Source: Vulcanococcus limneticus LL (GTDB taxonomy: Bacteria; Cyanobacteriota; Cyanobacteriia; PCC-6307; Cyanobiaceae). From it: DNA of 64,000 bases. This document shows, one piece after another, positions 1 through 64,000 of this stretch. A program made the translations under genes and the position numbers. The notes under the pieces were generated by a model. It made no database searches. It was not told where the DNA came from and saw nothing but the letters and a program-made list of their open reading frames with translations. Location of the stretch: contig NZ_NQLA01000001.1 in the NCBI RefSeq assembly GCF_002252705.1, positions 124,001 through 188,000 on the forward strand, read 5' to 3'. Positions within the stretch are counted from its first letter, which is position 1; each line of letters begins with the position of its first letter.

Positions 1-249
1 TGGGAGGAGTTCGGCCGCGAGGCCTGCAGCCGCGCCCTGCGCCGCTTCTGGCGGGCCCAGGACCAGCCGGGCCCCGGTTGGACCCTGGAGCGCTATCTGC
101 TGCTGCTCGATCTCTACCGCCGCCACCTGCAGACGCCGGGCCCCCGGCCGCTGCCCCTGCTGGTGCTGGCCCGCGCCGGCAGCGCCGAGCCGCACCGGCT
201 GGAGTGGTGCTGGCCTGCGGCCACCGCCATGCGTCACACTTGCCCCTGA
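1..249 (+). CDS. Unknown protein, 3' fragment (5' end outside window)
   Basis: An open frame runs from the first base of the window to a TGA at 247-249, giving the last 82 residues of a protein whose start lies upstream. It contains an aromatic/arginine-rich stretch (RRFWRAQDQPGPGWTLERYL) and a hydrophobic strand (PLPLLVLARAG), and codon use matches the neighbouring genes. I do not recognise the family. It ends 17 bases before the next gene on the same strand, so the two could be co-transcribed. That it is coding rests on codon use and clean reading through the window edge. Confidence 0.55.
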   Translation, partial: WEEFGREACSRALRRFWRAQDQPGPGWTLERYLLLLDLYRRHLQTPGPRPLPLLVLARAGSAEPHRLEWCWPAATAMRHTCP

Positions 250-266
250 TTTAAAGGGTTGCGGCC

Positions 267-878
267 ATGGCCGACGGGTTGAACGACGCGGGCCGGTCCC
301 AGGAGCGCCAGGACGGCGGACGGGGTGGAGAGGGCCGTTTCCCCGGCGGCCGCGGCCCCCGCGAGGGCGGCCAGCGTGACGGTGGCAGCCGGGACCAGGG
401 TGGCTTCCGCATCCGCCTGAGTGACAACGAGCTGCGGGCCGCCCGGGCCGTGCAGGAGGCCTTCGGGCTGCGCTCCACCGTGGCCGCCCTGGGCCTCTCG
501 ATCCGCACCGTGGCCCAGCTGCTGGAGGAGGGCAAGCTCGACGAGGTGCTGGCCCAGCACCGTGCCCAGGCCGGCAGCCGCCCCCAGGGCGAGGGCCGGG
601 GCCGTCGCGGCGAGGGCCGGGGTGAAGGCCGGGGGGACTTTCGAGGTGAGGGCCGCGGTGAGCGGGGCGTCCAGCGGGCCAACCCCTTCGCCAGGCCCAG
701 CAAGCCGCAGGCTGCCGCCGTCCCTGAGAGCGAGCCTGCCGCCGCCGACACGGCCGAGGTCGCTTTGGCAAGCGAGTCCGCCGAGATCGGTGGTGACGGT
801 ACCGCAGATGTCAGCGCCGTCGAAGGGCCGGCAGTCGGCACTGAGGCCACCCCCGAGACCAGCGCCGCCGAGGCCTGA
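267..878 (+). CDS. RG-rich conserved hypothetical protein
   Basis: This 203-residue protein is not one I can name. Residues 1-45 are Gly/Arg/Asp-rich and probably disordered. Residues 46-100 form a predicted helical domain (starting FRIRLSDNELRAARAVQEAF) that looks like the conserved core. Residues 108-137 carry repeated GEGRG/GRG units resembling the RG/RGG tracts of RNA-binding proteins. Residues 150-203 are an Ala/Glu-rich acidic tail. The ATG at 267 is the only start before the helical core that keeps the basic N-terminus. It lies upstream of trpS with a strong GC hairpin between them. A nucleic-acid-binding role is inference from composition only. Confidence 0.7.
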   Translation: MADGLNDAGRSQERQDGGRGGEGRFPGGRGPREGGQRDGGSRDQGGFRIRLSDNELRAARAVQEAFGLRSTVAALGLSIRTVAQLLEEGKLDEVLAQHRAQAGSRPQGEGRGRRGEGRGEGRGDFRGEGRGERGVQRANPFARPSKPQAAAVPESEPAAADTAEVALASESAEIGGDGTADVSAVEGPAVGTEATPETSAAEA

Positions 879-887
879 TCGCTCCAG

Positions 888-916
888 CCCCCGCCGGCCC
901 CTGACGCCGGCGGGGG
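888..916 (+). terminator. GC-rich hairpin between the RG-rich gene and trpS
   Basis: A perfect 10-bp inverted repeat (CCCCCGCCGG at 888-897, CCGGCGGGGG at 907-916) with a 9-base loop begins ten bases after the stop of the preceding gene and ends 42 bases before trpS. No U-run follows, so it may be a weak terminator, an RNA-stability element or an attenuator in the trpS leader. Confidence 0.5.
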
Positions 917-958
917 TCCGCCCCCAGGGCAGAATCCGCCCAACCGTCTGGGTTAGGG

Positions 959-1987
959 ATGCAGCGCGCAAGGGTTCTCTCCGGGGTTCAGCCCACCGGG
1001 GCGCTGCATCTGGGCAACTGGCTCGGCGCCATCCGCAACTGGGTGCACCTGCAGGACAGCCACGACACCTTCTTCTGCGTGGTGGACCTGCACGCCATCA
1101 CCGTGCCCCACGAGCCGGGCCAGCTGGCGGCGGACACCCGCAAGACGGCGGCGCTCTATCTGGCCTGCGGCATCGACCCGGCCCGCTCCACCGTGTTCGT
1201 GCAGAGCCATGTGCCGGCCCATAGCGAACTGGCCTGGCTGCTGAACTGCGTCACGCCGCTCAACTGGCTGGAGCGGATGATCCAGTTCAAGGAGAAGGCG
1301 ATCAAGCAGGGCGACCAGGTGTCGGTGGGGCTGCTGGATTACCCGGTGCTGATGGCGGCCGACATCCTGCTCTACGACGCCGATCTGGTGCCGGTGGGCG
1401 AGGACCAGAAGCAGCACCTGGAGCTGGCCCGCGACATCGCCCAGCAGCGCATCAACGCCCGCTTCGGCCGCAAGGGCGCCGATGGCGAGCCGATTCCGGT
1501 GCTGAAGGTGCCCGAACCCCTGATCCTGAAGGAGGGCGCCCGGGTGATGAGCCTCACCGATGGCCGCAGCAAGATGAGCAAGAGCGACCCCAACGAGGGC
1601 TCGCGCATCACGCTGCTGGATCCGCCGGAGCTGATCACCAAGAAGATCAAGCGCGCCAAGACCGATCCCGTGATGGGCCTGGAGTTCGGCAATCCCGAGC
1701 GGCCCGAAACCGACAACCTGCTTGGCCTCTACGCGATTCTCAGCGGCAAGGGCCGCGAGGTCGCCGCTGCCGAGTGTGCCGCCATGGGCTGGGGCTCCTT
1801 CAAGCCATTGCTGGCGGAGGCCGCCGTGGAGGCGCTGCGGCCGGTGCAGCAGCGCTATGCCGAGCTCAGCGCCGATCCGGCGGAACTGGATCGGGTGCTG
1901 GCGGCCGGCCGTGAACGGGCCCAGGCGGTGGCCCAGGCCACCCTGGAGCGCACCCGCGAGGCCCTGGGATTCCTGGCCCGGGGCTGA
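959..1987 (+). CDS. trpS: Tryptophanyl-tRNA synthetase
   Basis: Charges tRNA-Trp with tryptophan in the cytoplasm, a class I aminoacyl-tRNA synthetase. The 342-residue length is normal for bacterial TrpRS. The HIGH-like signature is at residues 13-20 (TGALHLGN) and the KMSKS loop is intact at 205-209. The start at 959 gives the expected N-terminus running directly into RVLSGVQPTGALH. The gene follows the RG-rich gene by 80 bases including a GC hairpin. Two small hairpins follow its stop. Identification is firm. Confidence 0.98.
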   Translation: MQRARVLSGVQPTGALHLGNWLGAIRNWVHLQDSHDTFFCVVDLHAITVPHEPGQLAADTRKTAALYLACGIDPARSTVFVQSHVPAHSELAWLLNCVTPLNWLERMIQFKEKAIKQGDQVSVGLLDYPVLMAADILLYDADLVPVGEDQKQHLELARDIAQQRINARFGRKGADGEPIPVLKVPEPLILKEGARVMSLTDGRSKMSKSDPNEGSRITLLDPPELITKKIKRAKTDPVMGLEFGNPERPETDNLLGLYAILSGKGREVAAAECAAMGWGSFKPLLAEAAVEALRPVQQRYAELSADPAELDRVLAAGRERAQAVAQATLERTREALGFLARG

Positions 1988-2004
1988 TCTATTGGACTCC
2001 AACC

Positions 2005-2033
2005 ATCAGCTTGGCTGATTGAAGCGGGGCTTC
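2005..2033 (+). terminator. Two adjacent small hairpins after trpS
   Basis: ATCAGC-TTG-GCTGAT (2005-2019) and GAAGC-GGG-GCTTC (2021-2033) are perfect short stems followed by GTTTCGC. They lie 18 bases after the trpS stop and may form a weak composite terminator. The rest of the 266-base gap up to 2253 shows no gene or tRNA that I can see. Confidence 0.35.
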
Positions 2034-2253
2034 GTTTCGCTGTGGGGCCAGGCGCTGGGATCGGGGAAGGGCCTGGGCCCATGGCGGGCGCACATCGCCG
2101 TGTCTCACGGCTCCCAGACGCGTCGCGGCTGAGTTCCGCCTGGGGTGGCATGGGTCGAAGGCATGGTGGGTCGCATTTGTCCAGGGCGGTTCGAGGGGGC
2201 CTCCCCCTGGGAATGCTCGGGCCAGCAGGCTCAACCGACCGCTCCCTGCCCGC

Positions 2254-2943
2254 TTGCCCATGGTTCGTCGCCCGCTGCCCGGTTCCACGCCCCACCTGCT
2301 CCTGCGCTGCACCCTGGCCTCTGTCCTTGCGTTGCCGTTGCTGGTGGGGTCCAGGCCGGAGTCGGCGGCGGCCCAGGCCCAGGAGCGGCCCGCTGCAGCC
2401 AGCGGACCAGTGGCAACGGGGGCCCCGGCCGCTCGCCCCGCCGCCCTGCCCCGCCCCGCCGGCCACTACGCCATCACCCCCGAGCGCCGCGCCCTGCTCA
2501 ACACGATCCGCTATGCCGAGGGCACCTGGCTCGGCGGCTGCCAGGAGGGCTACCGGACCCTCTACGGCGGCGGCCGCTTCGCCAGCCTGGAGCGCCACCC
2601 CGAAATCGTGGTGGTGAAGCGCTACGCCAGCGCCGCAGCCGGGGCCTATCAGTTCCTGCCAGGTACCTGGAGCGAGGCGTCGCGCAAGCTGCGGCTGGCC
2701 CGCTTCGATCCCGCCAGCCAGGACCAGGCCGCCCTGTATCTCGTGGAGCGCCGTGGTGCCCTGGGGGCGATCGACCGCGGCGGCCTGGATCGCCAGGCCA
2801 TGGCCCGCCTGGCCGGCGAGTGGGCCTCCTTCCCGACCCTGGCCGGCGCCAGCGCCTACGGCCAGCCCGTCAAGCGCGCCGAGGAGCTGGAGCGCTTCTA
2901 CGTCGCCAGCCTGCGCCGCGCTCGCAGCGCTGAGCAGGCCTGA
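2254..2943 (+). CDS. Secreted lysozyme-like glycoside hydrolase (GH104 type)
   Basis: A 229-residue exported protein. An N-terminal signal peptide (basic MPMVRRPLPG, then a hydrophobic LLLRCTLASVLALPLL) is followed by an Ala/Pro linker. The catalytic domain spans about residues 70-225. It shows the pattern of the phage-lambda endolysin/GH104 family: LLNTIRYAEGT with a probable catalytic Glu, GYRTLYGG, and SAAAGAYQFLPGTW. By family it would cleave peptidoglycan, probably as a lytic transglycosylase in the periplasm. A second ATG at 2260 (MVRRPLPG) is an equally possible start. There is no phage context, so I read it as a resident cell-wall enzyme. Confidence 0.85.
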   Translation: MPMVRRPLPGSTPHLLLRCTLASVLALPLLVGSRPESAAAQAQERPAAASGPVATGAPAARPAALPRPAGHYAITPERRALLNTIRYAEGTWLGGCQEGYRTLYGGGRFASLERHPEIVVVKRYASAAAGAYQFLPGTWSEASRKLRLARFDPASQDQAALYLVERRGALGAIDRGGLDRQAMARLAGEWASFPTLAGASAYGQPVKRAEELERFYVASLRRARSAEQA

Positions 2944-2946
2944 AGT

Positions 2947-3399
2947 TCAGGGTTCCCGGTAGACCACCCGGCCCCGCTCATCGTTGCCGACATCGAGCAG
3001 GTGGTCGAACAGCAGCCGCTCCACCTCCTCCCGCACCCGCTCCCGCGGCAGATCGGCGGGCAGCTGCAGCTCCAGCAGGGCGTCATTGAGGGTGAAGCCG
3101 GCGGCACCGCTGCGGCGGGCCAGGGCCAGCAGCTGGCGATCGACCGGCTGCCCAAGGGCCAGGCCGTCGCCCTGCCGGTTGGCCTGCTCGATCAGGGCGG
3201 GGATCAGGAACAGATCCAGCAGCTGGCCCACGCCGCAGAGCCCCAGGGTGCAGAGCCAGAGGGTGCCGCTCACGGGTTTGCGGGCGTAGAAGCGCTGCAG
3301 ACCGCAGAGCCCCACCAGCGCCAGGGCCCACAGCAGATAGCCCGCGGCCAGGCTGCGGCGCTGCCGCGGGCGGGCAGCCAGCGGGCGGGCCTGGGTCAT
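2947..3399 (-). CDS. TM2-domain membrane protein
   Basis: This 150-residue protein has a basic N-terminus (MTQARPLAARPRQRRS). Two hydrophobic segments follow, spanning about residues 17-65, with GLQRFYARKPVSGTLWLCTLGLCGVGQLLDLFLIP. That is the TM2 signature: a G-x-x-x-FY turn and a terminal D between two membrane helices. Residues 75-150 are soluble, predicted helical, and end in RVVYREP. The start codon overlaps the stop of the upstream DUF2605-like gene (ATGA at 3396-3399), so the pair is translationally coupled. The open frame extends far upstream antisense to thrS, but only this portion has protein character. Function unknown. Confidence 0.85.
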   Translation of the reverse strand: MTQARPLAARPRQRRSLAAGYLLWALALVGLCGLQRFYARKPVSGTLWLCTLGLCGVGQLLDLFLIPALIEQANRQGDGLALGQPVDRQLLALARRSGAAGFTLNDALLELQLPADLPRERVREEVERLLFDHLLDVGNDERGRVVYREP

Positions 3400-3740
3400 G
3401 GGGCGCCGTGGTCCGGCAGGGGCACCCCCGCCCCCCGCAGCAGAGACGACAGGTTCCAGACCCGCATCATCAGCCGGTGCCATGGGGTCATGGCATCCAT
3501 GTCGACGGCCATGGGGGTGGGAGAGGCGCGGCGCAGGGCCCGGGTGGCGGCCAGGCCCGCCAGGCCCTCGCTCAGATCGGCCCGCAGCTGCTCCCGCTCC
3601 GCTGCGGGCAGCAGGCTTTCCGGGGCGCAGTCGAGCAGCACCAGGCCGCGGCGGAACCAGGTCTCGAAGTCCTCGAACAGGGAGGCCAGCAACTGGTCGA
3701 GCAACTCGACCGAATCCGGTGGGGGAGGGGGAACGCTCAC
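3396..3740 (-). CDS. DUF2605-type cyanobacterial protein
   Basis: A 114-residue acidic protein beginning with a run of prolines after MSV. It has a helical body (VELLDQLLASLFEDFETWFRR) and a C-terminal segment containing TPWHRLMMRVWNLSSLLRG. I recognise this as the short cyanobacterial DUF2605-type family; no biochemical role is known to me. It is first in a two-gene minus-strand unit with the TM2 protein (four-base overlap) and is divergent from thrS, 61 bases away, so the 3741-3801 gap must hold promoters for both directions. Confidence 0.75.
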   Translation of the reverse strand: MSVPPPPPDSVELLDQLLASLFEDFETWFRRGLVLLDCAPESLLPAAEREQLRADLSEGLAGLAATRALRRASPTPMAVDMDAMTPWHRLMMRVWNLSSLLRGAGVPLPDHGAP

Positions 3741-3801
3741 ATCCCCAGCCTAAGGAGGCCGATTTGGGCTGCGTAGGATCGGGTTTGCCTGCCTGCCTGC
3801 C

Positions 3802-5685
3802 GTGACTGCGACCCGCTCTGCCGACCAATCCCTCAGCAGCAGCGCGGCCACCCTGACCACCGCTCCCGCCGGGGCCCCTGGCGCTGCCGCCAGCCCGATT
3901 CCCCTGCCCAAAACCAGCGAGAGCCCCCAACTGCTGCGTATCCGCCACTCGATGAGCCACGTGCTGGCCATGGCGGTGCAGCGGCTGTTCCCCAAGGCCC
4001 AGGTGACGATCGGCCCCTGGACCGAGAACGGCTTCTACTACGACTTCGACAGCCCCGATCCCTTCACCGAGGCCGACCTCAAGGCCATCAAGAAGGAGAT
4101 GATCAAGATCATCAACAGGAAGCTCCCTCTCGAGCGCATCGAGGTGAGCCGTGCTGAAGCGGAGAGCCGGATCCAGGCCCAGAACGAGCCCTACAAGCTG
4201 GAAATCCTGGCCGGTATCAGCGAGCCGATCAGCCTTTACACCCTGGGCGAGGAGTGGTGGGACCTCTGCGCCGGCCCCCACGTCGCCAACACCGGTGAGC
4301 TGAACGCCAAGGCCTTTGAGCTGGAGAGCGTGGCCGGCGCCTACTGGCGCGGCGATGAGACCAAGGCCCAGCTGCAGCGCATCTACGGCACCGCCTGGGA
4401 AACCGCCGAGCAGCTGGCCGAATACAAGCGCCGTAAAGAAGAAGCCCTGCGCCGGGACCACCGCCGCCTCGGCACCGACCTGGATCTGTTTTCGATCGAG
4501 GATGAAGCCGGCGCGGGCCTGGTGTTCTGGCATCCCCGCGGCGCTCGCATGCGCCTGCTGATCGAGACCCTCTGGCGTGATCTGCACTTTGCGGCTGGCT
4601 ACGAGCTGCTGTACACGCCCCACGTGGCCGACATCAGCCTGTGGAAGACCTCCGGCCACCTCGACTTCTACCGGGAGTCGATGTTCGGGCCGATGCAGGT
4701 GGATGAGCGGGAATACCAGCTCAAGCCGATGAACTGCCCGTTCCACGTGCTCACCTACGCCAGCACCCTGCGCAGCTACCGGGAGCTGCCGATCCGCTGG
4801 GCCGAGCTGGGCACCGTGTATCGCTACGAGCGCCCCGGTGTGATGCACGGGCTGATGCGGGTGCGCGGCTTCACCCAGGACGACGCCCATGTGTTCTGCC
4901 TGCCCGAGCAGATCAGCGATGAGATCCTGCGTATCCTCAATCTCACCGAGCAGATTCTCAGCACCTTCGATTTCCGCAACTACGAGATCAACCTCTCCAC
5001 CCGCCCGGAGAAGTCGATCGGCGAAGACGCCGTGTGGGACCTGGCCACCCAGGGCCTGATTGAGGCCCTCGACCGCAAGGGTTGGGCTTACAAGATCGAT
5101 GAGGGCGGCGGCGCCTTCTACGGCCCCAAGATCGATCTCAAGATCGAAGATGCCATCGGCCGGATGTGGCAGTGCTCCACCATCCAGCTCGACTTCAACC
5201 TGCCCGATCGCTTCAAGCTGGAGTATGTGGCCGCCGATGGCACGCGTCAGCGGCCGATCATGATCCACCGGGCCATCTTCGGCTCCCTGGAACGGTTCTT
5301 CGGGATCATGACCGAGAACTACGCCGGTGATTTCCCCTTCTGGCTGGCGCCAGAGCAGATCCGTCTGCTGCCGGTCACCGATGAGGTGCGTGCCTATGCC
5401 GAGGAGCTGCAGAGCCAGCTGACTGCTGCGGGCGTGCGCGCCACGATCGACCACTCCGGCGATCGCCTCGGCAAGTTGATCCGCAACGGCGAGCAGATGA
5501 AGATCCCGGTGCTGGCGGTGATCGGCGCCAAGGAGGCCGAGACCGGCCAGGTGAGCTTGCGCAGTCGCCGCGACGGGGATCTGGGCAGCGTGGCCGTGGC
5601 CGATCTGGTGGCGGCCGCCGCCGGCGCCAATGCCCTCCGGGCCGCGGGCCTGGGCCTGCCGGCCACCTTCAGCGCCAGCGCCTGA
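3802..5685 (+). CDS. thrS: Threonyl-tRNA synthetase
   Basis: Class II synthetase that charges tRNA-Thr, 627 residues from a GTG start. The editing domain starts near residue 43, with zinc/editing-site residues H49 and H53 in HSMSH and a later CAGPH. The catalytic core has the motif 2 region (MNCPFHVLTY ... RYERPGVMHG) and motif 3 (GSLERFFGIM), followed by the C-terminal anticodon-binding domain. Residues 1-42 are Ser/Ala/Pro-rich and there is no recognisable TGS/N1 domain, as I recall for many cyanobacterial ThrRS. It heads a same-strand cluster with glk (10-base gap) and thrB, linking threonine charging with threonine synthesis. Confidence 0.97.
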   Translation: MTATRSADQSLSSSAATLTTAPAGAPGAAASPIPLPKTSESPQLLRIRHSMSHVLAMAVQRLFPKAQVTIGPWTENGFYYDFDSPDPFTEADLKAIKKEMIKIINRKLPLERIEVSRAEAESRIQAQNEPYKLEILAGISEPISLYTLGEEWWDLCAGPHVANTGELNAKAFELESVAGAYWRGDETKAQLQRIYGTAWETAEQLAEYKRRKEEALRRDHRRLGTDLDLFSIEDEAGAGLVFWHPRGARMRLLIETLWRDLHFAAGYELLYTPHVADISLWKTSGHLDFYRESMFGPMQVDEREYQLKPMNCPFHVLTYASTLRSYRELPIRWAELGTVYRYERPGVMHGLMRVRGFTQDDAHVFCLPEQISDEILRILNLTEQILSTFDFRNYEINLSTRPEKSIGEDAVWDLATQGLIEALDRKGWAYKIDEGGGAFYGPKIDLKIEDAIGRMWQCSTIQLDFNLPDRFKLEYVAADGTRQRPIMIHRAIFGSLERFFGIMTENYAGDFPFWLAPEQIRLLPVTDEVRAYAEELQSQLTAAGVRATIDHSGDRLGKLIRNGEQMKIPVLAVIGAKEAETGQVSLRSRRDGDLGSVAVADLVAAAAGANALRAAGLGLPATFSASA

Positions 5686-5691
5686 GGAGAG
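5684..5691 (+). promoter_or_regulatory. Ribosome binding site of glk
   Basis: The purine run GAGGAGAG spans the thrS stop and precedes the glk ATG at 5696 by four bases. It decides the glk start against the longer upstream frame inside thrS. Confidence 0.6.
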
Positions 5692-5695
5692 TCCG

Positions 5696-6778
5696 ATGAC
5701 CACCCTGCTGGCGGGCGATATCGGTGGCACCAAGACCCTGCTGGCCACCTACCGGCTGGAGGACTCCGCCCTGATCCAGCAGCGGGCCGAGCGCTTTCCC
5801 TCCGCCGAGTGGGCTGACTTCGCCGCCCTGGTGAACCACTTCCTGGCTGGCGGCGCTGCGGGGGAGCCGCCGCGCCAGGGACCTCCCCTCCAGGAGCCCC
5901 CAGCTGTGGCCTGCTTCGCCGTGGCTGGCCCCGTGCGCCACGGCCGCGTGAAGCTCACCAACCTGCCCTGGGAGCTGGAGGAGGGAACCCTGGCGGGCGC
6001 CTGCGGCCTGGAGCGGCTGGAGCTGGTGAACGATTTCGCCGTGCTGATCTACGGCCTGCCCCACCTCTCCCCCCTGCAGCAGGTCCCGCTCGATCCCGCG
6101 AATCCGGCGTCCGATCCCGGGGCGCCCCTGGCGATCCTCGGTGCCGGCACCGGCCTGGGGGTGGCGATCGGTGTACCGACAGCTGCCGGCCTGGTGGCTG
6201 TGGCCAGCGAGGGCGCCCACGCGGCCTTTGCCCCCCGTACCCCCGAGGAGTGGGCCCTCCAGCAGTGGTTGCAGGCCGACCGGGGGCTGGAGCGGGTCTC
6301 GATCGAGCGGATCGTGAGCGGTACCGGCCTGGGTGAGGTGATGCGCTGGGTGCTCGCCGGTGACGATCCCGATGGCCAGCACGCTCTGGCTGCCGCGGCC
6401 CGGGCCTGGCGACATCCCGAGACCGCTGCCGCAGGCCCAGCCCCAGCCGCGCCGCCGGACCTGCCAGCCCTCACGGCCCAGGCCGCCGCGGCCGGCGACC
6501 CCCTGGCGGGCCGCGCCCTGGGACTGTGGCTGGGGGCCTATGGCTCGGTGGCCGGTGATCTGGCCCTGCAAAGCCTCTGTCTGGGCGGGCTCTGGGTGGG
6601 CGGCGGCACGGCGGCCAAGTTGCTGGATGGGCTGCGCTCGCCGGCCTTCCTGGCGCCCCTGCGGGCCAAGGGGCGCCTCAGTCCGGTGCTGGCCCAGGTG
6701 CCGGTCACGGCCCTCACCGACCCAGAAGCCGGGCTGTTCAGCGCCGCCTGCCGTGCCCGCATGCTGCTGGCCGCCTGA
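5696..6778 (+). CDS. glk: Glucokinase
   Basis: Phosphorylates glucose to glucose 6-phosphate using ATP; 360 residues. It belongs to the bacterial glucokinase (Glk) family rather than ROK. The ATP-binding GDIGGTKT is at residues 7-14, the catalytic Asp lies in LVNDFAV, the glycine motif is GAGTGLG, and the EGAHAAFAPR segment matches the E-G-G-H region of E. coli Glk with an Ala substitution I associate with cyanobacterial members. The ATG at 5696 is preceded by a good Shine-Dalgarno sequence. A second sugar kinase of the ROK family lies about 8 kb away. Confidence 0.93.
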   Translation: MTTLLAGDIGGTKTLLATYRLEDSALIQQRAERFPSAEWADFAALVNHFLAGGAAGEPPRQGPPLQEPPAVACFAVAGPVRHGRVKLTNLPWELEEGTLAGACGLERLELVNDFAVLIYGLPHLSPLQQVPLDPANPASDPGAPLAILGAGTGLGVAIGVPTAAGLVAVASEGAHAAFAPRTPEEWALQQWLQADRGLERVSIERIVSGTGLGEVMRWVLAGDDPDGQHALAAAARAWRHPETAAAGPAPAAPPDLPALTAQAAAAGDPLAGRALGLWLGAYGSVAGDLALQSLCLGGLWVGGGTAAKLLDGLRSPAFLAPLRAKGRLSPVLAQVPVTALTDPEAGLFSAACRARMLLAA

Positions 6779-6828
6779 CGGAGCCCGTCACCGGCGGGTG
6801 GGACACTGGCCCGAGCAGAAGGACAGGC

Positions 6829-7767
6829 ATGGTGCGCCCGCGCATCGGACAGGGCGTCGTGGTGGATGTGCCGGCGACAACGGCGAACCTGGGCCCCGGG
6901 TTTGATTGCCTCGGCGCTGCCCTCGATCTCAACAACCGCTTTGAACTGCGCCGCATCGACGGCGACGACGAACGCTTCGATCTGATCATCGAGGGCAGTG
7001 AGGGCTCCCACCTGCGCGGTGGGCCCGACAACCTCGTCTACCGGGCGGCCCAGCGGGTATGGAAGGAGGCGGGCGAGCAGCCGATGGCGATCGAGGCCCG
7101 GGTGCGCCTGGCGGTGCCGCCGGCCCGGGGCCTGGGCAGCAGCGCCACCGCCATCGTGGCCGGACTGATGGGGGCCAACGCCCTGATCGGCGAACCGCTC
7201 AGCCGTGAGAAGCTGCTGGAGCTGGCGATCGACATCGAGGGCCACCCCGACAACGTGGTGCCCTCGCTGCTGGGGGGGCTGTGCATGACCGCCAAGGCCG
7301 CCTCGCACCGCTGGCGCGTGATCCGCTGCGAATGGTCGCCGGAGGTGCTGGCAGTGGTGGCGATCCCGGCGATCCGCCTCTCCACCAGCGAGGCGCGGCG
7401 GGTGATGCCCAAGGTGATCGCGATCCCCGATGCCGTCACCAACCTGGGCTCCCTCACCCTGTTGCTGCAGGGGCTGCGCACCGGCAACGGCGATCTGATC
7501 GCCGATGGCATGCACGACCGCATCCACGAGCCCTACCGCTGGGGCCTGATCCAGGGCGGCCGGCGGGTGCGGGAGGCCGCCCTGGAGGCGGGGGCCTGGG
7601 GCTGTGTGATCAGCGGGGCGGGCCCCAGCCTGCTGGCCCTCTGCAGCCGCGCCACTGCTGCGGCCGTGAGTCGGGCGATGGTGCGCACCTGGGAGGGCGA
7701 AGGCGTAGCGTCGAGGTCCGAGGTGCTGCCTCTGCAGCAGGCCGGCAGCCGCTGGCACCCCCTCTGA
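6829..7767 (+). CDS. thrB: Homoserine kinase
   Basis: GHMP-family kinase of 312 residues making O-phosphohomoserine in threonine synthesis. The N-terminus VVDVPATTANLGPGFDCLGAA is the ThrB signature. The phosphate-binding loop PPARGLGSSATAI and a C-terminal GCVISGAGPSLLALC are also intact. It lies 50 bases after glk and in the same direction as thrS and glk. Identification is firm. Confidence 0.97.
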   Translation: MVRPRIGQGVVVDVPATTANLGPGFDCLGAALDLNNRFELRRIDGDDERFDLIIEGSEGSHLRGGPDNLVYRAAQRVWKEAGEQPMAIEARVRLAVPPARGLGSSATAIVAGLMGANALIGEPLSREKLLELAIDIEGHPDNVVPSLLGGLCMTAKAASHRWRVIRCEWSPEVLAVVAIPAIRLSTSEARRVMPKVIAIPDAVTNLGSLTLLLQGLRTGNGDLIADGMHDRIHEPYRWGLIQGGRRVREAALEAGAWGCVISGAGPSLLALCSRATAAAVSRAMVRTWEGEGVASRSEVLPLQQAGSRWHPL

Positions 7768-7774
7768 ACCGGCC

Positions 7775-7797
7775 CTCCCGCACGCCACCATGGCGGG
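7775..7797 (+). terminator. Possible hairpin after thrB
   Basis: CTCCCGC and GCGGGAG form a seven-base stem around ACGCCACCAT just after thrB. No T-run follows immediately, so termination is uncertain. The following stretch to about 7842 (TAAAAATAC, TGATACATTGACAG) is the most A/T-rich part of the 211-base gap and probably carries the ndhD promoter, although I cannot fix -35/-10 boxes. Confidence 0.35.
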
Positions 7798-7978
7798 AGA
7801 CCATGGCTGAGTAAAAATACCTAAACTGATACATTGACAGCGTTGGGTTGCATCCCACGGGGCGCGTTGCGGCAGCACTCTTGCCGTCTCAGCGTCGTCA
7901 CTGCAGGGCCGCCAGCGCGGCCAGCGGCTGGCTTCTCCTGGGCTGTCGTCCGACCGATCTCCCCCCGATCAAGCTGAG

Positions 7979-9607
7979 ATGGACGCCAATCTGCCCCTCA
8001 CGGCCGCGTCCAACCTCGGCAGTTTCCCCTGGCTGAGCCTGATCACGCTGCTGCCGGTGGCCGTGGCGCCGCTGCTAATGCTGCTGCCCGGGGACGGCAC
8101 CGATCCCAAGCTGCCCCGCGCCGTCGCCCTGGCGACCCTCGCCGCGGACCTCGGCCTGATGCTCTGGGTGTTCAGCCAGCGCTTCGACGGCTCCCTGGCC
8201 GATCTCCAGCTGGTGGAACGCTTCGCCTGGGTGCCATCCCTGGGGCTGGAGTGGTCCCTGGCGGCCGATGGCCTCTCGGCCCCCCTGGTGGTGCTCTCCG
8301 GCCTGGTGACCCTGCTTTCGGTGGCCGCCAGCTGGAACATCCAGAAGAAGACGCGCCTCTACTTCGCCCTGTTGCTGGTGCAGGCCTCGGCCCAGGCCCT
8401 GGTGTTCCTGTCCCAGGACTTCCTGCTGTTCTTCCTGGCCTGGGAGCTGGAGCTGGTGCCGGTGTACCTGCTGATCGCCATCTGGGGCGGTCAGCAGCGC
8501 CAGTACGCCGCCACCAAGTTCATCCTGTACACGGCCACCGCCTCACTGCTGATCCTGCTGAGCGGCCTGGCCCTGGCCCTGAACGGCCCCTTTACCCTCA
8601 ATCTCAGTGAGCTCGCCGCCCGCAGTCCCGGCGGCAGCTTCGGCCTGCTCTGCTACCTCGGCTTCCTGATCGGCTTCGGGGTGAAGCTGCCGATGTTCCC
8701 GCTGCACACCTGGCTGCCCGATGCCCACGGCGAGGCCAACGCGCCGGTGTCGATGCTGCTGGCGGGCGTGCTGCTGAAGATGGGCGGCTACGCCCTGCTG
8801 CGCTTCAACGTGCAGATGCTGCCCGAGGCCCATCTGCAGCTGGCGCCGGCCCTGATCGTGCTGGGCATCGTCAACATCGTCTACGGGGCGCTGAACGCCT
8901 TCGCCCAGGACAACGTGAAACGGCGCATCGCCTGCAGTTCGGTGAGCCACATGGGCTTCGTGCTCCTGGGCATCGGCGCCGTCAACAGCCTGGGGATGAG
9001 CGGCGCGATGCTGCAGATGATCAGCCACGGCCTGATCGCCGCCGCCATGTTCTTCGTGACCGGCGTGTTCTACGAGCGCACCAAGACTCTCTCGATCCCC
9101 AACATGGGTGGGCTGGCCAAGGTGCTTCCCATCACCTTCGCCTTCTTCCTGGCCAGCTCCCTCGCCTCCCTGGCTCTGCCGGGCATGAGCGGCTTCGTGA
9201 GCGAGATCACGGTGTTCCTCGGGGTCACCAGCAACGCAGACTTCACCACCGGCTTCCGGGTGATCACCGTGATCCTGGCGGCCATCGGCCTGGTGCTCAC
9301 GCCGGTGTATCTGCTCAGCCTCTGCCGCCGCGTGTTCTTCGGCCCGCGCATCCCGGCCCTGGCCGTGGTGGGCGACATGAACCCCCGCGAGCTGGTGATC
9401 GGGCTGTGCCTGCTGGTGCCCACCCTGGTGATCGGTTTCTGGCCGCGGGTGGCGATCGACCTCTATGAGGCCAGCACCACAGCTCTGGCGACCGATCTGG
9501 CCGCCCATAGCGCTGTCCAGATCGCCGCCCACCCCGCCGGCCAGCAGCTTGCCGCTGCGGCCAGCGAGGCCCTGCTGGCCCTGGGCCGGCTTCCCTCCCT
9601 CGGCTGA
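7979..9607 (+). CDS. ndhD: NAD(P)H-quinone oxidoreductase subunit 4 (NdhD)
   Basis: Membrane subunit of the cyanobacterial NDH-1 complex in the thylakoid or plasma membrane. It is one of the antiporter-like proton-pumping subunits used in respiration and cyclic electron flow. It has 542 residues with about 14 hydrophobic segments. Typical conserved pieces include [40 protein letters not shown] and the HMGFVLLGI region. It is closest in feel to the NdhD1 type of NDH-1L; discriminating NdhD1/D2 from D3/D4 would need alignment. It stands alone in its transcription unit between thrB and the M3 peptidase. Confidence 0.95.
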
Positions 9608-9668
9608 GCCGCGCCTGGCTGTCCGGTTGGGCTGGAATGGTCGCTGCGACCACCAGCCCCCTGCGCCG

Positions 9669-11888
9669 ATGACAACCGCTCCCACCAGTACCAGCGCCAC
9701 GGGATCAGCCGCCCCGGCCGCTGGGATCGTGCCATTGCTGATCGGCGCAGGCCTGCCCCCGTTTGAGGCGATCACGCCGGAGCAGGTCAGGGCCCACATC
9801 CCCGGCCTGCTGGCCGAGCTGGAGCAGGATCTCACCGCCCTGGAGCGGCGACTGGAGGCGGACCTCGCCGGTGGAGGCCTGCTCAGCTGGCAGGCCGTGC
9901 TGGATCCCCTGCAGCGCCTGGAGGAGCGGCTGCGCTGGAGCTGGGGCGTGGTGAGCCACCTCACCGGGGTGTGCAACAGCCCCGAGCTGCGGGAGGCCCA
10001 CGCCGGCCAGCAGGCCGCGGTGGTGGCCTTCGGCAATCGGGTGGGCCAGAGCCGGGTGCTCTATCGCGCCCTGGAGACCCTCGATCACCAACACCACAGT
10101 GCCGCCCCCGGCGACGCCGGCCTGCTCGATGGCGCCCAGCAGCGGATCCTGGCCGCCGAGCTGCGGGCGATGCAGCTGCGGGGCGTGGGCCTGGAGGGCG
10201 AGGCCCAGGCCGCCTTCAACGCCGCCAGCCAGGAGCTGGCCGAGCTCTCCACCCGCTTCGGCAACCAGGTGCTCGATGCCACCAACGGCTGGACCCTCAG
10301 CCTCACCAGCGTCGCGGAGATCGAGGGTCTGCCGGCGAGCCTGCTGGAGCAGCTGGCCCAGGCGGCCCGCGGCGCCGGTCTCACGGCCGCCGATGGCGGC
10401 GAGGCCACGGCGGAGGCGGGCCCCTGGCTCCTGGGGCTGGACATGCCCCGCTACATCCCCTTCCTCAAGTACAGCCGCCGCCGCGACCTGCGCGAGCGGC
10501 TCTACAAGGCCCACGTGGGCCGCGCCTCCGGCCAGGGGGAGGGGGCCAGCGCTGAACTCAACAACTGGCCGCTGATCGAGCGGATCCTCAGCCTGCGCGG
10601 TGACCAGGCCCGGCGCCTCGGCTACGCCAACTGGGCCGAGGTGAGTTTGGCCGCCAAGATGGCGGACTCCGAAGCTGCCGTGGAGGCGCTGCTGGAGGAG
10701 TTGCGGGCCGCTGCCCTGCCGGTGGCTGAGCGGGAACTGGAGCAGCTGCGGGCCTGCGCCGCCCGCCATGGCGCCCCCGAGGCCGCGGATCTGCAGCCCT
10801 GGGACGTGAGCTTCTGGGCGGAGGTGCTGCGCCAGGAGAGCTTCGAACTCGACAGCGAGGCCCTGCGCCCCTACTTCCCCCTGCCGCAGGTGCTGGAGGG
10901 GCTCTTCGCCCTCTGCGGCCGCCTGTTCGACATCCAGATCAGGGCCGCCGATGGGGAGGCGCCGGTGTGGCATCCCGACGTGCGCTTCTTCCGGGTGCTG
11001 GAGGGCCCCGGTGCCGGCGAGCGGGCCGGCCAGCCGATCGCCGCCTTCTACCTCGACCCCTACAGCCGCCCCGGCAGCAAGCGCGGCGGTGCCTGGATGG
11101 ACGAGTGTCTCGGGCGTTCCCGGGCGGCCGACGGCACGCCGGTGCTGCCGGTGGCCTACCTGATCTGCAACCAGAGCCCGCCGGTGGGCGACACCCCCAG
11201 TCTGATGACCTTCGAGGAGGTGGAGACCCTCTTCCACGAGTTCGGCCACGGCCTGCAGCACATGCTCACCACCGTGGAGCGGCCCCAGGCCGCGGGCATC
11301 AACAACGTGGAGTGGGATGCGGTGGAGCTGCCCAGCCAGTTCCTGGAGAACTGGTGCTACGACCGCGCCACCCTGCTGGGCATGGCCCGCCACTGGCAGA
11401 GCGGTGAGCCCCTGCCCGAGGCGGAGTTCGCCAAGTTGCTGGCCGCCCGCACCTTCCTGGGGGGCGCCGCCACCCTGCGCCAGGTGCATTTCGCCCTGGT
11501 GGACCTGCGCCTCCACAGCCAGTGGCATCCCGGCTGCGGCCAGAGTCCCGAGCAGCTGCGCCGCGAGATCGCTGCCACCACCACCGTGCTGGCCCCGATC
11601 GACGAGGACGCCTTCCTCTGCTCGTTCGGTCACATCTTCGCCGGCGGCTATGCGGCCGGCTACTACTCCTACAAGTGGGCCGAGGTGCTCAGCGCCGATG
11701 CCTTCAGCGCCTTTGAGGAGGTGGGTCTGGAGAACGAGCCGCGCATCCGCGAAACCGGCCGACGCTTCCGCGACACGGTGCTCAGCCTGGGCGGCAGCCT
11801 GGATCCCAAGGCAGTGTTCGAGGCCTTCCGGGGCCGTCAGCCCACCAGCGAGGCGCTGATCCGCCACTCCGGCCTGGTGGCGGTGTGA
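9669..11888 (+). CDS. prlC: M3-family oligopeptidase A-like metallopeptidase
   Basis: A 739-residue cytoplasmic zinc peptidase that degrades short peptides. The HExxH zinc motif is HEFGH at residues 523-527 inside LFHEFGHGLQHML. It is followed by the family's downstream Glu region (NNVEWDAVELPSQFLENWCY) and the GGYAAGYYSYKWAEVL segment typical of M3A. The frame is open further upstream, but the ATG at 9669 gives the normal N-terminus (about 20 variable residues before LLIGAGLPPFEAI). It converges with the lipase gene. Confidence 0.93.
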   Translation: MTTAPTSTSATGSAAPAAGIVPLLIGAGLPPFEAITPEQVRAHIPGLLAELEQDLTALERRLEADLAGGGLLSWQAVLDPLQRLEERLRWSWGVVSHLTGVCNSPELREAHAGQQAAVVAFGNRVGQSRVLYRALETLDHQHHSAAPGDAGLLDGAQQRILAAELRAMQLRGVGLEGEAQAAFNAASQELAELSTRFGNQVLDATNGWTLSLTSVAEIEGLPASLLEQLAQAARGAGLTAADGGEATAEAGPWLLGLDMPRYIPFLKYSRRRDLRERLYKAHVGRASGQGEGASAELNNWPLIERILSLRGDQARRLGYANWAEVSLAAKMADSEAAVEALLEELRAAALPVAERELEQLRACAARHGAPEAADLQPWDVSFWAEVLRQESFELDSEALRPYFPLPQVLEGLFALCGRLFDIQIRAADGEAPVWHPDVRFFRVLEGPGAGERAGQPIAAFYLDPYSRPGSKRGGAWMDECLGRSRAADGTPVLPVAYLICNQSPPVGDTPSLMTFEEVETLFHEFGHGLQHMLTTVERPQAAGINNVEWDAVELPSQFLENWCYDRATLLGMARHWQSGEPLPEAEFAKLLAARTFLGGAATLRQVHFALVDLRLHSQWHPGCGQSPEQLRREIAATTTVLAPIDEDAFLCSFGHIFAGGYAAGYYSYKWAEVLSADAFSAFEEVGLENEPRIRETGRRFRDTVLSLGGSLDPKAVFEAFRGRQPTSEALIRHSGLVAV

Positions 11889-11901
11889 GCTGACGGATTC
11901 A

Positions 11902-11925
11902 GGGGGGCGCTGCAGGGCGCTCCCC
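11902..11925. terminator. Bidirectional GC hairpin between convergent genes
   Basis: GGGGGGCGC (11902-11910) can pair with GCGCTCCCC (11917-11925) through nine pairs including one G-U. It sits between the convergent M3 peptidase and lipase genes. No strong T-run flanks it, so it is a terminator candidate by position and stem only. Confidence 0.45.
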
Positions 11926-11931
11926 TCGGGC

Positions 11932-12537
11932 TCAGGGCTCCAGCAGAGCGGCGCCGATCGGCCCCAGGGCCTCGGGGCGGGTGATCAGCTGCTTGTGGTT
12001 AGCTACCGGCAGCACCTGCACCGTGCCCACCGGCAGCACTCCCTTCCAGGGAGGCAAGATGATGGTGTCGATTGGGCACCAGAAGCTGCGGCAGTCCAGG
12101 CCCTTCAAGGGCGTGAGATCGGCGTTGAGGCGCCGGATCAGCGGGCTGCCCACCTTCATGTCGGCGATGCCGGGCAGCAGCCAGCGCGGCCAGGGCTGGG
12201 CCGCGAAGGTCCCGTTCTGGGGGCTGCCGACGCTGATGAAGCGGCGGGTACGGCGATGGCCGCCCAGCAGCTGGATCCAGATGCGGCCGATCACGCCGCC
12301 CATGGAGAAGCCCAGCAGATCCAGCTCCTGCTCAGGGCCGAAGGCCGCCTCGATCTCTGCTCCCAGCCGCGCCGCCAGATCCTCCAGGGGGGTGCTTCCC
12401 AGGCCGTGGGGCAGGTCCGGGATCAGCAGCGGATCCCGGCGCCCCCCCAGCCATTCCTCCAGCCGCCGGAACAGCCGCGGCGAGTCCCAGAGGCCGTGCA
12501 CCAGCACCAGCGGGGGGTGGGGGGCTGGGCTGCTCAT
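11932..12537 (-). CDS. Lipase-like alpha/beta hydrolase
   Basis: A 201-residue alpha/beta hydrolase. It opens with the oxyanion strand PLVLVHGLWDSP (residues 9-20). The nucleophile elbow is GFSMGG with Ser78. A candidate acid and His lie in the C-terminal third (VLPVANHKQLI). It resembles EstA/class-2 lipase or acyl-ester hydrolases of cyanobacteria; the substrate cannot be told. The frame is open to 12579, but the ATG at 12537 gives a compact start and avoids overlapping folB. It is the last gene of the minus-strand run ROK-proA-folB-lipase, 19 bases after folB. Confidence 0.8.
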   Translation of the reverse strand: MSSPAPHPPLVLVHGLWDSPRLFRRLEEWLGGRRDPLLIPDLPHGLGSTPLEDLAARLGAEIEAAFGPEQELDLLGFSMGGVIGRIWIQLLGGHRRTRRFISVGSPQNGTFAAQPWPRWLLPGIADMKVGSPLIRRLNADLTPLKGLDCRSFWCPIDTIILPPWKGVLPVGTVQVLPVANHKQLITRPEALGPIGAALLEP

Positions 12538-12556
12538 GGGGTTTCGCGATCCGGTC

Positions 12557-12970
12557 TCACCAGGCCAGGCCCTGGCCATGCCGGCTGCGCCGCACCGCCA
12601 CGGTGCCCGTGAATCCAGGCACCGGCGCCCGGCACTTGCGCAGCTCCAGCCGCATCGGCACTGGGCCGTAGAGCTCCTCCAGCAGGCTGAGGATCCGCTC
12701 GGCGAAGTGCTCCAGGGTCAGGCAGCGCAGGCTGCGGGCCTGCTGCTGCAGGGCGGTGATGGCCAGGCTGTAGTCGAGGCTGTGGGCCAGCTCATCGCGG
12801 GCGCCGGCGGCGGCCAGATCCACGGCCAGCTCCAGGTCGAGCTCGAACCACTGGCCCAGCTGCCGCTCTTGCTCCAGTACGCCCACGTGGGCCCAGAGCC
12901 CCAGGTCGCGCACCAGGATGCGATCGCCTGGGGGCTCGGCGGTGGAACCGGTCGCGGCGGCAGGGGTCAC
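12557..12970 (-). CDS. folB: Dihydroneopterin aldolase
   Basis: Folate-pathway enzyme converting 7,8-dihydroneopterin to 6-hydroxymethyl-dihydropterin and glycolaldehyde; 137 residues. Visible family features are [31 protein letters not shown] with the conserved Gly/Val/Glu pattern, a SLDYSLA segment, and [14 protein letters not shown] containing the conserved E. A 15-residue variable N-terminus precedes the domain. Its ATG overlaps the proA stop by four bases, so the two are translationally coupled, an association of proline and folate synthesis genes with no obvious metabolic logic. Confidence 0.92.
12920..12927. repeat. HIP1 octamer GCGATCGC
   Basis: One copy of the palindromic HIP1 octamer, abundant in many cyanobacteria, was spotted within folB. 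It seemed rare in this window, in keeping with picocyanobacterial genomes, but I made no exhaustive count. Confidence 0.6.
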
Positions 12971-14289
12971 AGGGGCAGGGCGCGGTGGCTGAACTGGCGC
13001 TGGCCGCTGGCGTAGTCGGCGGCGATGTGGCCCTCGCCCCGCAGCCGGTAGCGGTAGGTGACCAGGCCCTCCAGGCCCACGGGGCCGCGGGGGGGCAGGG
13101 TCTGGGTGCTGATGCCCACCTCGGCCCCGAAGCCGTAGCGGAAGCCGTCGGCGAAGCGGGTGGAGCAGTTGCGATACACCCCGGCGCTGTCCACGGCCCG
13201 CAGGAAGCGCTCGGCTATGGCGTCGTCGCGGGTGGCGATGGCATCGGTGTGGCGGGAGCCGTAGCGGGCGATGTGGGCCAGGGCCTCCTCCAGATCGTCC
13301 ACCACCTTCACCGCCAGGATCAGGTCGGAATACTCCGTGCGCCAGTCATCCTCCGTCGCTCCACCGGCGATGCCCAGCGCCTGGGCGGCTGCATCGCCGC
13401 GCAGTTCCACGCCGGCAGCGGTCAGCGCTGGGATCGCCGCGGCCAGGAAGGCCGGCGCCACGGCGCGGTGCACCAGCAGGGTCTCGATTGCGTTGCAGGC
13501 GGCCGGGTACTGGGTTTTGGCGTCCACGGCGATGCGCACCGCCTGGGGAATGTCCACGTCCTGGTCCACATACAGATGGCAGATGCCATCGGCGTGGCCC
13601 AGCACCGGGATCCGGGTGTGGTCCTGGATGAAGCGCACCAGGGCGTTGGAGCCGCGGGGGATGATCAGATCCACCAGGCCGTCGAGCTTGAGCAGGGCCA
13701 GGCTCTCCTCGCGGGAGGTGAGCAGGGCCAGGGCCTCGGGGCTCACCGCCGTGCCGCTCAGGCCCTGCTGCAGCGCCGCCAGGATCGCCGCACAGCTGCG
13801 GGCGGCCTCCCGGCCTCCCTTGAGGATGGCGCCGTTGCCGGAGCGGATCGCCAGGGAGGCGATCTGCACCACCGCATCGGGCCGCGCCTCGAAGATCACC
13901 CCCACCACGCCCAGGGGCACGCTGACCCGCTCCAGCACCAAGCCGGCGTCCAGTTCGGTGTGCAGCTGGCGCTGGCCCAGGGGATCGGCCAGGGCCGCCA
14001 GCTGGCGCACGCCCTCAATGGCGCCAGCCAGCTTGACGTGGTCGAGCTTGAGCCGTGCCACGAGTGCCTGGGCCAGGCCGTCGGCCGCCGCAGCCTCCAG
14101 GTCGGCCCGGTTGGCCGCCACGATCGCCTCGGCATGGGCCTCCAGGGCCGCGGCCATCGCCAGCAGGGCCTCGCGCCGCTGCTGGTCGCTGCACTGGCCG
14201 AGGGCCATGGCGGCCCGGCGCACGCCCGCAGCCCGCTGCAGCAGTTCGGGGGAGGGATCGGGAACGCTCGCTTGGTCGAACACGCTCAC
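12967..14289 (-). CDS. proA: Gamma-glutamyl phosphate reductase
   Basis: Second step of proline synthesis: NADPH-dependent reduction of gamma-glutamyl phosphate to glutamate semialdehyde. It has 440 residues of the aldehyde-dehydrogenase fold. Characteristic segments are [31 protein letters not shown], the catalytic-Cys region [16 protein letters not shown], and the C-terminal [15 protein letters not shown]. It is read with folB (four-base overlap) and follows the ROK kinase gene by 76 bases. A proB partner is not in the window. Confidence 0.97.
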
Positions 14290-14365
14290 GGCTGGGTGCG
14301 GGCTCTGGGGTGGGTCTGCAGAGCATCATCCCAACCGGCCCCCCCAGCTGGACTGCAGAGCTGCC

Positions 14366-15268
14366 TCAACTCCCCGCCGGCTCCAGCACCAGCCGGTCCA
14401 GGGCGAGCTTGGCGGCGCCGAGTCGGCCGGCGCCGTTGCCCAGGGCGCAGCGGCGCAGCTCCAGTCCCTCGCGGCTCACCGCCAGCACCCGTTGCTCCAG
14501 CTCGGCCCGCACCGCCGGCAGGAAGTGCGCGCTGGCGGCGCCGAGCCCCCCGCCGATCAGAACCACCTCCGGGGTAAGCACATAGAGCAGTGAGCTCAGA
14601 CCGATCCCCAGCCAGCGCCCGTAGGTTGCCCACACCGCCAGGGCCGCGGGGTCACCCGCTTCCGCCAGCCGGCAGAGCTCGGCCGGCTCCAGTGGGCTGA
14701 GCCGGGCCAGGCCGCGGATCGAGCAGCGGGTCTCCAATGAGCCGCTGTTGCCGCTGTTGCAGGGGGCGCCATCGGGCTCCACGCCGATCAGGCCCAGCTC
14801 ACCGGCGGCGCCGCCATGGCCCACGAACAGCTCGCCCCCCAGCAGGATGCCGCCGCCAACGCCGGTGCCGAGGGTCAGCAGGATGGCGTCACGGCAGTCC
14901 TGGGCGGCGCCGCGCCAGGCCTCGCCCACCAGGGCGGCGTTGGCGTCATTGGCCAGGGTCACCCGGCGGTCGAGCCGGGGCTCCAGCCAGTCGGCCAGGG
15001 GCACGTCCTGCCAGCCCTCCAGGTTGATGGCCAGCCGGGCGATGCGGTTGTGGCGATCGGTGGGGCCGGGCAGACCGATGCCCACCACCGGTGCCAGGCC
15101 GTCGGGGTCGAGCTGGCAGATCGCCTCGGCGATGGCCAGGGTCACGGCGCCGGGCATGGCCGGCCGGGGGGTGGCCAGCTGCAGTTCCGCCAGCAGCTCG
15201 CCCTGGGGATCGAAGCGCCCGAGCTTGATGGCGGTGCCGCCGAGGTCGACACCGATCAGCTGGGTCAT
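14366..15268 (-). CDS. ROK-family sugar kinase (glucokinase-like)
   Basis: A 300-residue ROK protein, predicted to phosphorylate glucose or a related hexose. The phosphate loop is LIGVDLGGTAIKLG at residues 4-17. A catalytic-Asp region (LANDANAALVGE) and TLGTGVGGGILLGGEL are present. The usual zinc motif CxCGxxGCxE is here CNSGNSGSLE, keeping only one cysteine. I recall such cysteine-poor motifs in other cyanobacterial ROK proteins, so this is probably a lineage feature. There is no N-terminal helix-turn-helix, so it is a kinase rather than an XylR-type repressor. The ATG at 15268 places the start directly before the phosphate loop. Confidence 0.85.
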   Translation of the reverse strand: MTQLIGVDLGGTAIKLGRFDPQGELLAELQLATPRPAMPGAVTLAIAEAICQLDPDGLAPVVGIGLPGPTDRHNRIARLAINLEGWQDVPLADWLEPRLDRRVTLANDANAALVGEAWRGAAQDCRDAILLTLGTGVGGGILLGGELFVGHGGAAGELGLIGVEPDGAPCNSGNSGSLETRCSIRGLARLSPLEPAELCRLAEAGDPAALAVWATYGRWLGIGLSSLLYVLTPEVVLIGGGLGAASAHFLPAVRAELEQRVLAVSREGLELRRCALGNGAGRLGAAKLALDRLVLEPAGS

Positions 15269-15338
15269 CGCGAGGGCTGGGGCTGGCGGGCAGGGTAGGG
15301 CGGCCCGGTTGGTCGCCTTGGGCTGTGCTGGCGGCCGT

Positions 15339-18300
15339 TCAGAAGCGGAAGAACAGCTGCAGCTGGGTCTGCCAGCGGCCCTCGCTATCGACCGAGCCCT
15401 GTAGCCCAAGCCGATCACTGGCCTGGTAGCGCAGGGTCATCTGCGGTGGGATGTCGCTGCGGTTGGGGGCGGCCAGAACCGAGAAGTTGAAGCGCTCCGT
15501 GAGGTCCAGGCCGATCTCGCTGCCCAGCACCAGCTGCGAGGGGATGCGGCGCACACGGGTCTGCCCCGGCCCGCCGCCGCTGGCCGTGTCGGCGGGGGCG
15601 AAGTAGGTGGGATAGAGGGCGAAGCTGAGGCGCTGGCCGAAGGCCTCACTGAGGCTGCCCACCACCGGCGAGAGCAGCGACTGGCCGAGCACCGTGGCCA
15701 GGGCGGCTGTGGCATTGCCGCCGATCAGCCCCACCAGGGAGTTGCCGCCGATCAGTGCCACGAGTCGCTCCTCCGGCAGGGGCGGGGAGCTGCGCAGGCG
15801 GATGTTCTCCATCAGCCGGTCGGCTGGCCCGCTCACGGTCAGCACCACCCGGATCAGGTTCAGCTGGTCCAGGGCCGTGGTGGGGGCCGCCACGTTCCAG
15901 TCGTAGATGCTGGAGCGGTCGGTGCGGCCCGTGGCGATGTTGTCCGACACCCGGGTGCGCAGGGCGATGTCCAGGTAGGGGATCAGCCCCAGGGATGGGG
16001 TGAAGACCGCCACGTTCGGCGCGTCGGGATCGAGGCTGAAGCTGGTGGTGAACAGCCCCAGGCGGCCGTTGAGCAGCCGCACCACGCCCCGGGCCTGCAG
16101 GGAGGGATCGAGTGGCCCGTTGAGGGTGAGCAGGCCGGCGGCGCCGAAGTTCACCACGTTGGGCACCACCACCCGCAGGTCCGGCCCCAGGCGCAGCCGC
16201 AGCCCGTCCAGGCCGATGAAGGGCAGATTCGGCACCGCCTCCCGCAGGGAGCGGCTGGTGCCGCTCTCGATGTCGGGCCCCATCACGACGATCGGCTGGC
16301 TGAAGTCCCAGCGCTCCTCCACCAGCTGGCGCACGCTCACCGGCTGCTCCGGGGCCTCCACCTTGGCCAGCTGGCCTGGCTGCACGTTCAGCACGCCCTT
16401 GGAGAGGCGCAGTTCCCCGCCGAGCTGAGGGCGCAGCAGGCTGCCGCCCACCCGCACCTCGCCATCGGCCACCGCCCGTAGGCGCGGCACGCTGAAGGGC
16501 GCCTGGCGCAGCTGCAGGGTCAGGGGTCGGGCCAGATCTTCGTTGGGATGGACCAGGGCCAGCTGACCGCTGCCGGAGAGCAGGCCGCGCTCGCCCACCC
16601 TGGCGCTGAGCTGCTGCAGCTCCAGGTCGGCGAAGTCGAACAGCACCGTGGCCTCCAGATCGCGCATGGTCTGGCCGGCCACCGCCAGCACGCCGCCACG
16701 GAAGCGCAGGAAGCCGTTGGCGATCGGCTGGCGCAGGCTGCCGCGCACCAGCAGCTGCAGGTCGGCGCTGCCCTGCTCCCAGCGCACCGACGGCCCCGCC
16801 AGGCTGGCCAGGAAGCGCAGGCCGTCGGCGCGGCTGGCCAGGCGCAGCTCCAGCCCCTCGGCCTCCGGCTGCAGCGGCACCCGGCCCTTGAACTCCACGT
16901 CATTGCTGGCACCCGCGCTGCGCAGCGACCAGTCCACCTGCAAGGCCTCGCCGTCGAGGGCCAGTGCGCCCCGCTCCAGGCTGAGGCCCTGGCCGTTGAG
17001 GCTGGCCTGCTGCAGGGCCAGGGTCGCCTCCAGGGTGGGGCTGCCGCCCCCCAGCCGGTAGCGCCCCTGGGCCGAGAGGCCGCCGCGCAGCCCCTCCGGC
17101 ACTGGCGTCAGCAGGGCCAGCAGCGCCAGGGGCAGGTGGTCGAAGCTGAAGCGACCACCGCCCTGGCCCAGCGGACCTTCGAGGCGCACCCGCAGCGGTT
17201 CGCTGGCCAAGACCTGGTCCCGGTCCTCCTGCTCCAGCCAGAGGTGGCCGCGGGCGCGTAGATCGAGGTACAGGCGATCGGGCGAGGGACCCGTGAAGGT
17301 GAGGTTGGCATCCACCAGGGCCTGCAGGTCCTGCAGCTGGGGCCGTGGCGAGCGCTCCCGGGCCAGGGCGGCCTGGCTGGCCAGCCGCTGCTGGGCGGCA
17401 GCCAGGGCCTGGAGCTGGTCCTGCAGGGTGCCGCCCAGCGTGTCGATGGCCAGGGTCCCCAGATCCCGGGCCTGGCCGCGGGGCGGTGGCGGCCCGCCCC
17501 GCCACTGGGGCCAGGCCTCCAGCAGTTCCCGGATCAGGTCGGCGTTGAGGCGGCGGCCCTCCAGCCGGCTCCAGAGGGCGCCGCCGCGCTCGCCGCGCAG
17601 GCGCAGGCCGATCTCCCCGCCCGGGTGGCGGCCATCGCCGCGGGGCTGCAACCGGCCTGTGAGCTCGAAGCGATTGCCGCGGTACTCGCCATGGGCATCG
17701 AACTGGCGACCGCGGATGCCGAGCAGCTGGGGCGCTTCGACGCGGGCGCTGCCGTGCATCCACAGGGGCTGCAGGTCAAGGGAGCCCTGGCCGCTCAGCA
17801 GGCCGGAGAGGGGCTGGAACCGCTGCCTTGGGCCGAGGGCCACGCTGAGACCATCGAGCGGGAATGAGCGGGCCCGCCAGAGGTAACGGCGCGGCGAGCC
17901 GCTGAAGGCCAGCTGCCCCTCCTGCCGCTCCAGCTGCACCCGGGTGGGCAGCCAGTTCCGGCCCATGCTGGCCGTCAGCCGGCCCGGCAGTGCCGGCGCC
18001 AGGGACTCCAGCGCCAGGGCGCCGCCGCCGCCCGGGGCCGGGCTGAGCCGGCCACGCCAGGTCTCGGCCAGGGCCAGGGGGCCCGCCCCGGGGGACTCCA
18101 CCTGTAGCTCCAGATCGGGCCGCAGGGCTGACAGCGGTCCCCGCAGCGAGCCCCAGGCATCGAAGAAGCCGCGTACCCGTGAGCCCAGCAGCGGCGTCAG
18201 CCGTGCCAGGGGGTAGCGGCGCAGGGCCAGTTGCACGTCCAGCTCGCCGGCCCGCAGGCCCTGGCGGCCCCAGGCCAGGGGCAGCCGGCCGCTGGCTTTC

Positions 18301-19910
18301 AGTTCGGGGCCCGTCAGCCGCTCCAACACCAGCAGCTGGCGGGCCCAGGCCAGCTCGGCGCTCCAATGGCCCAGCAGGGGGTTGCGCCGCTGGCGCAGGG
18401 CCAGCGCCAGCCGCGGCTCGGCCAGGCTGCCATCGGCCCGCACCTCTCCCTCCAGCACTGGGGCGGATCCCAGGGGGCCGGTGAGGGCGGGCAGGTCCCG
18501 CCAAAGGTCGCGGCCCAGCCGCAGCTCGCGCGAGCGCAGGGCCAGCCGCGGCCAGACGCTGCCGCCGGCCGTGAGCCGGGCATCACCGCGTCGCAGCACC
18601 AGCTCGGGCAATCGCAGCTGCAGGGGCGGTACACCGCGGCGAACGGGGCGCCCATCGATGTCCAGGCGGGCACTGAGATCCAGGGGCCGCGCCGGACCCT
18701 GCCCAATCGCTGGCAACCGCAGCCGCCCCTGCAGGCGGCCGGTCAGGTGGCGCCAGGGGCCAGCCAGGCTGGCGCTGAGCCTGTGACCGACGCGGCGCTC
18801 CTGGGCCTGCAGCTGCAACTCAAGCCGGCCTGCCCGGCGCCCCCCCAGTTGGAAGCCGCCCTGGAACCGCCCGCTCCAGGGCCCCATGGCCAGCTCACCG
18901 GGCAGCAGCACCAGGGCCTGCCCGCGGCAGCGCAGGGTCAGCCGCTCGGCCGCCAGGGGCCCGGGCAGCACGGGCCAGCGCCAGCGGGCGCCGCGGACCT
19001 GCAGCTGGCCCTGGCAGCGGCGGCCCCGACCCCCTGCCGTGACGGGGAGTCCGCGGTCCCGATCGGATCGTCGCAGGCCGGGATCCTCCAGCTCCAGCCG
19101 GCCGCTGGCCAGGCCCTCCAGCCGGCCCGCCAGTTGCCGCTGCACGCCTGCGGGCAGAAGGGGCACCAGGGGCGCCACGGGCAGCTGGCGCGGAGCCATG
19201 GCCACGGACCAGCGCCGATCCCGCCAGTTCAGGGCAGCCTGGAAGGGCACGACGCCACCGGCCGCCGGCCGCAGGCTGCCGTTGAGCCGCAGCTGGCGCC
19301 TCCACAGCTCCAGCCGTGTCGTGCCCTGCAGGGAGGCCCGCAGGGGCCTGTTGGGGAGTCCCGCCACCGCCGGGGGCTGCAGCCGCGCCCGCGCCGCATC
19401 CAGCAGCCGGATCTCCAGACCGATGCGGGGCGGCTCGGCTCCGGGGGGGAAGGGGCCCAGTTCCCAGTAGGCGCCGCGACGGTTGGGGCGCAGCTCGGCG
19501 CGGGCTCCCTTGAGCTCCAGGCGCAGCATCCAGGCCTGGCGAGCCAGGCTGGCCAGGGGATCGAGGCTCACCGTCACGGCCTCCACCTCGGCCGAGGAGG
19601 GGTTGTCTGGCCCTGGCCGGAAGCGGCTGGCCCCGGCGGCGACCCCCCAGGGGCGAAGACCGCTGTAGGGGCCAAGTTCCAGCGGGTGGCCCATCACCCG
19701 CCCGAGCTGGCGCTCCAGTTGGGGTTTCAGCTGGCGATAGACGGCGGCAGCGGCGCCATCGGCACCCCACCAGGCCACCGCCGCAACACCGGCAGCCAGG
19801 GCCAGGGGCGCCAGGCGTCTCGGCAGGCTGGCCGTGGCCGTGGCCGTGGCCGTGGCCGTGGCCGGGGGCGGACTGGACGGGTCGCGGGAGTCCTGCGGCT
19901 GCACCCCCAT
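15339..19910 (-). CDS. tamB: TamB/DUF490-type translocation and assembly protein
   Basis: A very large (1523-residue) envelope protein of the TamB/AsmA-like family, which bridges the inner and outer membranes for lipid transport or outer-membrane protein assembly. The N-terminus is Pro/Ser/Thr-rich with an (Ala-Thr)5 run. A single membrane anchor (LAPLALAAGVAAVAWWGADG) follows, then a long beta-rich repetitive region. The conserved C-terminal TamB domain covers about the last 400 residues (VVLTVSGPADRLMENIRLRSSPPLPEERLVALIGG) and ends in QLQLFFRF, a terminal-Phe beta-strand. The frame is open further upstream, but those residues overlap the divergent ycf51 gene, so the ATG at 19910 is preferred. 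Confidence 0.9.
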   Translation of the reverse strand: MGVQPQDSRDPSSPPPATATATATATASLPRRLAPLALAAGVAAVAWWGADGAAAAVYRQLKPQLERQLGRVMGHPLELGPYSGLRPWGVAAGASRFRPGPDNPSSAEVEAVTVSLDPLASLARQAWMLRLELKGARAELRPNRRGAYWELGPFPPGAEPPRIGLEIRLLDAARARLQPPAVAGLPNRPLRASLQGTTRLELWRRQLRLNGSLRPAAGGVVPFQAALNWRDRRWSVAMAPRQLPVAPLVPLLPAGVQRQLAGRLEGLASGRLELEDPGLRRSDRDRGLPVTAGGRGRRCQGQLQVRGARWRWPVLPGPLAAERLTLRCRGQALVLLPGELAMGPWSGRFQGGFQLGGRRAGRLELQLQAQERRVGHRLSASLAGPWRHLTGRLQGRLRLPAIGQGPARPLDLSARLDIDGRPVRRGVPPLQLRLPELVLRRGDARLTAGGSVWPRLALRSRELRLGRDLWRDLPALTGPLGSAPVLEGEVRADGSLAEPRLALALRQRRNPLLGHWSAELAWARQLLVLERLTGPELKASGRLPLAWGRQGLRAGELDVQLALRRYPLARLTPLLGSRVRGFFDAWGSLRGPLSALRPDLELQVESPGAGPLALAETWRGRLSPAPGGGGALALESLAPALPGRLTASMGRNWLPTRVQLERQEGQLAFSGSPRRYLWRARSFPLDGLSVALGPRQRFQPLSGLLSGQGSLDLQPLWMHGSARVEAPQLLGIRGRQFDAHGEYRGNRFELTGRLQPRGDGRHPGGEIGLRLRGERGGALWSRLEGRRLNADLIRELLEAWPQWRGGPPPPRGQARDLGTLAIDTLGGTLQDQLQALAAAQQRLASQAALARERSPRPQLQDLQALVDANLTFTGPSPDRLYLDLRARGHLWLEQEDRDQVLASEPLRVRLEGPLGQGGGRFSFDHLPLALLALLTPVPEGLRGGLSAQGRYRLGGGSPTLEATLALQQASLNGQGLSLERGALALDGEALQVDWSLRSAGASNDVEFKGRVPLQPEAEGLELRLASRADGLRFLASLAGPSVRWEQGSADLQLLVRGSLRQPIANGFLRFRGGVLAVAGQTMRDLEATVLFDFADLELQQLSARVGERGLLSGSGQLALVHPNEDLARPLTLQLRQAPFSVPRLRAVADGEVRVGGSLLRPQLGGELRLSKGVLNVQPGQLAKVEAPEQPVSVRQLVEERWDFSQPIVVMGPDIESGTSRSLREAVPNLPFIGLDGLRLRLGPDLRVVVPNVVNFGAAGLLTLNGPLDPSLQARGVVRLLNGRLGLFTTSFSLDPDAPNVAVFTPSLGLIPYLDIALRTRVSDNIATGRTDRSSIYDWNVAAPTTALDQLNLIRVVLTVSGPADRLMENIRLRSSPPLPEERLVALIGGNSLVGLIGGNATAALATVLGQSLLSPVVGSLSEAFGQRLSFALYPTYFAPADTASGGGPGQTRVRRIPSQLVLGSEIGLDLTERFNFSVLAAPNRSDIPPQMTLRYQASDRLGLQGSVDSEGRWQTQLQLFFRF
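19831..19863. repeat. Hexanucleotide tandem repeat (GCCGTG)5
   Basis: Five perfect copies of GCCGTG plus a trailing GCC. On the minus strand this encodes an alternating Ala-Thr run near the N-terminus of the TamB-like protein. Changes in copy number would stay in frame. Confidence 0.9.
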
Positions 19911-19977
19911 GGGCCCGTAGCTGTCAGCGGCTGGGGAGGCCCGAATATAAGGGGATTGCTCCACTTGCCCAGTCCCC

Positions 19978-20445
19978 ATGCCCGCCGATCCCCTGCTGTT
20001 CACGGCTGGCACCTGGCTCGGGGCCGCGAGCGGCGTGTTGGCGGTCCTGACCGTGGCCGGCTTCCTGGCCCGCTGGGGGATCCGCTTCCGCCTGGTGGGG
20101 GTGACCAGCTTCACCGCCCTGCTGGCGCTCTCCTGCCTGGCCTTCGCGATCAGCTACTCGCCCCGCACCGCTGTGGAGGGCGCCGTGACCGTGCCGGTGG
20201 TGTTCGACAACGGCACCGACCTGGTGATCGCTGCCGCCCCTGAGGGTCTGGCTCCCGAGGCCTATGGCCCAACCGTGGAGCAGGTGGCCCGTAACCTGCG
20301 TGGTGGCGGCCGCAGCAGCGACGACGGCCTGGTCCATGTCCGCCTGCGTCGCATCGAGAGCGCCGGCGACGGCCTGGCGCGGCCGGTGATCCTGGCGGAG
20401 GCCACCCGCAGCCTGCGTGGCGATGCCGTGACGGTGCTGCCCTGA
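19978..20445 (+). CDS. ycf51: Ycf51-family membrane protein
   Basis: A 155-residue protein of the Ycf51 (DUF2518) family, found in cyanobacteria and some algal plastids, function unknown. Two membrane helices lie near residues 12-30 and 37-56. The soluble part contains VTVPVVFDNGTDLVIAAAP, which I recognise as the family's conserved core, and a C-terminal strand ending RGDAVTVLP. It is divergent from the TamB gene with 67 bases between starts and is followed after 29 bases by the DUF4332-type gene. Confidence 0.82.
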   Translation: MPADPLLFTAGTWLGAASGVLAVLTVAGFLARWGIRFRLVGVTSFTALLALSCLAFAISYSPRTAVEGAVTVPVVFDNGTDLVIAAAPEGLAPEAYGPTVEQVARNLRGGGRSSDDGLVHVRLRRIESAGDGLARPVILAEATRSLRGDAVTVLP

Positions 20446-20474
20446 GGGGCGCTGCCCCGTTCGGGGAGCCCGCA

Positions 20475-20885
20475 GTGACGCTGCGCCTGCCAAGCCACTT
20501 CCGCAGCGAGGCCGCCGTGCTCGCCCGAGCCGGCCTGGACAGCTGGGCGGCCCTGGCGCGCCAGAGCGATGCCCAGCTGCGTCGGTTGGCCAGCGGCGGC
20601 GATGCCTCCGAGCAGCGGTTGATCAAGTTGCGGGGCCAGGCCCAGCTGGTGGTGGAGGTGGGGCTCCAGCCCGAGGAGGCCGCCCTGCTCCTCTACGCCG
20701 GCATCGCCAGCCGCCGCGGCCTGGCCGAAGCCTCGCCCCAGCAGCTGCTCACCCAGTTGGGCCGTCTGCAGCGCTCGCTGCTGGGCATGGCCCCGCCCCG
20801 GGTCGATCCGGCCACGCTGCGGCGCTGGATCCGCCAGGCCCAGGCCGGCCCCGGCCAGGCCGGCCCCAGTCGCTCGCCGAACTGA
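20475..20885 (+). CDS. DUF4332/helix-hairpin-helix-like protein
   Basis: A 136-residue protein from a GTG start. It has small helical repeats of the form found in DUF4332 proteins, which resemble helix-hairpin-helix DNA-binding modules: AAVLARAGLDSWAALARQSDAQLRRLAS, then a second unit RGLAEASPQQLLTQLGRLQRSLLG. The C-terminus is Gln/Ala/Gly-rich and looks disordered. It lies 29 bases after ycf51 and is probably co-transcribed. A nucleic-acid-binding role is possible but unproven. Confidence 0.7.
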   Translation: MTLRLPSHFRSEAAVLARAGLDSWAALARQSDAQLRRLASGGDASEQRLIKLRGQAQLVVEVGLQPEEAALLLYAGIASRRGLAEASPQQLLTQLGRLQRSLLGMAPPRVDPATLRRWIRQAQAGPGQAGPSRSPN

Positions 20886-21169
20886 CCCCCGTGCCCCGGA
20901 GGCCACTGGTTTTGGACTCTGGAATGGGGGCACCAAGGCTGAGCCGGAGGCCCGGACCTCTCCCCACCCCACCCATCCGCTCCCTCTCAGGCCCACCGCT
21001 GAGCAAGTCCATTGCTGAGCAAAGCCACTGCTGAGCAGGTCCACCTGGACCCAGTGTCGGCCTTGTCCCGGTCCGCTCAACGGCAGTTCCGCCCACCAGC
21101 TCACGCCTCCGGATCCGTCTCCCCGTTCCTCCGTCCATCCTCCCCTCCAGGGCCTGTCCCTGTCCCGTC
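20886..21169 (+). other. 284-base intergenic region with repeats
   Basis: No gene seen. It holds a GTGCCCC/GGGGCAC inverted repeat (20891-20897 with 20927-20933) that could terminate the ycf51 unit, and the three-copy 16-bp tandem repeat at 20998-21045. The rest is C-rich with no tRNA or clear promoter. Confidence 0.6.
20998..21045 (+). repeat. Three tandem copies of a 16-bp repeat
   Basis: The units are GCTGAGCAAGTCCATT, GCTGAGCAAAGCCACT and GCTGAGCAGGTCCACC, exactly head to tail. The junctions create near-palindromes: TTGCT-G-AGCAA (around the second unit) and CTGCT-G-AGCAG (around the third). They lie 125 bases upstream of the small secreted-protein gene. Confidence 0.85.
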
Positions 21170-21496
21170 GTGCGTTCCACCCGCTCCCAGCCTCGAGCCC
21201 AACGCCCAGCATCCCGGCAGCTCCGCACCCTGCTGGCCGTCGCCCTGGCCATCCCCGCCGCCGGCATGGTCGCCCTGCCCGCCCGTGCCAATTCGCCCTT
21301 GCTGGATTCGGTCAAGCAGAACCCGCAGCTGGCCCGCAGCCTCTGCAACGACCTGAAGGCCCTCAACGCCCAGGGCCTCTCCGCCACCTCCCCCCAGGCC
21401 GTGGCGATGGTGGCCTCCCGCCAGGGCCTGAACAAGACCGACGCCGAGATCCTCACCACCTACGTGGTGGGCCTGCACTGCCCCGAGGTGCGCTGA
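21170..21496 (+). CDS. Small secreted protein with two cysteines
   Basis: A 108-residue protein from a GTG start. The basic N-terminus (MRSTRSQPRAQRPASRQL) and hydrophobic core (LLAVALAIPAAGMVAL) end at PARA, a good signal-peptidase site near residue 40. The mature part of about 68 residues is helical and has one cysteine in each half (SLCNDL and LHCPEV), so a disulfide is possible. I do not recognise the family. The next gene starts three bases after its stop, suggesting co-transcription with the CocE-type hydrolase. The tandem repeat array upstream may regulate it. Confidence 0.7.
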   Translation: MRSTRSQPRAQRPASRQLRTLLAVALAIPAAGMVALPARANSPLLDSVKQNPQLARSLCNDLKALNAQGLSATSPQAVAMVASRQGLNKTDAEILTTYVVGLHCPEVR

Positions 21497-21499
21497 GCC

Positions 21500-23137
21500 G
21501 TGGCCGCCATTGCCGGGGCGCCCGGGGCTGACCAGCCGGTTCAGGTCAGTGACGCCAGCCTCACGACCCCGGATGGCGTGATCCTGGTGGCCCGTCTCTG
21601 GCGGCCGGCAGGTCGCGGCCCCTGGCCGGCCCTGGTGATGCGCCAGCCCTACGGCCGGGCGATCGCCTCCACTGTCACCTATGCCCATCCCCACTGGTAT
21701 GCCAGCCAGGGCTATGCGGTGCTGGTGCAGGACGTCCGCGGCCGCGGCGACTCCGGCGGCGTCTTCGGCGGCTTCGCCCAGGAGGCGGCGGATGGCAGCT
21801 GGACCCTGGCCTGGCTGCGGGATCAGCCCTGGTGCAACGGCCGCGTGGGCTGTTATGGCTTCTCGTATCAGGGCCTGAGCCAGTTGCTCTGGCGCGATGG
21901 CGCCCAGCTCCCCGACGCCCTCGCCCCCGCCATGGCGGGTCTGGATGAGCGGCTGCACTGGGCCAGCGATGGCGGCGCCCACTGGTGGGGTCTGGGCCTG
22001 GCCTGGGCCCTGCAGCTCGCTGCCGAGGGCTGCCGGCGCCAGGGCGATGACGCGGGCTGGCTGGCGATCCGTCAGGCCCTGGGGGACGCCAGTTTCCTGG
22101 AGGCTGGCCCGGAGCTGCTGGCCCGCCATGACCCCGGCGGCATGGGGCTGGCCTGGCTGCGGCGGGATCCCCTCGACGCCCAGGGCTGGCGCTGCCACCA
22201 GCCGCCTGCCGAGCTCTGGAGCCGGCCGATGCTGCAGATCGGCGGCTGGCACGACCCCTATCTCCATGGGGTGCTGGACCTGTGGCAGCGGGCCGAGGCC
22301 GGCGGCAGCGATCAGCTGCTGCGCATCGGCCCCTGGACCCATCTCAACTGGCAGGGGGGGATCGACCGGCTGCAGCTGGCCTTCTTCGATCGTCACCTGC
22401 GTGACCGGGAGCCGGCGCCGGCCGCTGGCCAGCCCCCCGCTCTGATGGCAGACCTGACCACGGGGCGCTGGCTGGCCCGCTCCCCTCGCCTGGCCAGTGG
22501 CCAGCACTGGCGGCTGGCCAGCGGCGGCCTGGCGGGGATCGACGCCGGCGAGGGCCAGCTGCTGGAGGCCCCTAGCTCTGGATCCGGCCGGGCTGCCGGC
22601 CCAGGAGCCGGCACGGTGCTGCTGGTGCACGATCCCTGGCGGCCGCTGCCGGGCCGCGGCGGCCACCTGGGCCTCGATGCCGGCCTGGTGGAGCGGGGCG
22701 ACCTGGACCAGCGCAGCGATGTGGTCTGCTTCACCGGCGTGCCGCTGGCGGCACCCCTGGAGCTCCTGGGCCGGCCGGTGCTGGAGCTGGTGGTAGCGGC
22801 GGATCAGCCGGGCTTCGATCTGACTGTGGCCCTTTCGGTGCTGAAGCCCTCGGGTGCGGTGCTGCAACTCAGCACTGGCGTGGCCCGCTGGCTCGGGCCC
22901 GACGCCCAGCGGCCGCTGCGGCGCCGGGTGGCGCTCCAGCCCCTGCTGGCCACCCTCCAGGCCGGCGAGCGGCTTCGGCTCTCGATCGGCGCCGCCGCCT
23001 GGCCCCAGATCGCCGTCAACCCGGGCACCGGCGCCCTGCCCGCCGGCCCCAGCGGCCCCCGCCACCGGGTGATCACCCTGGAGCTGCAGCTGGCCGAGGC
23101 GGAGCTCGGCATCACCCCGATGCTTGGGGCAAACTGA
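21500..23137 (+). CDS. CocE/NonD-family hydrolase
   Basis: A 545-residue alpha/beta hydrolase of the X-Pro dipeptidyl-peptidase (S15)/CocE type. It begins with LTTPDGVILVARLWRPAGRGPWPALVMRQPYGR. It shows the oxyanion-side VLVQDVRGRGDSGG and a nucleophile elbow GFSYQG with Ser122. The C-terminal half (from about residue 360) is the jelly-roll domain of this family (LELVVAADQPGFDLTVALSVL). It would hydrolyse an ester, amide or prolyl peptide; the substrate is not predictable. GTG start at 21500. No signal peptide is evident, so it is probably cytoplasmic. Confidence 0.88.
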   Translation: MAAIAGAPGADQPVQVSDASLTTPDGVILVARLWRPAGRGPWPALVMRQPYGRAIASTVTYAHPHWYASQGYAVLVQDVRGRGDSGGVFGGFAQEAADGSWTLAWLRDQPWCNGRVGCYGFSYQGLSQLLWRDGAQLPDALAPAMAGLDERLHWASDGGAHWWGLGLAWALQLAAEGCRRQGDDAGWLAIRQALGDASFLEAGPELLARHDPGGMGLAWLRRDPLDAQGWRCHQPPAELWSRPMLQIGGWHDPYLHGVLDLWQRAEAGGSDQLLRIGPWTHLNWQGGIDRLQLAFFDRHLRDREPAPAAGQPPALMADLTTGRWLARSPRLASGQHWRLASGGLAGIDAGEGQLLEAPSSGSGRAAGPGAGTVLLVHDPWRPLPGRGGHLGLDAGLVERGDLDQRSDVVCFTGVPLAAPLELLGRPVLELVVAADQPGFDLTVALSVLKPSGAVLQLSTGVARWLGPDAQRPLRRRVALQPLLATLQAGERLRLSIGAAAWPQIAVNPGTGALPAGPSGPRHRVITLELQLAEAELGITPMLGAN

Positions 23138-23162
23138 GCCGACTTCGACCCTCCCCCCGCCC

Positions 23163-23921
23163 GTGACCCTGCGCGCCGTCCTGCTTGGTCTTGCTGTCGC
23201 CACCACAGGGCTCAGCGGGGTAGCCCTGGCCCAGGTCCCCGCCAAGGCCCCGACCGCCGCCCGGGCGAGTGTCGTCCAGCCGGCCCTGAGCGTGGAGCAG
23301 GCCCGGGCCGCCGCGCGCCGCGTGCTGGAGGCGGTGAAGAGCCGCGATGCCAATGCCCGCTACGCCCAGTTCTCCGATGAACTGAAGGCGATGAGCAGCC
23401 CCTCGATGGTGGCCGCCACGATCCGCAGCCAGCCCAGGATCCTCAGCTATGAGCTACTGAGCGTGCGCAGCGGCGTCAGCAGCAGCACCGTGGAGGCCGA
23501 GCTCACCACCACGAGCGGCAAGATCGTGATCTTCATCGTGCTCAACCACGAGGGCAAGATCAGCCGCTACTACGTGGATCGCACCGACGATGCCACCAGC
23601 GAAGTGGCGCTGAACTTCGTGCGGGCCCTGAGCACCGGCAATTTCATCACCGCCGAGAGCTTCCTCAGTCCGGACTTCCAGAAGGAGATCCCCCCGGCGG
23701 CCCTGCAGGCCAAGTGGCTGGAGCTGCAGCGGGAAACCGGCTCCTTCGTGCGGGTGGGCCGGGCCGTGGAAGCGGAGCGGACCCCGGACGCGCGGCTGGT
23801 GCTGGTGAACGTGGAATTCAACCGTCTCACCGACAACCTCTACGTGATCCTCAACGCCAACAACCAGATCGTGGGCGTCGACTTCCCCGAGGCACCGGCC
23901 AAGCCCCTGCCGGCGCGCTGA
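23163..23921 (+). CDS. Secreted DUF3887-like protein
   Basis: A conserved exported protein of about 252 residues. The GTG at 23163 gives a compact signal peptide (MTLRAVLLGLAVATTGLSGVALA, cleavage near AQV). An ATG at 23124 is possible but adds 13 proline-rich residues and overlaps the upstream gene. The mature part holds two similar halves, each starting with helices and ending in strands: AARRVLEAVKSRDANARYAQFSDELKAMSS and ALNFVRALSTGNFITAESFLSPDFQKEI. This pattern fits DUF3887-type modules. Role unknown. It may be co-transcribed with the CocE hydrolase. Confidence 0.7.
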   Translation: MTLRAVLLGLAVATTGLSGVALAQVPAKAPTAARASVVQPALSVEQARAAARRVLEAVKSRDANARYAQFSDELKAMSSPSMVAATIRSQPRILSYELLSVRSGVSSSTVEAELTTTSGKIVIFIVLNHEGKISRYYVDRTDDATSEVALNFVRALSTGNFITAESFLSPDFQKEIPPAALQAKWLELQRETGSFVRVGRAVEAERTPDARLVLVNVEFNRLTDNLYVILNANNQIVGVDFPEAPAKPLPAR

Positions 23922-24049
23922 CCTTCAACTCCGCTGTCCCCCGCGGCAGCCGCTGCGTACTTGGTGTCATCACGCCTGGGGCGGCCCGTCAAATCCGCAA
24001 CGGCCGGCCCCGAAAAGCCGCCTAGGCTCGCAGTCACGCCCTGCTTTCA

Positions 24050-26344
24050 ATGCCTGTGCTGGCTCAGCTCGACTGGTTGGTGGACGACGCCCAGCTCCTG
24101 GCGGAATGCCGGCACAACCATCCCTTCGCGCTGTTGGGTCACCAGCCCCTGGAGTCAGGGGGCTGGGTGGTGCGGGTGTGGATGCCGGAGGCCGAGCGGG
24201 TGGACCTGCTCCACGCCGGCCAGACGATCGCCCTGGAGACCCCGCATCACCCCTGGCTGTTCGAGGCCGAGACCGCTCAGGACCCCGGCAGCACCTACCA
24301 GGTGCGGGTGCTGCGCGGCGGCATCGAGCACGTGGCCCACGACCCCTGGGCCTTCCGCGACGAGTGGATGGGCGAGCTGGATCGCCACCTGTTCGCCGAG
24401 GGCAACCACCACCACATCTGGCGCCGCATGGGCGCTCACCCGGTGACGCACCACGGCGTGGCCGGCGTGCAGTTCTGCCTCTGGGCCCCCAACGCCCGCA
24501 GCGTTTCTCTGCTCGGCAACTTCAACGGCTGGGATGGCCGCCATCACCCGATGCAGAGCCGGGTGGGGGGCCTCTGGGAGCTGTTCATCCCCGGTCTCGC
24601 CGCCGGGGAGATCTACAAGTACGAGGTGCGCACCCAGGCTGGCCACTGCTACCAGAAGGCCGACCCCTACGGCTTCCGCCACGAGGTGCGCCCCGCCAAC
24701 GGCTCGATTGTCGAAGCCCTGGGTGCCTTCCCCTGGAGCGACGCCGACTGGCTGGCGGCCCGCGACAGCCGCAACCCCCTGGATCAGCCGATTGCGGTCT
24801 ATGAACTGCACCTGGGCAGCTGGCTGCACGGCAGCGCCGACCAGCCCTACATCGAGTCCGACGGCACGCCGCGGCCGCCCGTGCCAGCGGCGGATCTGAA
24901 GCCCGGCGCCCGCCTGCTCACCTATCCGGAGCTGGCCGACAAGCTGATTCCCTACGTGAAGGCCCGGGGCTTCACCCACATCGAACTGATGCCGATCTCG
25001 GAGCATCCCTTCGATGGCTCCTGGGGCTATCAGGTGACGGGCTGGTACGCCCCTACCAGCCGCTTCGGCACGCCCGATGAATTCCGGGCGTTCGTGGACC
25101 GCTGCCATGCCGAGGGCATCGGCGTGATCCTCGACTGGGTGCCGGGCCACTTCCCCAAGGACGCCCACGGCCTGGCCTTCTTCGATGGCGCCCACCTCTA
25201 CGAGCACGCCGATCCGCGCATCGGCGAGCACAAGGAGTGGGGCACGCTGATCTTCAACTACAGCCGCAATGAGGTTCGCAACTTCCTGGTGGCGAACCTG
25301 GTGTACTGGTTCGAGCAGTTCCACATCGACGGCATCCGCGTGGACGCGGTGGCCTCGATGCTCTACCGCGACTACCTGCGCCCCGACGGCGAGTGGCTGG
25401 CCAATGAGCAGGGTGGCCGCGAGAACACCGAGGCGGTGCGCTTCCTGCAGCAGGCCAACCACGTGCTGTTCGAGCACTTCCCCGGCGCCCTCTCGATCGC
25501 GGAGGAATCCACCACCTGGCCGATGGTGACCCAACCCACCAGCATTGGCGGCCTGGGCTTCAACCTGAAGTGGAACATGGGCTGGATGCACGACATGCTC
25601 GATTACTTCGAGCTGGATCCCTGGTTCCGCCAGTTCCATCAGAACAACGTCACCTTCTCGATCTGGTACGCCTACACCGAAAACTTCATGCTGGCCCTCA
25701 GCCACGATGAAGTGGTGCACGGCAAGAGCCACCTGCTGCACAAGATGCCGGGCGACGATTGGCAGAAGTTCGCCAATGTGCGCGCTCTGCTGGCCTACAT
25801 GTGGACCCACCCCGGCAAGAAGACCATCTTCATGGGGATGGAATTCGGCCAGCGGGCCGAGTGGAATGTCTGGGGCGACCTGCAGTGGGACCTGCTCCAG
25901 TACGAACCCCACCGTGGCCTGCAGCGCCTGGTGGATGATCTGAATGTGTTTTACAAGTCGGAGCGGGCCCTCTGGGGTGACGACCACGACCAGTTCGGCT
26001 TCCAGTGGATCGACTGCAACGACAATCGCCACTCGGTGATCAGCTTCATGCGACGCGAGAGCACCACCGGCCGCTGGGTGGTGGTGGTTGCCAACTTCAC
26101 CCCCCAGAGTCACTCCCACTACCGGGTGGGTGTGCCGCTGCCTGGCTTCTACAGCGAGGTGTTCAACACCGATGCGGAGCGCTATGGCGGCAGCAACCTG
26201 GGCAACCTCGGCGGCAAGTTCACCGAGGACTGGGGCATCCACGGCTACGAGCAGTCCCTGGATCTGTGCCTGCCGCCCCTCTCGCTGCTGGTGTTCAGCC
26301 GCGACGAGAAGCGCAGCCAGGAGCTGGCCGCCGCCGGCCTCTAG
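24050..26344 (+). CDS. glgB: 1,4-alpha-glucan branching enzyme
   Basis: Makes alpha-1,6 branches in glycogen; 764 residues. An N-terminal region and a CBM48 module ([23 protein letters not shown]) precede the GH13 catalytic domain. The GH13 elements are seen: catalytic Asp432 in [11 protein letters not shown], the acid in AEEST near residue 485, and [12 protein letters not shown]. Length and domain order match cyanobacterial GlgB. It stands alone: 128 bases separate it from the gene upstream, and a GTGCCG/CGGCAC inverted repeat (26344-26370, no T-run) follows the stop. Confidence 0.98.
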
Positions 26345-26462
26345 TGCCGGACTCCCGGCTGGCTCGGCACGGGCTCTGTGACGAAGGGTCCGTCTGGGCT
26401 CGGGACCAACCGGCCCGGCGGGGCCTGCTCGGGTAAGTTCGCCCCTGGCCTCGCTTTCCCCC

Positions 26463-27521
26463 ATGACCGGAACCGCCCCCCTGCTGCTGCGCGCCGCCCG
26501 AGGTGAGCAGGTGGAGCGGCCGCCCGTGTGGATGATGCGCCAGGCCGGCCGTTACATGAAGGTCTACCGCGACCTGCGCGACCGTCACCCCGGCTTCCGC
26601 GAGCGCTCGGAGAACCCGGATCTCTCCTACGAGATCTCGATGCAGCCCTTCCACGCCTTCAAGCCCGATGGCGTGATCCTGTTCTCCGACATCCTCACGC
26701 CGCTGCCGGGCATGGGGATCGACTTCGACATCATCGAGAGCCGCGGCCCGATCATCGAGCCCGCCATCCGCTCCCAGGCCCAGGTGGATGCCCTGCGCCC
26801 CCTGGACCCTGCCGAGGCCCTGCCGTTCGTGGGTGAGGTGCTGGGCCGCCTGCGTCAGGACGTGGGCAACGAGGCCGCGGTGCTGGGCTTCGTGGGCGCC
26901 CCCTGGACCCTGGCTGCCTATGCCGTGGAGGGCAAGAGCTCCAAGACCTACTCGGTGATCAAGCAGATGGCGTTCCGGGAGCCGGCGCTGCTGCACCAGC
27001 TGCTGGGTCACCTGGCCGATTCGATCGCCACCTACGTGCGCTATCAGATCGATTCCGGCGCCCAGGTGGTGCAGCTGTTTGATTCCTGGGCCGGCCAGCT
27101 CAGCCCGATCGACTACGACGTGTTCGCCGCGCCCTACCAGAAGCGGGTGATCGACCAGGTCAAGGCCACCCACCCCGATACCCCCCTGATCCTCTACATC
27201 TCCGGCAGCGCTGGTGTGCTGGAGCGCATGGGCCGCACCGGTGTCGACATTGTGTCGCTGGACTGGACCGTGGACATGGCTGACGGCATCGCCCGCCTGC
27301 CCGAGCACGTGGGCGTGCAGGGCAACGTGGATCCCGGCCTGCTGTTTGGCACTCCGGAAGCCATCCGCGAACGGATCGTGGACACCGTGCGCAAGGCCCG
27401 CGGCCGCAAGCACATCCTCAACCTGGGCCACGGGATCCTGCCCGGTACCCCCGAGGAGAACGCCCGCGTGTTCTTCGAGGCCGGTAAGGCCGTGAACGAG
27501 CTGCTGGGGGCCGCCGTTTGA
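26463..27521 (+). CDS. hemE: Uroporphyrinogen decarboxylase
   Basis: Converts uroporphyrinogen III to coproporphyrinogen III on the heme/chlorophyll branch; 352 residues. The signature [20 protein letters not shown] begins near residue 20, with the substrate-binding [16 protein letters not shown] and [17 protein letters not shown]. It starts 118 bases after glgB. The stop codon overlaps the TTG start of the following SDR gene, so the two are translationally coupled, a pairing worth noting for chlorophyll or heme metabolism. Confidence 0.98.
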
Positions 27522-28558
27522 CAGCCGCGCCCGGTGGAGCCAGCAGCCTGGGAGGGGTGCGCCAGCCCCAGCGGATCCTGATCACCGGCGCCAGCGGCTG
27601 CGTGGGCCAGCACATCGCCGCCCAGCTGTTCCGCGAAACCGACGCCGAGCTGCTGCTGTGGCTGCGGGATCCCGCCAAGCTCACCGCGGTGCCGGCCACG
27701 GATCCCCGTATCACCCTGTTGGTGGGGGATCTGCGCGACGTGGCGCCCCACCGGGAGCTGATCGCCACCGCCAGCCGCCTGATCCACACCGCCACCGCCT
27801 GGGGCGACCCCGAGCGGGCCCGCCAGGTGAACGTGGTAGCCGTCAAGGAGCTGCTGGCCGCTACCGATCCGGAGGTGCTGGAGCAGGTGATCTACTTCTC
27901 CACTGCCAGCATCCTGGACCGGGATCTGAAGCTGTTGCCGGAGGCCACGGCCTACGGCACCGAATACATTCAGACCAAGGCCCAGTGCCTGCGCCAGCTG
28001 GAGCAGCACCCCCTGGCCGAGCGGATCGTGGCTGTCTTCCCCACCCTGGTGTTCGGGGGGCGGGTCGATGGCGGCGGCCCCTACCCCACCAGCTACCTCA
28101 CCGCCGGGCTGCGGGACGCCACCCGCTGGCTGTGGCTGGCCAAGTGGCTGCGAGCCGATGCCTCCTTCCATTACATCCACGCCGCCGATATTGCCCGGGT
28201 GTGCGTGCACCTGGCCACCCAGCCGCACCGGGCCAACCCCGAGCCGGGCCAGGGGGCCGTGCGTCGGCTGGTACTGGGCCAGCCGCAGGTGACAGTGAAT
28301 GACACCGTGGCGCGCCTGTGCCGCTGGCGCCAAAGCTGGATCCCTCCCTTCGGCATCGATCTCCAGGGCTGGCTGATCGAGGGTCTGATTAAGGTGCTGC
28401 GCATTGAGGTGAACGCCTGGGATCGCTTCTCGATCCGCCAGCGCCACTTCGTGCATGAGCCGGTGAGTCCGCCGGAGCGCTTCGGTCTGGTCAGCCATGC
28501 CCCCACGCTGGAGGCGGTTTTCGAGGATGCGGGCCTGCCCGAGCGCGGCCGGGTCTGA
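27518..28558 (+). CDS. NAD(P)-dependent epimerase/dehydratase (extended SDR)
   Basis: A 346-residue extended short-chain dehydrogenase. The Rossmann glycine motif GASGCVG is in [19 protein letters not shown]. An Asp-rich strand follows ([11 protein letters not shown]), and the active-site Tyr/Lys pair lies in YIQTK. It starts with TTG at 27518, overlapping the hemE TGA by three bases, which supports that start because no later in-frame start precedes the glycine motif. The substrate is unknown. The coupling to hemE suggests a tetrapyrrole or stress role, but this is inference from position only. Confidence 0.85.
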
Positions 28559-28705
28559 GTCGCGCTCCGCTGCTTGGAGGGCCCGCCGTGCTGGCGTCCG
28601 CCACTCCACATCAGAGCCGATTCCCTGCAATTGTTTCGATCCGATGCGGGGGATGGGGCTGCGGTGGGGGGCAACTTCTAGCCTGGTCCGGTTGCACGAG
28701 CCCCG

Positions 28706-29047
28706 ATGCGCCGTCTTCTGTCCCTCATCGCTCTTTGCCTGGCGCTGGTGCTGGGTGCCGCCCCCAGCTTCGCCGCTGACGCCGCCCACGGTGCCCAGGT
28801 CTTCTCCGCCAATTGCGCCGCTTGCCACATCGGTGGCGGCAACGTCGTCAATGCCGAGCGCACCCTCAAGCAGGATGCCCTCGAGGCCTACCTGGCCAAC
28901 TACAGCGCCGGCCATGAGGCCGCCATCACCACCCAGGTGACCAACGGCAAGAACGCCATGCCGGCCTTCGGCGGCAAGCTCAGCGCCGACGACATCGCCG
29001 ACGTGGCCGCCTACGTCGAATCCCAGGCTGCCAAGGGCTGGGCCTGA
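28706..29047 (+). CDS. petJ: Cytochrome c6 (c553)
   Basis: Soluble thylakoid-lumen electron carrier from cytochrome b6f to photosystem I or the terminal oxidase; 113 residues. The signal peptide ([22 protein letters not shown]) is cut after SFA at residue 23. The heme site is CAACH at residues 37-41 and the axial Met is M85 in [11 protein letters not shown]. The family-typical C-terminal segment [18 protein letters not shown] is present. A clean rho-independent terminator follows, and the 147-base upstream gap presumably holds its own promoter. Confidence 0.96.
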
Positions 29048-29069
29048 TCCCGACCTCGCCCATCCCATC

Positions 29070-29095
29070 AACCGCCCCTCTGGGGCGGTTTTTTT
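29070..29095 (+). terminator. Rho-independent terminator of petJ
   Basis: A perfect nine-base stem AACCGCCCC / GGGGCGGTT with a TCT loop is followed by a run of T. It begins 22 bases after the petJ stop and is the clearest terminator in the window. Confidence 0.95.
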
Positions 29096-29174
29096 GTGCC
29101 CAGTCTGGGTTCTCCCCAAGCCTGGTCGCGCGGCTCTGGCGCCGCCATGGTGCCAGTAGTCCTGAGCCCCGCAC

Positions 29175-29180
29175 GGAGGT
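29175..29180 (+). promoter_or_regulatory. Ribosome binding site of the Nif11-like gene
   Basis: GGAGGT lies five bases before the ATG at 29186 and selects that start over earlier in-frame starts beginning at 29096. Confidence 0.65.
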
Positions 29181-29185
29181 CTGCC

Positions 29186-29461
29186 ATGACCCGCACGGAA
29201 CTGGAACGGTTGGTGGCGGATGCCGAGGGGCAGCCCCGGCTACGACACCACCTCAGCCACTGCCGCAGCTGGCAGGACCTGTTGCAGGCAGCCCAGCGCC
29301 TGGGCTATGCCGTGCAGCCCGGCGACCTGGGGCAGGCCATCCGCGAGGCCCACGCCAGTGCCTTTCTGGAGCGGTCCCGGCTGTGGCCGATCCCCGACCT
29401 GTGGCTGGGTATGCCGGCCGTTCAGCCGAGGCTGCGGCGCTCGGCCAGCACCGCCAGGTAA
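29186..29461 (+). CDS. Nif11-domain peptide
   Basis: A 91-residue protein whose first 57 residues match the Nif11-like pattern: helix (MTRTELERLVADAEGQPRLR), then CRSWQDLLQAAQRLGYAV and DLGQAIREAH. Nif11 domains serve as leader peptides of ribosomal natural products in picocyanobacteria or as free-standing small proteins. Here there is no Gly-Gly cleavage site. The C-terminal tail (ASAFLERSRLWPIPDLW and on) lacks cysteines, and no modifying enzyme gene is nearby, so a natural-product role is doubtful. Its 3' end overlaps the convergent 68-residue gene by 40 bases. Confidence 0.7.
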   Translation: MTRTELERLVADAEGQPRLRHHLSHCRSWQDLLQAAQRLGYAVQPGDLGQAIREAHASAFLERSRLWPIPDLWLGMPAVQPRLRRSASTAR

Positions 29462-29628
29462 AGCTCCTCGGGCACCTCGCGGATGTCGTATTCGCTGGGC
29501 AGCACCCCGTGCACGTGGCGGTGCACCGCCAGCCAGCAGTTGCGCTCGGCGTCCCGGCTGGTGGCATCGAACTCCAGGGAGGCCTGCGCCAACTGTTCGA
29601 TCAGCGCCTGCTCGGAGGTCTGGGCCAT
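29422..29628 (-). CDS. Small conserved hypothetical protein
   Basis: A 68-residue acidic, probably cytoplasmic helical protein (MAQTSEQALIEQLAQASLEFDATSRDA then NCWLAVHRHVHG and DIREVPEELYLAVLAERR). Its composition looks like a real protein rather than a frame shadow, and it starts at an ATG. I do not recognise the family. Its last 40 bases overlap the end of the convergent Nif11-like gene. It is divergent from the secreted protein gene at 29688, with 59 bases between starts. Confidence 0.65.
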   Translation of the reverse strand: MAQTSEQALIEQLAQASLEFDATSRDAERNCWLAVHRHVHGVLPSEYDIREVPEELYLAVLAERRSLG

Positions 29629-29687
29629 GGTTGCTGGTGGGGGGCGGGAGCGGCGGGCACACTGGGGCCAGCCGATCGCCGCCCATC

Positions 29688-30116
29688 ATGGCCACCGGAG
29701 CCCACGACCTGGGACCCAGCCTGCCCTTCGCCCTGCTGGCGGCGCTGTTCGGCCTGGCCGGCGTCGCGCCGGCTGCCGAGGTGGCCCCAGCTCCAGCACC
29801 AGCGTCCGGCCTGGCCCCGGCCCTGCCCGATATCCGTCGCATCATCCCCGGCTCCACTCCCGCCGCCATCGACGCCAGCAGTTGGCGGCCCGGGGCGAGT
29901 CGCTGTCCGCTGATCGTCAAGCCGGCGAACGCCGTGTTCCAGCCCCTGCCGATCCCGCCCCGCCAGGTGGCGGCCAAGAACCGGGCCGGCTGCCTTTCGC
30001 CGGGCGATGCCATCTACGGACCGGATGGCTGTCCGATCCGCCTCTGCCGTGATGGCGGGGGGGTGATCCCCCTGCCATCCAACCAGGGCCCGGCCGCTCA
30101 GCCTCCAGCCCCGTAG
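29688..30116 (+). CDS. Small secreted cysteine-containing protein
   Basis: A 142-residue exported protein. The signal peptide is SLPFALLAALFGLAGVAPAA, with cleavage near residue 28, followed by an Ala/Pro-rich linker. The mature part has four cysteines (SRCPLIV, RAGCLSPGD, DGCPIRLC). The segment RAGCLSPGDAIYGPDGCPIRLC looks like a compact disulfide-bonded motif. Family not recognised. Its 3' end overlaps the convergent Asn/Gly-rich secreted gene by 19 bases. Confidence 0.65.
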   Translation: MATGAHDLGPSLPFALLAALFGLAGVAPAAEVAPAPAPASGLAPALPDIRRIIPGSTPAAIDASSWRPGASRCPLIVKPANAVFQPLPIPPRQVAAKNRAGCLSPGDAIYGPDGCPIRLCRDGGGVIPLPSNQGPAAQPPAP

Positions 30117-30862
30117 GCCACCTGGCAGACGGCGTTGAGCAGCTGGGCCTGGTCTGGATCGCCGGGCACCTGCCCATTGAGTAGGCCATCCCGGCAGTTG
30201 GCGGCTCCCAGGAGCTGGGTGCCGTTCACGTAGTAGCTGAAGCTCACCCCGGCGCTTCCCACCGATTCCACGGAGCCGAAGTTGAGCTGATAGCTGGTCT
30301 GGGGCACCACGATCACCGGCGACTGCTGCAGGGCCGCCGCGTTCACCAGGCTGGTGATGGCCTCACCGGTCGCCAGGCCCGCCACACCCCAGGCTGCTGC
30401 GCTGGCCCCCCACCAGCCCCACGAGGCGGGAGCCCAGTTGTACCAGCCGGTGCTCCAGGGCCGGCTGCCCCAGTAGCCGCCGTTGGTCCAGCCCCTGTTC
30501 CAGCCGTTGAAATCGCGGTTGTAGAAGTTGGTGTTGACGTTCACGTTGCGGTTGAACGTGTCGACGTTGATGGCCGGCCGGGTATCTGGGCCATAGAGCG
30601 GGTGGGCGCCGTTGTAGCCGCCGCGCCAGGTGTCATCCCCGGCGCCATTGAAGCGGTAGCCCCCACCGTTGCCCCAGTGGGCCGCCCCGCTGCCCCAGCT
30701 CGCCCCCCCGAAGCCCCGGCCCCCGCCGCTGAAGCCGCCGCCCCGGGCCAGGGCCGGTGCCGCGGCGAACAGCAGGCTGCTGCCAGCCAGAGGGGCTGCC
30801 AGCACCACAGCGACCACGGTGCGGCGGATCCGTAGTGAAGAGGGACGCGGAAGGGGTGTCAT
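30098..30862 (-). CDS. Secreted Gly/Asn/Trp-rich protein
   Basis: About 254 residues from the ATG at 30862 (another ATG at 30877 adds five). The signal peptide contains VVAVVLAAPLAGSSLLFAAAPALA. Then comes a Gly-rich tract (GGGFSGGGRGFGGASWGSG), an Asn/Trp-rich middle with NVNVNTNFYNRDFNGWNRGW, and a hydrophobic Trp/Ala segment (WGWWGASAAAWGVAGLA). A C-terminal globular part has SFSYYVNGTQLLG and two cysteines (ANCRDG, NAVCQV). The composition suggests a surface or periplasmic protein; the family is not recognised. Confidence 0.7.
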   Translation of the reverse strand: MTPLPRPSSLRIRRTVVAVVLAAPLAGSSLLFAAAPALARGGGFSGGGRGFGGASWGSGAAHWGNGGGYRFNGAGDDTWRGGYNGAHPLYGPDTRPAINVDTFNRNVNVNTNFYNRDFNGWNRGWTNGGYWGSRPWSTGWYNWAPASWGWWGASAAAWGVAGLATGEAITSLVNAAALQQSPVIVVPQTSYQLNFGSVESVGSAGVSFSYYVNGTQLLGAANCRDGLLNGQVPGDPDQAQLLNAVCQVAYGAGG

Positions 30863-30877
30863 GGGAGGGGGTGCCAA

Positions 30878-31159
30878 GGCTCACCCTCGCTCTTAGCCAC
30901 GCTGCAGCGGTGGAGCTCATCTCAGGCCCCCACCCCAGCTCGGAGCATCCCCTGGGTGGCCCGCTGCCTTCGCCTGCGTGCCTGCCCGCATGCCCACCCC
31001 GCCACCTTGAAGGAAAGGATCGGTTTGCTGCCCCCACGGGTTCGGTCTGCCCAACCTGGGGGGTGAGGCCCGAACCGATGGGTACGGCCCTCCTCTGGGG
31101 CGAAGGCGTTCGCCCTCCATACGGTTCCTTCAGCGCAGTCCGCCTAGGAGGTACAGCCC
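30878..31159 (+). promoter_or_regulatory. clpB upstream region and leader
   Basis: No gene seen. It holds inverted repeats that exclude each other (GGTTCGG 31039-31045 with CCGAACC 31070-31076; ATCGGTT 31019-31025 with AACCGAT 31073-31079). A perfect hairpin GGGCGAA-GGCG-TTCGCCC lies at 31098-31115, and a CCTCCT at 31089-31094 is complementary to the Shine-Dalgarno AGGAGG at 31146-31151. No CIRCE element was seen. Confidence 0.45.
31146..31152 (+). promoter_or_regulatory. Strong Shine-Dalgarno of clpB
   Basis: AGGAGGT ends seven bases before the clpB ATG at 31160. It is the strongest ribosome binding site noticed in the window. Confidence 0.8.
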
Positions 31160-33817
31160 ATGCATCCCACCGCCGACCTGTTCACCGAGAAGGCCTGGGG
31201 CGCCGTCGTGGCCGCCCAGCAGCTGGCCCAGCAGAAGCGCCAGCAGCAGATGGAGAGCGAGCACCTGTTCGCCGCCCTGCTGGCCCAGCAGGGCCTGGCC
31301 GGCCGCATCCTCGAGAAGGCCGGCGTGGAGGTGGGCACGCTCAGCCAGCGGGTCGATGCCTACATCGCCGGCCAGCCGAGCCTGGCCACGGCGCCCGAGA
31401 GCGTGTATCTGGGCAAGGGCCTCAACGCCGTGCTCGACGCCGCCGGGAAGGCCAAGGCCGATTTCGGCGACAGCTACATCTCGATCGAGCACCTGCTGCT
31501 GGCCCTGGCCGGCGACGATCGCTGCGGCCGCCAGCTGCTCTCCCAGGCCGGCGTGGACGCCCAGAAACTCAAGACCGCCATCGAAGCCGTGCGCGGCAGC
31601 CAGACCGTGACCGACCAGAACCCCGAAGGCACCTACGAATCCCTGGAGAAGTACGGCCGCGATCTCACCAAGGCGGCCCGCGAGGGCAAGCTCGATCCGG
31701 TCATCGGCCGCGACGAGGAGATCCGCCGCACGATCCAGATCCTCAGCCGCCGCACCAAGAACAACCCGGTGCTGATCGGTGAACCCGGCGTGGGCAAGAC
31801 CGCGATCGTGGAGGGCCTGGCCCAGCGCATCGTCAATGGCGATGTGCCCCAGGCGCTGCAGAATCGCCAGCTCGTGTCGCTCGACATGGGCGCCCTGATC
31901 GCCGGCGCCAAGTACCGCGGCGAATTCGAGGAGCGGCTCAAGGCCGTGCTCAAGGAGGTCACCGCCTCCGAAGGCCAGATCGTGCTGTTCATCGACGAGA
32001 TCCACACCGTGGTGGGAGCCGGCGCCAGCGGCGGCGCCATGGATGCCAGCAACCTGCTCAAACCGATGCTGGCCAGGGGCGAACTGCGCTGCATCGGTGC
32101 CACCACCCTGGATGAACACCGCCAGCACATCGAGAAGGACCCGGCCCTGGAACGCCGCTTCCAGCAGGTGTTTGTGGATCAGCCCACCGTGGAGGACACC
32201 ATCTCGATCCTGCGGGGCCTGAAGGAGCGCTACGAGGTGCACCACGGTGTGCGCATCGCCGACAACGCCCTTGTGGCGGCCGCCGTGCTCTCGAGCCGCT
32301 ACATCGCCGACCGCTTCCTGCCGGATAAGGCGATCGACCTGGTGGATGAATCGGCCGCCCGGCTGAAGATGGAGATCACCTCCAAGCCAGAGCAGATCGA
32401 CGAGCTGGATCGCCGCATCCTGCAGCTGGAGATGGAGAAGCTCTCCCTGGGCCGTGAATCCGACCCCGCCAGCAAGGATCGGCTGGAGCGCCTGGAGAAG
32501 GAGCTGGCGGATCTGAGCGAGCAGCAGAGCGCCCTCAACGCCCAGTGGCAGCAGGAGAAGGGCTCGATCGATGAGCTCGGCGCCATCAAGGAGGAGATCG
32601 AGCAGGTGCAGCTGCAGGTGGAGCAGGCCAAGCGCAACTACGACCTCAACAAGGCCGCCGAACTCGAATACGGCACCCTGGCCGGGCTGCACAAGAAGCT
32701 CGCCGCCAAGGAGGAGGAGCTCAATGCCAGCGGCAGCGATAAGACCCTGCTACGTGAGGAGGTCACCGAGGATGACATCGCCGAGGTGATCGCCAAGTGG
32801 ACGGGCATCCCTGTGGCCAAGCTGGTGCAGAGCGAGATGGAGAAACTGCTCCAACTCGAGGAGGAGCTGCACACCCGCGTGATCGGCCAGGAGCAGGCTG
32901 TCACGGCCGTGGCCGATGCGATCCAGCGCTCCCGCGCCGGCCTCAGTGATCCCAACCGGCCCATCGCCAGCTTCCTGTTCCTCGGTCCCACCGGCGTGGG
33001 CAAGACCGAGCTCTCCAAGGCCCTGGCCAGCCAGCTGTTCGATTCTGAGGAGTCGATGGTGCGCATCGACATGAGCGAATACATGGAGAAGCACGCCGTG
33101 AGCCGGCTGATCGGTGCGCCTCCGGGCTATGTGGGCTACGAGGAGGGGGGCCAACTCACCGAAGCGGTGCGCCGGCGTCCCTATGCGGTGATTCTGTTCG
33201 ACGAGGTGGAAAAGGCCCACCCCGATGTGTTCAACGTGATGCTGCAGATCCTCGACGACGGTCGCGTTACCGATGGCCAGGGCCGCACGGTGGACTTCAC
33301 CAACACCGTGCTGATCCTCACCAGCAACATCGGCAGCCAGTCGATTCTCGATCTGGCCGGGGATCCTGCCCGCCACAGCGAGATGGAGCGGCGCGTGAAT
33401 GAGGCCCTGCGCGGTCACTTCCGGCCTGAGTTCCTCAACCGCCTGGATGAAACGATCATCTTCCACAGCCTCAGGCAGGAGGAACTGCGCCAGATCGTGG
33501 AGCTGCAGGTGCGGCGGCTGGCCAAGCGGCTCGAGGAGAAGAAGCTGGGCCTCGCGCTCAACGCCGATGCCCTCGACTGGCTGGCGGGTGTGGGCTACGA
33601 CCCGGTGTATGGAGCCCGCCCCCTCAAGCGGGCCATCCAGCGGGAACTGGAAACCCCGATCGCCAAGGGGATCCTGGCCGGGCAGTTCACGGGCGGCCAC
33701 ACCATTGCGGTGGACGTGCAGGCCGTGGAGGCCGAGGGCGTCGCCAGCGAGGCCGGCGGAGCGAAGACCTTGCGCTTCCAGCAGAGCGAGCCGGCCAAGC
33801 TGCCGGTGCTGGTCTGA
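31160..33817 (+). CDS. clpB: ATP-dependent chaperone ClpB
   Basis: Hsp100 disaggregase working with DnaK to rescue aggregated proteins; 885 residues. An N-domain (to about 150) is followed by AAA1 with Walker A GEPGVGKT at 207-214 and Walker B VLFIDEIH. The long coiled M-domain of ClpB (about 410-530) distinguishes it from ClpC/ClpA. AAA2 has GPTGVGKT near 609-616 and [16 protein letters not shown]. The C-terminus is hydrophilic. It starts at an ATG with a near-perfect Shine-Dalgarno sequence. The leader has hairpins and an anti-Shine-Dalgarno stretch that could tune translation. Confidence 0.98.
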
Positions 33818-33840
33818 GTGGCTGAGTCAGCGGGGCGGCA

Positions 33841-34890
33841 TCAGGCAACCCCGTGGCGCCGCCGGTGCCAGGCCCAGGAGTGCTCCAGGATCACCTCCAG
33901 CTGGGGATAGCGCGGCAACCAGCCCAGCTCCCGCCGCGCCTTCTCCGCCCCGGCCACCAGCTGGGGCGGGTCGCCAGCCCTGCGGGGGGCCACGTGGGCC
34001 AGCAGACCATGGCCGGTGACGGCCTTGGCCGCCTCGATCACCTGCTGCACCGAGTAGCCAGTGCCGTTGCCCAGGTTGTAGACCAAGGGTTCGTGGCTGC
34101 CGGGCTGGTTGAGCAGTCGCCCCAGTCCCAGCACATGCGCTTCCGCCAGGTCGCTCACGTGGATGTAGTCGCGGATGCAGGTGCCATCCGGGGTGGGGTA
34201 GTCGTCGCCGAAGATCTGCAGGTAGGGCCTGCGGCCCGCCATCACATCCAGCACCAGTGGGATCAGGTGGGTCTCCGGGTTGTGATCTTCCCCGAGATCG
34301 CCATCGGGATCGGCGCCGGCGGCATTGAAATAGCGGAAGATCACGCTGGGCAGCCCATAGGCGGCGCCGAAATCCCTTAGCAGCTGTTCCACCATCGCCT
34401 TGCTGCTGCCGTAGGGATTGATCGGCCGCTGGGGGTGGTCTTCGGTGATCGGCACCTGCTCAGGCACCCCGTAGGTGGCACAGGTGCTGGAGAACACGAT
34501 CGGCATCGGCCCGCTGCTGCCATCGGCCCGCAGCCGGTGCTGGGCCGGATCCACCAGGGCCTCGAGCAGCACCAGGGTGTCCGCGAGGTTGTTGCGGTAG
34601 TACTTGGCCGGATCGCTCACCGACTCTCCCACGTAGGCATAGGCGGCGAAGTGCAGCACGGCTCCCACCGGCTCCCCCATGGCGGCCGGATGGCGGCCGG
34701 AGAGCACCGCTTCCAGCAGGGCCCGATCGCCCACCTGGCCCTCCACCAGCGGCACGTCGAGGCTGGTCACGATGTCGCGGTGGCCGTAGACCAGGTTGTC
34801 GAGAACCACTGGACTGTGACCGGCCCTCTGCAGGGCGCGCACGGCGTGGCTGCCGATGTAGCCGGCGCCGCCGGTGACCAGGACCTTCAT
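33841..34890 (-). CDS. galE: UDP-glucose 4-epimerase
   Basis: Interconverts UDP-glucose and UDP-galactose; 349 residues. The Rossmann motif TGGAGYIGSH is at residues 6-15, the catalytic Tyr/Lys is in YGSSK, and family segments FSSTCATYG, FRYFNAAGADPDGDLGEDHNPETHLIP and RDYIHVSDLAEAH are present. It supplies UDP-galactose for envelope glycans. It converges with clpB (23-base gap) and lies downstream of the PCD-type gene by 37 bases on the same strand. Confidence 0.95.
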   Translation of the reverse strand: MKVLVTGGAGYIGSHAVRALQRAGHSPVVLDNLVYGHRDIVTSLDVPLVEGQVGDRALLEAVLSGRHPAAMGEPVGAVLHFAAYAYVGESVSDPAKYYRNNLADTLVLLEALVDPAQHRLRADGSSGPMPIVFSSTCATYGVPEQVPITEDHPQRPINPYGSSKAMVEQLLRDFGAAYGLPSVIFRYFNAAGADPDGDLGEDHNPETHLIPLVLDVMAGRRPYLQIFGDDYPTPDGTCIRDYIHVSDLAEAHVLGLGRLLNQPGSHEPLVYNLGNGTGYSVQQVIEAAKAVTGHGLLAHVAPRRAGDPPQLVAGAEKARRELGWLPRYPQLEVILEHSWAWHRRRHGVA

Positions 34891-34927
34891 GGACTGCGGG
34901 TGGGGGCGAAGGGGAACGCGCCCGCCA

Positions 34928-35221
34928 TCATCGGCCGGCCAGCACCGCGTCGATCCGCCGGGCCAGTTCCAGATCCAGGGCCGTGAGGCCGCCGGCGTCG
35001 TGGGTCGTCAGATCGATCACCACCCGGTTCCAGACGTTGCTCCACTCCGGGTGGTGGCCCAACCCCTCGGCGATCAGGGCCACCCTGGCCATGAAGCCGA
35101 AGGCGGCCGCAAAGTCGTCGAACTGGAGGGCGCGGTGCAACTTGCCGTCGCGCAGCTGCCAGGACGGCAGGGCGGAGGCCAGGGCGGCGAGTTCGTTCCG
35201 GGTGAGCAGGGGGGTGGCCAT
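34928..35221 (-). CDS. Pterin-4a-carbinolamine dehydratase-like protein
   Basis: A 97-residue PCD/DCoH-family protein. The family motif HHPEW (in [24 protein letters not shown]) is intact, and the preceding [12 protein letters not shown] helix and the C-terminal Leu/Asp-rich helix fit. By family it dehydrates 4a-hydroxy-tetrahydropterins. In cyanobacteria related PCD-like proteins have also been linked to RuBisCO assembly or molybdopterin metabolism, so the role is not certain. It starts at an ATG and is likely co-transcribed with galE. Confidence 0.88.
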
Positions 35222-35270
35222 GGCCGGGGTGGCGAAGGGACTGGCGTGATCGGGATCGGAGCCGGGGCCC

Positions 35271-35633
35271 TCAGGGCTGGGCGTCCAGGGCTAGATCGTG
35301 GAGACGGTCGATCAGCAGGTCCAGTTCGGTGTCCTGCCCGGGGTCGGCGCCGAGGGCCTGGCGCCGTTGCACTTCGCCCGCCAGTCGTTCGGCCTGGCGC
35401 CGCGCCTGGGAGGTGGCCGGCTGGGTGGCGGTGGATCCGGGCGCTGCCTGCGGGGTGGCCGGGGCGCTGGCCAGCTGCAGCACCAGTACGCGCAGATCCC
35501 GGATCTCGTGCCGCAGGCCGCGGATCTCGGCCGCCAGGGCATCGAGCCGGTGGGTCTCCACGGCGGCTTCGCCAGGGCCGACACCTGCCTCTGCGGGCGA
35601 TACCGCTGCTTCGGACTTGCCCATCTCCCCCAT
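35271..35633 (-). CDS. Hypothetical protein with short coiled coil
   Basis: A 120-residue soluble protein. The helical segment [28 protein letters not shown] has a heptad pattern suited to a short coiled coil. An Ala/Pro/Thr-rich linker follows ([13 protein letters not shown]), then a second helix pair ([18 protein letters not shown] and [14 protein letters not shown]). Starts at 35633 or 35624 are equally possible. Family not recognised. It lies between the YjbQ-type and PCD-type genes on the same strand, 40 bases after the former and 49 before the latter. Confidence 0.65.
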
Positions 35634-35673
35634 GCCGATCGCCGCCGCAACACCGTCAGGCTAGGAATCGGGA

Positions 35674-36123
35674 CTAGGCGCCGATGAGGTGCAGGCTGAT
35701 CCTGCGCCGCTGTGGCTGGGCCCGGTGCTCCCACAGGTAGACCGCCTGCCAGGTGCCGAGCAGCAGCCGGCCGTTGTCGAAGGAGAGGCTCAGGCTCGTG
35801 GCCGTCAGGGCGGTGCGGATGTGGGCCGGCATGTCGTCCGGGCCCTCGTCGTCGTGCAGCCAGGGCCGCAGCTCGCCCTGGCCGCTGATCGGCCGCACAC
35901 CCCGCTGGGGCACAAGGGCCCGCAGGTAAGCCCCCAGATCGGCCAGCACCCGCGGGTCGGCGTTCTCGTTCACGGTGAGCGAGCAGCTGGTGTGCTGCAC
36001 GGCAATCACAGCGATTCCCTGGGCCAGGCCGCTGCCACCGATCTCCGCATCGAGCCTGGCGGTGAGGTCGGTGAATCCCTCGCCGCTGGTCTGGAGGGAG
36101 AGGCTGGTGAGGGTCTGGCGCAT
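35674..36123 (-). CDS. YjbQ-family protein
   Basis: A 149-residue protein of the YjbQ/UPF0047 family. Family-typical pieces are VIAVQHTSCSLTVNENADP and the C-terminal SFDNGRLLLGTWQAVYLWEHR, with RPWLHDDEGPDDMPAHIRTAL holding conserved acidic and His residues. Some members have been reported to have thiamine-phosphate synthase activity; the role here is unproven. It starts eight bases after the stop of the small anchored protein gene upstream. Confidence 0.9.
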   Translation of the reverse strand: MRQTLTSLSLQTSGEGFTDLTARLDAEIGGSGLAQGIAVIAVQHTSCSLTVNENADPRVLADLGAYLRALVPQRGVRPISGQGELRPWLHDDEGPDDMPAHIRTALTATSLSLSFDNGRLLLGTWQAVYLWEHRAQPQRRRISLHLIGA

Positions 36124-36131
36124 GGCTGGGC

Positions 36132-36323
36132 TCAGGGCTTCCCGCGCAGTCCGCGGAACAGCAGGTCCGACTTGTCGGCGTCGGAGCCCTCCAGCGGCAC
36201 ACCGGTATCGGCGCTGAAACGGGCTCCATCCACGTGCAGGCCCCTGCTGGAGAGCTGCAGCCAGCCCCTGCTGAACGCCACGGCCACCAGCACCAGGGCC
36301 GCCAGGGTGAGGATCCTGCGCAT
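36132..36323 (-). CDS. Small membrane-anchored or secreted protein
   Basis: A 63-residue protein with an N-terminal basic residue pair and hydrophobic segment (RRILTLAALVLVAVAFSRGW). A short polar tail follows with FSADTGVPLEGSDADKSDLLFRGLRGKP. It looks like an anchored periplasmic peptide. Start ATG at 36323; the next gene on the strand (YjbQ type) begins eight bases after its stop. Family not recognised. It is divergent from the small secreted gene at 36423. Confidence 0.6.
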   Translation of the reverse strand: MRRILTLAALVLVAVAFSRGWLQLSSRGLHVDGARFSADTGVPLEGSDADKSDLLFRGLRGKP

Positions 36324-36422
36324 GGACTAACGCTAGCGATGGCCCCTGCTCTGGCGCAGCCCCAGGCCAGAGCTGGCAGGGGGATCCAGCGCCGATAGCG
36401 TGTGGTCCCTCGCAGCCGGCCC

Positions 36423-36704
36423 ATGCCCATGCCCGCCCTGCCTGCCCCTCGCGGGCTTGCCCGTGCCCTGGAGCTCTCTGCCCTGCTGAGCCTGGCTCTC
36501 ACGCCGCTGGCGCTGGCCCCTGCCGCCCGTGCCCAGCGGGTGGTGCCCAAACTGCAGGCGATCTGCCCCCTCGGGTATGTGGACATGCTCAATGGCAAGT
36601 GCTCCACCCTGGGGCTGATGCGCTACACGGTGACGCCCACCAACGGCAAGGCCTGCCTGGAGGGGTGGATGAACGTGGGGGGCGGTTACTGCCGCAGGAA
36701 GTGA
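36423..36704 (+). CDS. Small secreted cysteine-rich protein
   Basis: A 93-residue exported protein. The signal peptide ends near PAARAQ (residue 38) after ALELSALLSLALTPLALA. The mature domain of about 55 residues has four cysteines (QAICPLG, NGKCSTL, GKACLEG, GGYCRRK), enough for two disulfides, and a CPLGYVDMLNGKC segment. The ATG at 36423 is preferred over an in-frame GTG at 36402. Family not recognised. It resembles other small Cys-containing secreted proteins in this window only in general character. Confidence 0.65.
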   Translation: MPMPALPAPRGLARALELSALLSLALTPLALAPAARAQRVVPKLQAICPLGYVDMLNGKCSTLGLMRYTVTPTNGKACLEGWMNVGGGYCRRK

Positions 36705-36738
36705 GCGGCTTGAGCGGCGGGCTGCCTAGCCTCGTCCG

Positions 36739-37179
36739 ATGGCTGACCTCACCCTCCTCTACGACGGCGGCTGCCCCCTCTGCGTGCGGGAGGTGCTCTG
36801 GCTTGAGCGCCGCGACCGCAAGCTCCACGGCGATCGGCCCCAGCTCGCCTTTGTGGACATCGACCAGCCCGGCTACGACCCCGCTGCCCACGCCGGCGTG
36901 ACTTACCGCCAGGCCATGGGCCGCATCCATGCCATCGCCGCTGACGGCAGCGTGCTGCGGGATCTGGCGGTGTTCCGCGCGTCCTACCGGCTGATTGGCC
37001 TGGGCTGGCTCTATGCCCCCACGGGCTGGCCGCTGCTCGGGCCCCTGGCCGAGGGCCTCTACCACCTCTGGGCCGAGCGGCGCCTGTGGCTTACCCGCCG
37101 GCCCGACCTGGATACCCTCTGCCGGTGCCGCAGCGGAGCCTGCACCACGGCGCCAGAGCCGGTCAGAAGCGGCGGCTGA
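36739..37179 (+). CDS. Thiol-disulfide oxidoreductase DCC family protein
   Basis: A 146-residue DCC (DUF393) protein with the signature LLYDGGCPLCVREVLWL at residues 6-22, where CxxC provides the redox-active pair. Further conserved parts are AFVDIDQPGYDP and the membrane-proximal YRLIGLGWLYAPTGWPLL. The C-terminus adds CRCRSGACTT, three more cysteines. It is probably a disulfide oxidoreductase; the partner is unknown. Its 3' end overlaps the convergent DUF2721 gene by 17 bases. Confidence 0.85.
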   Translation: MADLTLLYDGGCPLCVREVLWLERRDRKLHGDRPQLAFVDIDQPGYDPAAHAGVTYRQAMGRIHAIAADGSVLRDLAVFRASYRLIGLGWLYAPTGWPLLGPLAEGLYHLWAERRLWLTRRPDLDTLCRCRSGACTTAPEPVRSGG

Positions 37180-37663
37180 GCTGGGCGGTGGAGAGCTGGG
37201 TCTCCCGCAGCAGCAGCAGAAGCGCCCCCATCAGGCTGGTCATCGCCACCACGAACAGCGGCACCACGATGGCCGCCAGGTCGAGCACCGCCACGGCGCT
37301 CACAAAGGTCACCGACACCACCGCCGCCACCAGCAGGCCCGTGAGGGTGGCGCACTGCATCGCTCGCCCCAGCAGCACCATGCGGCGCTTATGGATCCGC
37401 ATCTCCTGGTGCAGGGGCTCCCGTTCGGTGGGGTCGCCGCCGCTCGCCTCGCTGCGACTGAGCTGGTCCTGCATGGTGCGGGCCCGGTCCACCACGCGAG
37501 AGAGCCGGCCGGCCAGCACCCCCAGCAGGCCGGAGATGCCCGTCAGCAGGAACACCGGGCCCACGGAGAGCTGGATCGCCCGCGCCAACCCCAGCACCGG
37601 CGCATTGGCACTGGGCTCGGCGATGAAGGCCAGCAGGGCGAGTGGATCGGGCAGTGGCGGCAT
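37163..37663 (-). CDS. DUF2721-family membrane protein
   Basis: A 166-residue integral membrane protein with three hydrophobic segments: VGPVFLLTGISGLLGVLAGRL, then the pair LLGRAMQCATLTGLLVAAVVSVTFV and LAAIVVPLFVVAMTSLMGALLLLL. A cytoplasmic Arg/Glu-rich loop (RLSRVVDRARTMQDQL) between the first two matches the DUF2721 family. The start at 37663 fits the family start; the open frame extends upstream antisense to the OsmC gene but loses protein character. Function unknown. Confidence 0.8.
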   Translation of the reverse strand: MPPLPDPLALLAFIAEPSANAPVLGLARAIQLSVGPVFLLTGISGLLGVLAGRLSRVVDRARTMQDQLSRSEASGGDPTEREPLHQEMRIHKRRMVLLGRAMQCATLTGLLVAAVVSVTFVSAVAVLDLAAIVVPLFVVAMTSLMGALLLLLRETQLSTAQLSRRF

Positions 37664-37849
37664 GGGCAGGGCGGCTGCTGGGCGACGAACGGTGGCGGTC
37701 AGGGCGTGCTCGCGGGTGCCCGCCCGCCTCGGGACCCAGCGCACCTGGAATGGCTGCTGCCAGTGTGGAGCCCCCGTCCCATTGCTGCCGGGCCAGGGGG
37801 CTGCAGCCCCTCGCCGCACCCTCCTGCCCCCCGTCCCGCCCCCGCGCCC

Positions 37850-38251
37850 ATGACCACGATCGACACCCGCTACGACGGCCAGCTGCGCTGCCATGCCGTC
37901 CATGGCCCGTCCGGCTCGGAGCTGGATACCGATGCCCCCACCGACAACCAGGGCCGCGGCGAGCGCTTTTCCCCCACGGATCTGGTGGCCACGGCCCTCT
38001 CGACCTGCATCCTCACGGTGCTCGGCATCACCGCCGAGCGCCAGGGCTGGCACCTGGAGGGCGCCACCGCCCGGGTGGAGAAGACCATGACCCGCAGCGG
38101 CGTGCGCCGCATCGACCTGCTGGAGGTGTGGATCCAGTTGCCGGCGGATCTCAGCGCCGAGCAGCGCCAGCAGCTGATCCGCGCCGGTGAGACCTGCCCC
38201 GTGAAGGAGAGCCTGGAGGGGGCGGTGCCGATGCGGCTGCACTGGAGCTGA
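37850..38251 (+). CDS. OsmC-family protein
   Basis: A 133-residue OsmC/Ohr-family protein. The domain shows the conserved SPTDLVATALSTCILTVLGITAE, carrying the first Cys on a helix, and a second cysteine in GETCPVKESL, the two-Cys arrangement of hydroperoxide-reducing OsmC proteins. It probably reduces organic hydroperoxides with thiol cofactors in the cytoplasm. The ATG at 37850 is the first start that gives a proper domain N-terminus. It lies 43 bases upstream of the P450 gene on the same strand. Confidence 0.88.
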   Translation: MTTIDTRYDGQLRCHAVHGPSGSELDTDAPTDNQGRGERFSPTDLVATALSTCILTVLGITAERQGWHLEGATARVEKTMTRSGVRRIDLLEVWIQLPADLSAEQRQQLIRAGETCPVKESLEGAVPMRLHWS

Positions 38252-38294
38252 GGCCCCGGCCGGCCAGCCGCGCCGCCAGGCCTAGGGTCGCGCT

Positions 38295-39653
38295 ATGGAC
38301 CCCTCTGCGAGTGCGCCACCTGCCGCCAGTGGCACGCGTCCCCTGCCCCGCACCGGCGCGGTGAGCGGGATTCTGGAAACCCTCGCCTTCTTCCGCGATC
38401 CCGGCTTTGCCGAGCGCCGCTTCGATCGCCACGGCGACGTGTTCGAGACGGTGCTGCTGGGTCAGCCGATGGTGTTCATCCGCGGTGGCGCGGCGATCGG
38501 CGATCTGCTGGCCCAGGGGGAGGCGGTGGAGGGCTGGTGGCCCGAAAGCGTGCGTCAGCTGCTGGGGAGCCGATCGCTGGCCAACCGCAACGGTCCGGCC
38601 CACCGGGCCCGGCGGCGGGTGGTGGGTCAGCTGTTCTCGGCGGCGGCCCTGCGGCGCTACAGCCTGCAGATCGTGGCGCTGGTGGATGAGCTGGCCTCGG
38701 AGCTGCGGGGCGCTGGCCAGCCGCTGCCCCTGGCCGGGCGGATGCGGCGCTTTGCCTTCTCGGTGATCGCCACGGTGGTGCTGGGCCTGGAGGGCCCCGA
38801 TCGCGACGCCCTCTTCACCGACTTCGAGATCTGGACCCGGGCCCTCTTCTCGTTGCCGCTGCCCCTCCCCGGCAGCCCCTTCGCCCGGGCCCTGGCGGCC
38901 CGCGCCCGGCTGCTGGCGCGGCTGCAGCAGGTGCTGGAGCAGGCGCCCCAGGGTCGCGGCGGGCTGGACCTCCTGGCGGGCGGCCTGGATGAGGCCGGCC
39001 TGCCCCTCGGCGATGCCGACCTGGTGGAGCAGCTGCTGCTGCTGCTCTTCGCCGGCTACGAGACCACGGCGTCCTCCCTCAGCTGCCTGATGCGGGCGCT
39101 GCTGCTCGATCCGGCTCTCGAGGACTGGCTGAGGGTCGAGCTGGACGCCCTGCCCTGGCCGCCGCCTGGGACGGAGGCCCCCACCGCCTACGACCCCGCC
39201 CAGGCGCCGCGGCTCGATGCCCTGGTGCAGGAGGTGCTGCGCTTCACGCCGCCGGTGGGCGGTTTCTTCCGCCGCACCGTCCGGCCCGTGGCGCTGGCCG
39301 GGGTGGCGGTGCCGGCTGGGCGGGTGGTGCAGGTGGCCCTGGCCGCCTCCCATCGCCATGCCGACGGACCGGAGGCTGGCGACGGGGAGGGCTCCCGCAA
39401 GGAGCGGCTTGATCTGGAGACGTTCCGACCCCAGCGTCACCTCGAGGCTGACGGCGGCGTCACCCTGCTGCCCTTCGGTGGCGGCGAGCGGGTGTGCCTG
39501 GGCAAGGCCCTGGCGGAGCTGGAGATCCGGCTGATGGTGGTGGGGCTGCTGCGCCAGGTGAGCCTCGGCCTGGCCCCCCACCAGGACCTCAGTCTGCAGC
39601 GCCTGCCCAGCCCCTCGCCCCGGGATGGGCTGCTGGTACAGACCCGTTCCTGA
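38295..39653 (+). CDS. Cytochrome P450
   Basis: A 452-residue soluble P450. The heme-binding loop FGGGERVCLGKALAE places the thiolate Cys at 401. The I-helix AGYETT is near 252-258 and the ExxR motif is EVLR in LDALVQEVLRFTPP. There is no membrane anchor. Overall it resembles the CYP120 group of cyanobacteria, one member of which hydroxylates retinoids; the substrate here is unknown. A short insertion of polar residues (EAGDGEGSRKER) precedes the heme loop. It follows the OsmC gene by 43 bases and is followed by a 118-base A/T-richer gap before the solute-binding protein. Confidence 0.93.
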   Translation: MDPSASAPPAASGTRPLPRTGAVSGILETLAFFRDPGFAERRFDRHGDVFETVLLGQPMVFIRGGAAIGDLLAQGEAVEGWWPESVRQLLGSRSLANRNGPAHRARRRVVGQLFSAAALRRYSLQIVALVDELASELRGAGQPLPLAGRMRRFAFSVIATVVLGLEGPDRDALFTDFEIWTRALFSLPLPLPGSPFARALAARARLLARLQQVLEQAPQGRGGLDLLAGGLDEAGLPLGDADLVEQLLLLLFAGYETTASSLSCLMRALLLDPALEDWLRVELDALPWPPPGTEAPTAYDPAQAPRLDALVQEVLRFTPPVGGFFRRTVRPVALAGVAVPAGRVVQVALAASHRHADGPEAGDGEGSRKERLDLETFRPQRHLEADGGVTLLPFGGGERVCLGKALAELEIRLMVVGLLRQVSLGLAPHQDLSLQRLPSPSPRDGLLVQTRS

Positions 39654-39771
39654 TCTGTAAAACAGTCGTCAACATCCATTCGGTCAGCTGTCCTGCCCGG
39701 GCCTAGTATCCGATCGAAAAGTGTGGCCGTCGCGAGCCGCGAGACCCGATGGCCCTTGACCTGACGACTCC
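39654..39771 (+). promoter_or_regulatory. Probable promoter region of the SBP-GGDEF pair
   Basis: This 118-base gap is A/T-richer than the neighbouring spacers (CTGTAAAACAG, CGATCGAAAAGTG). CTGTaaaACAG near 39655-39665 is a small inverted repeat that could be an operator. I cannot fix -35/-10 boxes. Confidence 0.4.
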
Positions 39772-40848
39772 TTGGCTGTGAACCGCCAGGTCACGGCTCG
39801 TCTGCTCCTGATGGCTGGAGTGGTGGCGGCGTTTGTTGCTGCCTGGCAGCACTACAGAACCATCCCGCTGCTGGTCCTGGGTCAGCCCCAGTCGGTGGGT
39901 CTGCTGCAGCGGGACCAGGAAGCTCCCTTTTTTCGCCATCTGGCAGAAACCACGGATCTGCCGTTGACGATCACCTATCAAACGGCTGATTCCTTTGGCT
40001 TGAAGGATACCCACCAGCTGGAGGCCCTGCGTGATGGGCGTGTGGATATCGTGTCCCTGCGTTTCATGCAGAACATCGCCAAGGAGCCGGCCTTGGAGGG
40101 CCTGGATTTGCCAGGAATGATTCCAGATTTTCAGAAGGCCCGACGGGTTGTTGAGGCCTATGCCCCAACGCTGGACCGCTATCTGCAGGACAGCTTCGGA
40201 GCCAAGCTGCTTGGACTCTGGAGTTTCGGTCCCCAGGTCATGGTCTGCCGAAGCCCTCTAGGGAAGCTGAGCGATCTCAAGGGACGCAAGGTGAGGATCG
40301 CCAGCCCTGGCTTGGCGCAGTTGATTGCAGCGATTGGCGGAATCCCCGCGATTCTTCCCTTTGAAGACACCAAGAAAGCCCTGGAGCTTGGTCTGGTCGA
40401 CTGCGCCGTGACCAGTGCCGCCTCCGCCAACTTCGCCGGCTGGACGGAGCACACCCGCTACTATTACCCGCTCGCCTTTCAATTCGGCTTCAACGGCTAT
40501 GCCATCTCCCTGGCCAAGTGGAAGGCGCTGCGGCCTGAGGAGCAGGATCGCCTGACGAAGGCCTTCAGGGCGTTCAGTGTGAAACTGTGGCGCTACTCCG
40601 AGGACCTGCAACGGGAGTCGGAGCGCTGCATTCTGGGCGGACCCTGCCGTCAGCTGCGACCCTCTGCCCTGCGCCGTGTTCCGGTCAGCAGCCAGGACGT
40701 TCAGCTTCTCCAGCGGCTCTCCCGGGAGGTCGTCCTGCCCAGCTGGTCCGCCCGCTGCGAAGCGCATCGTCCGGGCTGTCGTGCCACCTGGGACGCGATC
40801 GTGGCGCCCGTGACGGGATTCGACCGTCCTGCCCGGTCCATGCCGTGA
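39772..40848 (+). CDS. DctP-type solute-binding protein (no TRAP permease nearby)
   Basis: A 358-residue protein (TTG at 39772 or GTG at 39778). An N-terminal hydrophobic segment (RLLLMAGVVAAFVAAW) lacks a clear cleavage site and may be an anchor. The rest matches the TRAP-transporter DctP fold: LRDGRVDIVSLRF, LSDLKGRKVRIASPG with the ligand-carboxylate Arg position, and ALELGLVDCAVTSAASANFAGW. The tail has five extra cysteines. No DctQ/DctM genes are present. The stop overlaps the next gene's ATG by one base (TGATG), coupling it to a PAS-GGDEF protein. Third codon positions are more A/T-rich than in flanking genes (e.g. TTGGATTTGCCAGGA). I infer a periplasmic ligand sensor. Confidence 0.78.
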   Translation: MAVNRQVTARLLLMAGVVAAFVAAWQHYRTIPLLVLGQPQSVGLLQRDQEAPFFRHLAETTDLPLTITYQTADSFGLKDTHQLEALRDGRVDIVSLRFMQNIAKEPALEGLDLPGMIPDFQKARRVVEAYAPTLDRYLQDSFGAKLLGLWSFGPQVMVCRSPLGKLSDLKGRKVRIASPGLAQLIAAIGGIPAILPFEDTKKALELGLVDCAVTSAASANFAGWTEHTRYYYPLAFQFGFNGYAISLAKWKALRPEEQDRLTKAFRAFSVKLWRYSEDLQRESERCILGGPCRQLRPSALRRVPVSSQDVQLLQRLSREVVLPSWSARCEAHRPGCRATWDAIVAPVTGFDRPARSMP

Positions 40849-42311
40849 TGCCCAGTCGCCTTGCCGATGGGAGCCCTGCGGAGCGCCGCTCCATCACCCT
40901 GCCGCTTCAGAGTGCGGGCCTGCTTTCAGCGTTGATCTTCCTGATCAACGCCATCTTTGAAGTCCTGGTGATCAACCATCTGTATGGATCCCAGTATGTC
41001 CTGATTGCCCTGCTGCTGGCCGTGCTCTCGCTCTGGGCCTTCCTGGAGGTGGCCCTGATCGGCCGACGGGCCGTCGTGCCACCTCTGCGGCTCCTCAAGC
41101 TGCTGCTGGCCAGTCAGATCGTCTTGAGCCTGGTCCGTCATGCCGGCGACTTTTCGTCCCGTTCCGCGGCTTTGTCAAGTGCTGCGCTTCCGGTTCAGTC
41201 TCCGCAATTCGGCCTGGCCATCGTGTTCCTGCCGATCGATGTGCTGCTGTTTCTGGCGATCAGCCGCTGCCTGATCGATGCGTTCGCCGACGCGGAGCGT
41301 CGCCGCGCGAAGCAATTGCAGCGCCAGATGGCGATCCTCCAGCAGACCAAGGCAGAGCTGCAGGCCAGTGAACGGCGGTATCGGCTGATTGCCGACAATG
41401 TGGATGATGTGATCTGGACCCTGGATTCCCAGGGACTCTTCACCTTCATCAGCCCCTCCTTGAAATCCCTTCTGGGCTATGGGGCCGAGCAGTGGATCGG
41501 CAAACCCCTGAACAGTCTGCTGACTCCAGCTTCGGCCTCCTCCCTGCAGGGTGCCCTCGCGCAGTGGCTCCAGCAGCGGCAACCGGTCGATCCCCTCCTG
41601 CCGTCCTACCGGGCGGAACTCGAGCATCTCCATCGGGATGGTTCGCGGCTCTGGACCGAGATCACCATGACGCCGTTGCGTGAGAAGGACGGGCCGCTGA
41701 TGGGTTTTGTTGGTGTCACGCGGGATATCCGCGTTCGCAAGCTCTATGAGCGCAATCTCAGCGAAGCTCGCGATGCCGCCGAAGAGGCCAACAGCGCCCT
41801 GCTCTCAGCCAACGCGTTGCTGCACGGTCGTGCCACGACCGATGGGCTCACAGGCCTCTTGAACCGCCGTCATTTTGAGGACATTCTGCGGGCGCAGATG
41901 AAGACGAGCCTAGAGCATGGGAAGAGCCTGTCTCTTCTGGTGATTGATGTGGATCACTTCAAGGAGATCAATGATGGTCTGGGTCACACTCTGGGTGACA
42001 AGATTCTGATTGAGGTGTCCCACTTGCTTGCAGCCAGCCTGCGTGAGTCGGATCGAGTGGCTCGCTGGGGTGGGGATGAATTCATCATGGTGATGCCGCG
42101 GGTGCAGCCTGACGAGGCTCTCCAGGTGGCGAACCGTCTGTGCGCGAGCGTCTCCAGCCACCCATTCCCCGGGGGATGGGTGGTCACGCTGAGCATCGGC
42201 GTGGCGGAGCTTCGTGCCCACGAGAGCCTGGAGCAGTGGTTCGACCGCGCCGATGCCGCGCTCTATGCCGTGAAGAACGCAGGGCGCAACGCCGCCAGGC
42301 TCAGCACCTGA
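40848..42311 (+). CDS. Membrane PAS-GGDEF diguanylate cyclase
   Basis: A 487-residue protein predicted to make cyclic di-GMP from two GTP. Four membrane segments span residues 24-43, 50-72, 80-97 and 121-143. A coiled linker (145-173) leads to a PAS domain (about 174-295, RYRLIADNVDDVIWTLDSQG), a second helical linker, and a GGDEF domain (about 325-487). GGDEF is intact at 408-412, and the inhibitory RxxD site (RESD, 399-402) lies exactly five residues upstream, so product inhibition is expected. No EAL domain. It is translationally coupled to the solute-binding protein, which could signal through the membrane segments. Codon use is lower in GC than its neighbours. Confidence 0.93.
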   Translation: MPSRLADGSPAERRSITLPLQSAGLLSALIFLINAIFEVLVINHLYGSQYVLIALLLAVLSLWAFLEVALIGRRAVVPPLRLLKLLLASQIVLSLVRHAGDFSSRSAALSSAALPVQSPQFGLAIVFLPIDVLLFLAISRCLIDAFADAERRRAKQLQRQMAILQQTKAELQASERRYRLIADNVDDVIWTLDSQGLFTFISPSLKSLLGYGAEQWIGKPLNSLLTPASASSLQGALAQWLQQRQPVDPLLPSYRAELEHLHRDGSRLWTEITMTPLREKDGPLMGFVGVTRDIRVRKLYERNLSEARDAAEEANSALLSANALLHGRATTDGLTGLLNRRHFEDILRAQMKTSLEHGKSLSLLVIDVDHFKEINDGLGHTLGDKILIEVSHLLAASLRESDRVARWGGDEFIMVMPRVQPDEALQVANRLCASVSSHPFPGGWVVTLSIGVAELRAHESLEQWFDRADAALYAVKNAGRNAARLST

Positions 42312-42392
42312 TCCAAGCCTGGTTCGGGGTTCCGAGACGGCTCGGCTCCCTTGGCTGGGGCGGCATGCTGACGCCATCGCTGCTCCGGCCCC

Positions 42393-43934
42393 ATGGCAGT
42401 TTCGGCATCCGCCCTCGATCGGCTGCATCAGCACCTGCACCAGACGCGGTTGCTGGGCTCGATCAGCAGCGCCCTCTACTACGACCAGAACACCGTGATG
42501 CCGGCGGCCGGTGCGACCTGGCGGGGCGAGCAGCTGGCCCTGCTGGCGAGCCAGCTGCATGGGCGGCAGAGCAGCAGTGCCTACGCCGAGCTGGTGGCGG
42601 CAGCGGAAGGCGAGCTGGGCGCCGATGCGCTGCCTGAGCAGCGCCGCAACCTGCAGCTGCTGCGCCTGGAGCTGGAGCGCCAGCGCTGCCTGGATCCCGC
42701 CCTGGTGAGCGCCCTGGCCAGGGCCCAGTCCCGCGGTAATGCCGTGTGGCAGGAGGCCCGCGCCAACAACGACTATGCCGCCTTTGCCCCGGCGCTCCAG
42801 GAGCTGATCGACCTGCGCCGCCAGCAGGCCAGCCAGCTGGCCGCCGCCGAGCCGGTGGCCCGCAGTCCCTGGGAAATCCTGGCCCAGCCCTTCGAGCCCG
42901 ACATCAGCAAGGCCCGCCTCGAGGAACTCTTCGCCTCCCTCAAGGCTGAGCTGCCGCCCCTGATCGCCCAGGTGGCCAGCGGCAGGGCCGCCGCCGCTGC
43001 CACTCCCCAATCCTCGGACCCCATGGATCTGCCGGAGGCCCTGCAGGAGCGCCTCTGCGCCGATCTGCTCGACAGCTGGGGCTACGACCCACGGCACTGC
43101 CAGCGCTCCCGCTCGGCCCACCCCTTCTCCTGCACCCTCGGCCCCCAGGACTTCCGCATCACCACCCGGGTTGTGCCGGGCCAGCCCCTCTCGGCCTTCC
43201 TGGCCACCGCCCACGAGTGGGGCCACTCCCTCTACGAGCAGGGCTTGCCCCGCACGGATGACCACTTCTTCCCATGGCCCCTCGGGGAGGCCACCTCGAT
43301 GGGGGTGCATGAGTCCCAGTCGCTGTTCTGGGAGTGCCGGGTGGCGCGCAGCCGGAGCTTCGCCGAGCGTTGGCATGGGCGCTTCGCCGCTGGGTTGGCT
43401 GCCGACCCATGGGGCGGTGCCCCTGGGTTCTGGCGGGCGCTCAATCCGCTGAAGCCCGGCCTGATCCGGGTCGAGGCCGATGAGCTCAGCTACGGCCTGC
43501 ACATCGTGCTGCGCTTCGAGCTGGAGCTGGCCCTGCTCGAGCAGGGGATGCCGGTGGACGAGCTGCCGCAGCAGTGGAACCAGCGGATGCGCGATCTGCT
43601 CGGAATCCAGCCCAGCACGGATGCGGAGGGATGTCTGCAGGACATCCACTGGGCCGAGGGGCTGTTTGGCTACTTCCCGTCCTATGCGCTGGGGCATCTG
43701 ATCAGCGCCCAGCTCTCCGAGGCCATGGAGCAGGACATCGGGCCCATTCAGGGCCTGATTGCCTCGGGGCGTGAGGACGCTCTGCAGGGTTGGCTGGGCC
43801 GGCATGTCTGGCCCCTGGGTCGCCTGGTCAATGCGGAGGAGCTGGTCCACCAGGTCACGGGCAGGCCCCTGAGCGCCCGGCCCTTTCTGGACTACCTCGG
43901 TGCCAAGGTCGCGGACCTGGGCGGTCTTGGCTGA
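42393..43934 (+). CDS. M32-family metallocarboxypeptidase
   Basis: A 513-residue cytoplasmic zinc carboxypeptidase of the M32 (thermostable carboxypeptidase 1) family, which trims amino acids from peptide C-termini. The zinc motif is HEWGH at 274-278, followed by the M32-specific HESQS in SMGVHESQSLFWE. Other family segments are YYDQNTVMPAAGATWRGEQLA near the N-terminus and GLFGYFPSYALG near the C-terminus. It starts at ATG 42393, 81 bases after the diguanylate cyclase gene, where codon use returns to the GC-rich norm. Confidence 0.95.
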   Translation: MAVSASALDRLHQHLHQTRLLGSISSALYYDQNTVMPAAGATWRGEQLALLASQLHGRQSSSAYAELVAAAEGELGADALPEQRRNLQLLRLELERQRCLDPALVSALARAQSRGNAVWQEARANNDYAAFAPALQELIDLRRQQASQLAAAEPVARSPWEILAQPFEPDISKARLEELFASLKAELPPLIAQVASGRAAAAATPQSSDPMDLPEALQERLCADLLDSWGYDPRHCQRSRSAHPFSCTLGPQDFRITTRVVPGQPLSAFLATAHEWGHSLYEQGLPRTDDHFFPWPLGEATSMGVHESQSLFWECRVARSRSFAERWHGRFAAGLAADPWGGAPGFWRALNPLKPGLIRVEADELSYGLHIVLRFELELALLEQGMPVDELPQQWNQRMRDLLGIQPSTDAEGCLQDIHWAEGLFGYFPSYALGHLISAQLSEAMEQDIGPIQGLIASGREDALQGWLGRHVWPLGRLVNAEELVHQVTGRPLSARPFLDYLGAKVADLGGLG

Positions 43935-44006
43935 GGTGGCGCCGCTGGAGTGGGGCCCCCGGGCCGCGATCCGTAGGATGCCCCCCAGCTGTTTTTCAGT
44001 CGCTTC

Positions 44007-44594
44007 ATGGCGAACATCGACCACGCTCCGAGCCGCACGATGCTCAACCTGCTGCACGTGCTGCCGGCCTTCGCCGATGAAGCCGAGCTGCGCCTCAACG
44101 CAATCGTGGAGCTGAACTCCAACACGATCAACAAGTACGAGCTGATCACCGAGACCGGCCATCTCAAGCTCGATCGCGTCGGCTATTCCTCGCTGGCCTA
44201 TCCCTTTGCCTACGGCTGCATCCCCCGCACCTGGGATGAGGACGGCGACCCGCTGGATATCGAGATCGTGAATGTGACCGAGCCCCTGGTCCCGGGCTCG
44301 GTAGTGGAGGCCCGCATCATTGGCATCATGACCTTCGACGATGGCGGTGAGGTGGACGACAAGGTGATCGCCGTGCTGGCCGACGACAAGCGCCAGGACC
44401 ACATCACCAGCTTCACCCAGCTGGGTGAGCACTGGATCAAGGAAACCCAGTACTACTGGGAGCACTACAAGGACCTCAAGAAGCCCGGCACCTGCCGTGT
44501 GAATGGCTTCCTCGATGTCGCCGAGGCCGTGCGGATCATCAAGGAGTGCGAGCAGCGCTACCTCGACACCATCGAGGCCAAGCTGGTCAACTGA
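44007..44594 (+). CDS. ppa: Inorganic pyrophosphatase
   Basis: Soluble family I pyrophosphatase hydrolysing PPi to two phosphates; 195 residues. Metal-binding Asp residues lie in WDEDGDPLDIEI and in DDKVIAVLADDKR. A conserved Lys/Glu-rich substrate segment (NKYELITETGHLKLDRVGYSSLAYPFAYGCIPRT) precedes. The length is slightly above the E. coli form and typical for cyanobacteria. It starts at ATG 44007, 72 bases after the M32 carboxypeptidase gene. Confidence 0.97.
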   Translation: MANIDHAPSRTMLNLLHVLPAFADEAELRLNAIVELNSNTINKYELITETGHLKLDRVGYSSLAYPFAYGCIPRTWDEDGDPLDIEIVNVTEPLVPGSVVEARIIGIMTFDDGGEVDDKVIAVLADDKRQDHITSFTQLGEHWIKETQYYWEHYKDLKKPGTCRVNGFLDVAEAVRIIKECEQRYLDTIEAKLVN

Positions 44595-44713
44595 GCCCTG
44601 GGTGGTGGCCGCTGGTTCTGGGACCCATTCCCCCAGGTGGTCTTCCAGCGACTGGCGTTGGCGATTGGGTGTTGGCGGCTAGCGTGAATCCACGCGTCAC
44701 GCAAGCCCTGTCC

Positions 44714-45346
44714 ATGCTCCGTCTCTCCCTGCGCAGTGCCGTGGCCAGTTCCATGCCCCTGCTCGTGGTCGGGGGCTTTGCCCTGCCCTTGACGGGATCG
44801 CTGGATCCGGCAAGCGGTGCCAGGGCCGCCGAGTCTGGCGGCCCAGCCCCGGCCCCCACCGTCGAGTCGGCGCCGGCAGCCGGGGTCGTGCCGGCCGCGC
44901 GTCAAGCTCCAGCAGCTGCCGTGGCCACGGGTTCCGACGCCGCGGACAGCAGGACCGAAATCAGGTTGGTGCTGAGTAAGCGTGAGATCAGCTTGCTCCG
45001 CGACGGCAAGGTGGAGGGCAGATGGCCCGTGGTGATCGGCGCTCCCAAAACCCCCACCCCCACCGGCACCTACAAGGTGATGACCAAGGTCGTGAACCCG
45101 GTGTATCGCAGCACCGTGAGCGGCCAGGTCAAGGGTGCCGTGGGTCGCAATGGTCCCCTGGGGCACCGCTGGATCGGTTTCCTGCGCGCCGGCCAGGACG
45201 ACTACGGCATCCACGGCACTCCCTGGCCCTGGTGGGTGGACGCTCGGGCGGCCGTGAGCCAAGGCTGCGTGCGCATGCGCAACGAGCACGTGGAGAAGCT
45301 CTTTGAATCCGTGAGCATCGGCACGCCGGTGGTGATCAAGCCCTAG
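44714..45346 (+). CDS. Secreted L,D-transpeptidase (YkuD)
   Basis: A 210-residue exported protein. The signal peptide is hydrophobic in VASSMPLLVVGGFALPL, followed by an Ala/Pro-rich linker to about residue 80. The YkuD catalytic domain covers about 85-210, with H167 in GIHGTPWP and the catalytic Cys185 in SQGCVRM, the full HGT...SxGCxR signature. By family it forms 3-3 cross-links in peptidoglycan. A GTG at 44684 is an alternative start. It is convergent with the ClC gene; the two stops overlap at 45343-45346. Confidence 0.9.
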   Translation: MLRLSLRSAVASSMPLLVVGGFALPLTGSLDPASGARAAESGGPAPAPTVESAPAAGVVPAARQAPAAAVATGSDAADSRTEIRLVLSKREISLLRDGKVEGRWPVVIGAPKTPTPTGTYKVMTKVVNPVYRSTVSGQVKGAVGRNGPLGHRWIGFLRAGQDDYGIHGTPWPWWVDARAAVSQGCVRMRNEHVEKLFESVSIGTPVVIKP

Positions 45347-47349
45347 GGATGGCTCGCCCGTCGGGCCAGGGCCCGGGCCATGCCGTCGCGGCTGGCCAGG
45401 CCCTGCAGGCTGCCCAGGGCCAGGCCTCCGCCGGGCAGCCCGGCCGGCAGCTTTGGCAGGCTGGGATCGGGCACGGCGAACACGGGCAGCTGGCGCAGGC
45501 CGTTGGGGCGCAGTTGGTCCTCCAGCTGGGCCAGGTTGGCACTAGCCGGCAGCCAGACCATGTCGCTGCGCCGGCAGTCCGCCAGGCTGAGGCTGCTGCC
45601 ATTGGCAGCTGTCAGGCCCCGCTGCAGATCTCCCAGGGTCACCAGGCCGATCACCCAATCGTCCTGGCTCACGATCAGGCAGTGCCCATGGGCCGCAAGC
45701 AGCTGCTCCAGGGCCTCGCTGGCCGGCAGCGTGCCCGCCAGCACGAGCGGAGCCTCGGGTTCCAGGGCCTCCCCCACGCCAAGGGACGTCAGCTCACGCC
45801 GCCGCTCCTCCTCCAGCGCGTCGGGCCCCAGCAGCCCGGGATCGCTCAGGCCCTGCCAGCGCTCCACCAGAGCGGCGCTCAGGCCAGCCGCCGCCATCAG
45901 GGGCAGCACGATGCGGATGTCGCGGGTCAGCTCAAACAGCAGCAGCAGGGCCGTGAGCGGTGCCCGGGCGCTGCCCGCCAGCACCGCAGCCATGCCCACC
46001 ATGGCGTAGGCCGGCGGCTCGGCCACCGGCAGGCCGAAGCCGCTCTCGCCCAGGAGCTGGCCATAGACATTGCCGAGCACCGCCCCCAGAAACAGCGAGG
46101 GCGCAAAACCACCGCCCACAAAGCCGGTGGCGCTGCTCAGGCCCGTGGCCAGCAGCTTCACGCCCAGCAGGGCCAGCAGGGTGGTGAGGGCGATGCCGCC
46201 GTCGCTGCCGAGCAGGGCCTCGATCGTGTCGTAGCCCACCCCCAGCACCTGGGGAAAACCGAGCGCCATCAGCCCCACCCCCAGGCCCCCCAGGGCCGTG
46301 AGCAGCCAGGTCGGCACCCGACTCAGGGCCCGCTGCACCGGTCCGCTGCGGCCAGCTGAGAGCACGCTCACCAGGGCCCAGCTCACCAGGCTCGCCACCA
46401 GGCCCAGGCCCAGATACAGCGGCAGCTCCAGGGGTGAGCGCACCTCGTAGGCCGGTAGCCGGAAGATCGGTTCGTCCCCCAGGCACAACTGGGTGACCAA
46501 CTCGGAGGCCACCGCCGCCACCAGCACGGCGCGCACGCTGGGCCGGCCGGGGATGGTGCTGTAGCTGCCCTCGAAGGCGAAGAACACCCCGGCGATCGGC
46601 GCCTTGAAGCCCGCTGCCAGACCCGCCGCCACGCCCGCCGCCACCAGGGCCTTCTGGCTGCTGGGGGACAGGCCACCGCGGCTGCCCACCCACAGGCCGA
46701 TGTTGCCGCCGCTCTCCACGCTCGGGCCCTCGGGCCCGAGGGAGGCGCCACTGCCCAGGCTCAGGGAGGCGGCCACCAGCCGCAGCAACGGCAACTTGGG
46801 GGCTGCCTTGACGGCGCCGTCGGCCATGGCGATCAGGCTGGGCAGGCTCGGGCCCAGATCCCGCACCAGGAAGCGCAGGATCCCCACCGCCAGGCCGCCG
46901 AGCATGGGGATCACCACCACGGGCCAGGAGGCCAGCCAGGCAGGCAGAGGCTCCCCGGGCAGGGGAATCGGCTCCGGAGGTGCGGGGGGGGGTGGCAGGA
47001 AGCCCAGCCCCCCCAGGCCGATCTGCAGCAGGGCCTTGAGGGGGGTGCCGGTGTCCGTCGGTGGGGCTGGCAGGGGCTGGGGGAGCGGCTCAGGGGCCGT
47101 GTTGCCCACCAGGTTCAGCAGCCCCTCAACGACGGGGCCGAACAGCACGTTGTTGATGAAGCCCAGCAGGTAGTGGAAGCCCACCACGGCGATGCCCGTG
47201 CATACCCCCACCAACGCGGCCCAGGCCAGCAGACTCCACTGGAAGGGCAGCGGTCGCGCCTCGCCCTCCGCGCTGCCAGGCTGCCCGGGGAGAGGCGTGG
47301 CTTGCCCTGGCTCCAGCCCGGCGGGTTGCGCCGGGCTGGAGGCCTCCAC
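45343..47349 (-). CDS. ClC-family chloride channel/antiporter with CBS domains
   Basis: About 668 residues from a GTG at 47349, eight bases past the hemC stop; an ATG at 47481 would overlap hemC. A Pro/Gly-rich leader precedes about ten membrane helices. The ClC signatures are GSGASLGPEGPSV, with the gating Glu, GFKAPIAGVFFAFE and GGGFAPSLFLGAVLG. A cytosolic CBS pair occupies about the last 150 residues (VLAGTLPASEALEQLLAAHGHCLIVSQDDWVIGLVTL). The GPEGP Glu suits a chloride/proton exchanger or gated channel. An unusual Pro-rich extracytoplasmic loop (EPLPQPLPAPPTDTGTP and PPPPAPPEPIPLPGEPLP) lies between the first two helices. Confidence 0.88.
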   Translation of the reverse strand: MEASSPAQPAGLEPGQATPLPGQPGSAEGEARPLPFQWSLLAWAALVGVCTGIAVVGFHYLLGFINNVLFGPVVEGLLNLVGNTAPEPLPQPLPAPPTDTGTPLKALLQIGLGGLGFLPPPPAPPEPIPLPGEPLPAWLASWPVVVIPMLGGLAVGILRFLVRDLGPSLPSLIAMADGAVKAAPKLPLLRLVAASLSLGSGASLGPEGPSVESGGNIGLWVGSRGGLSPSSQKALVAAGVAAGLAAGFKAPIAGVFFAFEGSYSTIPGRPSVRAVLVAAVASELVTQLCLGDEPIFRLPAYEVRSPLELPLYLGLGLVASLVSWALVSVLSAGRSGPVQRALSRVPTWLLTALGGLGVGLMALGFPQVLGVGYDTIEALLGSDGGIALTTLLALLGVKLLATGLSSATGFVGGGFAPSLFLGAVLGNVYGQLLGESGFGLPVAEPPAYAMVGMAAVLAGSARAPLTALLLLFELTRDIRIVLPLMAAAGLSAALVERWQGLSDPGLLGPDALEEERRRELTSLGVGEALEPEAPLVLAGTLPASEALEQLLAAHGHCLIVSQDDWVIGLVTLGDLQRGLTAANGSSLSLADCRRSDMVWLPASANLAQLEDQLRPNGLRQLPVFAVPDPSLPKLPAGLPGGGLALGSLQGLASRDGMARALARRASHP

Positions 47350-47356
47350 GCCCTGC

Positions 47357-48310
47357 TCAGGCCTCGGGCCGGACGCTTGCAAAGATCTCCTCCAGGATCT
47401 CGCCGGCTCCCCGGGCCTTGAGCGTGTGGGCCAGGGCGATCCCGATGGCCTCCGGATCCTCCTGTGGGCCCCGGGCCTCATCGCGGATCAGGCGCAGGCC
47501 ATCGAGGCTGGCCACCATGCCCGTGAGTATCAGGGAGTCGCCCTCGAAGCGGGTATTGACGCCGATGGGCACCTGACAGCCCCCCTCCAGCTCCCGCAGG
47601 AAGGCGCGTTCGGCCAGGCAGCGGCGGGCGGTGGGCAGGTGCTCCAGGACCTTGATCTGGGTCAGCACGGCCTCATCACCCTCGCGGCACTCGATGCCGA
47701 GGGCTCCCTGTCCCACGGCGTGCAGGGAGATCGAGGGATCGATCAGCTCGTGGATGCGATCCCCCAGGCCCAGGCGGCCCAGACCGGCGGCCGCCAGGAT
47801 CAGGCAGTCGAACTCACCGGCATCGAGCTTCTCAAGGCGGGTGATCACGTTGCCCCGCACATCCTTGAAGGTGAGGTGAGGAAAGTGGTGGCGCAGCTGG
47901 GCCAGGCGCCGCAGCGAGCTGGTGCCCACCACCGCACCCTCCGGCAGGGTGGCGAGGGTCTTGTCGGCGTGCTTGGCGTGCACCACCAGGGCATCGGCGG
48001 GATCCTCCCGCTCGGTGATGCAGCCCAGCATCAGGCCCTCGGGCAGGTTGGTGGGCAGGTCCTTGAGGCTGTGGACGGCGATGTCGGCCCGATCCACCAG
48101 CATCTGGGCCTCCAGTTCCTTGGTGAACAGCCCCTTGTCGCCGATTTTGGCCAGGGCCACATCCAGGATCTTGTCGCCCTGGGTCGCCATGGCCTCGATC
48201 GTGATCTCCAGGCCGGCGTGGGCCTTGGCCAGCTCATCGCGCACCCAGTGGGTCTGCACCATGGCCAGCTGGCTGCGGCGGGAGGCGATGCGCAGTTGGG
48301 AGGCGGCCAT
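47357..48310 (-). CDS. hemC: Porphobilinogen deaminase (hydroxymethylbilane synthase)
   Basis: Polymerises four porphobilinogens to hydroxymethylbilane in heme, chlorophyll and cobalamin synthesis; 317 residues. The N-terminus [16 protein letters not shown] is the family signature, with the [14 protein letters not shown] segment and the cofactor-bearing Cys in [11 protein letters not shown]. The ATG at 48310 is chosen over 48355 because it places the family start ([12 protein letters not shown]) next to the first strand. A second tetrapyrrole gene, hemE, lies 20 kb away in the same window. It overlaps or abuts the ClC gene start. Confidence 0.96.
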
Positions 48311-48404
48311 CAGATGCTTCGGGGGCAGCGGCGGCTGCCGAATCAGAGCCGCCAAGCCTAAGGAGTGGCCGGTCCGCTCCAGGGGCGGATGGGGGAGGTC
48401 GTGA

Positions 48405-48830
48405 TCAGAAGAAATCGAGGGGCAGCGGTCCCCAGGTGGCCTCGGCGCCCGGATCGGCGGGACTGTGGCCGGTGATCAGGATCCCCTCCCCCAGGCCCGC
48501 CTCAGCGCGCACCAGGTATCGGCCGCTGTTCTGGTTGGCCTTGAGGAAGGCCGGCCCTTCGATCGCCTCGGGCAGGGCGCAGCCCGGATCCAGCTCCAGG
48601 GCCGGCCAGCCCAGGGCCGCCTCGGTGGCCCGCAGGGCCTGCGCGGCGGCGCTGGCCGTTGGGGCCATCACCCCCACGGTGAACCAGTCGCAGCGGGCGA
48701 TGGCGGCGTCGAGCTGCTGGCGCAGGACTGCGCGCTGCTCGTTCGTGAGGGCGGGTGCGCTGCGCAGGCCACAGAGTTCGGCCAGCGCGGCCAGCTCGGC
48801 GGTGGCTTGGGGGGCGGAGTCGGCGGTCAT
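48405..48830 (-). CDS. DUF1824-family protein
   Basis: A 141-residue soluble protein. The C-terminal signature ([25 protein letters not shown] then ITGHS and WGPLPLDFF) is characteristic of the cyanobacterial DUF1824 family. The middle part ([20 protein letters not shown]) is also conserved. No function is known to me. The ATG at 48830 is preferred to an upstream in-frame start at 48944 because the extra residues are low-complexity and approach the neighbouring gene. It is followed, after 94 bases, by hemC. Confidence 0.82.
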
Positions 48831-48909
48831 GGGGGTTTCGGGAGGGAGGACGACGCGGAGCTGTGAATCGCACCGCTGCTGGGGGCTTGCGCTGGCAGGC
48901 AGCGTGGCA

Positions 48910-49575
48910 TCAGGCGGGTCGCCGGCGCCGCTCCCACACCGCAAAGCCGGCCAGGCAGCAGCTCAGCCACACGTAGCCCAGGGAGGCCCCGGCCACGATG
49001 TCGGTGAGCCAGTGGGCGCGGCAGTAGAGGGTGCTCAGCCACACCAGCGCCACCCAGGCGCTCGAGCCGAGGAACAGGGGCCGGCGCAGCTTGGGGTAGT
49101 GGGCTGCCAGCAGCGTGCAGGTCAGGAAATAGAACACCACCGAGCCGGCCGCATGGCCACTGGGGAAGCTGCGGCCGCTGATGTTCTCGAGCAGCCGATC
49201 GCTGGGGCGGGCCCGGTCGAACAGGGGCTTGAGCCAGCGGTCCACGATCAGCAGGATGCCCGCCGTGCCCACAGCCAGACAGGCCAGTTCGGCCCAGAGG
49301 CGGCGCCAGGTCAGAAAGCCGAGCACCGCCAGCACCAGAAAGGCGGTCACGTGCACGCCGCTGAGCTGATACACCAGCAGCAACAGCCGGCCCAGCCCGT
49401 CGGGGATGGCGCCGTGGATCCGCTCCAGCACCGCTTCATCGAAGGCCGGGTGCCTGTCGCTGGCCAGCCGGGGGCCGAAGCCCGCCAGGGCGGCGGCCAC
49501 CAGGACACCGAAGGCCAGGCGCCAGGGGCCCAGCTGCTGCAGCCATAGCCGCGCCAGGGACAACACCGTTCGCAT
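48910..49575 (-). CDS. PAP2-family membrane phosphatase
   Basis: A 221-residue integral membrane phosphatase with about six helices. Motif 1 (KX6RP) spans K116 to P124, motif 2 is PSGH at 138-141, and motif 3 supplies H188 and D192 in CRAHWLTDIVAG. The motif 3 Arg expected six residues before the His is replaced by Thr182 in STLYCRAH. By family it may dephosphorylate undecaprenyl pyrophosphate or another lipid phosphate. Its ATG overlaps the GT39 stop by one base (TGATG on the minus strand), coupling it to glycosyltransferases that use lipid-linked sugars. Confidence 0.87.
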   Translation of the reverse strand: MRTVLSLARLWLQQLGPWRLAFGVLVAAALAGFGPRLASDRHPAFDEAVLERIHGAIPDGLGRLLLLVYQLSGVHVTAFLVLAVLGFLTWRRLWAELACLAVGTAGILLIVDRWLKPLFDRARPSDRLLENISGRSFPSGHAAGSVVFYFLTCTLLAAHYPKLRRPLFLGSSAWVALVWLSTLYCRAHWLTDIVAGASLGYVWLSCCLAGFAVWERRRRPA

Positions 49576-51389
49576 CAGGAGTCCTGCAGCTGGTTCAGGC
49601 GGGCCAGGGACAGGCGGATCAGCCGGTGGGCCTGGCGCCGCGCCAGCAGCTCACCATCGCCTGGGCCCACCCCAAACTCCAGCAGTTCGGCGTCGTTGCC
49701 GAACAGCAGCAGGCTGGCTGGGGCCGCTCCGGGGCGGACCGGTCCAGGTTGTCCTGGGGCCCCCCGATCCGCCAGCTCCCGGCGGGCATCGTCGGCGCTG
49801 TGCACGAACAGCACCGGCCGGCCGCTGTAGTACACGACGCTGTAGCGCTTGTAGCCCACCACCAGCAGCGGCTCACCCGGCCGGGCGATCTCGCCCGCCA
49901 GGCGCGCCAGCTGGCGGATCGGCAGCTGGCGCTCACGATCCAGCAGGGGTGCCAGGCCAGGCAGCACCAGGGCCAGCAGGCCCAGGAAGGCGCCCGCATT
50001 CGGGAGCCACAGCCAGGCCAGGCCCCCGGGCCGCAGCAGCAGCAGGGCCAGGCCGAGGGTGGCCGCGGCCAGCAGGGCGGCCAGCAGCTGGGGGAGGCCC
50101 GAGGCCTGCAGCGCGGCGGCGAAGTCCGGATAGGCGGGATCGCTGGCCACCAGCCGGGGCGCCAGGGCCGCCGCCAGGGCCATCAGGCCGAGAACGGCCG
50201 CATTGACCCAGCCGCTGGCGGCCTGGCCGCGGCCCTGGGGCTGGGCGGTCTGCTCCAGGGGCTGGAACTGCAGGGCCAGTAGCAGGGCCCCTGCGGGGAT
50301 CGACGGCAGGATATAGCCAGGCAATTTGGTGGCCGCGGCCGAGAAGAAGGCCACCACCACCACCAGCCACACCAGGGCCAGCAGCGGCAGGTCTGCGCCC
50401 GTGGGCGGTGTCCGCCAGCGCTCCAGTCGCCAGAAACGCAGCCGGGTCAGGGCTACTGGCAGATACAGCGACCAGGGCAGCAGCAGCAGCAGCAGCCAGG
50501 GCAGGTAGTACCAGGGCGGTCCCGGGTGGGAATACAGCACTGAGGTGAAGCGCTCCAGATTGCTGAAGCCGATGAAGTGCTGCAGGAACTCCATGCCATT
50601 GACCTGGGTGGCCAGGGCATACCAGGGGGTGGTCACCCCCAGGAAGAGGGCCGCCATCGGCAGCAGGGGCGCCCGCCGCAGCTGGGCGAGCAGCTGGCCC
50701 TTGAACAGCAGGAACACGATGATCACCAGGCCTGGCAGCAGCAGGCCCACCGGGCCCTTGGCGAGCGTCGCGATGCCGGCGAAGAGGGCCATGGAGCCGT
50801 GGCCTAGGCGCCGCAGCGCCACCCGCTCGGGCTGGGCGTAGGCCAGGGCAAAGCCGAAGAGTGCCAGCGCGATGGCGCTGGAGAGAAACATGTCCGTCAC
50901 CGAGGAGCGGCCCCAGCCCACCCAGCCGGGCGAGAGGGCCAGCACGGTGGCGGCCAGGGTCGCGCGACCCACCCGCCGCCGCGGCAGCTCTGCGGCGGGG
51001 GCCAGCTGCCACACCAGGGCGGCCATGGCCAGCACCACGGCGCTGGCAGCCAGGGCCACGGGCAGGCGGGCGGCCCACTCGCTGAGGCCGAACAACCGGA
51101 AACTGAGGGCCACCATCCAGTAGCCCCACACCGGGTAGTCGAAGAAGGTGGCGCCGTTCCAGCGGGGGGTGACCCAGTCGCCGCTGTCCGCCATCTGGCG
51201 GGCCACCTCCACGAACAGGCCCTCGGTCTTGTCCATCAGCCCGAGGGTGCCGAGCTGCTGGAAGAACGCCAGGATGCAAAGCCCGATCAGGGCCGCCAGG
51301 CCCAGGGCCATCGGGCGACGCCCGTCGGCGTCCAACCAGCTCTCCAGCCGCGCCCTGGATCGCCTCAGCGGGCTGATCAGCCTCTCCAT
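49575..51389 (-). CDS. GT39-family membrane glycosyltransferase (ArnT-like)
   Basis: A 604-residue polytopic protein of the ArnT/PMT (GT39) type that uses a polyprenyl-phosphate sugar to glycosylate an envelope acceptor. The N-terminal loop has the DKTEGLFVEVARQMADSGDWVTPRWNG region, where the acidic residue near D53 is typical of the catalytic motif. TFFDYPVWGYWMVALSF and about twelve membrane helices follow. A C-terminal soluble domain contains LLVVGYKRYSVVYYSGRP. The start at 51389 (MERLISPLRRSRARL) is preferred over the longer frame that intrudes into the GT2 gene. It is coupled to the PAP2 gene and follows the GT2-GtrA gene by 25 bases. Confidence 0.9.
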   Translation of the reverse strand: MERLISPLRRSRARLESWLDADGRRPMALGLAALIGLCILAFFQQLGTLGLMDKTEGLFVEVARQMADSGDWVTPRWNGATFFDYPVWGYWMVALSFRLFGLSEWAARLPVALAASAVVLAMAALVWQLAPAAELPRRRVGRATLAATVLALSPGWVGWGRSSVTDMFLSSAIALALFGFALAYAQPERVALRRLGHGSMALFAGIATLAKGPVGLLLPGLVIIVFLLFKGQLLAQLRRAPLLPMAALFLGVTTPWYALATQVNGMEFLQHFIGFSNLERFTSVLYSHPGPPWYYLPWLLLLLLPWSLYLPVALTRLRFWRLERWRTPPTGADLPLLALVWLVVVVAFFSAAATKLPGYILPSIPAGALLLALQFQPLEQTAQPQGRGQAASGWVNAAVLGLMALAAALAPRLVASDPAYPDFAAALQASGLPQLLAALLAAATLGLALLLLRPGGLAWLWLPNAGAFLGLLALVLPGLAPLLDRERQLPIRQLARLAGEIARPGEPLLVVGYKRYSVVYYSGRPVLFVHSADDARRELADRGAPGQPGPVRPGAAPASLLLFGNDAELLEFGVGPGDGELLARRQAHRLIRLSLARLNQLQDS

Positions 51390-51414
51390 CGGGGGGATCT
51401 GCAACCGGGTGAGG

Positions 51415-52599
51415 CTACGGGGTGTTCCAGACGAACCTGGAGCTGGCGGCGTAGTTCCAGACGAACACCACCAGGATCCCGGCCAGCTGGGCACTGAGCG
51501 AATCGGCATAGGAGAGGCGCACCAGCACCTGGGCCACGCCCACGTTGGCCGCCAGCGGCAGGCTGGAGACCAGCAGGAACTTGAGCAGGCCCTGGAGCAG
51601 CGCCAGGCCCCGCAGCCGCGCGAAGCGGAAGGTGAGGGCGTTGTTGATCAGGTAGTTGGAGCTGGCGGCCGTCAGCGCCCCCACCAGGGCCAGCTCCTGG
51701 TTGCCCGCCAGGGGGCGGCCGGTGAGCCCCAGCAGCAGCTGGGTCATCGCCAGTTGCACCAGCACGCCGCTGGCCCCCACCAGGCCGAAGCTGATGGCGC
51801 GGCGGGGCAGCAGCCGCAGGCTGAGGCTGTGCAGGATCGAGATCAGGAAGTCCCAGAAGACCGCCAGATCCAGCTTGGAGGCGCCGTAGCTGCGGGGCTG
51901 GAAGCTCAGGGGGATATCGGCGGCCCGCAACCGGCCGCGGCTGACGGCCAGCAGCTCGTAGAGGAACTTGAAGCCGTTCACATCCACGGCCCGGATCAGG
52001 GGCAGGGCAGCCTCCAGCCGCAGGGCGAAGAAGCCGCTCATGTAGTCGCTGAGGTGCCCAAAGGAGCGGGGCAGGCTGCGGCGGGCGGCGGCGTTGGCCC
52101 AGGTGGAGCCGGTCTCGCGGCGGCCGCTGAGGCCATGGATCTCGGCCTCGGGGTGGAAGCGGCTGCCGATCACCAGATCCAGATCGCCCTGCTGCAGCGC
52201 CTGCAGGGCCCGCAGCACCGCACCGGGCTCGTGCTGGCCGTCGCTGTCCATCACCAGGGCCACGTCGCCGCTGGCATCCAGCAGGCCCTCCTTGATGGCG
52301 CTGGCCAGCCCGGCCCGGCCCACCCGGCGGATCAGGCGGATCGCCGGCTCGTCGTGGGCGAGGCGCCGCACGAGCTCGGCGGTGCCATCGGCCGAGTCGT
52401 CGTCCACCACCAGGATTTCCAGGTCGACGTGCTGCTGGAGCGGCAGCAGCTGGGCCAGCAGCGGCTCGATGTTGCCCCGCTCGTTGTAGGTGGGCAGCAC
52501 GATCGACAGCCGCAGGCGCGCTGTGCTGGATGGGGGCGTGGGCTCAGGCAAGGTCGGAGGATCTCCGCGATGGGCGGGGGTCGTGCTGGCTGCAGGCAC
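51415..52599 (-). CDS. GT2-GtrA fusion (dolichol-phosphate mannose synthase-like)
   Basis: A 394-residue fusion. Residues 1-28 are Pro/Ser/Thr-rich. Residues about 29-260 are a DPM1-like GT2 domain: SIVLPTYNERGNIEPLL, VVDDDSADGT, VMDSDGQHEP. Residues about 265-394 form a GtrA domain with four membrane segments (FGLVGASGVLVQLAMTQLLLG to GILVVFVWNYAASSRFVW). Such fusions make polyprenyl-phosphate sugar and may flip it for the GT39 partner next door. The GTG at 52599 lies only a few bases past the rpoD terminator on the transcribed strand, so a TTG at 52551 is an alternative start. Confidence 0.9.
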   Translation of the reverse strand: MPAASTTPAHRGDPPTLPEPTPPSSTARLRLSIVLPTYNERGNIEPLLAQLLPLQQHVDLEILVVDDDSADGTAELVRRLAHDEPAIRLIRRVGRAGLASAIKEGLLDASGDVALVMDSDGQHEPGAVLRALQALQQGDLDLVIGSRFHPEAEIHGLSGRRETGSTWANAAARRSLPRSFGHLSDYMSGFFALRLEAALPLIRAVDVNGFKFLYELLAVSRGRLRAADIPLSFQPRSYGASKLDLAVFWDFLISILHSLSLRLLPRRAISFGLVGASGVLVQLAMTQLLLGLTGRPLAGNQELALVGALTAASSNYLINNALTFRFARLRGLALLQGLLKFLLVSSLPLAANVGVAQVLVRLSYADSLSAQLAGILVVFVWNYAASSRFVWNTP

Positions 52600-52602
52600 A
52601 GC

Positions 52603-52627
52603 AAAACCGGCGGGGAACTCCCGCCGG
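52603..52627 (-). terminator. Rho-independent terminator of rpoD
   Basis: Read on the minus strand, CCGGCGGG-AGTTC-CCCGCCGG is a perfect eight-base stem followed by TTTTGCTG. It lies about 50 bases after the rpoD stop and just before the GT2-GtrA start, so it separates sigma-factor transcription from the sugar cassette. Confidence 0.85.
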
Positions 52628-52677
52628 CCGCTGAACCGTAGACCGATGCACCTGGAGCCGGGCTCAGGTGCCGGAGC

Positions 52678-54099
<1,422 letters not shown>

Positions 54100-54892
54100 G
54101 GAGAAGGAGGCGCGGGAACGGCGGGAGCAAGACGGGGCTGACGCCAACGCGGTTGCGGGCGGAAGGCGCGAGGTGGCGCGCAGCTCAGTCAGCGAGGTCG
54201 AGGGTGAGATCGGGGGGAGACGTCAGCAGGCGCAGTCGGTCGGTGGCGACATCCGTCGGCGGCATCAGGCGTTGGCAGGGGCCAGGGGGGCAGGCGAACG
54301 GGCGGAACGGCGCGGAGGCGGCAGAGCCACCGGGGCGACGCCTTCTCCACGCTGGGAGCGAGACTCCAGCTGGAAGACTGCCCAGGTGTCCGCCGGGACG
54401 GATGAACCGTTCGATGGTGAACAGTTCAATGATGAACAGTTCAATGATGAAAAGTTCGGAGATGAAGTGTGTAGGGAGTGGGGCGTAGTGACAGGGGAGG
54501 CCTGGACCGAGGGCGGGTGATCCGCAGTCGGTGGGATGGGGCAGGTGGGGCGCTCAGTGAACCGCAGGGGGCAAACCCAGGAGCGTGGGGCAAGAGGGGA
54601 CGGGCCCGAGAGGGCGATCCCACGGGGGTTGGGCATGACCCGCGGCGGCAGGACCTGGGTGGAGATCCGGCCATGGGAGCGGGTCCGGGGGGGGGACGTC
54701 CGAGGCGAGAATCCTTGCAGGCGAAACCGAAACGGTGGGCAGAAGCCCGGGCAGTGCTGTCAGGGGTGGTCGCAGATCGGGGGCACAGGGTGGACCTGGC
54801 ACGGCCTCGAATCTTCCCGCTGGTGCGGAACCTTGCCGGGTTCCGACAGCAGCCCATCGGACTGCTCAACAGGCTCATTGTAAGAAACGCCC
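54100..54892. other. Gene-free 793-base rpoD/priA intergenic region
   Basis: This is the longest stretch without a gene in the window. It lies between divergent rpoD and priA and should hold both promoters. The readable frames in it are low-complexity Pro/Ser/Arg-rich and I do not accept them. It holds the four-copy tandem repeat at 54401-54460. The A/T-richer sequence ATTGTAAGAAACG (54877-54889), just before priA, is too close to the GTG to be an ordinary -10 unless priA is nearly leaderless. No tRNA or small-RNA terminator is evident. Confidence 0.75.
54401..54460 (+). repeat. Four tandem copies of a 15-bp repeat
   Basis: The units are GATGAACCGTTCGAT, GGTGAACAGTTCAAT, GATGAACAGTTCAAT and GATGAAAAGTTCGGA, head to tail; a degenerate fifth starts GATGAAG. 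Each unit carries a near-palindrome GAAC-N-GTTC (perfect in the first three, GAAAAGTTC in the fourth). It lies about 300 bases upstream of rpoD. Confidence 0.9.
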
Positions 54893-57235
54893 GTGAGCTT
54901 TGCAACAGTCGCAGCCTCGGACGCTGCTGCGAATCCCCCTGAAGGTCTTCCCGAGCGGGGCGCGCCCTGGCTGCAGGTCTGGCTGGAGGCGGGCCGGGAG
55001 GGGCAAGTGTTCACTTACGCCAACCCCGAGGGTTGGCCCCTGGCCAGCGGTGATCTGGTGCGCCTGCGGCTGCAGGGCCGGCGCCACGTGGGTCTGGTGG
55101 TGGAGCCGCTGGCGGAGCTGCCGCCCGAGCTGGCCGGCCGTCGCATCCTGCCGATCGAGGCCGTGCACCAGAGCGCGGCGGTGGACCCCCACTGGCAGGC
55201 CCTGCTGGCCCAGGTCGCCCGCGACTGCCACACCAGTCTGTTCCGCACCCTCAAGACGGCCCTGCCGCCGGGCTGGCTGGGCCAGCGGGCCGAGCGCCAC
55301 GCCAGCGCACCGCGTCGGCGCATTCGGGTGGAGGCACGGTCTGACGCCGCAGTTCCCGCGGACGCCACCGCAGGCCTCACGCCGCGTCAGCTGCAGGCCC
55401 TGGAGCTGCTGGAGCGCGCCGGTGGTGCGGCCTGGCTGAGCCCGTTCAGCGCCGCCACGGGCATCGGCCGCTCGGTGCTGGAGGCCCTGGAGCGCCGCGG
55501 CCTGGTTCGCCTGCGACGGATGGCCGACGGCCTGGAGGAGGGTGCGGTGCTGCTCCCTGGCTCGGAAGGCGTGGCGCCGCAGCTGGAGCGTCCCCAGGTC
55601 CTCACGCCCCAGCAGGACGAGGTGCTGGCGGCGATCCGCGCCGCTGCCCCCGGCCAGGCGCTGCTGCTGTGGGGCGTCACCGGCGCCGGCAAGACCGAGG
55701 TCTACCTGCAGGCTGCCGCCGATGCCCTGGCGGCGGGCCGCTCCGCCCTGCTGCTCACCCCCGAGATCGGCCTGATCCCCCAGCTGCTGGAGCGCTGCCG
55801 GCGTCGCTTTGGTTCGGGGGTGCTCGAGTACCACAGCGGCTGCAGCGAGGGCCAGCGCATTCGCACCTGGCGGCGCTGCCTGGCCAGCGGCTCACCGGTG
55901 CTGGTGGTGGGGACCCGCTCGGCCGTGTTCCTGCCCATCCCCCAGCTGGGGCTGATCGTTCTCGATGAGGAGCACGACAGCTCCTATAAGCAGGACAGCC
56001 CGATGCCCTGCTACCACGCCCGCGACGTGGCGCGACAACGGGCGCTCCGCAGCGGCGCCCGCCTGGTGCTGGGCAGCGCCACCCCCTGCCTCGAGACCTG
56101 GCTCAGCTGTCAGGGTTCCCAGCCCAGCACCACTCTGCTGCGGCTGCCGCAGCGGATCGGCAGCCGGCCCCTGCCGCCGGTGCGGCTGGTGGACATGCGC
56201 CACGAGCTGGAGGAGGGCCACCGGCGTCTGATCAGCCGGCCGCTGATGGAGCGGCTCGCAGCCCTGCCCGCCTGCGGCGAGCAGGCGGTGGTGCTGGTGC
56301 CCCGCCGCGGCTACAGCAGCTTCCTCAGCTGCCGCAGCTGTGGCGAGGTGGTGCAGTGCCCCCACTGCGATGTGGCCCTCACCGTGCACCGCAGTCGGGC
56401 CGCGGGCGGCGGCGGTGCGGGCCGGCAATGGCTCCGCTGCCACTGGTGCGATCACCGCCAGGAGATCGGCGAGCGCTGCGGCGCCTGCGGCTCCACCGCC
56501 TTCAAGCCCTTCGGCGCCGGCACCCAGCGGGTGATGGAGCAGCTGGAGGCCGAGCTGGAGGGGCTGCGGGTGCTGCGCTTCGATCGCGACACGACCCGCG
56601 GCCGCGAGGGCCACCGCCGCCTGCTCGATCAGTTCGCCGCAGGCGAAGCCGACGTGCTGGTGGGCACCCAGATGCTGGCCAAGGGCATGGACCTGCCCGA
56701 CGTCACCCTGGCGGCCGTACTGGCCGCCGACGGCCTGCTGCACCGCCCCGACCTGCGGGCTGGCGAGCAGAGCCTGCAGTTGCTGCTGCAGCTGGCGGGC
56801 CGGGCCGGCCGGGGCGACCGCCCGGGGGAGGTGCTGGTGCAGACCTACTGCCCCGAGCACCCGGTGATTCGCCACCTGGTGGATGGGCGCTACGAGGCTT
56901 TTCTGGAGGAGGAGCTGGCGCTGCGGCGCAGCGCGGGCCTCGTGCCCTTCAGCCGGGCCTGCCTGCTGCGCCTCGCGGGACCCTCTGCCAGCGGTACCGC
57001 GACGGCGGCCGCGGCCCTTGCGGAACGGATCCGGCCTGGCGTGGTGGCCGCCGGCTGGCTGGTGATCGGTCCGGCACCGGCGCCCGTGGCCCGGGTGGCC
57101 GGCCGCAGCCGTTGGCAGCTGCTGCTGCACGGCCCCACCGCCTCGGTTCTGCCCCTGGCCAGCGAGGCGGAGCTGCGGGCCGGCCTGCCCCAGGGGGTGA
57201 GCCTGGCGATCGATCCCGATCCGCTGGAGCTATAG
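54893..57235 (+). CDS. priA: Primosomal protein N' (replication restart helicase)
   Basis: DNA helicase that restarts stalled forks; 780 residues from a GTG start. The DNA-binding N-terminal part (about 1-170) includes WLEAGREGQVFTYANPEG. The helicase core has Walker A GVTGAGKTEVY and DEAD-like DEEHDSSYKQ. The family's zinc cluster shows CRSCGEVVQCPHCDVALT and CHWCDHRQEIGERCGACGS. Motifs V/VI include GTQMLAKGMDLP and LAGRAGRGDRPGEV. It is convergent with the DUF3153 gene (22-base gap). Confidence 0.97.
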   Translation: MSFATVAASDAAANPPEGLPERGAPWLQVWLEAGREGQVFTYANPEGWPLASGDLVRLRLQGRRHVGLVVEPLAELPPELAGRRILPIEAVHQSAAVDPHWQALLAQVARDCHTSLFRTLKTALPPGWLGQRAERHASAPRRRIRVEARSDAAVPADATAGLTPRQLQALELLERAGGAAWLSPFSAATGIGRSVLEALERRGLVRLRRMADGLEEGAVLLPGSEGVAPQLERPQVLTPQQDEVLAAIRAAAPGQALLLWGVTGAGKTEVYLQAAADALAAGRSALLLTPEIGLIPQLLERCRRRFGSGVLEYHSGCSEGQRIRTWRRCLASGSPVLVVGTRSAVFLPIPQLGLIVLDEEHDSSYKQDSPMPCYHARDVARQRALRSGARLVLGSATPCLETWLSCQGSQPSTTLLRLPQRIGSRPLPPVRLVDMRHELEEGHRRLISRPLMERLAALPACGEQAVVLVPRRGYSSFLSCRSCGEVVQCPHCDVALTVHRSRAAGGGGAGRQWLRCHWCDHRQEIGERCGACGSTAFKPFGAGTQRVMEQLEAELEGLRVLRFDRDTTRGREGHRRLLDQFAAGEADVLVGTQMLAKGMDLPDVTLAAVLAADGLLHRPDLRAGEQSLQLLLQLAGRAGRGDRPGEVLVQTYCPEHPVIRHLVDGRYEAFLEEELALRRSAGLVPFSRACLLRLAGPSASGTATAAAALAERIRPGVVAAGWLVIGPAPAPVARVAGRSRWQLLLHGPTASVLPLASEAELRAGLPQGVSLAIDPDPLEL

Positions 57236-57256
57236 CGCTGGGATACCCCCAGGCCC

Positions 57257-58450
57257 TCAGGCCGGCAGCTCGGGCAGGCCAAAGCCGGCCCGCAGCCTCA
57301 GCCGCTGCAGCAGCAGCGCCAGGGCCAGCAGGGCTCCGATCGCCAGACTGCCCAGCCCCAGCCGGCTCCAGCGCCAGCAGCGCAACTCCAGCCGGTTGAG
57401 GGCCCCGGGTTGCAGCGTCCAGACCACCCTGCGCCCGGGCAGGGCGCGGGCGGGCAGGGGCTCCGCCTGACGGACGGCCCTGGGCCCGACGGGCTCCAGG
57501 TGCAGGTGCAGGTCCAGCCCCGGCAGGGCCGGAACGGCCCGCAGATCCAGGCTCATGCTGAAGTGCTGGCGCACCCCCAGCAGCCAGTTGCGCTCCTCGA
57601 GCTGCAGCTGGGGCGGCGGCAGCTCCAGGCCCGCCAGCTGGGCGGCCGTGGCGACGCTCTGGCCGAGCAGCTCCAGGGCCTGGGGAGCCGGCAGCACGGG
57701 ACTGCTGAGGGTCTGCAGGCCGTGGTCCTGGCGCCGGTGCAGGGGGGTGGTCTGCAGGGCTGCGGCCAGCTGCCGCTGCCAGGGCAGGCTGTGGCCGCTG
57801 GCGCTGAGGCTGGTCTGGCTGATCTGCAGGCGGCCGGGGGCGGGGAAGCGCAGGGTGGTCTCCAGCTGCACGCAGCCCCCCAGCAGCACCGTCAGCACCA
57901 GCACCAGGCCCACCAGCAGGGCCAGGCCCCAGGGCGGACTGGTGGGGCCTGTGGGCGGCGCCGGCGGCGCCGGTGGCTTGGGGCGCCGGCGCCGGACCAG
58001 GGGCTGGCTGTTGCCCTCCAGGCTTTCCAGTTCCGCCAGGCTGGGCAGGGTCATCGACCACTCCCGGGGCCGCTCCAGGGCCGGAGCGTCTAGCACCTCC
58101 TCCAGTTCGCGGGCCTGGGCCCGCAGGGTGGCGTCGCGGCAGGCCCGCAGGCTGCGGCAGACGGCGGCGGCCTCGGCGCTGCGGCCCTGGCCCATCAGGG
58201 CCGTGGCCATCAGCAGCCGCAGCCGGCCCCCGAAGGCGCTGGCGGCACCGTGGGCCGCCGCCAGCGCCTCCAGCTGGGCCAGGGCACGCCCGTAATCGCC
58301 ACGCTCCACGGCCCTTCGGGGGGGATCGAGCAGGGCGTCCTGGGCCGCCGGCTCGGTGCTCGGATCGTCCGGCTCGGCCGCGGGCAGCGCGGAAGCTACG
58401 GCCGCCGGGGGCACGGCGGAGCTCGGCGGAGAGTCGGGCGCGTCTGCCAC
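57257..58450 (-). CDS. DUF3153-type protein with TPR-like N-terminal part
   Basis: About 397 residues from a GTG at 58450, next to the argB stop. Residues 1-45 are Ala/Pro-rich. Residues 45-125 form TPR-like helices (AVERGDYGRALAQLEALAAAHG). A polybasic/Pro-rich linker leads to a hydrophobic segment 174-192 ending LLGGC, with Cys193 in a lipobox-like position. The DUF3153-type domain follows (QLETTLRFPAPGRLQISQTSL), ending in a last membrane segment near 365-385. In many cyanobacteria DUF3153 is a short lipoprotein; here it carries an N-terminal extension, so the internal GGC may not be processed. Function unknown. Confidence 0.72.
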   Translation of the reverse strand: MADAPDSPPSSAVPPAAVASALPAAEPDDPSTEPAAQDALLDPPRRAVERGDYGRALAQLEALAAAHGAASAFGGRLRLLMATALMGQGRSAEAAAVCRSLRACRDATLRAQARELEEVLDAPALERPREWSMTLPSLAELESLEGNSQPLVRRRRPKPPAPPAPPTGPTSPPWGLALLVGLVLVLTVLLGGCVQLETTLRFPAPGRLQISQTSLSASGHSLPWQRQLAAALQTTPLHRRQDHGLQTLSSPVLPAPQALELLGQSVATAAQLAGLELPPPQLQLEERNWLLGVRQHFSMSLDLRAVPALPGLDLHLHLEPVGPRAVRQAEPLPARALPGRRVVWTLQPGALNRLELRCWRWSRLGLGSLAIGALLALALLLQRLRLRAGFGLPELPA

Positions 58451-58467
58451 GGGGTCAGGCGGGAGGC

Positions 58468-59361
58468 TCAGAGAACGGCGCGGGTGCTGCCCACCACCAT
58501 GGTGCCGATCCCGGCATCCGTGAAGACCTCCAGCAGCAGGGCGTGGGGCGTGCGGCCGTCCACGATGTGGGCCGCCGCCACCCCCTGGGCGAGGGCTCGG
58601 ATGCAGCACTCGGTCTTGGGGGTCATGCCACCGGCCACCACGCCGCTGGCGATCAGCTCGCGGGCCCCGGCCAGGCTCACCTGGCGGATCAGGGTGCTGG
58701 GGTCCTCCCGGTTGCGCAGGATGCCAGGGGTGTCGGTGAGCAGGATCAGCTTCTCGGCCTGGAGGGAGGCGGCCAGCTCGCCGGCCACGGTGTCGGCGTT
58801 GATGTTATGGGCCTGGCCCTCGGCGTCCGCCGCCACGCTGGAGATCACCGGGATGTAGCCGGCGTCAAGCAGGGGGAAGAGCACGGCCGGATCCACCGCC
58901 GCCACCTCCCCCACCAGGCCGTTGCAGCCCTCGCCGTAGGTGCGGGCCCGCACCAGGGGGCCATCGCTGCCGCTGAGCCCCACGGCCCTGGCGCCCAGGC
59001 GGTTGAGGCCGTTGACGATCTGCTTGTTGACCCGGCCCACCAGCACCATCTCCACCACGTCCATGGTCTCGGGGGTGGTCACCCGCAGGCCATCGCGGAA
59101 CTGGGGCTCGATCTGGAGACGCCCCAGCCATTCGTTGATCTCGGGGCCCCCGCCGTGCACCACCACCGGCTGCACCCCCACGGAGGCCAGCAGCACCAGA
59201 TCGCGGTAGACGGCATCACGCAGGTCGGCGCGCACCATGGCCGCGCCGCCGTACTTCACCACCACGCGGCGGCCGGCGAAGCGCTGGATGTAGGGCAGGG
59301 CCTCACTGAGAACGGAGACCCGCAGGGTGTCGTCGGGGTGGATGGCGGAATCGAAGCTCAA
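58468..59361 (-). CDS. argB: Acetylglutamate kinase
   Basis: Phosphorylates N-acetylglutamate in arginine synthesis; in cyanobacteria it is a main target of PII signalling. It has 297 residues from a TTG start at 59361 ([22 protein letters not shown]); no ATG or GTG lies between this and the catalytic core. The core shows [24 protein letters not shown], and the late [10 protein letters not shown] and [14 protein letters not shown] segments. The N-terminal helix fits the PII-binding, arginine-sensitive type. It lies 40 bases after DUF2854 and is followed closely by the DUF3153 gene. Confidence 0.95.
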
Positions 59362-59401
59362 GGCCGGGCAGCGGGGGAGGGAACGAAGGGGGAAGAGGAG
59401 C

Positions 59402-59989
59402 TCAGCCGTGGGGCGGCGCCACTGGGGTCGGGGCGTTGGCGTTGGCCTCGGGCGCGGCGGGTACCAGCTCCAGCAGCAGCTCCCCAGGGGCCGGCCGGCC
59501 CAGGCGGGCCTCCAGACCCGGTGCGAAGAAGCGGCCGAGCCGTTCCTGCTTGGCCTGCCAGCGCTCGTAGGGCACGCCGGCGGTCTCGAAGCGCAGGGCC
59601 ACGCCATAGCCCCCGTTCACCTGCAGCTCCCGGACGCTCAACAGCTGGGGCGGCTGGTCCTCATCCCAGAGCTTGAGGGCCTCCAGCGAGCTCTCCAGGT
59701 GGGCCTTCTGGCCGTAGCGCCAGCGGTTCACATCCTTCACCAGCTTGCGCAGGGTGAGATTGGCGGGATCGTTGCGCAGCGCCTCGGCGCCGGGGGCAGG
59801 CGGCAGAAGCTCGGCCGGGGCCAGCTCCGACGACTTGAGGGCCAGGCCCCCCAGCAGGATCGGGATGCCGTAGAAGATCGTCGGCAGGCTGAGGTTTGGG
59901 TTTTCGGTGGCGTATCCGATCCAGCCGATCACCGAGAGAAGGGCTCCGGCCAGCGTGACTAGGCTGCCGGGGGACGTGAGTGCTTGCAT
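59402..59989 (-). CDS. DUF2854-family membrane protein
   Basis: A 195-residue protein of the cyanobacterial/plant DUF2854 family, function unknown. Two membrane segments lie near the N-terminus ([20 protein letters not shown] and [17 protein letters not shown]). The soluble part has [33 protein letters not shown] and a C-terminal Ala/Pro-rich tail. The ATG at 59989 overlaps the start codon of the opposite-strand gene within one CATG palindrome. It is followed by argB on the same strand. Confidence 0.82.
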
Positions 59990-60344
59990 GGCGCCATCTT
60001 CGGCCAACGGGGCGCAGCCGCGCGATCCGGATCCCCATCCTGGTGCGCAGCTCGGTGCCAGCGGCGGGGCGTCAGGGCCGGCCGGCACTGACGCCGCGTC
60101 TGCCCGTGCGAACGGGGCTGCGGCCACGCCGGCCCCAGCTGAGAGCGACGCGGCGAATGACGTCGGGAGTGACGCGGCCATCGGCACAGCGGAGCTGCTG
60201 GAGCTGCTGGGGGCCGACCGCCTCTGGCTGCTCCAGCAGATCGACGCGGGTCACTGGCCCGAGCTGCGCCTCGACCTGGCGGCCCTGGAGCGGGAGCTGG
60301 GTCAGCTGCTGGACCAGGCCGCTGAGCGCCTGCCGAGCCCTTGA
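59988..60344 (+). CDS. Hypothetical protein, start overlapping DUF2854 start
   Basis: A 118-residue protein. Residues 1-70 are Ala/Gly/Pro/Ser-rich and probably disordered. Residues 70-118 look like a conserved helical domain (TAELLELLGADRLWLLQQIDAGHWPELRLDLAALERELGQLLDQAA). The ATG at 59988 shares bases with the divergent DUF2854 ATG (CATG at 59987-59990); no in-frame ATG, GTG or other good start was found nearer the helical domain. I do not recognise it. Coding status rests on the helical C-terminus. Confidence 0.55.
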   Translation: MAPSSANGAQPRDPDPHPGAQLGASGGASGPAGTDAASARANGAAATPAPAESDAANDVGSDAAIGTAELLELLGADRLWLLQQIDAGHWPELRLDLAALERELGQLLDQAAERLPSP

Positions 60345-60417
60345 TCCGCCGGAGCCGGACCCACTGAGCGTGGAGCGGACAGGCCCAGAACCCGGTGCGG
60401 ATCGGCTGGCTGCCGGC

Positions 60418-60954
60418 TCAGAACGGAATCTCGTCGTCGCCCTCGGGCAGATCGGGCACCAGGGGCGAGGTGTTCCAGCTGGGGGGCTCGGGGGCGGCCT
60501 GGCGGGCGGGGCTCGGGACCTGGCGGGCCGCACTGGCCGGCGTCGGCCGGGGCGCTGGGCCTCGGGCCGGTGCCCCGCCGCTTGGGGCGGGTGCGGCTCC
60601 GTAGCCGGCTGCCGACGGTGCTGCGCTGTAGCCAGCGCTTGGCCCGGCGCCGGCGCCGATGGGGTGCAGGCGGGCCAGGGTCAGCTCGGCCCGCTTCTCC
60701 TTGACGCCGTCAGGGCGGGTCACGGTGTTCATCCGCAGCCGCCCCTCCAGCACGACCCGCTGCCCCACCTGCACCCGGTTCTGCAGGTCCTGAGCAAGAT
60801 TTCCCCAGCCGACCACCTTCAGCTGGCCCGGTGGATCGTCGGGGCGCAGGCCCTCGATCTGCACGGCCATCTCCGCCACCGGGGTCTGGTTGTCCTGGGT
60901 GTAGCGCACCTGGGGCGCCTCCAGCACCTCCGCCTCCAGCAAGCAATGGTTCAC
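60418..60954 (-). CDS. ssb: Single-stranded DNA-binding protein
   Basis: A 178-residue SSB. The N-terminal OB-fold covers about residues 1-100 (NHCLLEAEVLEAPQVRYTQDNQTPVAEMAVQI, VVGWGNLAQDLQ, VVLEGRLRMN). A long disordered Ala/Gly/Pro/Ser-rich linker follows, with two Tyr-Ser/Ala units. The canonical acidic tip DDEIPF binds partner proteins, including PriA, whose gene lies about 3 kb away. It is divergent from cobK with 32 bases between starts, so the promoters must be very short or overlapping. Confidence 0.93.
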   Translation of the reverse strand: MNHCLLEAEVLEAPQVRYTQDNQTPVAEMAVQIEGLRPDDPPGQLKVVGWGNLAQDLQNRVQVGQRVVLEGRLRMNTVTRPDGVKEKRAELTLARLHPIGAGAGPSAGYSAAPSAAGYGAAPAPSGGAPARGPAPRPTPASAARQVPSPARQAAPEPPSWNTSPLVPDLPEGDDEIPF

Positions 60955-60986
60955 AGGTTCGATTCGGCTCCGGGGGCCACATCCTG

Positions 60987-61826
60987 ATGCACGGCCACCC
61001 GTTCCACCAGGGGGACGCCCCGCCGGAGGGGGGCGGAACGCGCCCGCCGGCGATCTGGCTGCTGAGCGGCACCGGGGAGGGGCCGCCCCTGGCGGCGGCC
61101 CTGCTGGCGCGGGGCTGGGGGCTGCGGGTGAGCGTGGTCAGCGTCGCTGCCACCCGCGCCTACAGCCCCCACCCCCAGCTGGAGCTGCAGGTGGGGGCGC
61201 TGGGGGGCATGGACGCCATCCGCGCCCAGCTGCGGGCCGAGGGTGCGCCGCGCTTCCGCTGGGTGGTGGATGGCACCCACCCCTTCGCCCGCCGCATCAG
61301 CGCCGACCTGCAGGCGGCCTGCGCGGCGGCGGGCCAGCCCCTGCTGCGGCTGGAGCGCCCGGGGTTGGCGGAGCCGGAGCCGCGGCGGGGAGTGGTTCGG
61401 CTGGAGGCTTTGGTGCAGCTGGCCCAGCAGCCCCTGGCGGGGGATCGGCTGCTGCTGGCCATCGGCTCCCGCGGCCTGGCAGAGGCGCTGCGTCACAGCC
61501 AGGCCGCCGCCCACTTCGCCCGCATCCTCGACAACCCCCTCAGCCTGCAGCTGGCCCGGGCCGCCGGCCTGGCCGATGCCCAGCTGGCCTGCCTGCGGCC
61601 CGGGAAGGGCCTGTCGGTCGCTGGAACGGGGGGCCTGGAGCGGGCCCTGTGCCGGCGCTGGGGCATCACGGCCGTGCTCTGCCGCGCCTCCGGCGGCTCC
61701 ACCGAGACCCTTTGGCGCCAGGTCTGCGCGGAGCTGGATCTGCGCCTGCTGCTGCTGCAGCGACCTCCCGAGTCCGCTGCGGGCTTGTGCCCCGCGGCCC
61801 TGCTGGCGAAGCTGGGGCACCCCTGA
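60987..61826 (+). CDS. cobK: Precorrin-6A/cobalt-precorrin-6A reductase
   Basis: Cobalamin-pathway reductase of 279 residues, reducing precorrin-6A at the expense of NAD(P)H. The core shows PAIWLLSGTGEGPPLAAALL (glycine motif), WVVDGTHPFARRISADLQAAC and the C-terminal LCRASGGSTETLWRQVC, as in CobK/CbiJ. The ATG at 60987 is chosen because residues further upstream (from 60831) are low-complexity and antisense to ssb. Its coupling with cutA (10-base gap) suggests they are co-transcribed. Confidence 0.9.
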   Translation: MHGHPFHQGDAPPEGGGTRPPAIWLLSGTGEGPPLAAALLARGWGLRVSVVSVAATRAYSPHPQLELQVGALGGMDAIRAQLRAEGAPRFRWVVDGTHPFARRISADLQAACAAAGQPLLRLERPGLAEPEPRRGVVRLEALVQLAQQPLAGDRLLLAIGSRGLAEALRHSQAAAHFARILDNPLSLQLARAAGLADAQLACLRPGKGLSVAGTGGLERALCRRWGITAVLCRASGGSTETLWRQVCAELDLRLLLLQRPPESAAGLCPAALLAKLGHP

Positions 61827-61836
61827 GCGCCGCGCC

Positions 61837-62178
61837 ATGGCCGCCGATCCCGCGCTCTGCGTGCTGGTGGCCCTGACCACGGAGGCGGACCTCGAGCGTG
61901 CCGAGGCCCTGGCGACGGCGCTGGTGCAGCAGGGGCTGGCGGCCTGTGTGGCCCTGGAGCCCCAGCGGTCGATCTACCGCTGGCAGGGTCGGCTCGAGCG
62001 GAGCGAGGAGGTGCGCCTCACGATCAAGGGCCATCCCGCCCGGCTGGCCGCGCTGGAGGCGGAGGTGCGGCGCCTGCACAGCTATGCCACGCCGCAGTGG
62101 ATCCACTGGATCGCCTCAGCCAGCGGGGCCTATGGGGACTGGGTGGCCCAGGCCTGCGGGGAGGGGGTACTGGACTGA
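61837..62178 (+). CDS. cutA: CutA-type divalent-ion tolerance protein
   Basis: A 113-residue CutA1 protein, a small trimeric protein linked to divalent metal tolerance. The typical sequence LVALTTEADLERAEALATALVQQGLAACVAL is followed by YRWQGRLERSEEVRLTIKGHPARL and YATPQWIHW, where PQWI replaces the more common PEI. The ATG at 61837 is ten bases after the cobK stop. It converges with the PfkB kinase (34-base gap). Confidence 0.93.
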   Translation: MAADPALCVLVALTTEADLERAEALATALVQQGLAACVALEPQRSIYRWQGRLERSEEVRLTIKGHPARLAALEAEVRRLHSYATPQWIHWIASASGAYGDWVAQACGEGVLD

Positions 62179-62212
62179 GCCCCTGGCGTGATGCCCGGGC
62201 GCGGGCGTGCCC

Positions 62213-63205
62213 TCAGCCCAGATGGGCGGCCACCAGCTCCCGCAACGAGCCCTGGGGCCGGGGTCCCAGCTGGGTCACCACCTGGCCGGCGCAGAGGGAG
62301 CCGAGGCGGCCGCAGGCCTCCAGGTCCTGGCCCTGGGTGTAGGCGTGCAGGAAGCCGGCGGCGTAGAGGTCGCCCGCGCCGGTGGTGTCCACCAGGGGGC
62401 CCAGCGTGAAGGGCTCCACCGCAAGCGTCTGGTCGCCGCTGAGCACCACCGAACCGAGCGCGCTGCGGGTGAGGGCGGCGATGCGGCAGCGGCCGCGCAC
62501 CTGCTCGGCAGCCTCCTCGAAGCTGTTGGCCCGGTAGAGGGCGGTGATCTCCATCTCGTTGGCGAACAGGATGTCCACGTGCCCATCCACCAGCTCCAGG
62601 AAGCTGTCGCGGTGGCGCTCCACGCAGAAGGCGTCCGAGAGGCTCAGGGCCACCTCACCGCCGTGGGCGCGGGCCACCTCGGCGGCGGCGATGAAGGCCT
62701 TCTTGGCATCGTCGCTGTCCCAGAGGTAGCCCTCGAGATAGAGCACCTTGGCCTGGGCCACCAGCTCCAGGTCCAGGTCGGCCGGATCGAGCCCCACTGA
62801 GGCCCCCAGGTAGGTGCACATGGTGCGCTGGGCGTCTGGCGTCACCAGGATCAGGCAGCGGGCCGTGGAGGGCCCGGCGGTGGCGGCGGGGGTCTCGAAG
62901 CGGGCGCCCACCGAGCGGATGTCGTGGGCGAAGATCACGCCCAGCTGGTCGTCGCGGACGCGGCCGATGAAGCCGGCGCGGCCCCCCAGCTGGGCGATGC
63001 CCGCCAGGGTGTTCGCAGCGGAGCCACCGGAGGTCTCCAGGCCCGGCCCGACGCTGGCGTACAGGCCCTCGGCCTGCTGTTCATCCACCAGGGCCATGGT
63101 GCCCTTGGTGAGGCCGTGATCGCCGAGAAAGCGCTCGTCGGCCTGCACGAGCACGTCGACGATGGCGTTGCCGATGCCGACAACGTCGAGGGTTTTGGCG
63201 GTCAT
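62213..63205 (-). CDS. PfkB-family carbohydrate kinase (adenosine kinase-like)
   Basis: A 330-residue PfkB-family kinase. Motif 1 lies in TSGGSAANTLAGIAQLGG near residue 60, and motif 2 is DTTGAGDLYAAGFL near residue 285, with the catalytic Asp in GAGD. The N-terminus DVVGIGNAIVDVLVQADE resembles adenosine kinase and some ribokinase-like enzymes of cyanobacteria, commonly annotated as adenosine kinase. Its position beside purA on the same strand (29-base gap) supports a purine role, but this is inference. Confidence 0.85.
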   Translation of the reverse strand: MTAKTLDVVGIGNAIVDVLVQADERFLGDHGLTKGTMALVDEQQAEGLYASVGPGLETSGGSAANTLAGIAQLGGRAGFIGRVRDDQLGVIFAHDIRSVGARFETPAATAGPSTARCLILVTPDAQRTMCTYLGASVGLDPADLDLELVAQAKVLYLEGYLWDSDDAKKAFIAAAEVARAHGGEVALSLSDAFCVERHRDSFLELVDGHVDILFANEMEITALYRANSFEEAAEQVRGRCRIAALTRSALGSVVLSGDQTLAVEPFTLGPLVDTTGAGDLYAAGFLHAYTQGQDLEACGRLGSLCAGQVVTQLGPRPQGSLRELVAAHLG

Positions 63206-63234
63206 GGCCGGGGATGAGGAGGTGGGCTCGGGGC

Positions 63235-64000
63235 TCAGACGCTGAGCAGCGCCCGCTTGGGACCGTGGATCGGGTCTTCCACCACGATGGTCTGGTCGCG
63301 GTTGGCGCCGAGCGACACGATCGCGATCGGCACCTCCATCAGCTCGGCTAGGAAGCGCAGGTAGCTCATGGCCGTGGCCGGCAGGTCGTCAAGGGTGCGG
63401 CATTCGGCCGTGGAGGTCTGCCAGCCAGGCAGGGTCTCGTAGATGGGCTGGCAGCGGGCAAAGGCCTCGGCGCTGCTGGGGAAATACTCGATCCGTTCCC
63501 CGTCCAGCTGGTAGGCCACGCACACCTGGATCTCGTCGAGCTCATCGAGCACGTCGAGCTTGGTGATCGCCAGGCAATCGAGGCCGTTCACCTCCACGGC
63601 GTAGCGGCCGATCACGCCGTCGAACCAGCCACAACGGCGGCGGCGACCGGTGGTGGTGCCGTACTCGCCGCCCCGGTCGCAGAGGTGGTCGTTGAGGCTG
63701 CCCTCCAGCTCGGTGGGGAAGGGCCCTTCACCCACGCGGGTGGTGTAGGCCTTGGCCACGCCGATCACCCGGTCGATCAAGGTGGGGCCCACGCCGGCGC
63801 CGATGCAGGCGCCGCCGCTCACCGGGTTGGAGGAGGTGACGTAGGGGTAAGTGCCGTGGTCGAGGTCGAGAAGCGTGCCCTGGGCGCCCTCGAACAGGAT
63901 GTTCTTGCGGGCCCGGGCCGCCTGGTGAATGGCGCGGGTGCAATCCACCACGTGGGGTGCCAGGCGCTGGCCATAGCCCACGTACTCCGCCACCACGGCC
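63235..64000 (-). CDS. purA: Adenylosuccinate synthetase, C-terminal part (5' end outside window)
   Basis: The last ~255 residues of PurA, which joins IMP and aspartate in AMP synthesis. Diagnostic segments are [51 protein letters not shown] and [17 protein letters not shown]. The N-terminal P-loop lies beyond base 64000. It is followed by the PfkB-type kinase gene after 29 bases on the same strand, consistent with a purine-linked unit. Confidence 0.96.

Follow-up and report, generated by a model that had tools for sequence, protein, structure and literature searches.

Several kinds of short repeated or palindromic DNA come close to the small tandem array that lies between the divergent genes rpoD and priA of Vulcanococcus limneticus LL. 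The short tandem repeats of cyanobacteria known as STRR are heptanucleotide repeats in intergenic DNA. Plasmid iterons are evenly spaced direct repeats, and LexA binds SOS boxes of the GAAC-N4-GTTC type. Bacterial minisatellites (VNTR) offer a further comparison.

Like a bacterial minisatellite, the array consists of 15-bp units placed head to tail in a non-coding spacer, is lineage-specific and is partly homogenised, and the spacer that hosts it bears other short arrays in other lineages. It differs in the odd-centred palindrome of its unit and in half-sites that look, in the two species compared, more conserved than the linkers. With STRR it shares the presence of short tandem repeats in cyanobacterial intergenic DNA, but its unit measures 15 bp instead of 7 bp, and a search of its own genome by exact pairs gives no second array with this unit. 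The even spacing of its direct repeats recalls plasmid iterons. However, it occupies a chromosomal spacer with no adjoining initiator-type gene, and its contig carries no origin signals. Its GAAC and GTTC half-sites are also those of the LexA SOS box, from which the array departs by having several adjacent copies and by the distance between the half-sites, which is one base in the intact units rather than four.

The array and its occurrence among relatives

The window, that is, the whole stretch of 64,000 nucleotides that was analysed, contains the array and its two flanking genes at the positions given in Table 1. The preliminary description had placed the repeats between the genes for the principal sigma factor and a replication-restart helicase, and NCBIfam models back both identities. 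It had also claimed four 15-bp direct repeats at 54401-54460, and these are present. TRF reports the array at 54401-54457 (period 15, 3.8 copies, 88% matches, consensus GATGAACAGTTCAAT), and a second row extends it to 54466 (4.4 copies). The score of 86 is the highest in the window; among 40 order-1 Markov randomisations, top scores range from 45 to 81. Head-to-tail copies beyond chance, as in a minisatellite, are thus found.

The half-site symmetry recurs along the array as described, with the correction that a GAAC-N-GTTC palindrome in each unit applies to units 1-3, while unit 4 reads GAAA-A-GTTC. The number of four units stands as well, and a decayed fifth, absent from the earlier list, has to be added. 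This fifth unit shares its register with the well-preserved unit 5 of Synechococcus sp. GreenBA-s (G016). In the window genome, a single base separates unit 2 from unit 3. The palindrome in the unit, with its 5-bp arms, is marginally unusual for the composition of the unit (shuffle p ~0.05). The array is confirmed as a real feature of the rpoD-priA spacer.

Table 1. Genes, repeat units and other features in and around the rpoD-priA spacer (positions are those of the window)
Feature	Position	Strand	Basis
rpoD, principal sigma factor	52678..54099	-	NCBIfam model, start 54099
rpoD-priA spacer with array	54100..54892		793 bp
Repeat unit 1, GATGAACCGTTCGAT	54401..54415	+	direct reading, TRF
Repeat unit 2, GGTGAACAGTTCAAT, perfect TGAAC-N-GTTCA	54416..54430	+	direct reading, TRF
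Repeat unit 3, GATGAACAGTTCAAT, perfect TGAAC-N-GTTCA	54431..54445	+	direct reading, TRF
Repeat unit 4, GATGAAAAGTTCGGA, left half-site decayed	54446..54460	+	direct reading, TRF
Unit 5, decayed, GATGAAGTGTGTAGG	54461..54475	+	direct reading, alignment to G016
Structured RNA candidate, ~120 nt, not part of the array	54755..54874	-	conservation, covariation
Sigma70-like promoter match TTGCAA-17-TACAAT, towards rpoD	54877..54905	-	sequence match
priA, replication restart helicase	54893..57235	+	NCBIfam model, start 54893

Relatives were collected by a search with the N-terminus of PriA in 60 genomes, including that of the window, of which 59 matched; 30 loci were fetched, 25 of them from the same genus. 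The rpoD gene adjoins priA in 28 of these 30 loci. In L022 and L032, both from the same genus, the priA match lies 859 and 422 bases from the contig start, and no rpoD gene was recognised. The 28 complete spacers comprise 23 from the same genus and 5 from other genera of the family.

Among the 28, only the spacers of the window genome (G000) and of G016 carry the array, which makes 2 of the 23 complete same-genus spacers. A search with spacer DNA across 25 genomes of the genus gives the same two carriers only, and the motif is absent from L022 and L032 too. When the array region itself served as query in an initial genome-wide DNA search, short stretches were all that it returned. Absence from all relatives with the same gene order, which had been named as the outcome that would speak against the array, is therefore not what is observed, since one relative carries it; the other 21 of the 23 same-genus genomes are without it.

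G016 has five diverged units in the same 15-bp register, with centres and linkers that differ from those of the window genome. Measured between gene starts that were picked by hand, the spacer is 793 bp long in the window genome, 839 bp in G016 and 366-594 bp in the other 21 complete same-genus spacers. The two array-bearing spacers have a G+C content of 68-69%. Conservation within the spacer is lowest around the array, where blocks of 50 columns show identities of 0.36-0.68, compared with 0.84-1.0 towards priA. Such confinement to few relatives (2 of 23 same-genus spacers) and to a divergent part of a spacer is what characterises a minisatellite.

Explanations for the array

The best explanation, to which we assign a probability of about 0.6, is that the array is a lineage-specific intergenic minisatellite with a palindromic unit and without a required function. 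Tandem duplication of a 15-bp segment would have taken place in the ancestor shared by the window genome and G016, within a fast-diverging part of the spacer, and the copies would later have drifted separately in the two lineages. Replication slippage is the probable cause; it would have been aided by the palindrome of the unit, which may allow a single unit or a pair of units to fold back. The array is probably transcribed within a long region before rpoD, given that the rpoD strand carries both a promoter-like site and a conserved RNA further upstream. Any effect of the array on rpoD would stay within this lineage.

The array is present in two related lineages, its units are diverging, and the spacer is prone to tandem duplication. 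Among the 26 spacers without this array, other tandem arrays reach a TRF score of at least 60 in 2 and of at least 40 in 5. Taken over all 28 spacers, 4 reach at least 60 and 7 at least 40, where order-1 shuffles lead one to expect 0.03 and 1.17. The units of these spacer arrays differ from lineage to lineage. In 446,416 bases of the window's own genome, 16 TRF rows, corresponding to 13 distinct arrays with the rpoD-priA array counted, fall outside coding-like ORFs as called by a crude codon-composition filter, and several of them have units of 12-18 bp. The arrays in the spacers and in the own genome imply that short tandem duplication is ordinary here. As a minisatellite, the array would be of little import, apart from indicating that the rpoD-priA spacer of picocyanobacteria collects tandem duplications. 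The idea that palindromic units are general in the arrays of the own genome was considered and found unsupported (13 units, shuffle p 0.05 to 1.0). In G016, a second 15-bp array and a 12-bp duplication (L008, 1089-1128 and 1126-1148) follow 37 and 74 bp past the main array; both are unseen in the window genome.

Comparison of the two carriers, at the level of sequence, suggests a faint sign of constraint on this otherwise ordinary small tandem repeat. When the five unit pairs of G000 and G016 are compared, 38 of 45 cells match in the nine columns of the half-sites, against 12 of 30 in the remaining six. The corresponding Fisher p of 1.2e-4 is too strong, as the units depend on one another; the comparison covers two species. 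The true position of the labels is the best of 15 rotations, with a one-base shift nearly equal to it (0.44 vs 0.39). Over the whole array, 50 of 75 positions are identical, which is not clearly above the 0.36-0.68 of the neighbouring 50-column blocks. The A+T-rich half-sites have been kept in both lineages in spacers that are otherwise rich in G+C (68-69%), and three units of each species retain 4-5 of 5 dyad matches. The unit's most variable columns include the palindrome centre, and units 4-5 of G000 and 2-3 of G016 are decayed.

This pattern can be read as that of an operator array, in which a dimeric protein would recognise TGAAC-N-GTTCA at several adjacent sites and tune rpoD, perhaps also priA. 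Half-sites that are conserved between G000 and G016 next to variable centres and linkers, and three well-matched units per species, agree with such a role. So does the number of degenerate GRTGAACNGTTCR matches with at most two mismatches, which is 30 in the window (both strands) against 6.5 expected from dinucleotide shuffles, 24 of the 30 being outside the array. Only 4 of 60 permuted-arm palindromes, the motif itself counted, reach 24 (mean 7.9, sd 7.2); codon usage is the likely candidate for the cause of the excess. In a search of seven genomes with three mismatches, the counts among the matches listed are mostly near those of the control, for example 32 vs 27 in G000, with the exception of G197 (40 vs 18). 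Beyond the array, the own genome has one perfect TGAACNGTTCA site and G016 has two. All three fall within long open frames, and codon composition marks two of them as clearly coding-like, the remaining one (L040) being a less clear case; hence no perfect-site regulon is visible. The earlier proposal of repeated protein sites divides in two: the half-site columns would fit it, and the scarcity of perfect sites elsewhere weakens its extension to a general operator. Since the array is restricted to 2 of 23 complete same-genus spacers, has decayed units in both carriers and belongs to a type that control palindromes form too, an operator function is unlikely.

The array might instead act in the RNA, where neighbouring palindromes would pair as one or two hairpins and influence the stability, processing or translation of the rpoD message. 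Predicted folding of the array region beats shuffles on both strands in both species (z -2.9 to -4.9), and folding was also run with DNA parameters. On the rpoD strand, the G000 array reaches -20 kcal/mol (z -4.9, 0 of 200 shuffles), and units 2 and 1 are predicted to pair as a 10-pair hairpin with a 6-nt loop. Similar hairpins between neighbouring units are predicted for the rpoD strand of G016 (z -3.8), where two deviations of unit 2 are wobble-compatible. That this strand carries, further upstream, a promoter-like site and a conserved RNA would fit such a role too. However, the plus strand folds too (z -2.9 in G000 and -4.3 in G016), because tandem palindromes fold well on both strands by construction, and any array of this kind would fold alike. 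In addition, one of the G016 hairpins has a mismatched centre, and 21 same-genus spacers retain the conserved RNA block and rpoD without the array. A function as an RNA element would thus be rather improbable.

The array could also be a lineage-specific regulatory add-on before rpoD whose half-sites are kept by selection, and which would tune this gene through either a multi-copy operator or hairpins downstream of the structured RNA candidate described below. We regard this as doubtful. If it were true, arrays of GAAC/GTTC palindromes at other picocyanobacterial loci would be further instances of the same device. Should the conservation of the half-sites reflect binding or RNA structure, the main sigma factor would be under a lineage-specific control.

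The remaining two readings have much less in their favour than the minisatellite. The preliminary description called the repeats iteron-like and proposed a check for an origin, and evenly spaced direct repeats beside a replication-restart gene would indeed suit replication iterons. However, the flanking genes are rpoD and priA, which are not of the initiator type, and 21 of the 23 same-genus genomes retain this pair without the array. The window and the entire contig C1 (226 kb) contain no TTWTNCACA box, and a DnaA-domain match (C1:35524-36006) is 142 kb away from the array. The coincidence with the cumulative GC-skew minimum for which that check was meant does not hold either, the minimum of C1, a single contig, being at 7858 and the array at C1:178401. 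The initiator gene or DnaA boxes and the skew minimum that mark plasmid iterons and origins are thus missing, with the skew taken from one contig. The origin reading was rejected on these grounds and has next to no probability; the position of the array beside priA is no ground for calling an origin.

It is very improbable that the array is part of a gene for a small protein whose pentapeptide repeats would be DEQFN-like (plus strand) or SSLNC-like (minus strand). Both genomes do have open frames that cross the array on each strand. However, the ORF of the plus strand lies antisense to the start of rpoD, and the variable centre column of the unit would be a second codon position. The two ORFs tested through the array have no Pfam match, and the translations of G000 match G016 only piecewise and in several different frames, so that no frame is conserved between these relatives. 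With frames that are not conserved and no Pfam match, the coding reading was rejected, and the earlier judgement that no credible gene runs through the repeats is upheld.

A candidate structured RNA in the same spacer

The spacer also harbours a candidate structured RNA (Table 1), located upstream of the array in the rpoD direction. All 23 genus spacers conserve this block; in the 5 spacers from other genera, its conservation is weaker. RNAalifold proposes 36 pairs in it; in 20 sequences, 96.2% of the cells pair, and 9 pairs have changed on both sides. None of 500 shuffles reaches any of five measures, and sliding the partners cuts pairing to 32-43%. These values are biased in favour of the structure by its derivation from the alignment also used for testing and by the relatedness of the sequences. 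Cells with G-U (51) exceed those with A-C (6), which implies an RNA on the rpoD strand.

With 18 sequences, a covariance model was constructed that matches 17 of the 242 genomes of the class; these 17 represent 9 genera, all of the window's family, with one place in each genome. The model itself drew on three of the matched genomes (G000, G020 and G029). Three of the 17 matches are weak, with E from 3e-4 to 0.0075. All 17 matches are between rpoD and priA and in the sense of rpoD. Among the 29 family members listed, 12 are unmatched, 11 of which belong to one small-genome genus (g37).

At E <= 1, no Rfam family matches the RNA in the window stretch or at 16 loci; the single weak match elsewhere has an E of 0.74 and is under the gathering score. 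A literature search outside subscription journals gave no match to the RNA either, and the main texts of PMC1242208, PMC2518516, PMC7368042, PMC2662882 and PMC5069720 name neither priA nor rpoD. The structured RNA candidate may be undescribed.

A sigma70-like promoter match is found directly upstream of the RNA candidate; at its second hexamer, most relatives have TTAAGAT-like letters. The candidate may be a leader of rpoD or a small RNA of its own, and it is possibly a better lead than the array. It could prove more useful than the array, since as a candidate leader or small RNA it would concern the housekeeping sigma factor in a group of ecological importance.

Palindromic arrays at other loci

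Of 399 genomes of the order, 4 (G000, G016, G165 and G197) contain the strict pattern, a pair of TGAACNGTTC units spaced by 15 bases; in the latter two, the pairs are at loci unrelated to rpoD-priA. The 15-bp arrays there (L053 1493-1538 in G197 and L052 1500-1529 in G165) have a TGAAC-N-GTTC core and lie directly 3' of open frames. In a passage of PMC6291074, the letters of a motif word belong to a primer.

Three looser pair patterns were compared across the same 399 genomes with an equal gap range, and TRF was checked at the matched place. Pairs of GAAC-N-GTTC are found in 18 genomes, 5 of them with a period of 15, and 8 of the 18 have the pair in a TRF array scoring at least 50. These 8 genomes (G225, G211, G302, G170, G165 and G197, together with the two rpoD arrays) reduce to 7 independent loci, since G000 and G016 have one locus in common; one more genome scores 37. 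The half-swapped control GTTC-N-GAAC is present in 6 genomes, in all 6 within arrays and in three with a 15-base period. The unrelated control CTTG-N-CAAG occurs in 23 genomes, 11 of whose matches resemble one single site in related genomes of one genus. It lies in arrays in 3 cases, all three within open frames of more than 350 codons. The number of array loci is 7 for GAAC-N-GTTC, 6 for GTTC-N-GAAC and 3 for CTTG-N-CAAG.

Judged by these counts, the exact half-site order of the array is not special, because control palindromes also form arrays. There may be a preference for GAAC/GTTC palindromes in picocyanobacterial arrays, as far as small numbers and one unrelated control indicate. A dispersed GAAC-N-GTTC repeat family across picocyanobacteria, which seemed promising from G165 and G197, was weakened by the array counts of the control palindromes.

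Further tandem arrays of GAAC/GTTC palindromes are found at L060 1496-1570 (G225), L068 1476-1533 (G170), L063 1491-1553 (G302), L114 1481-1568 (G264) and L112 1501-1549 (G201), with either order of the half-sites and periods of 12-19 bases. Arrays of GAAC/GTTC in either order are perhaps a composition habit of picocyanobacterial arrays. Two other arrays of the window's own genome deserve mention. A four-copy 15-bp array with the unit CAAGCGGCTAGGCAC is located at G000:C1:37869-37927, mostly outside coding-like ORFs and about 1.9 kb from the DnaA-domain match. In the window, a 16-bp array with the unit CCACTGCTGAGCAAGT (20993-21044, 3.2 copies), which is outside coding-like ORFs, contains the palindrome TGCT-G-AGCA.
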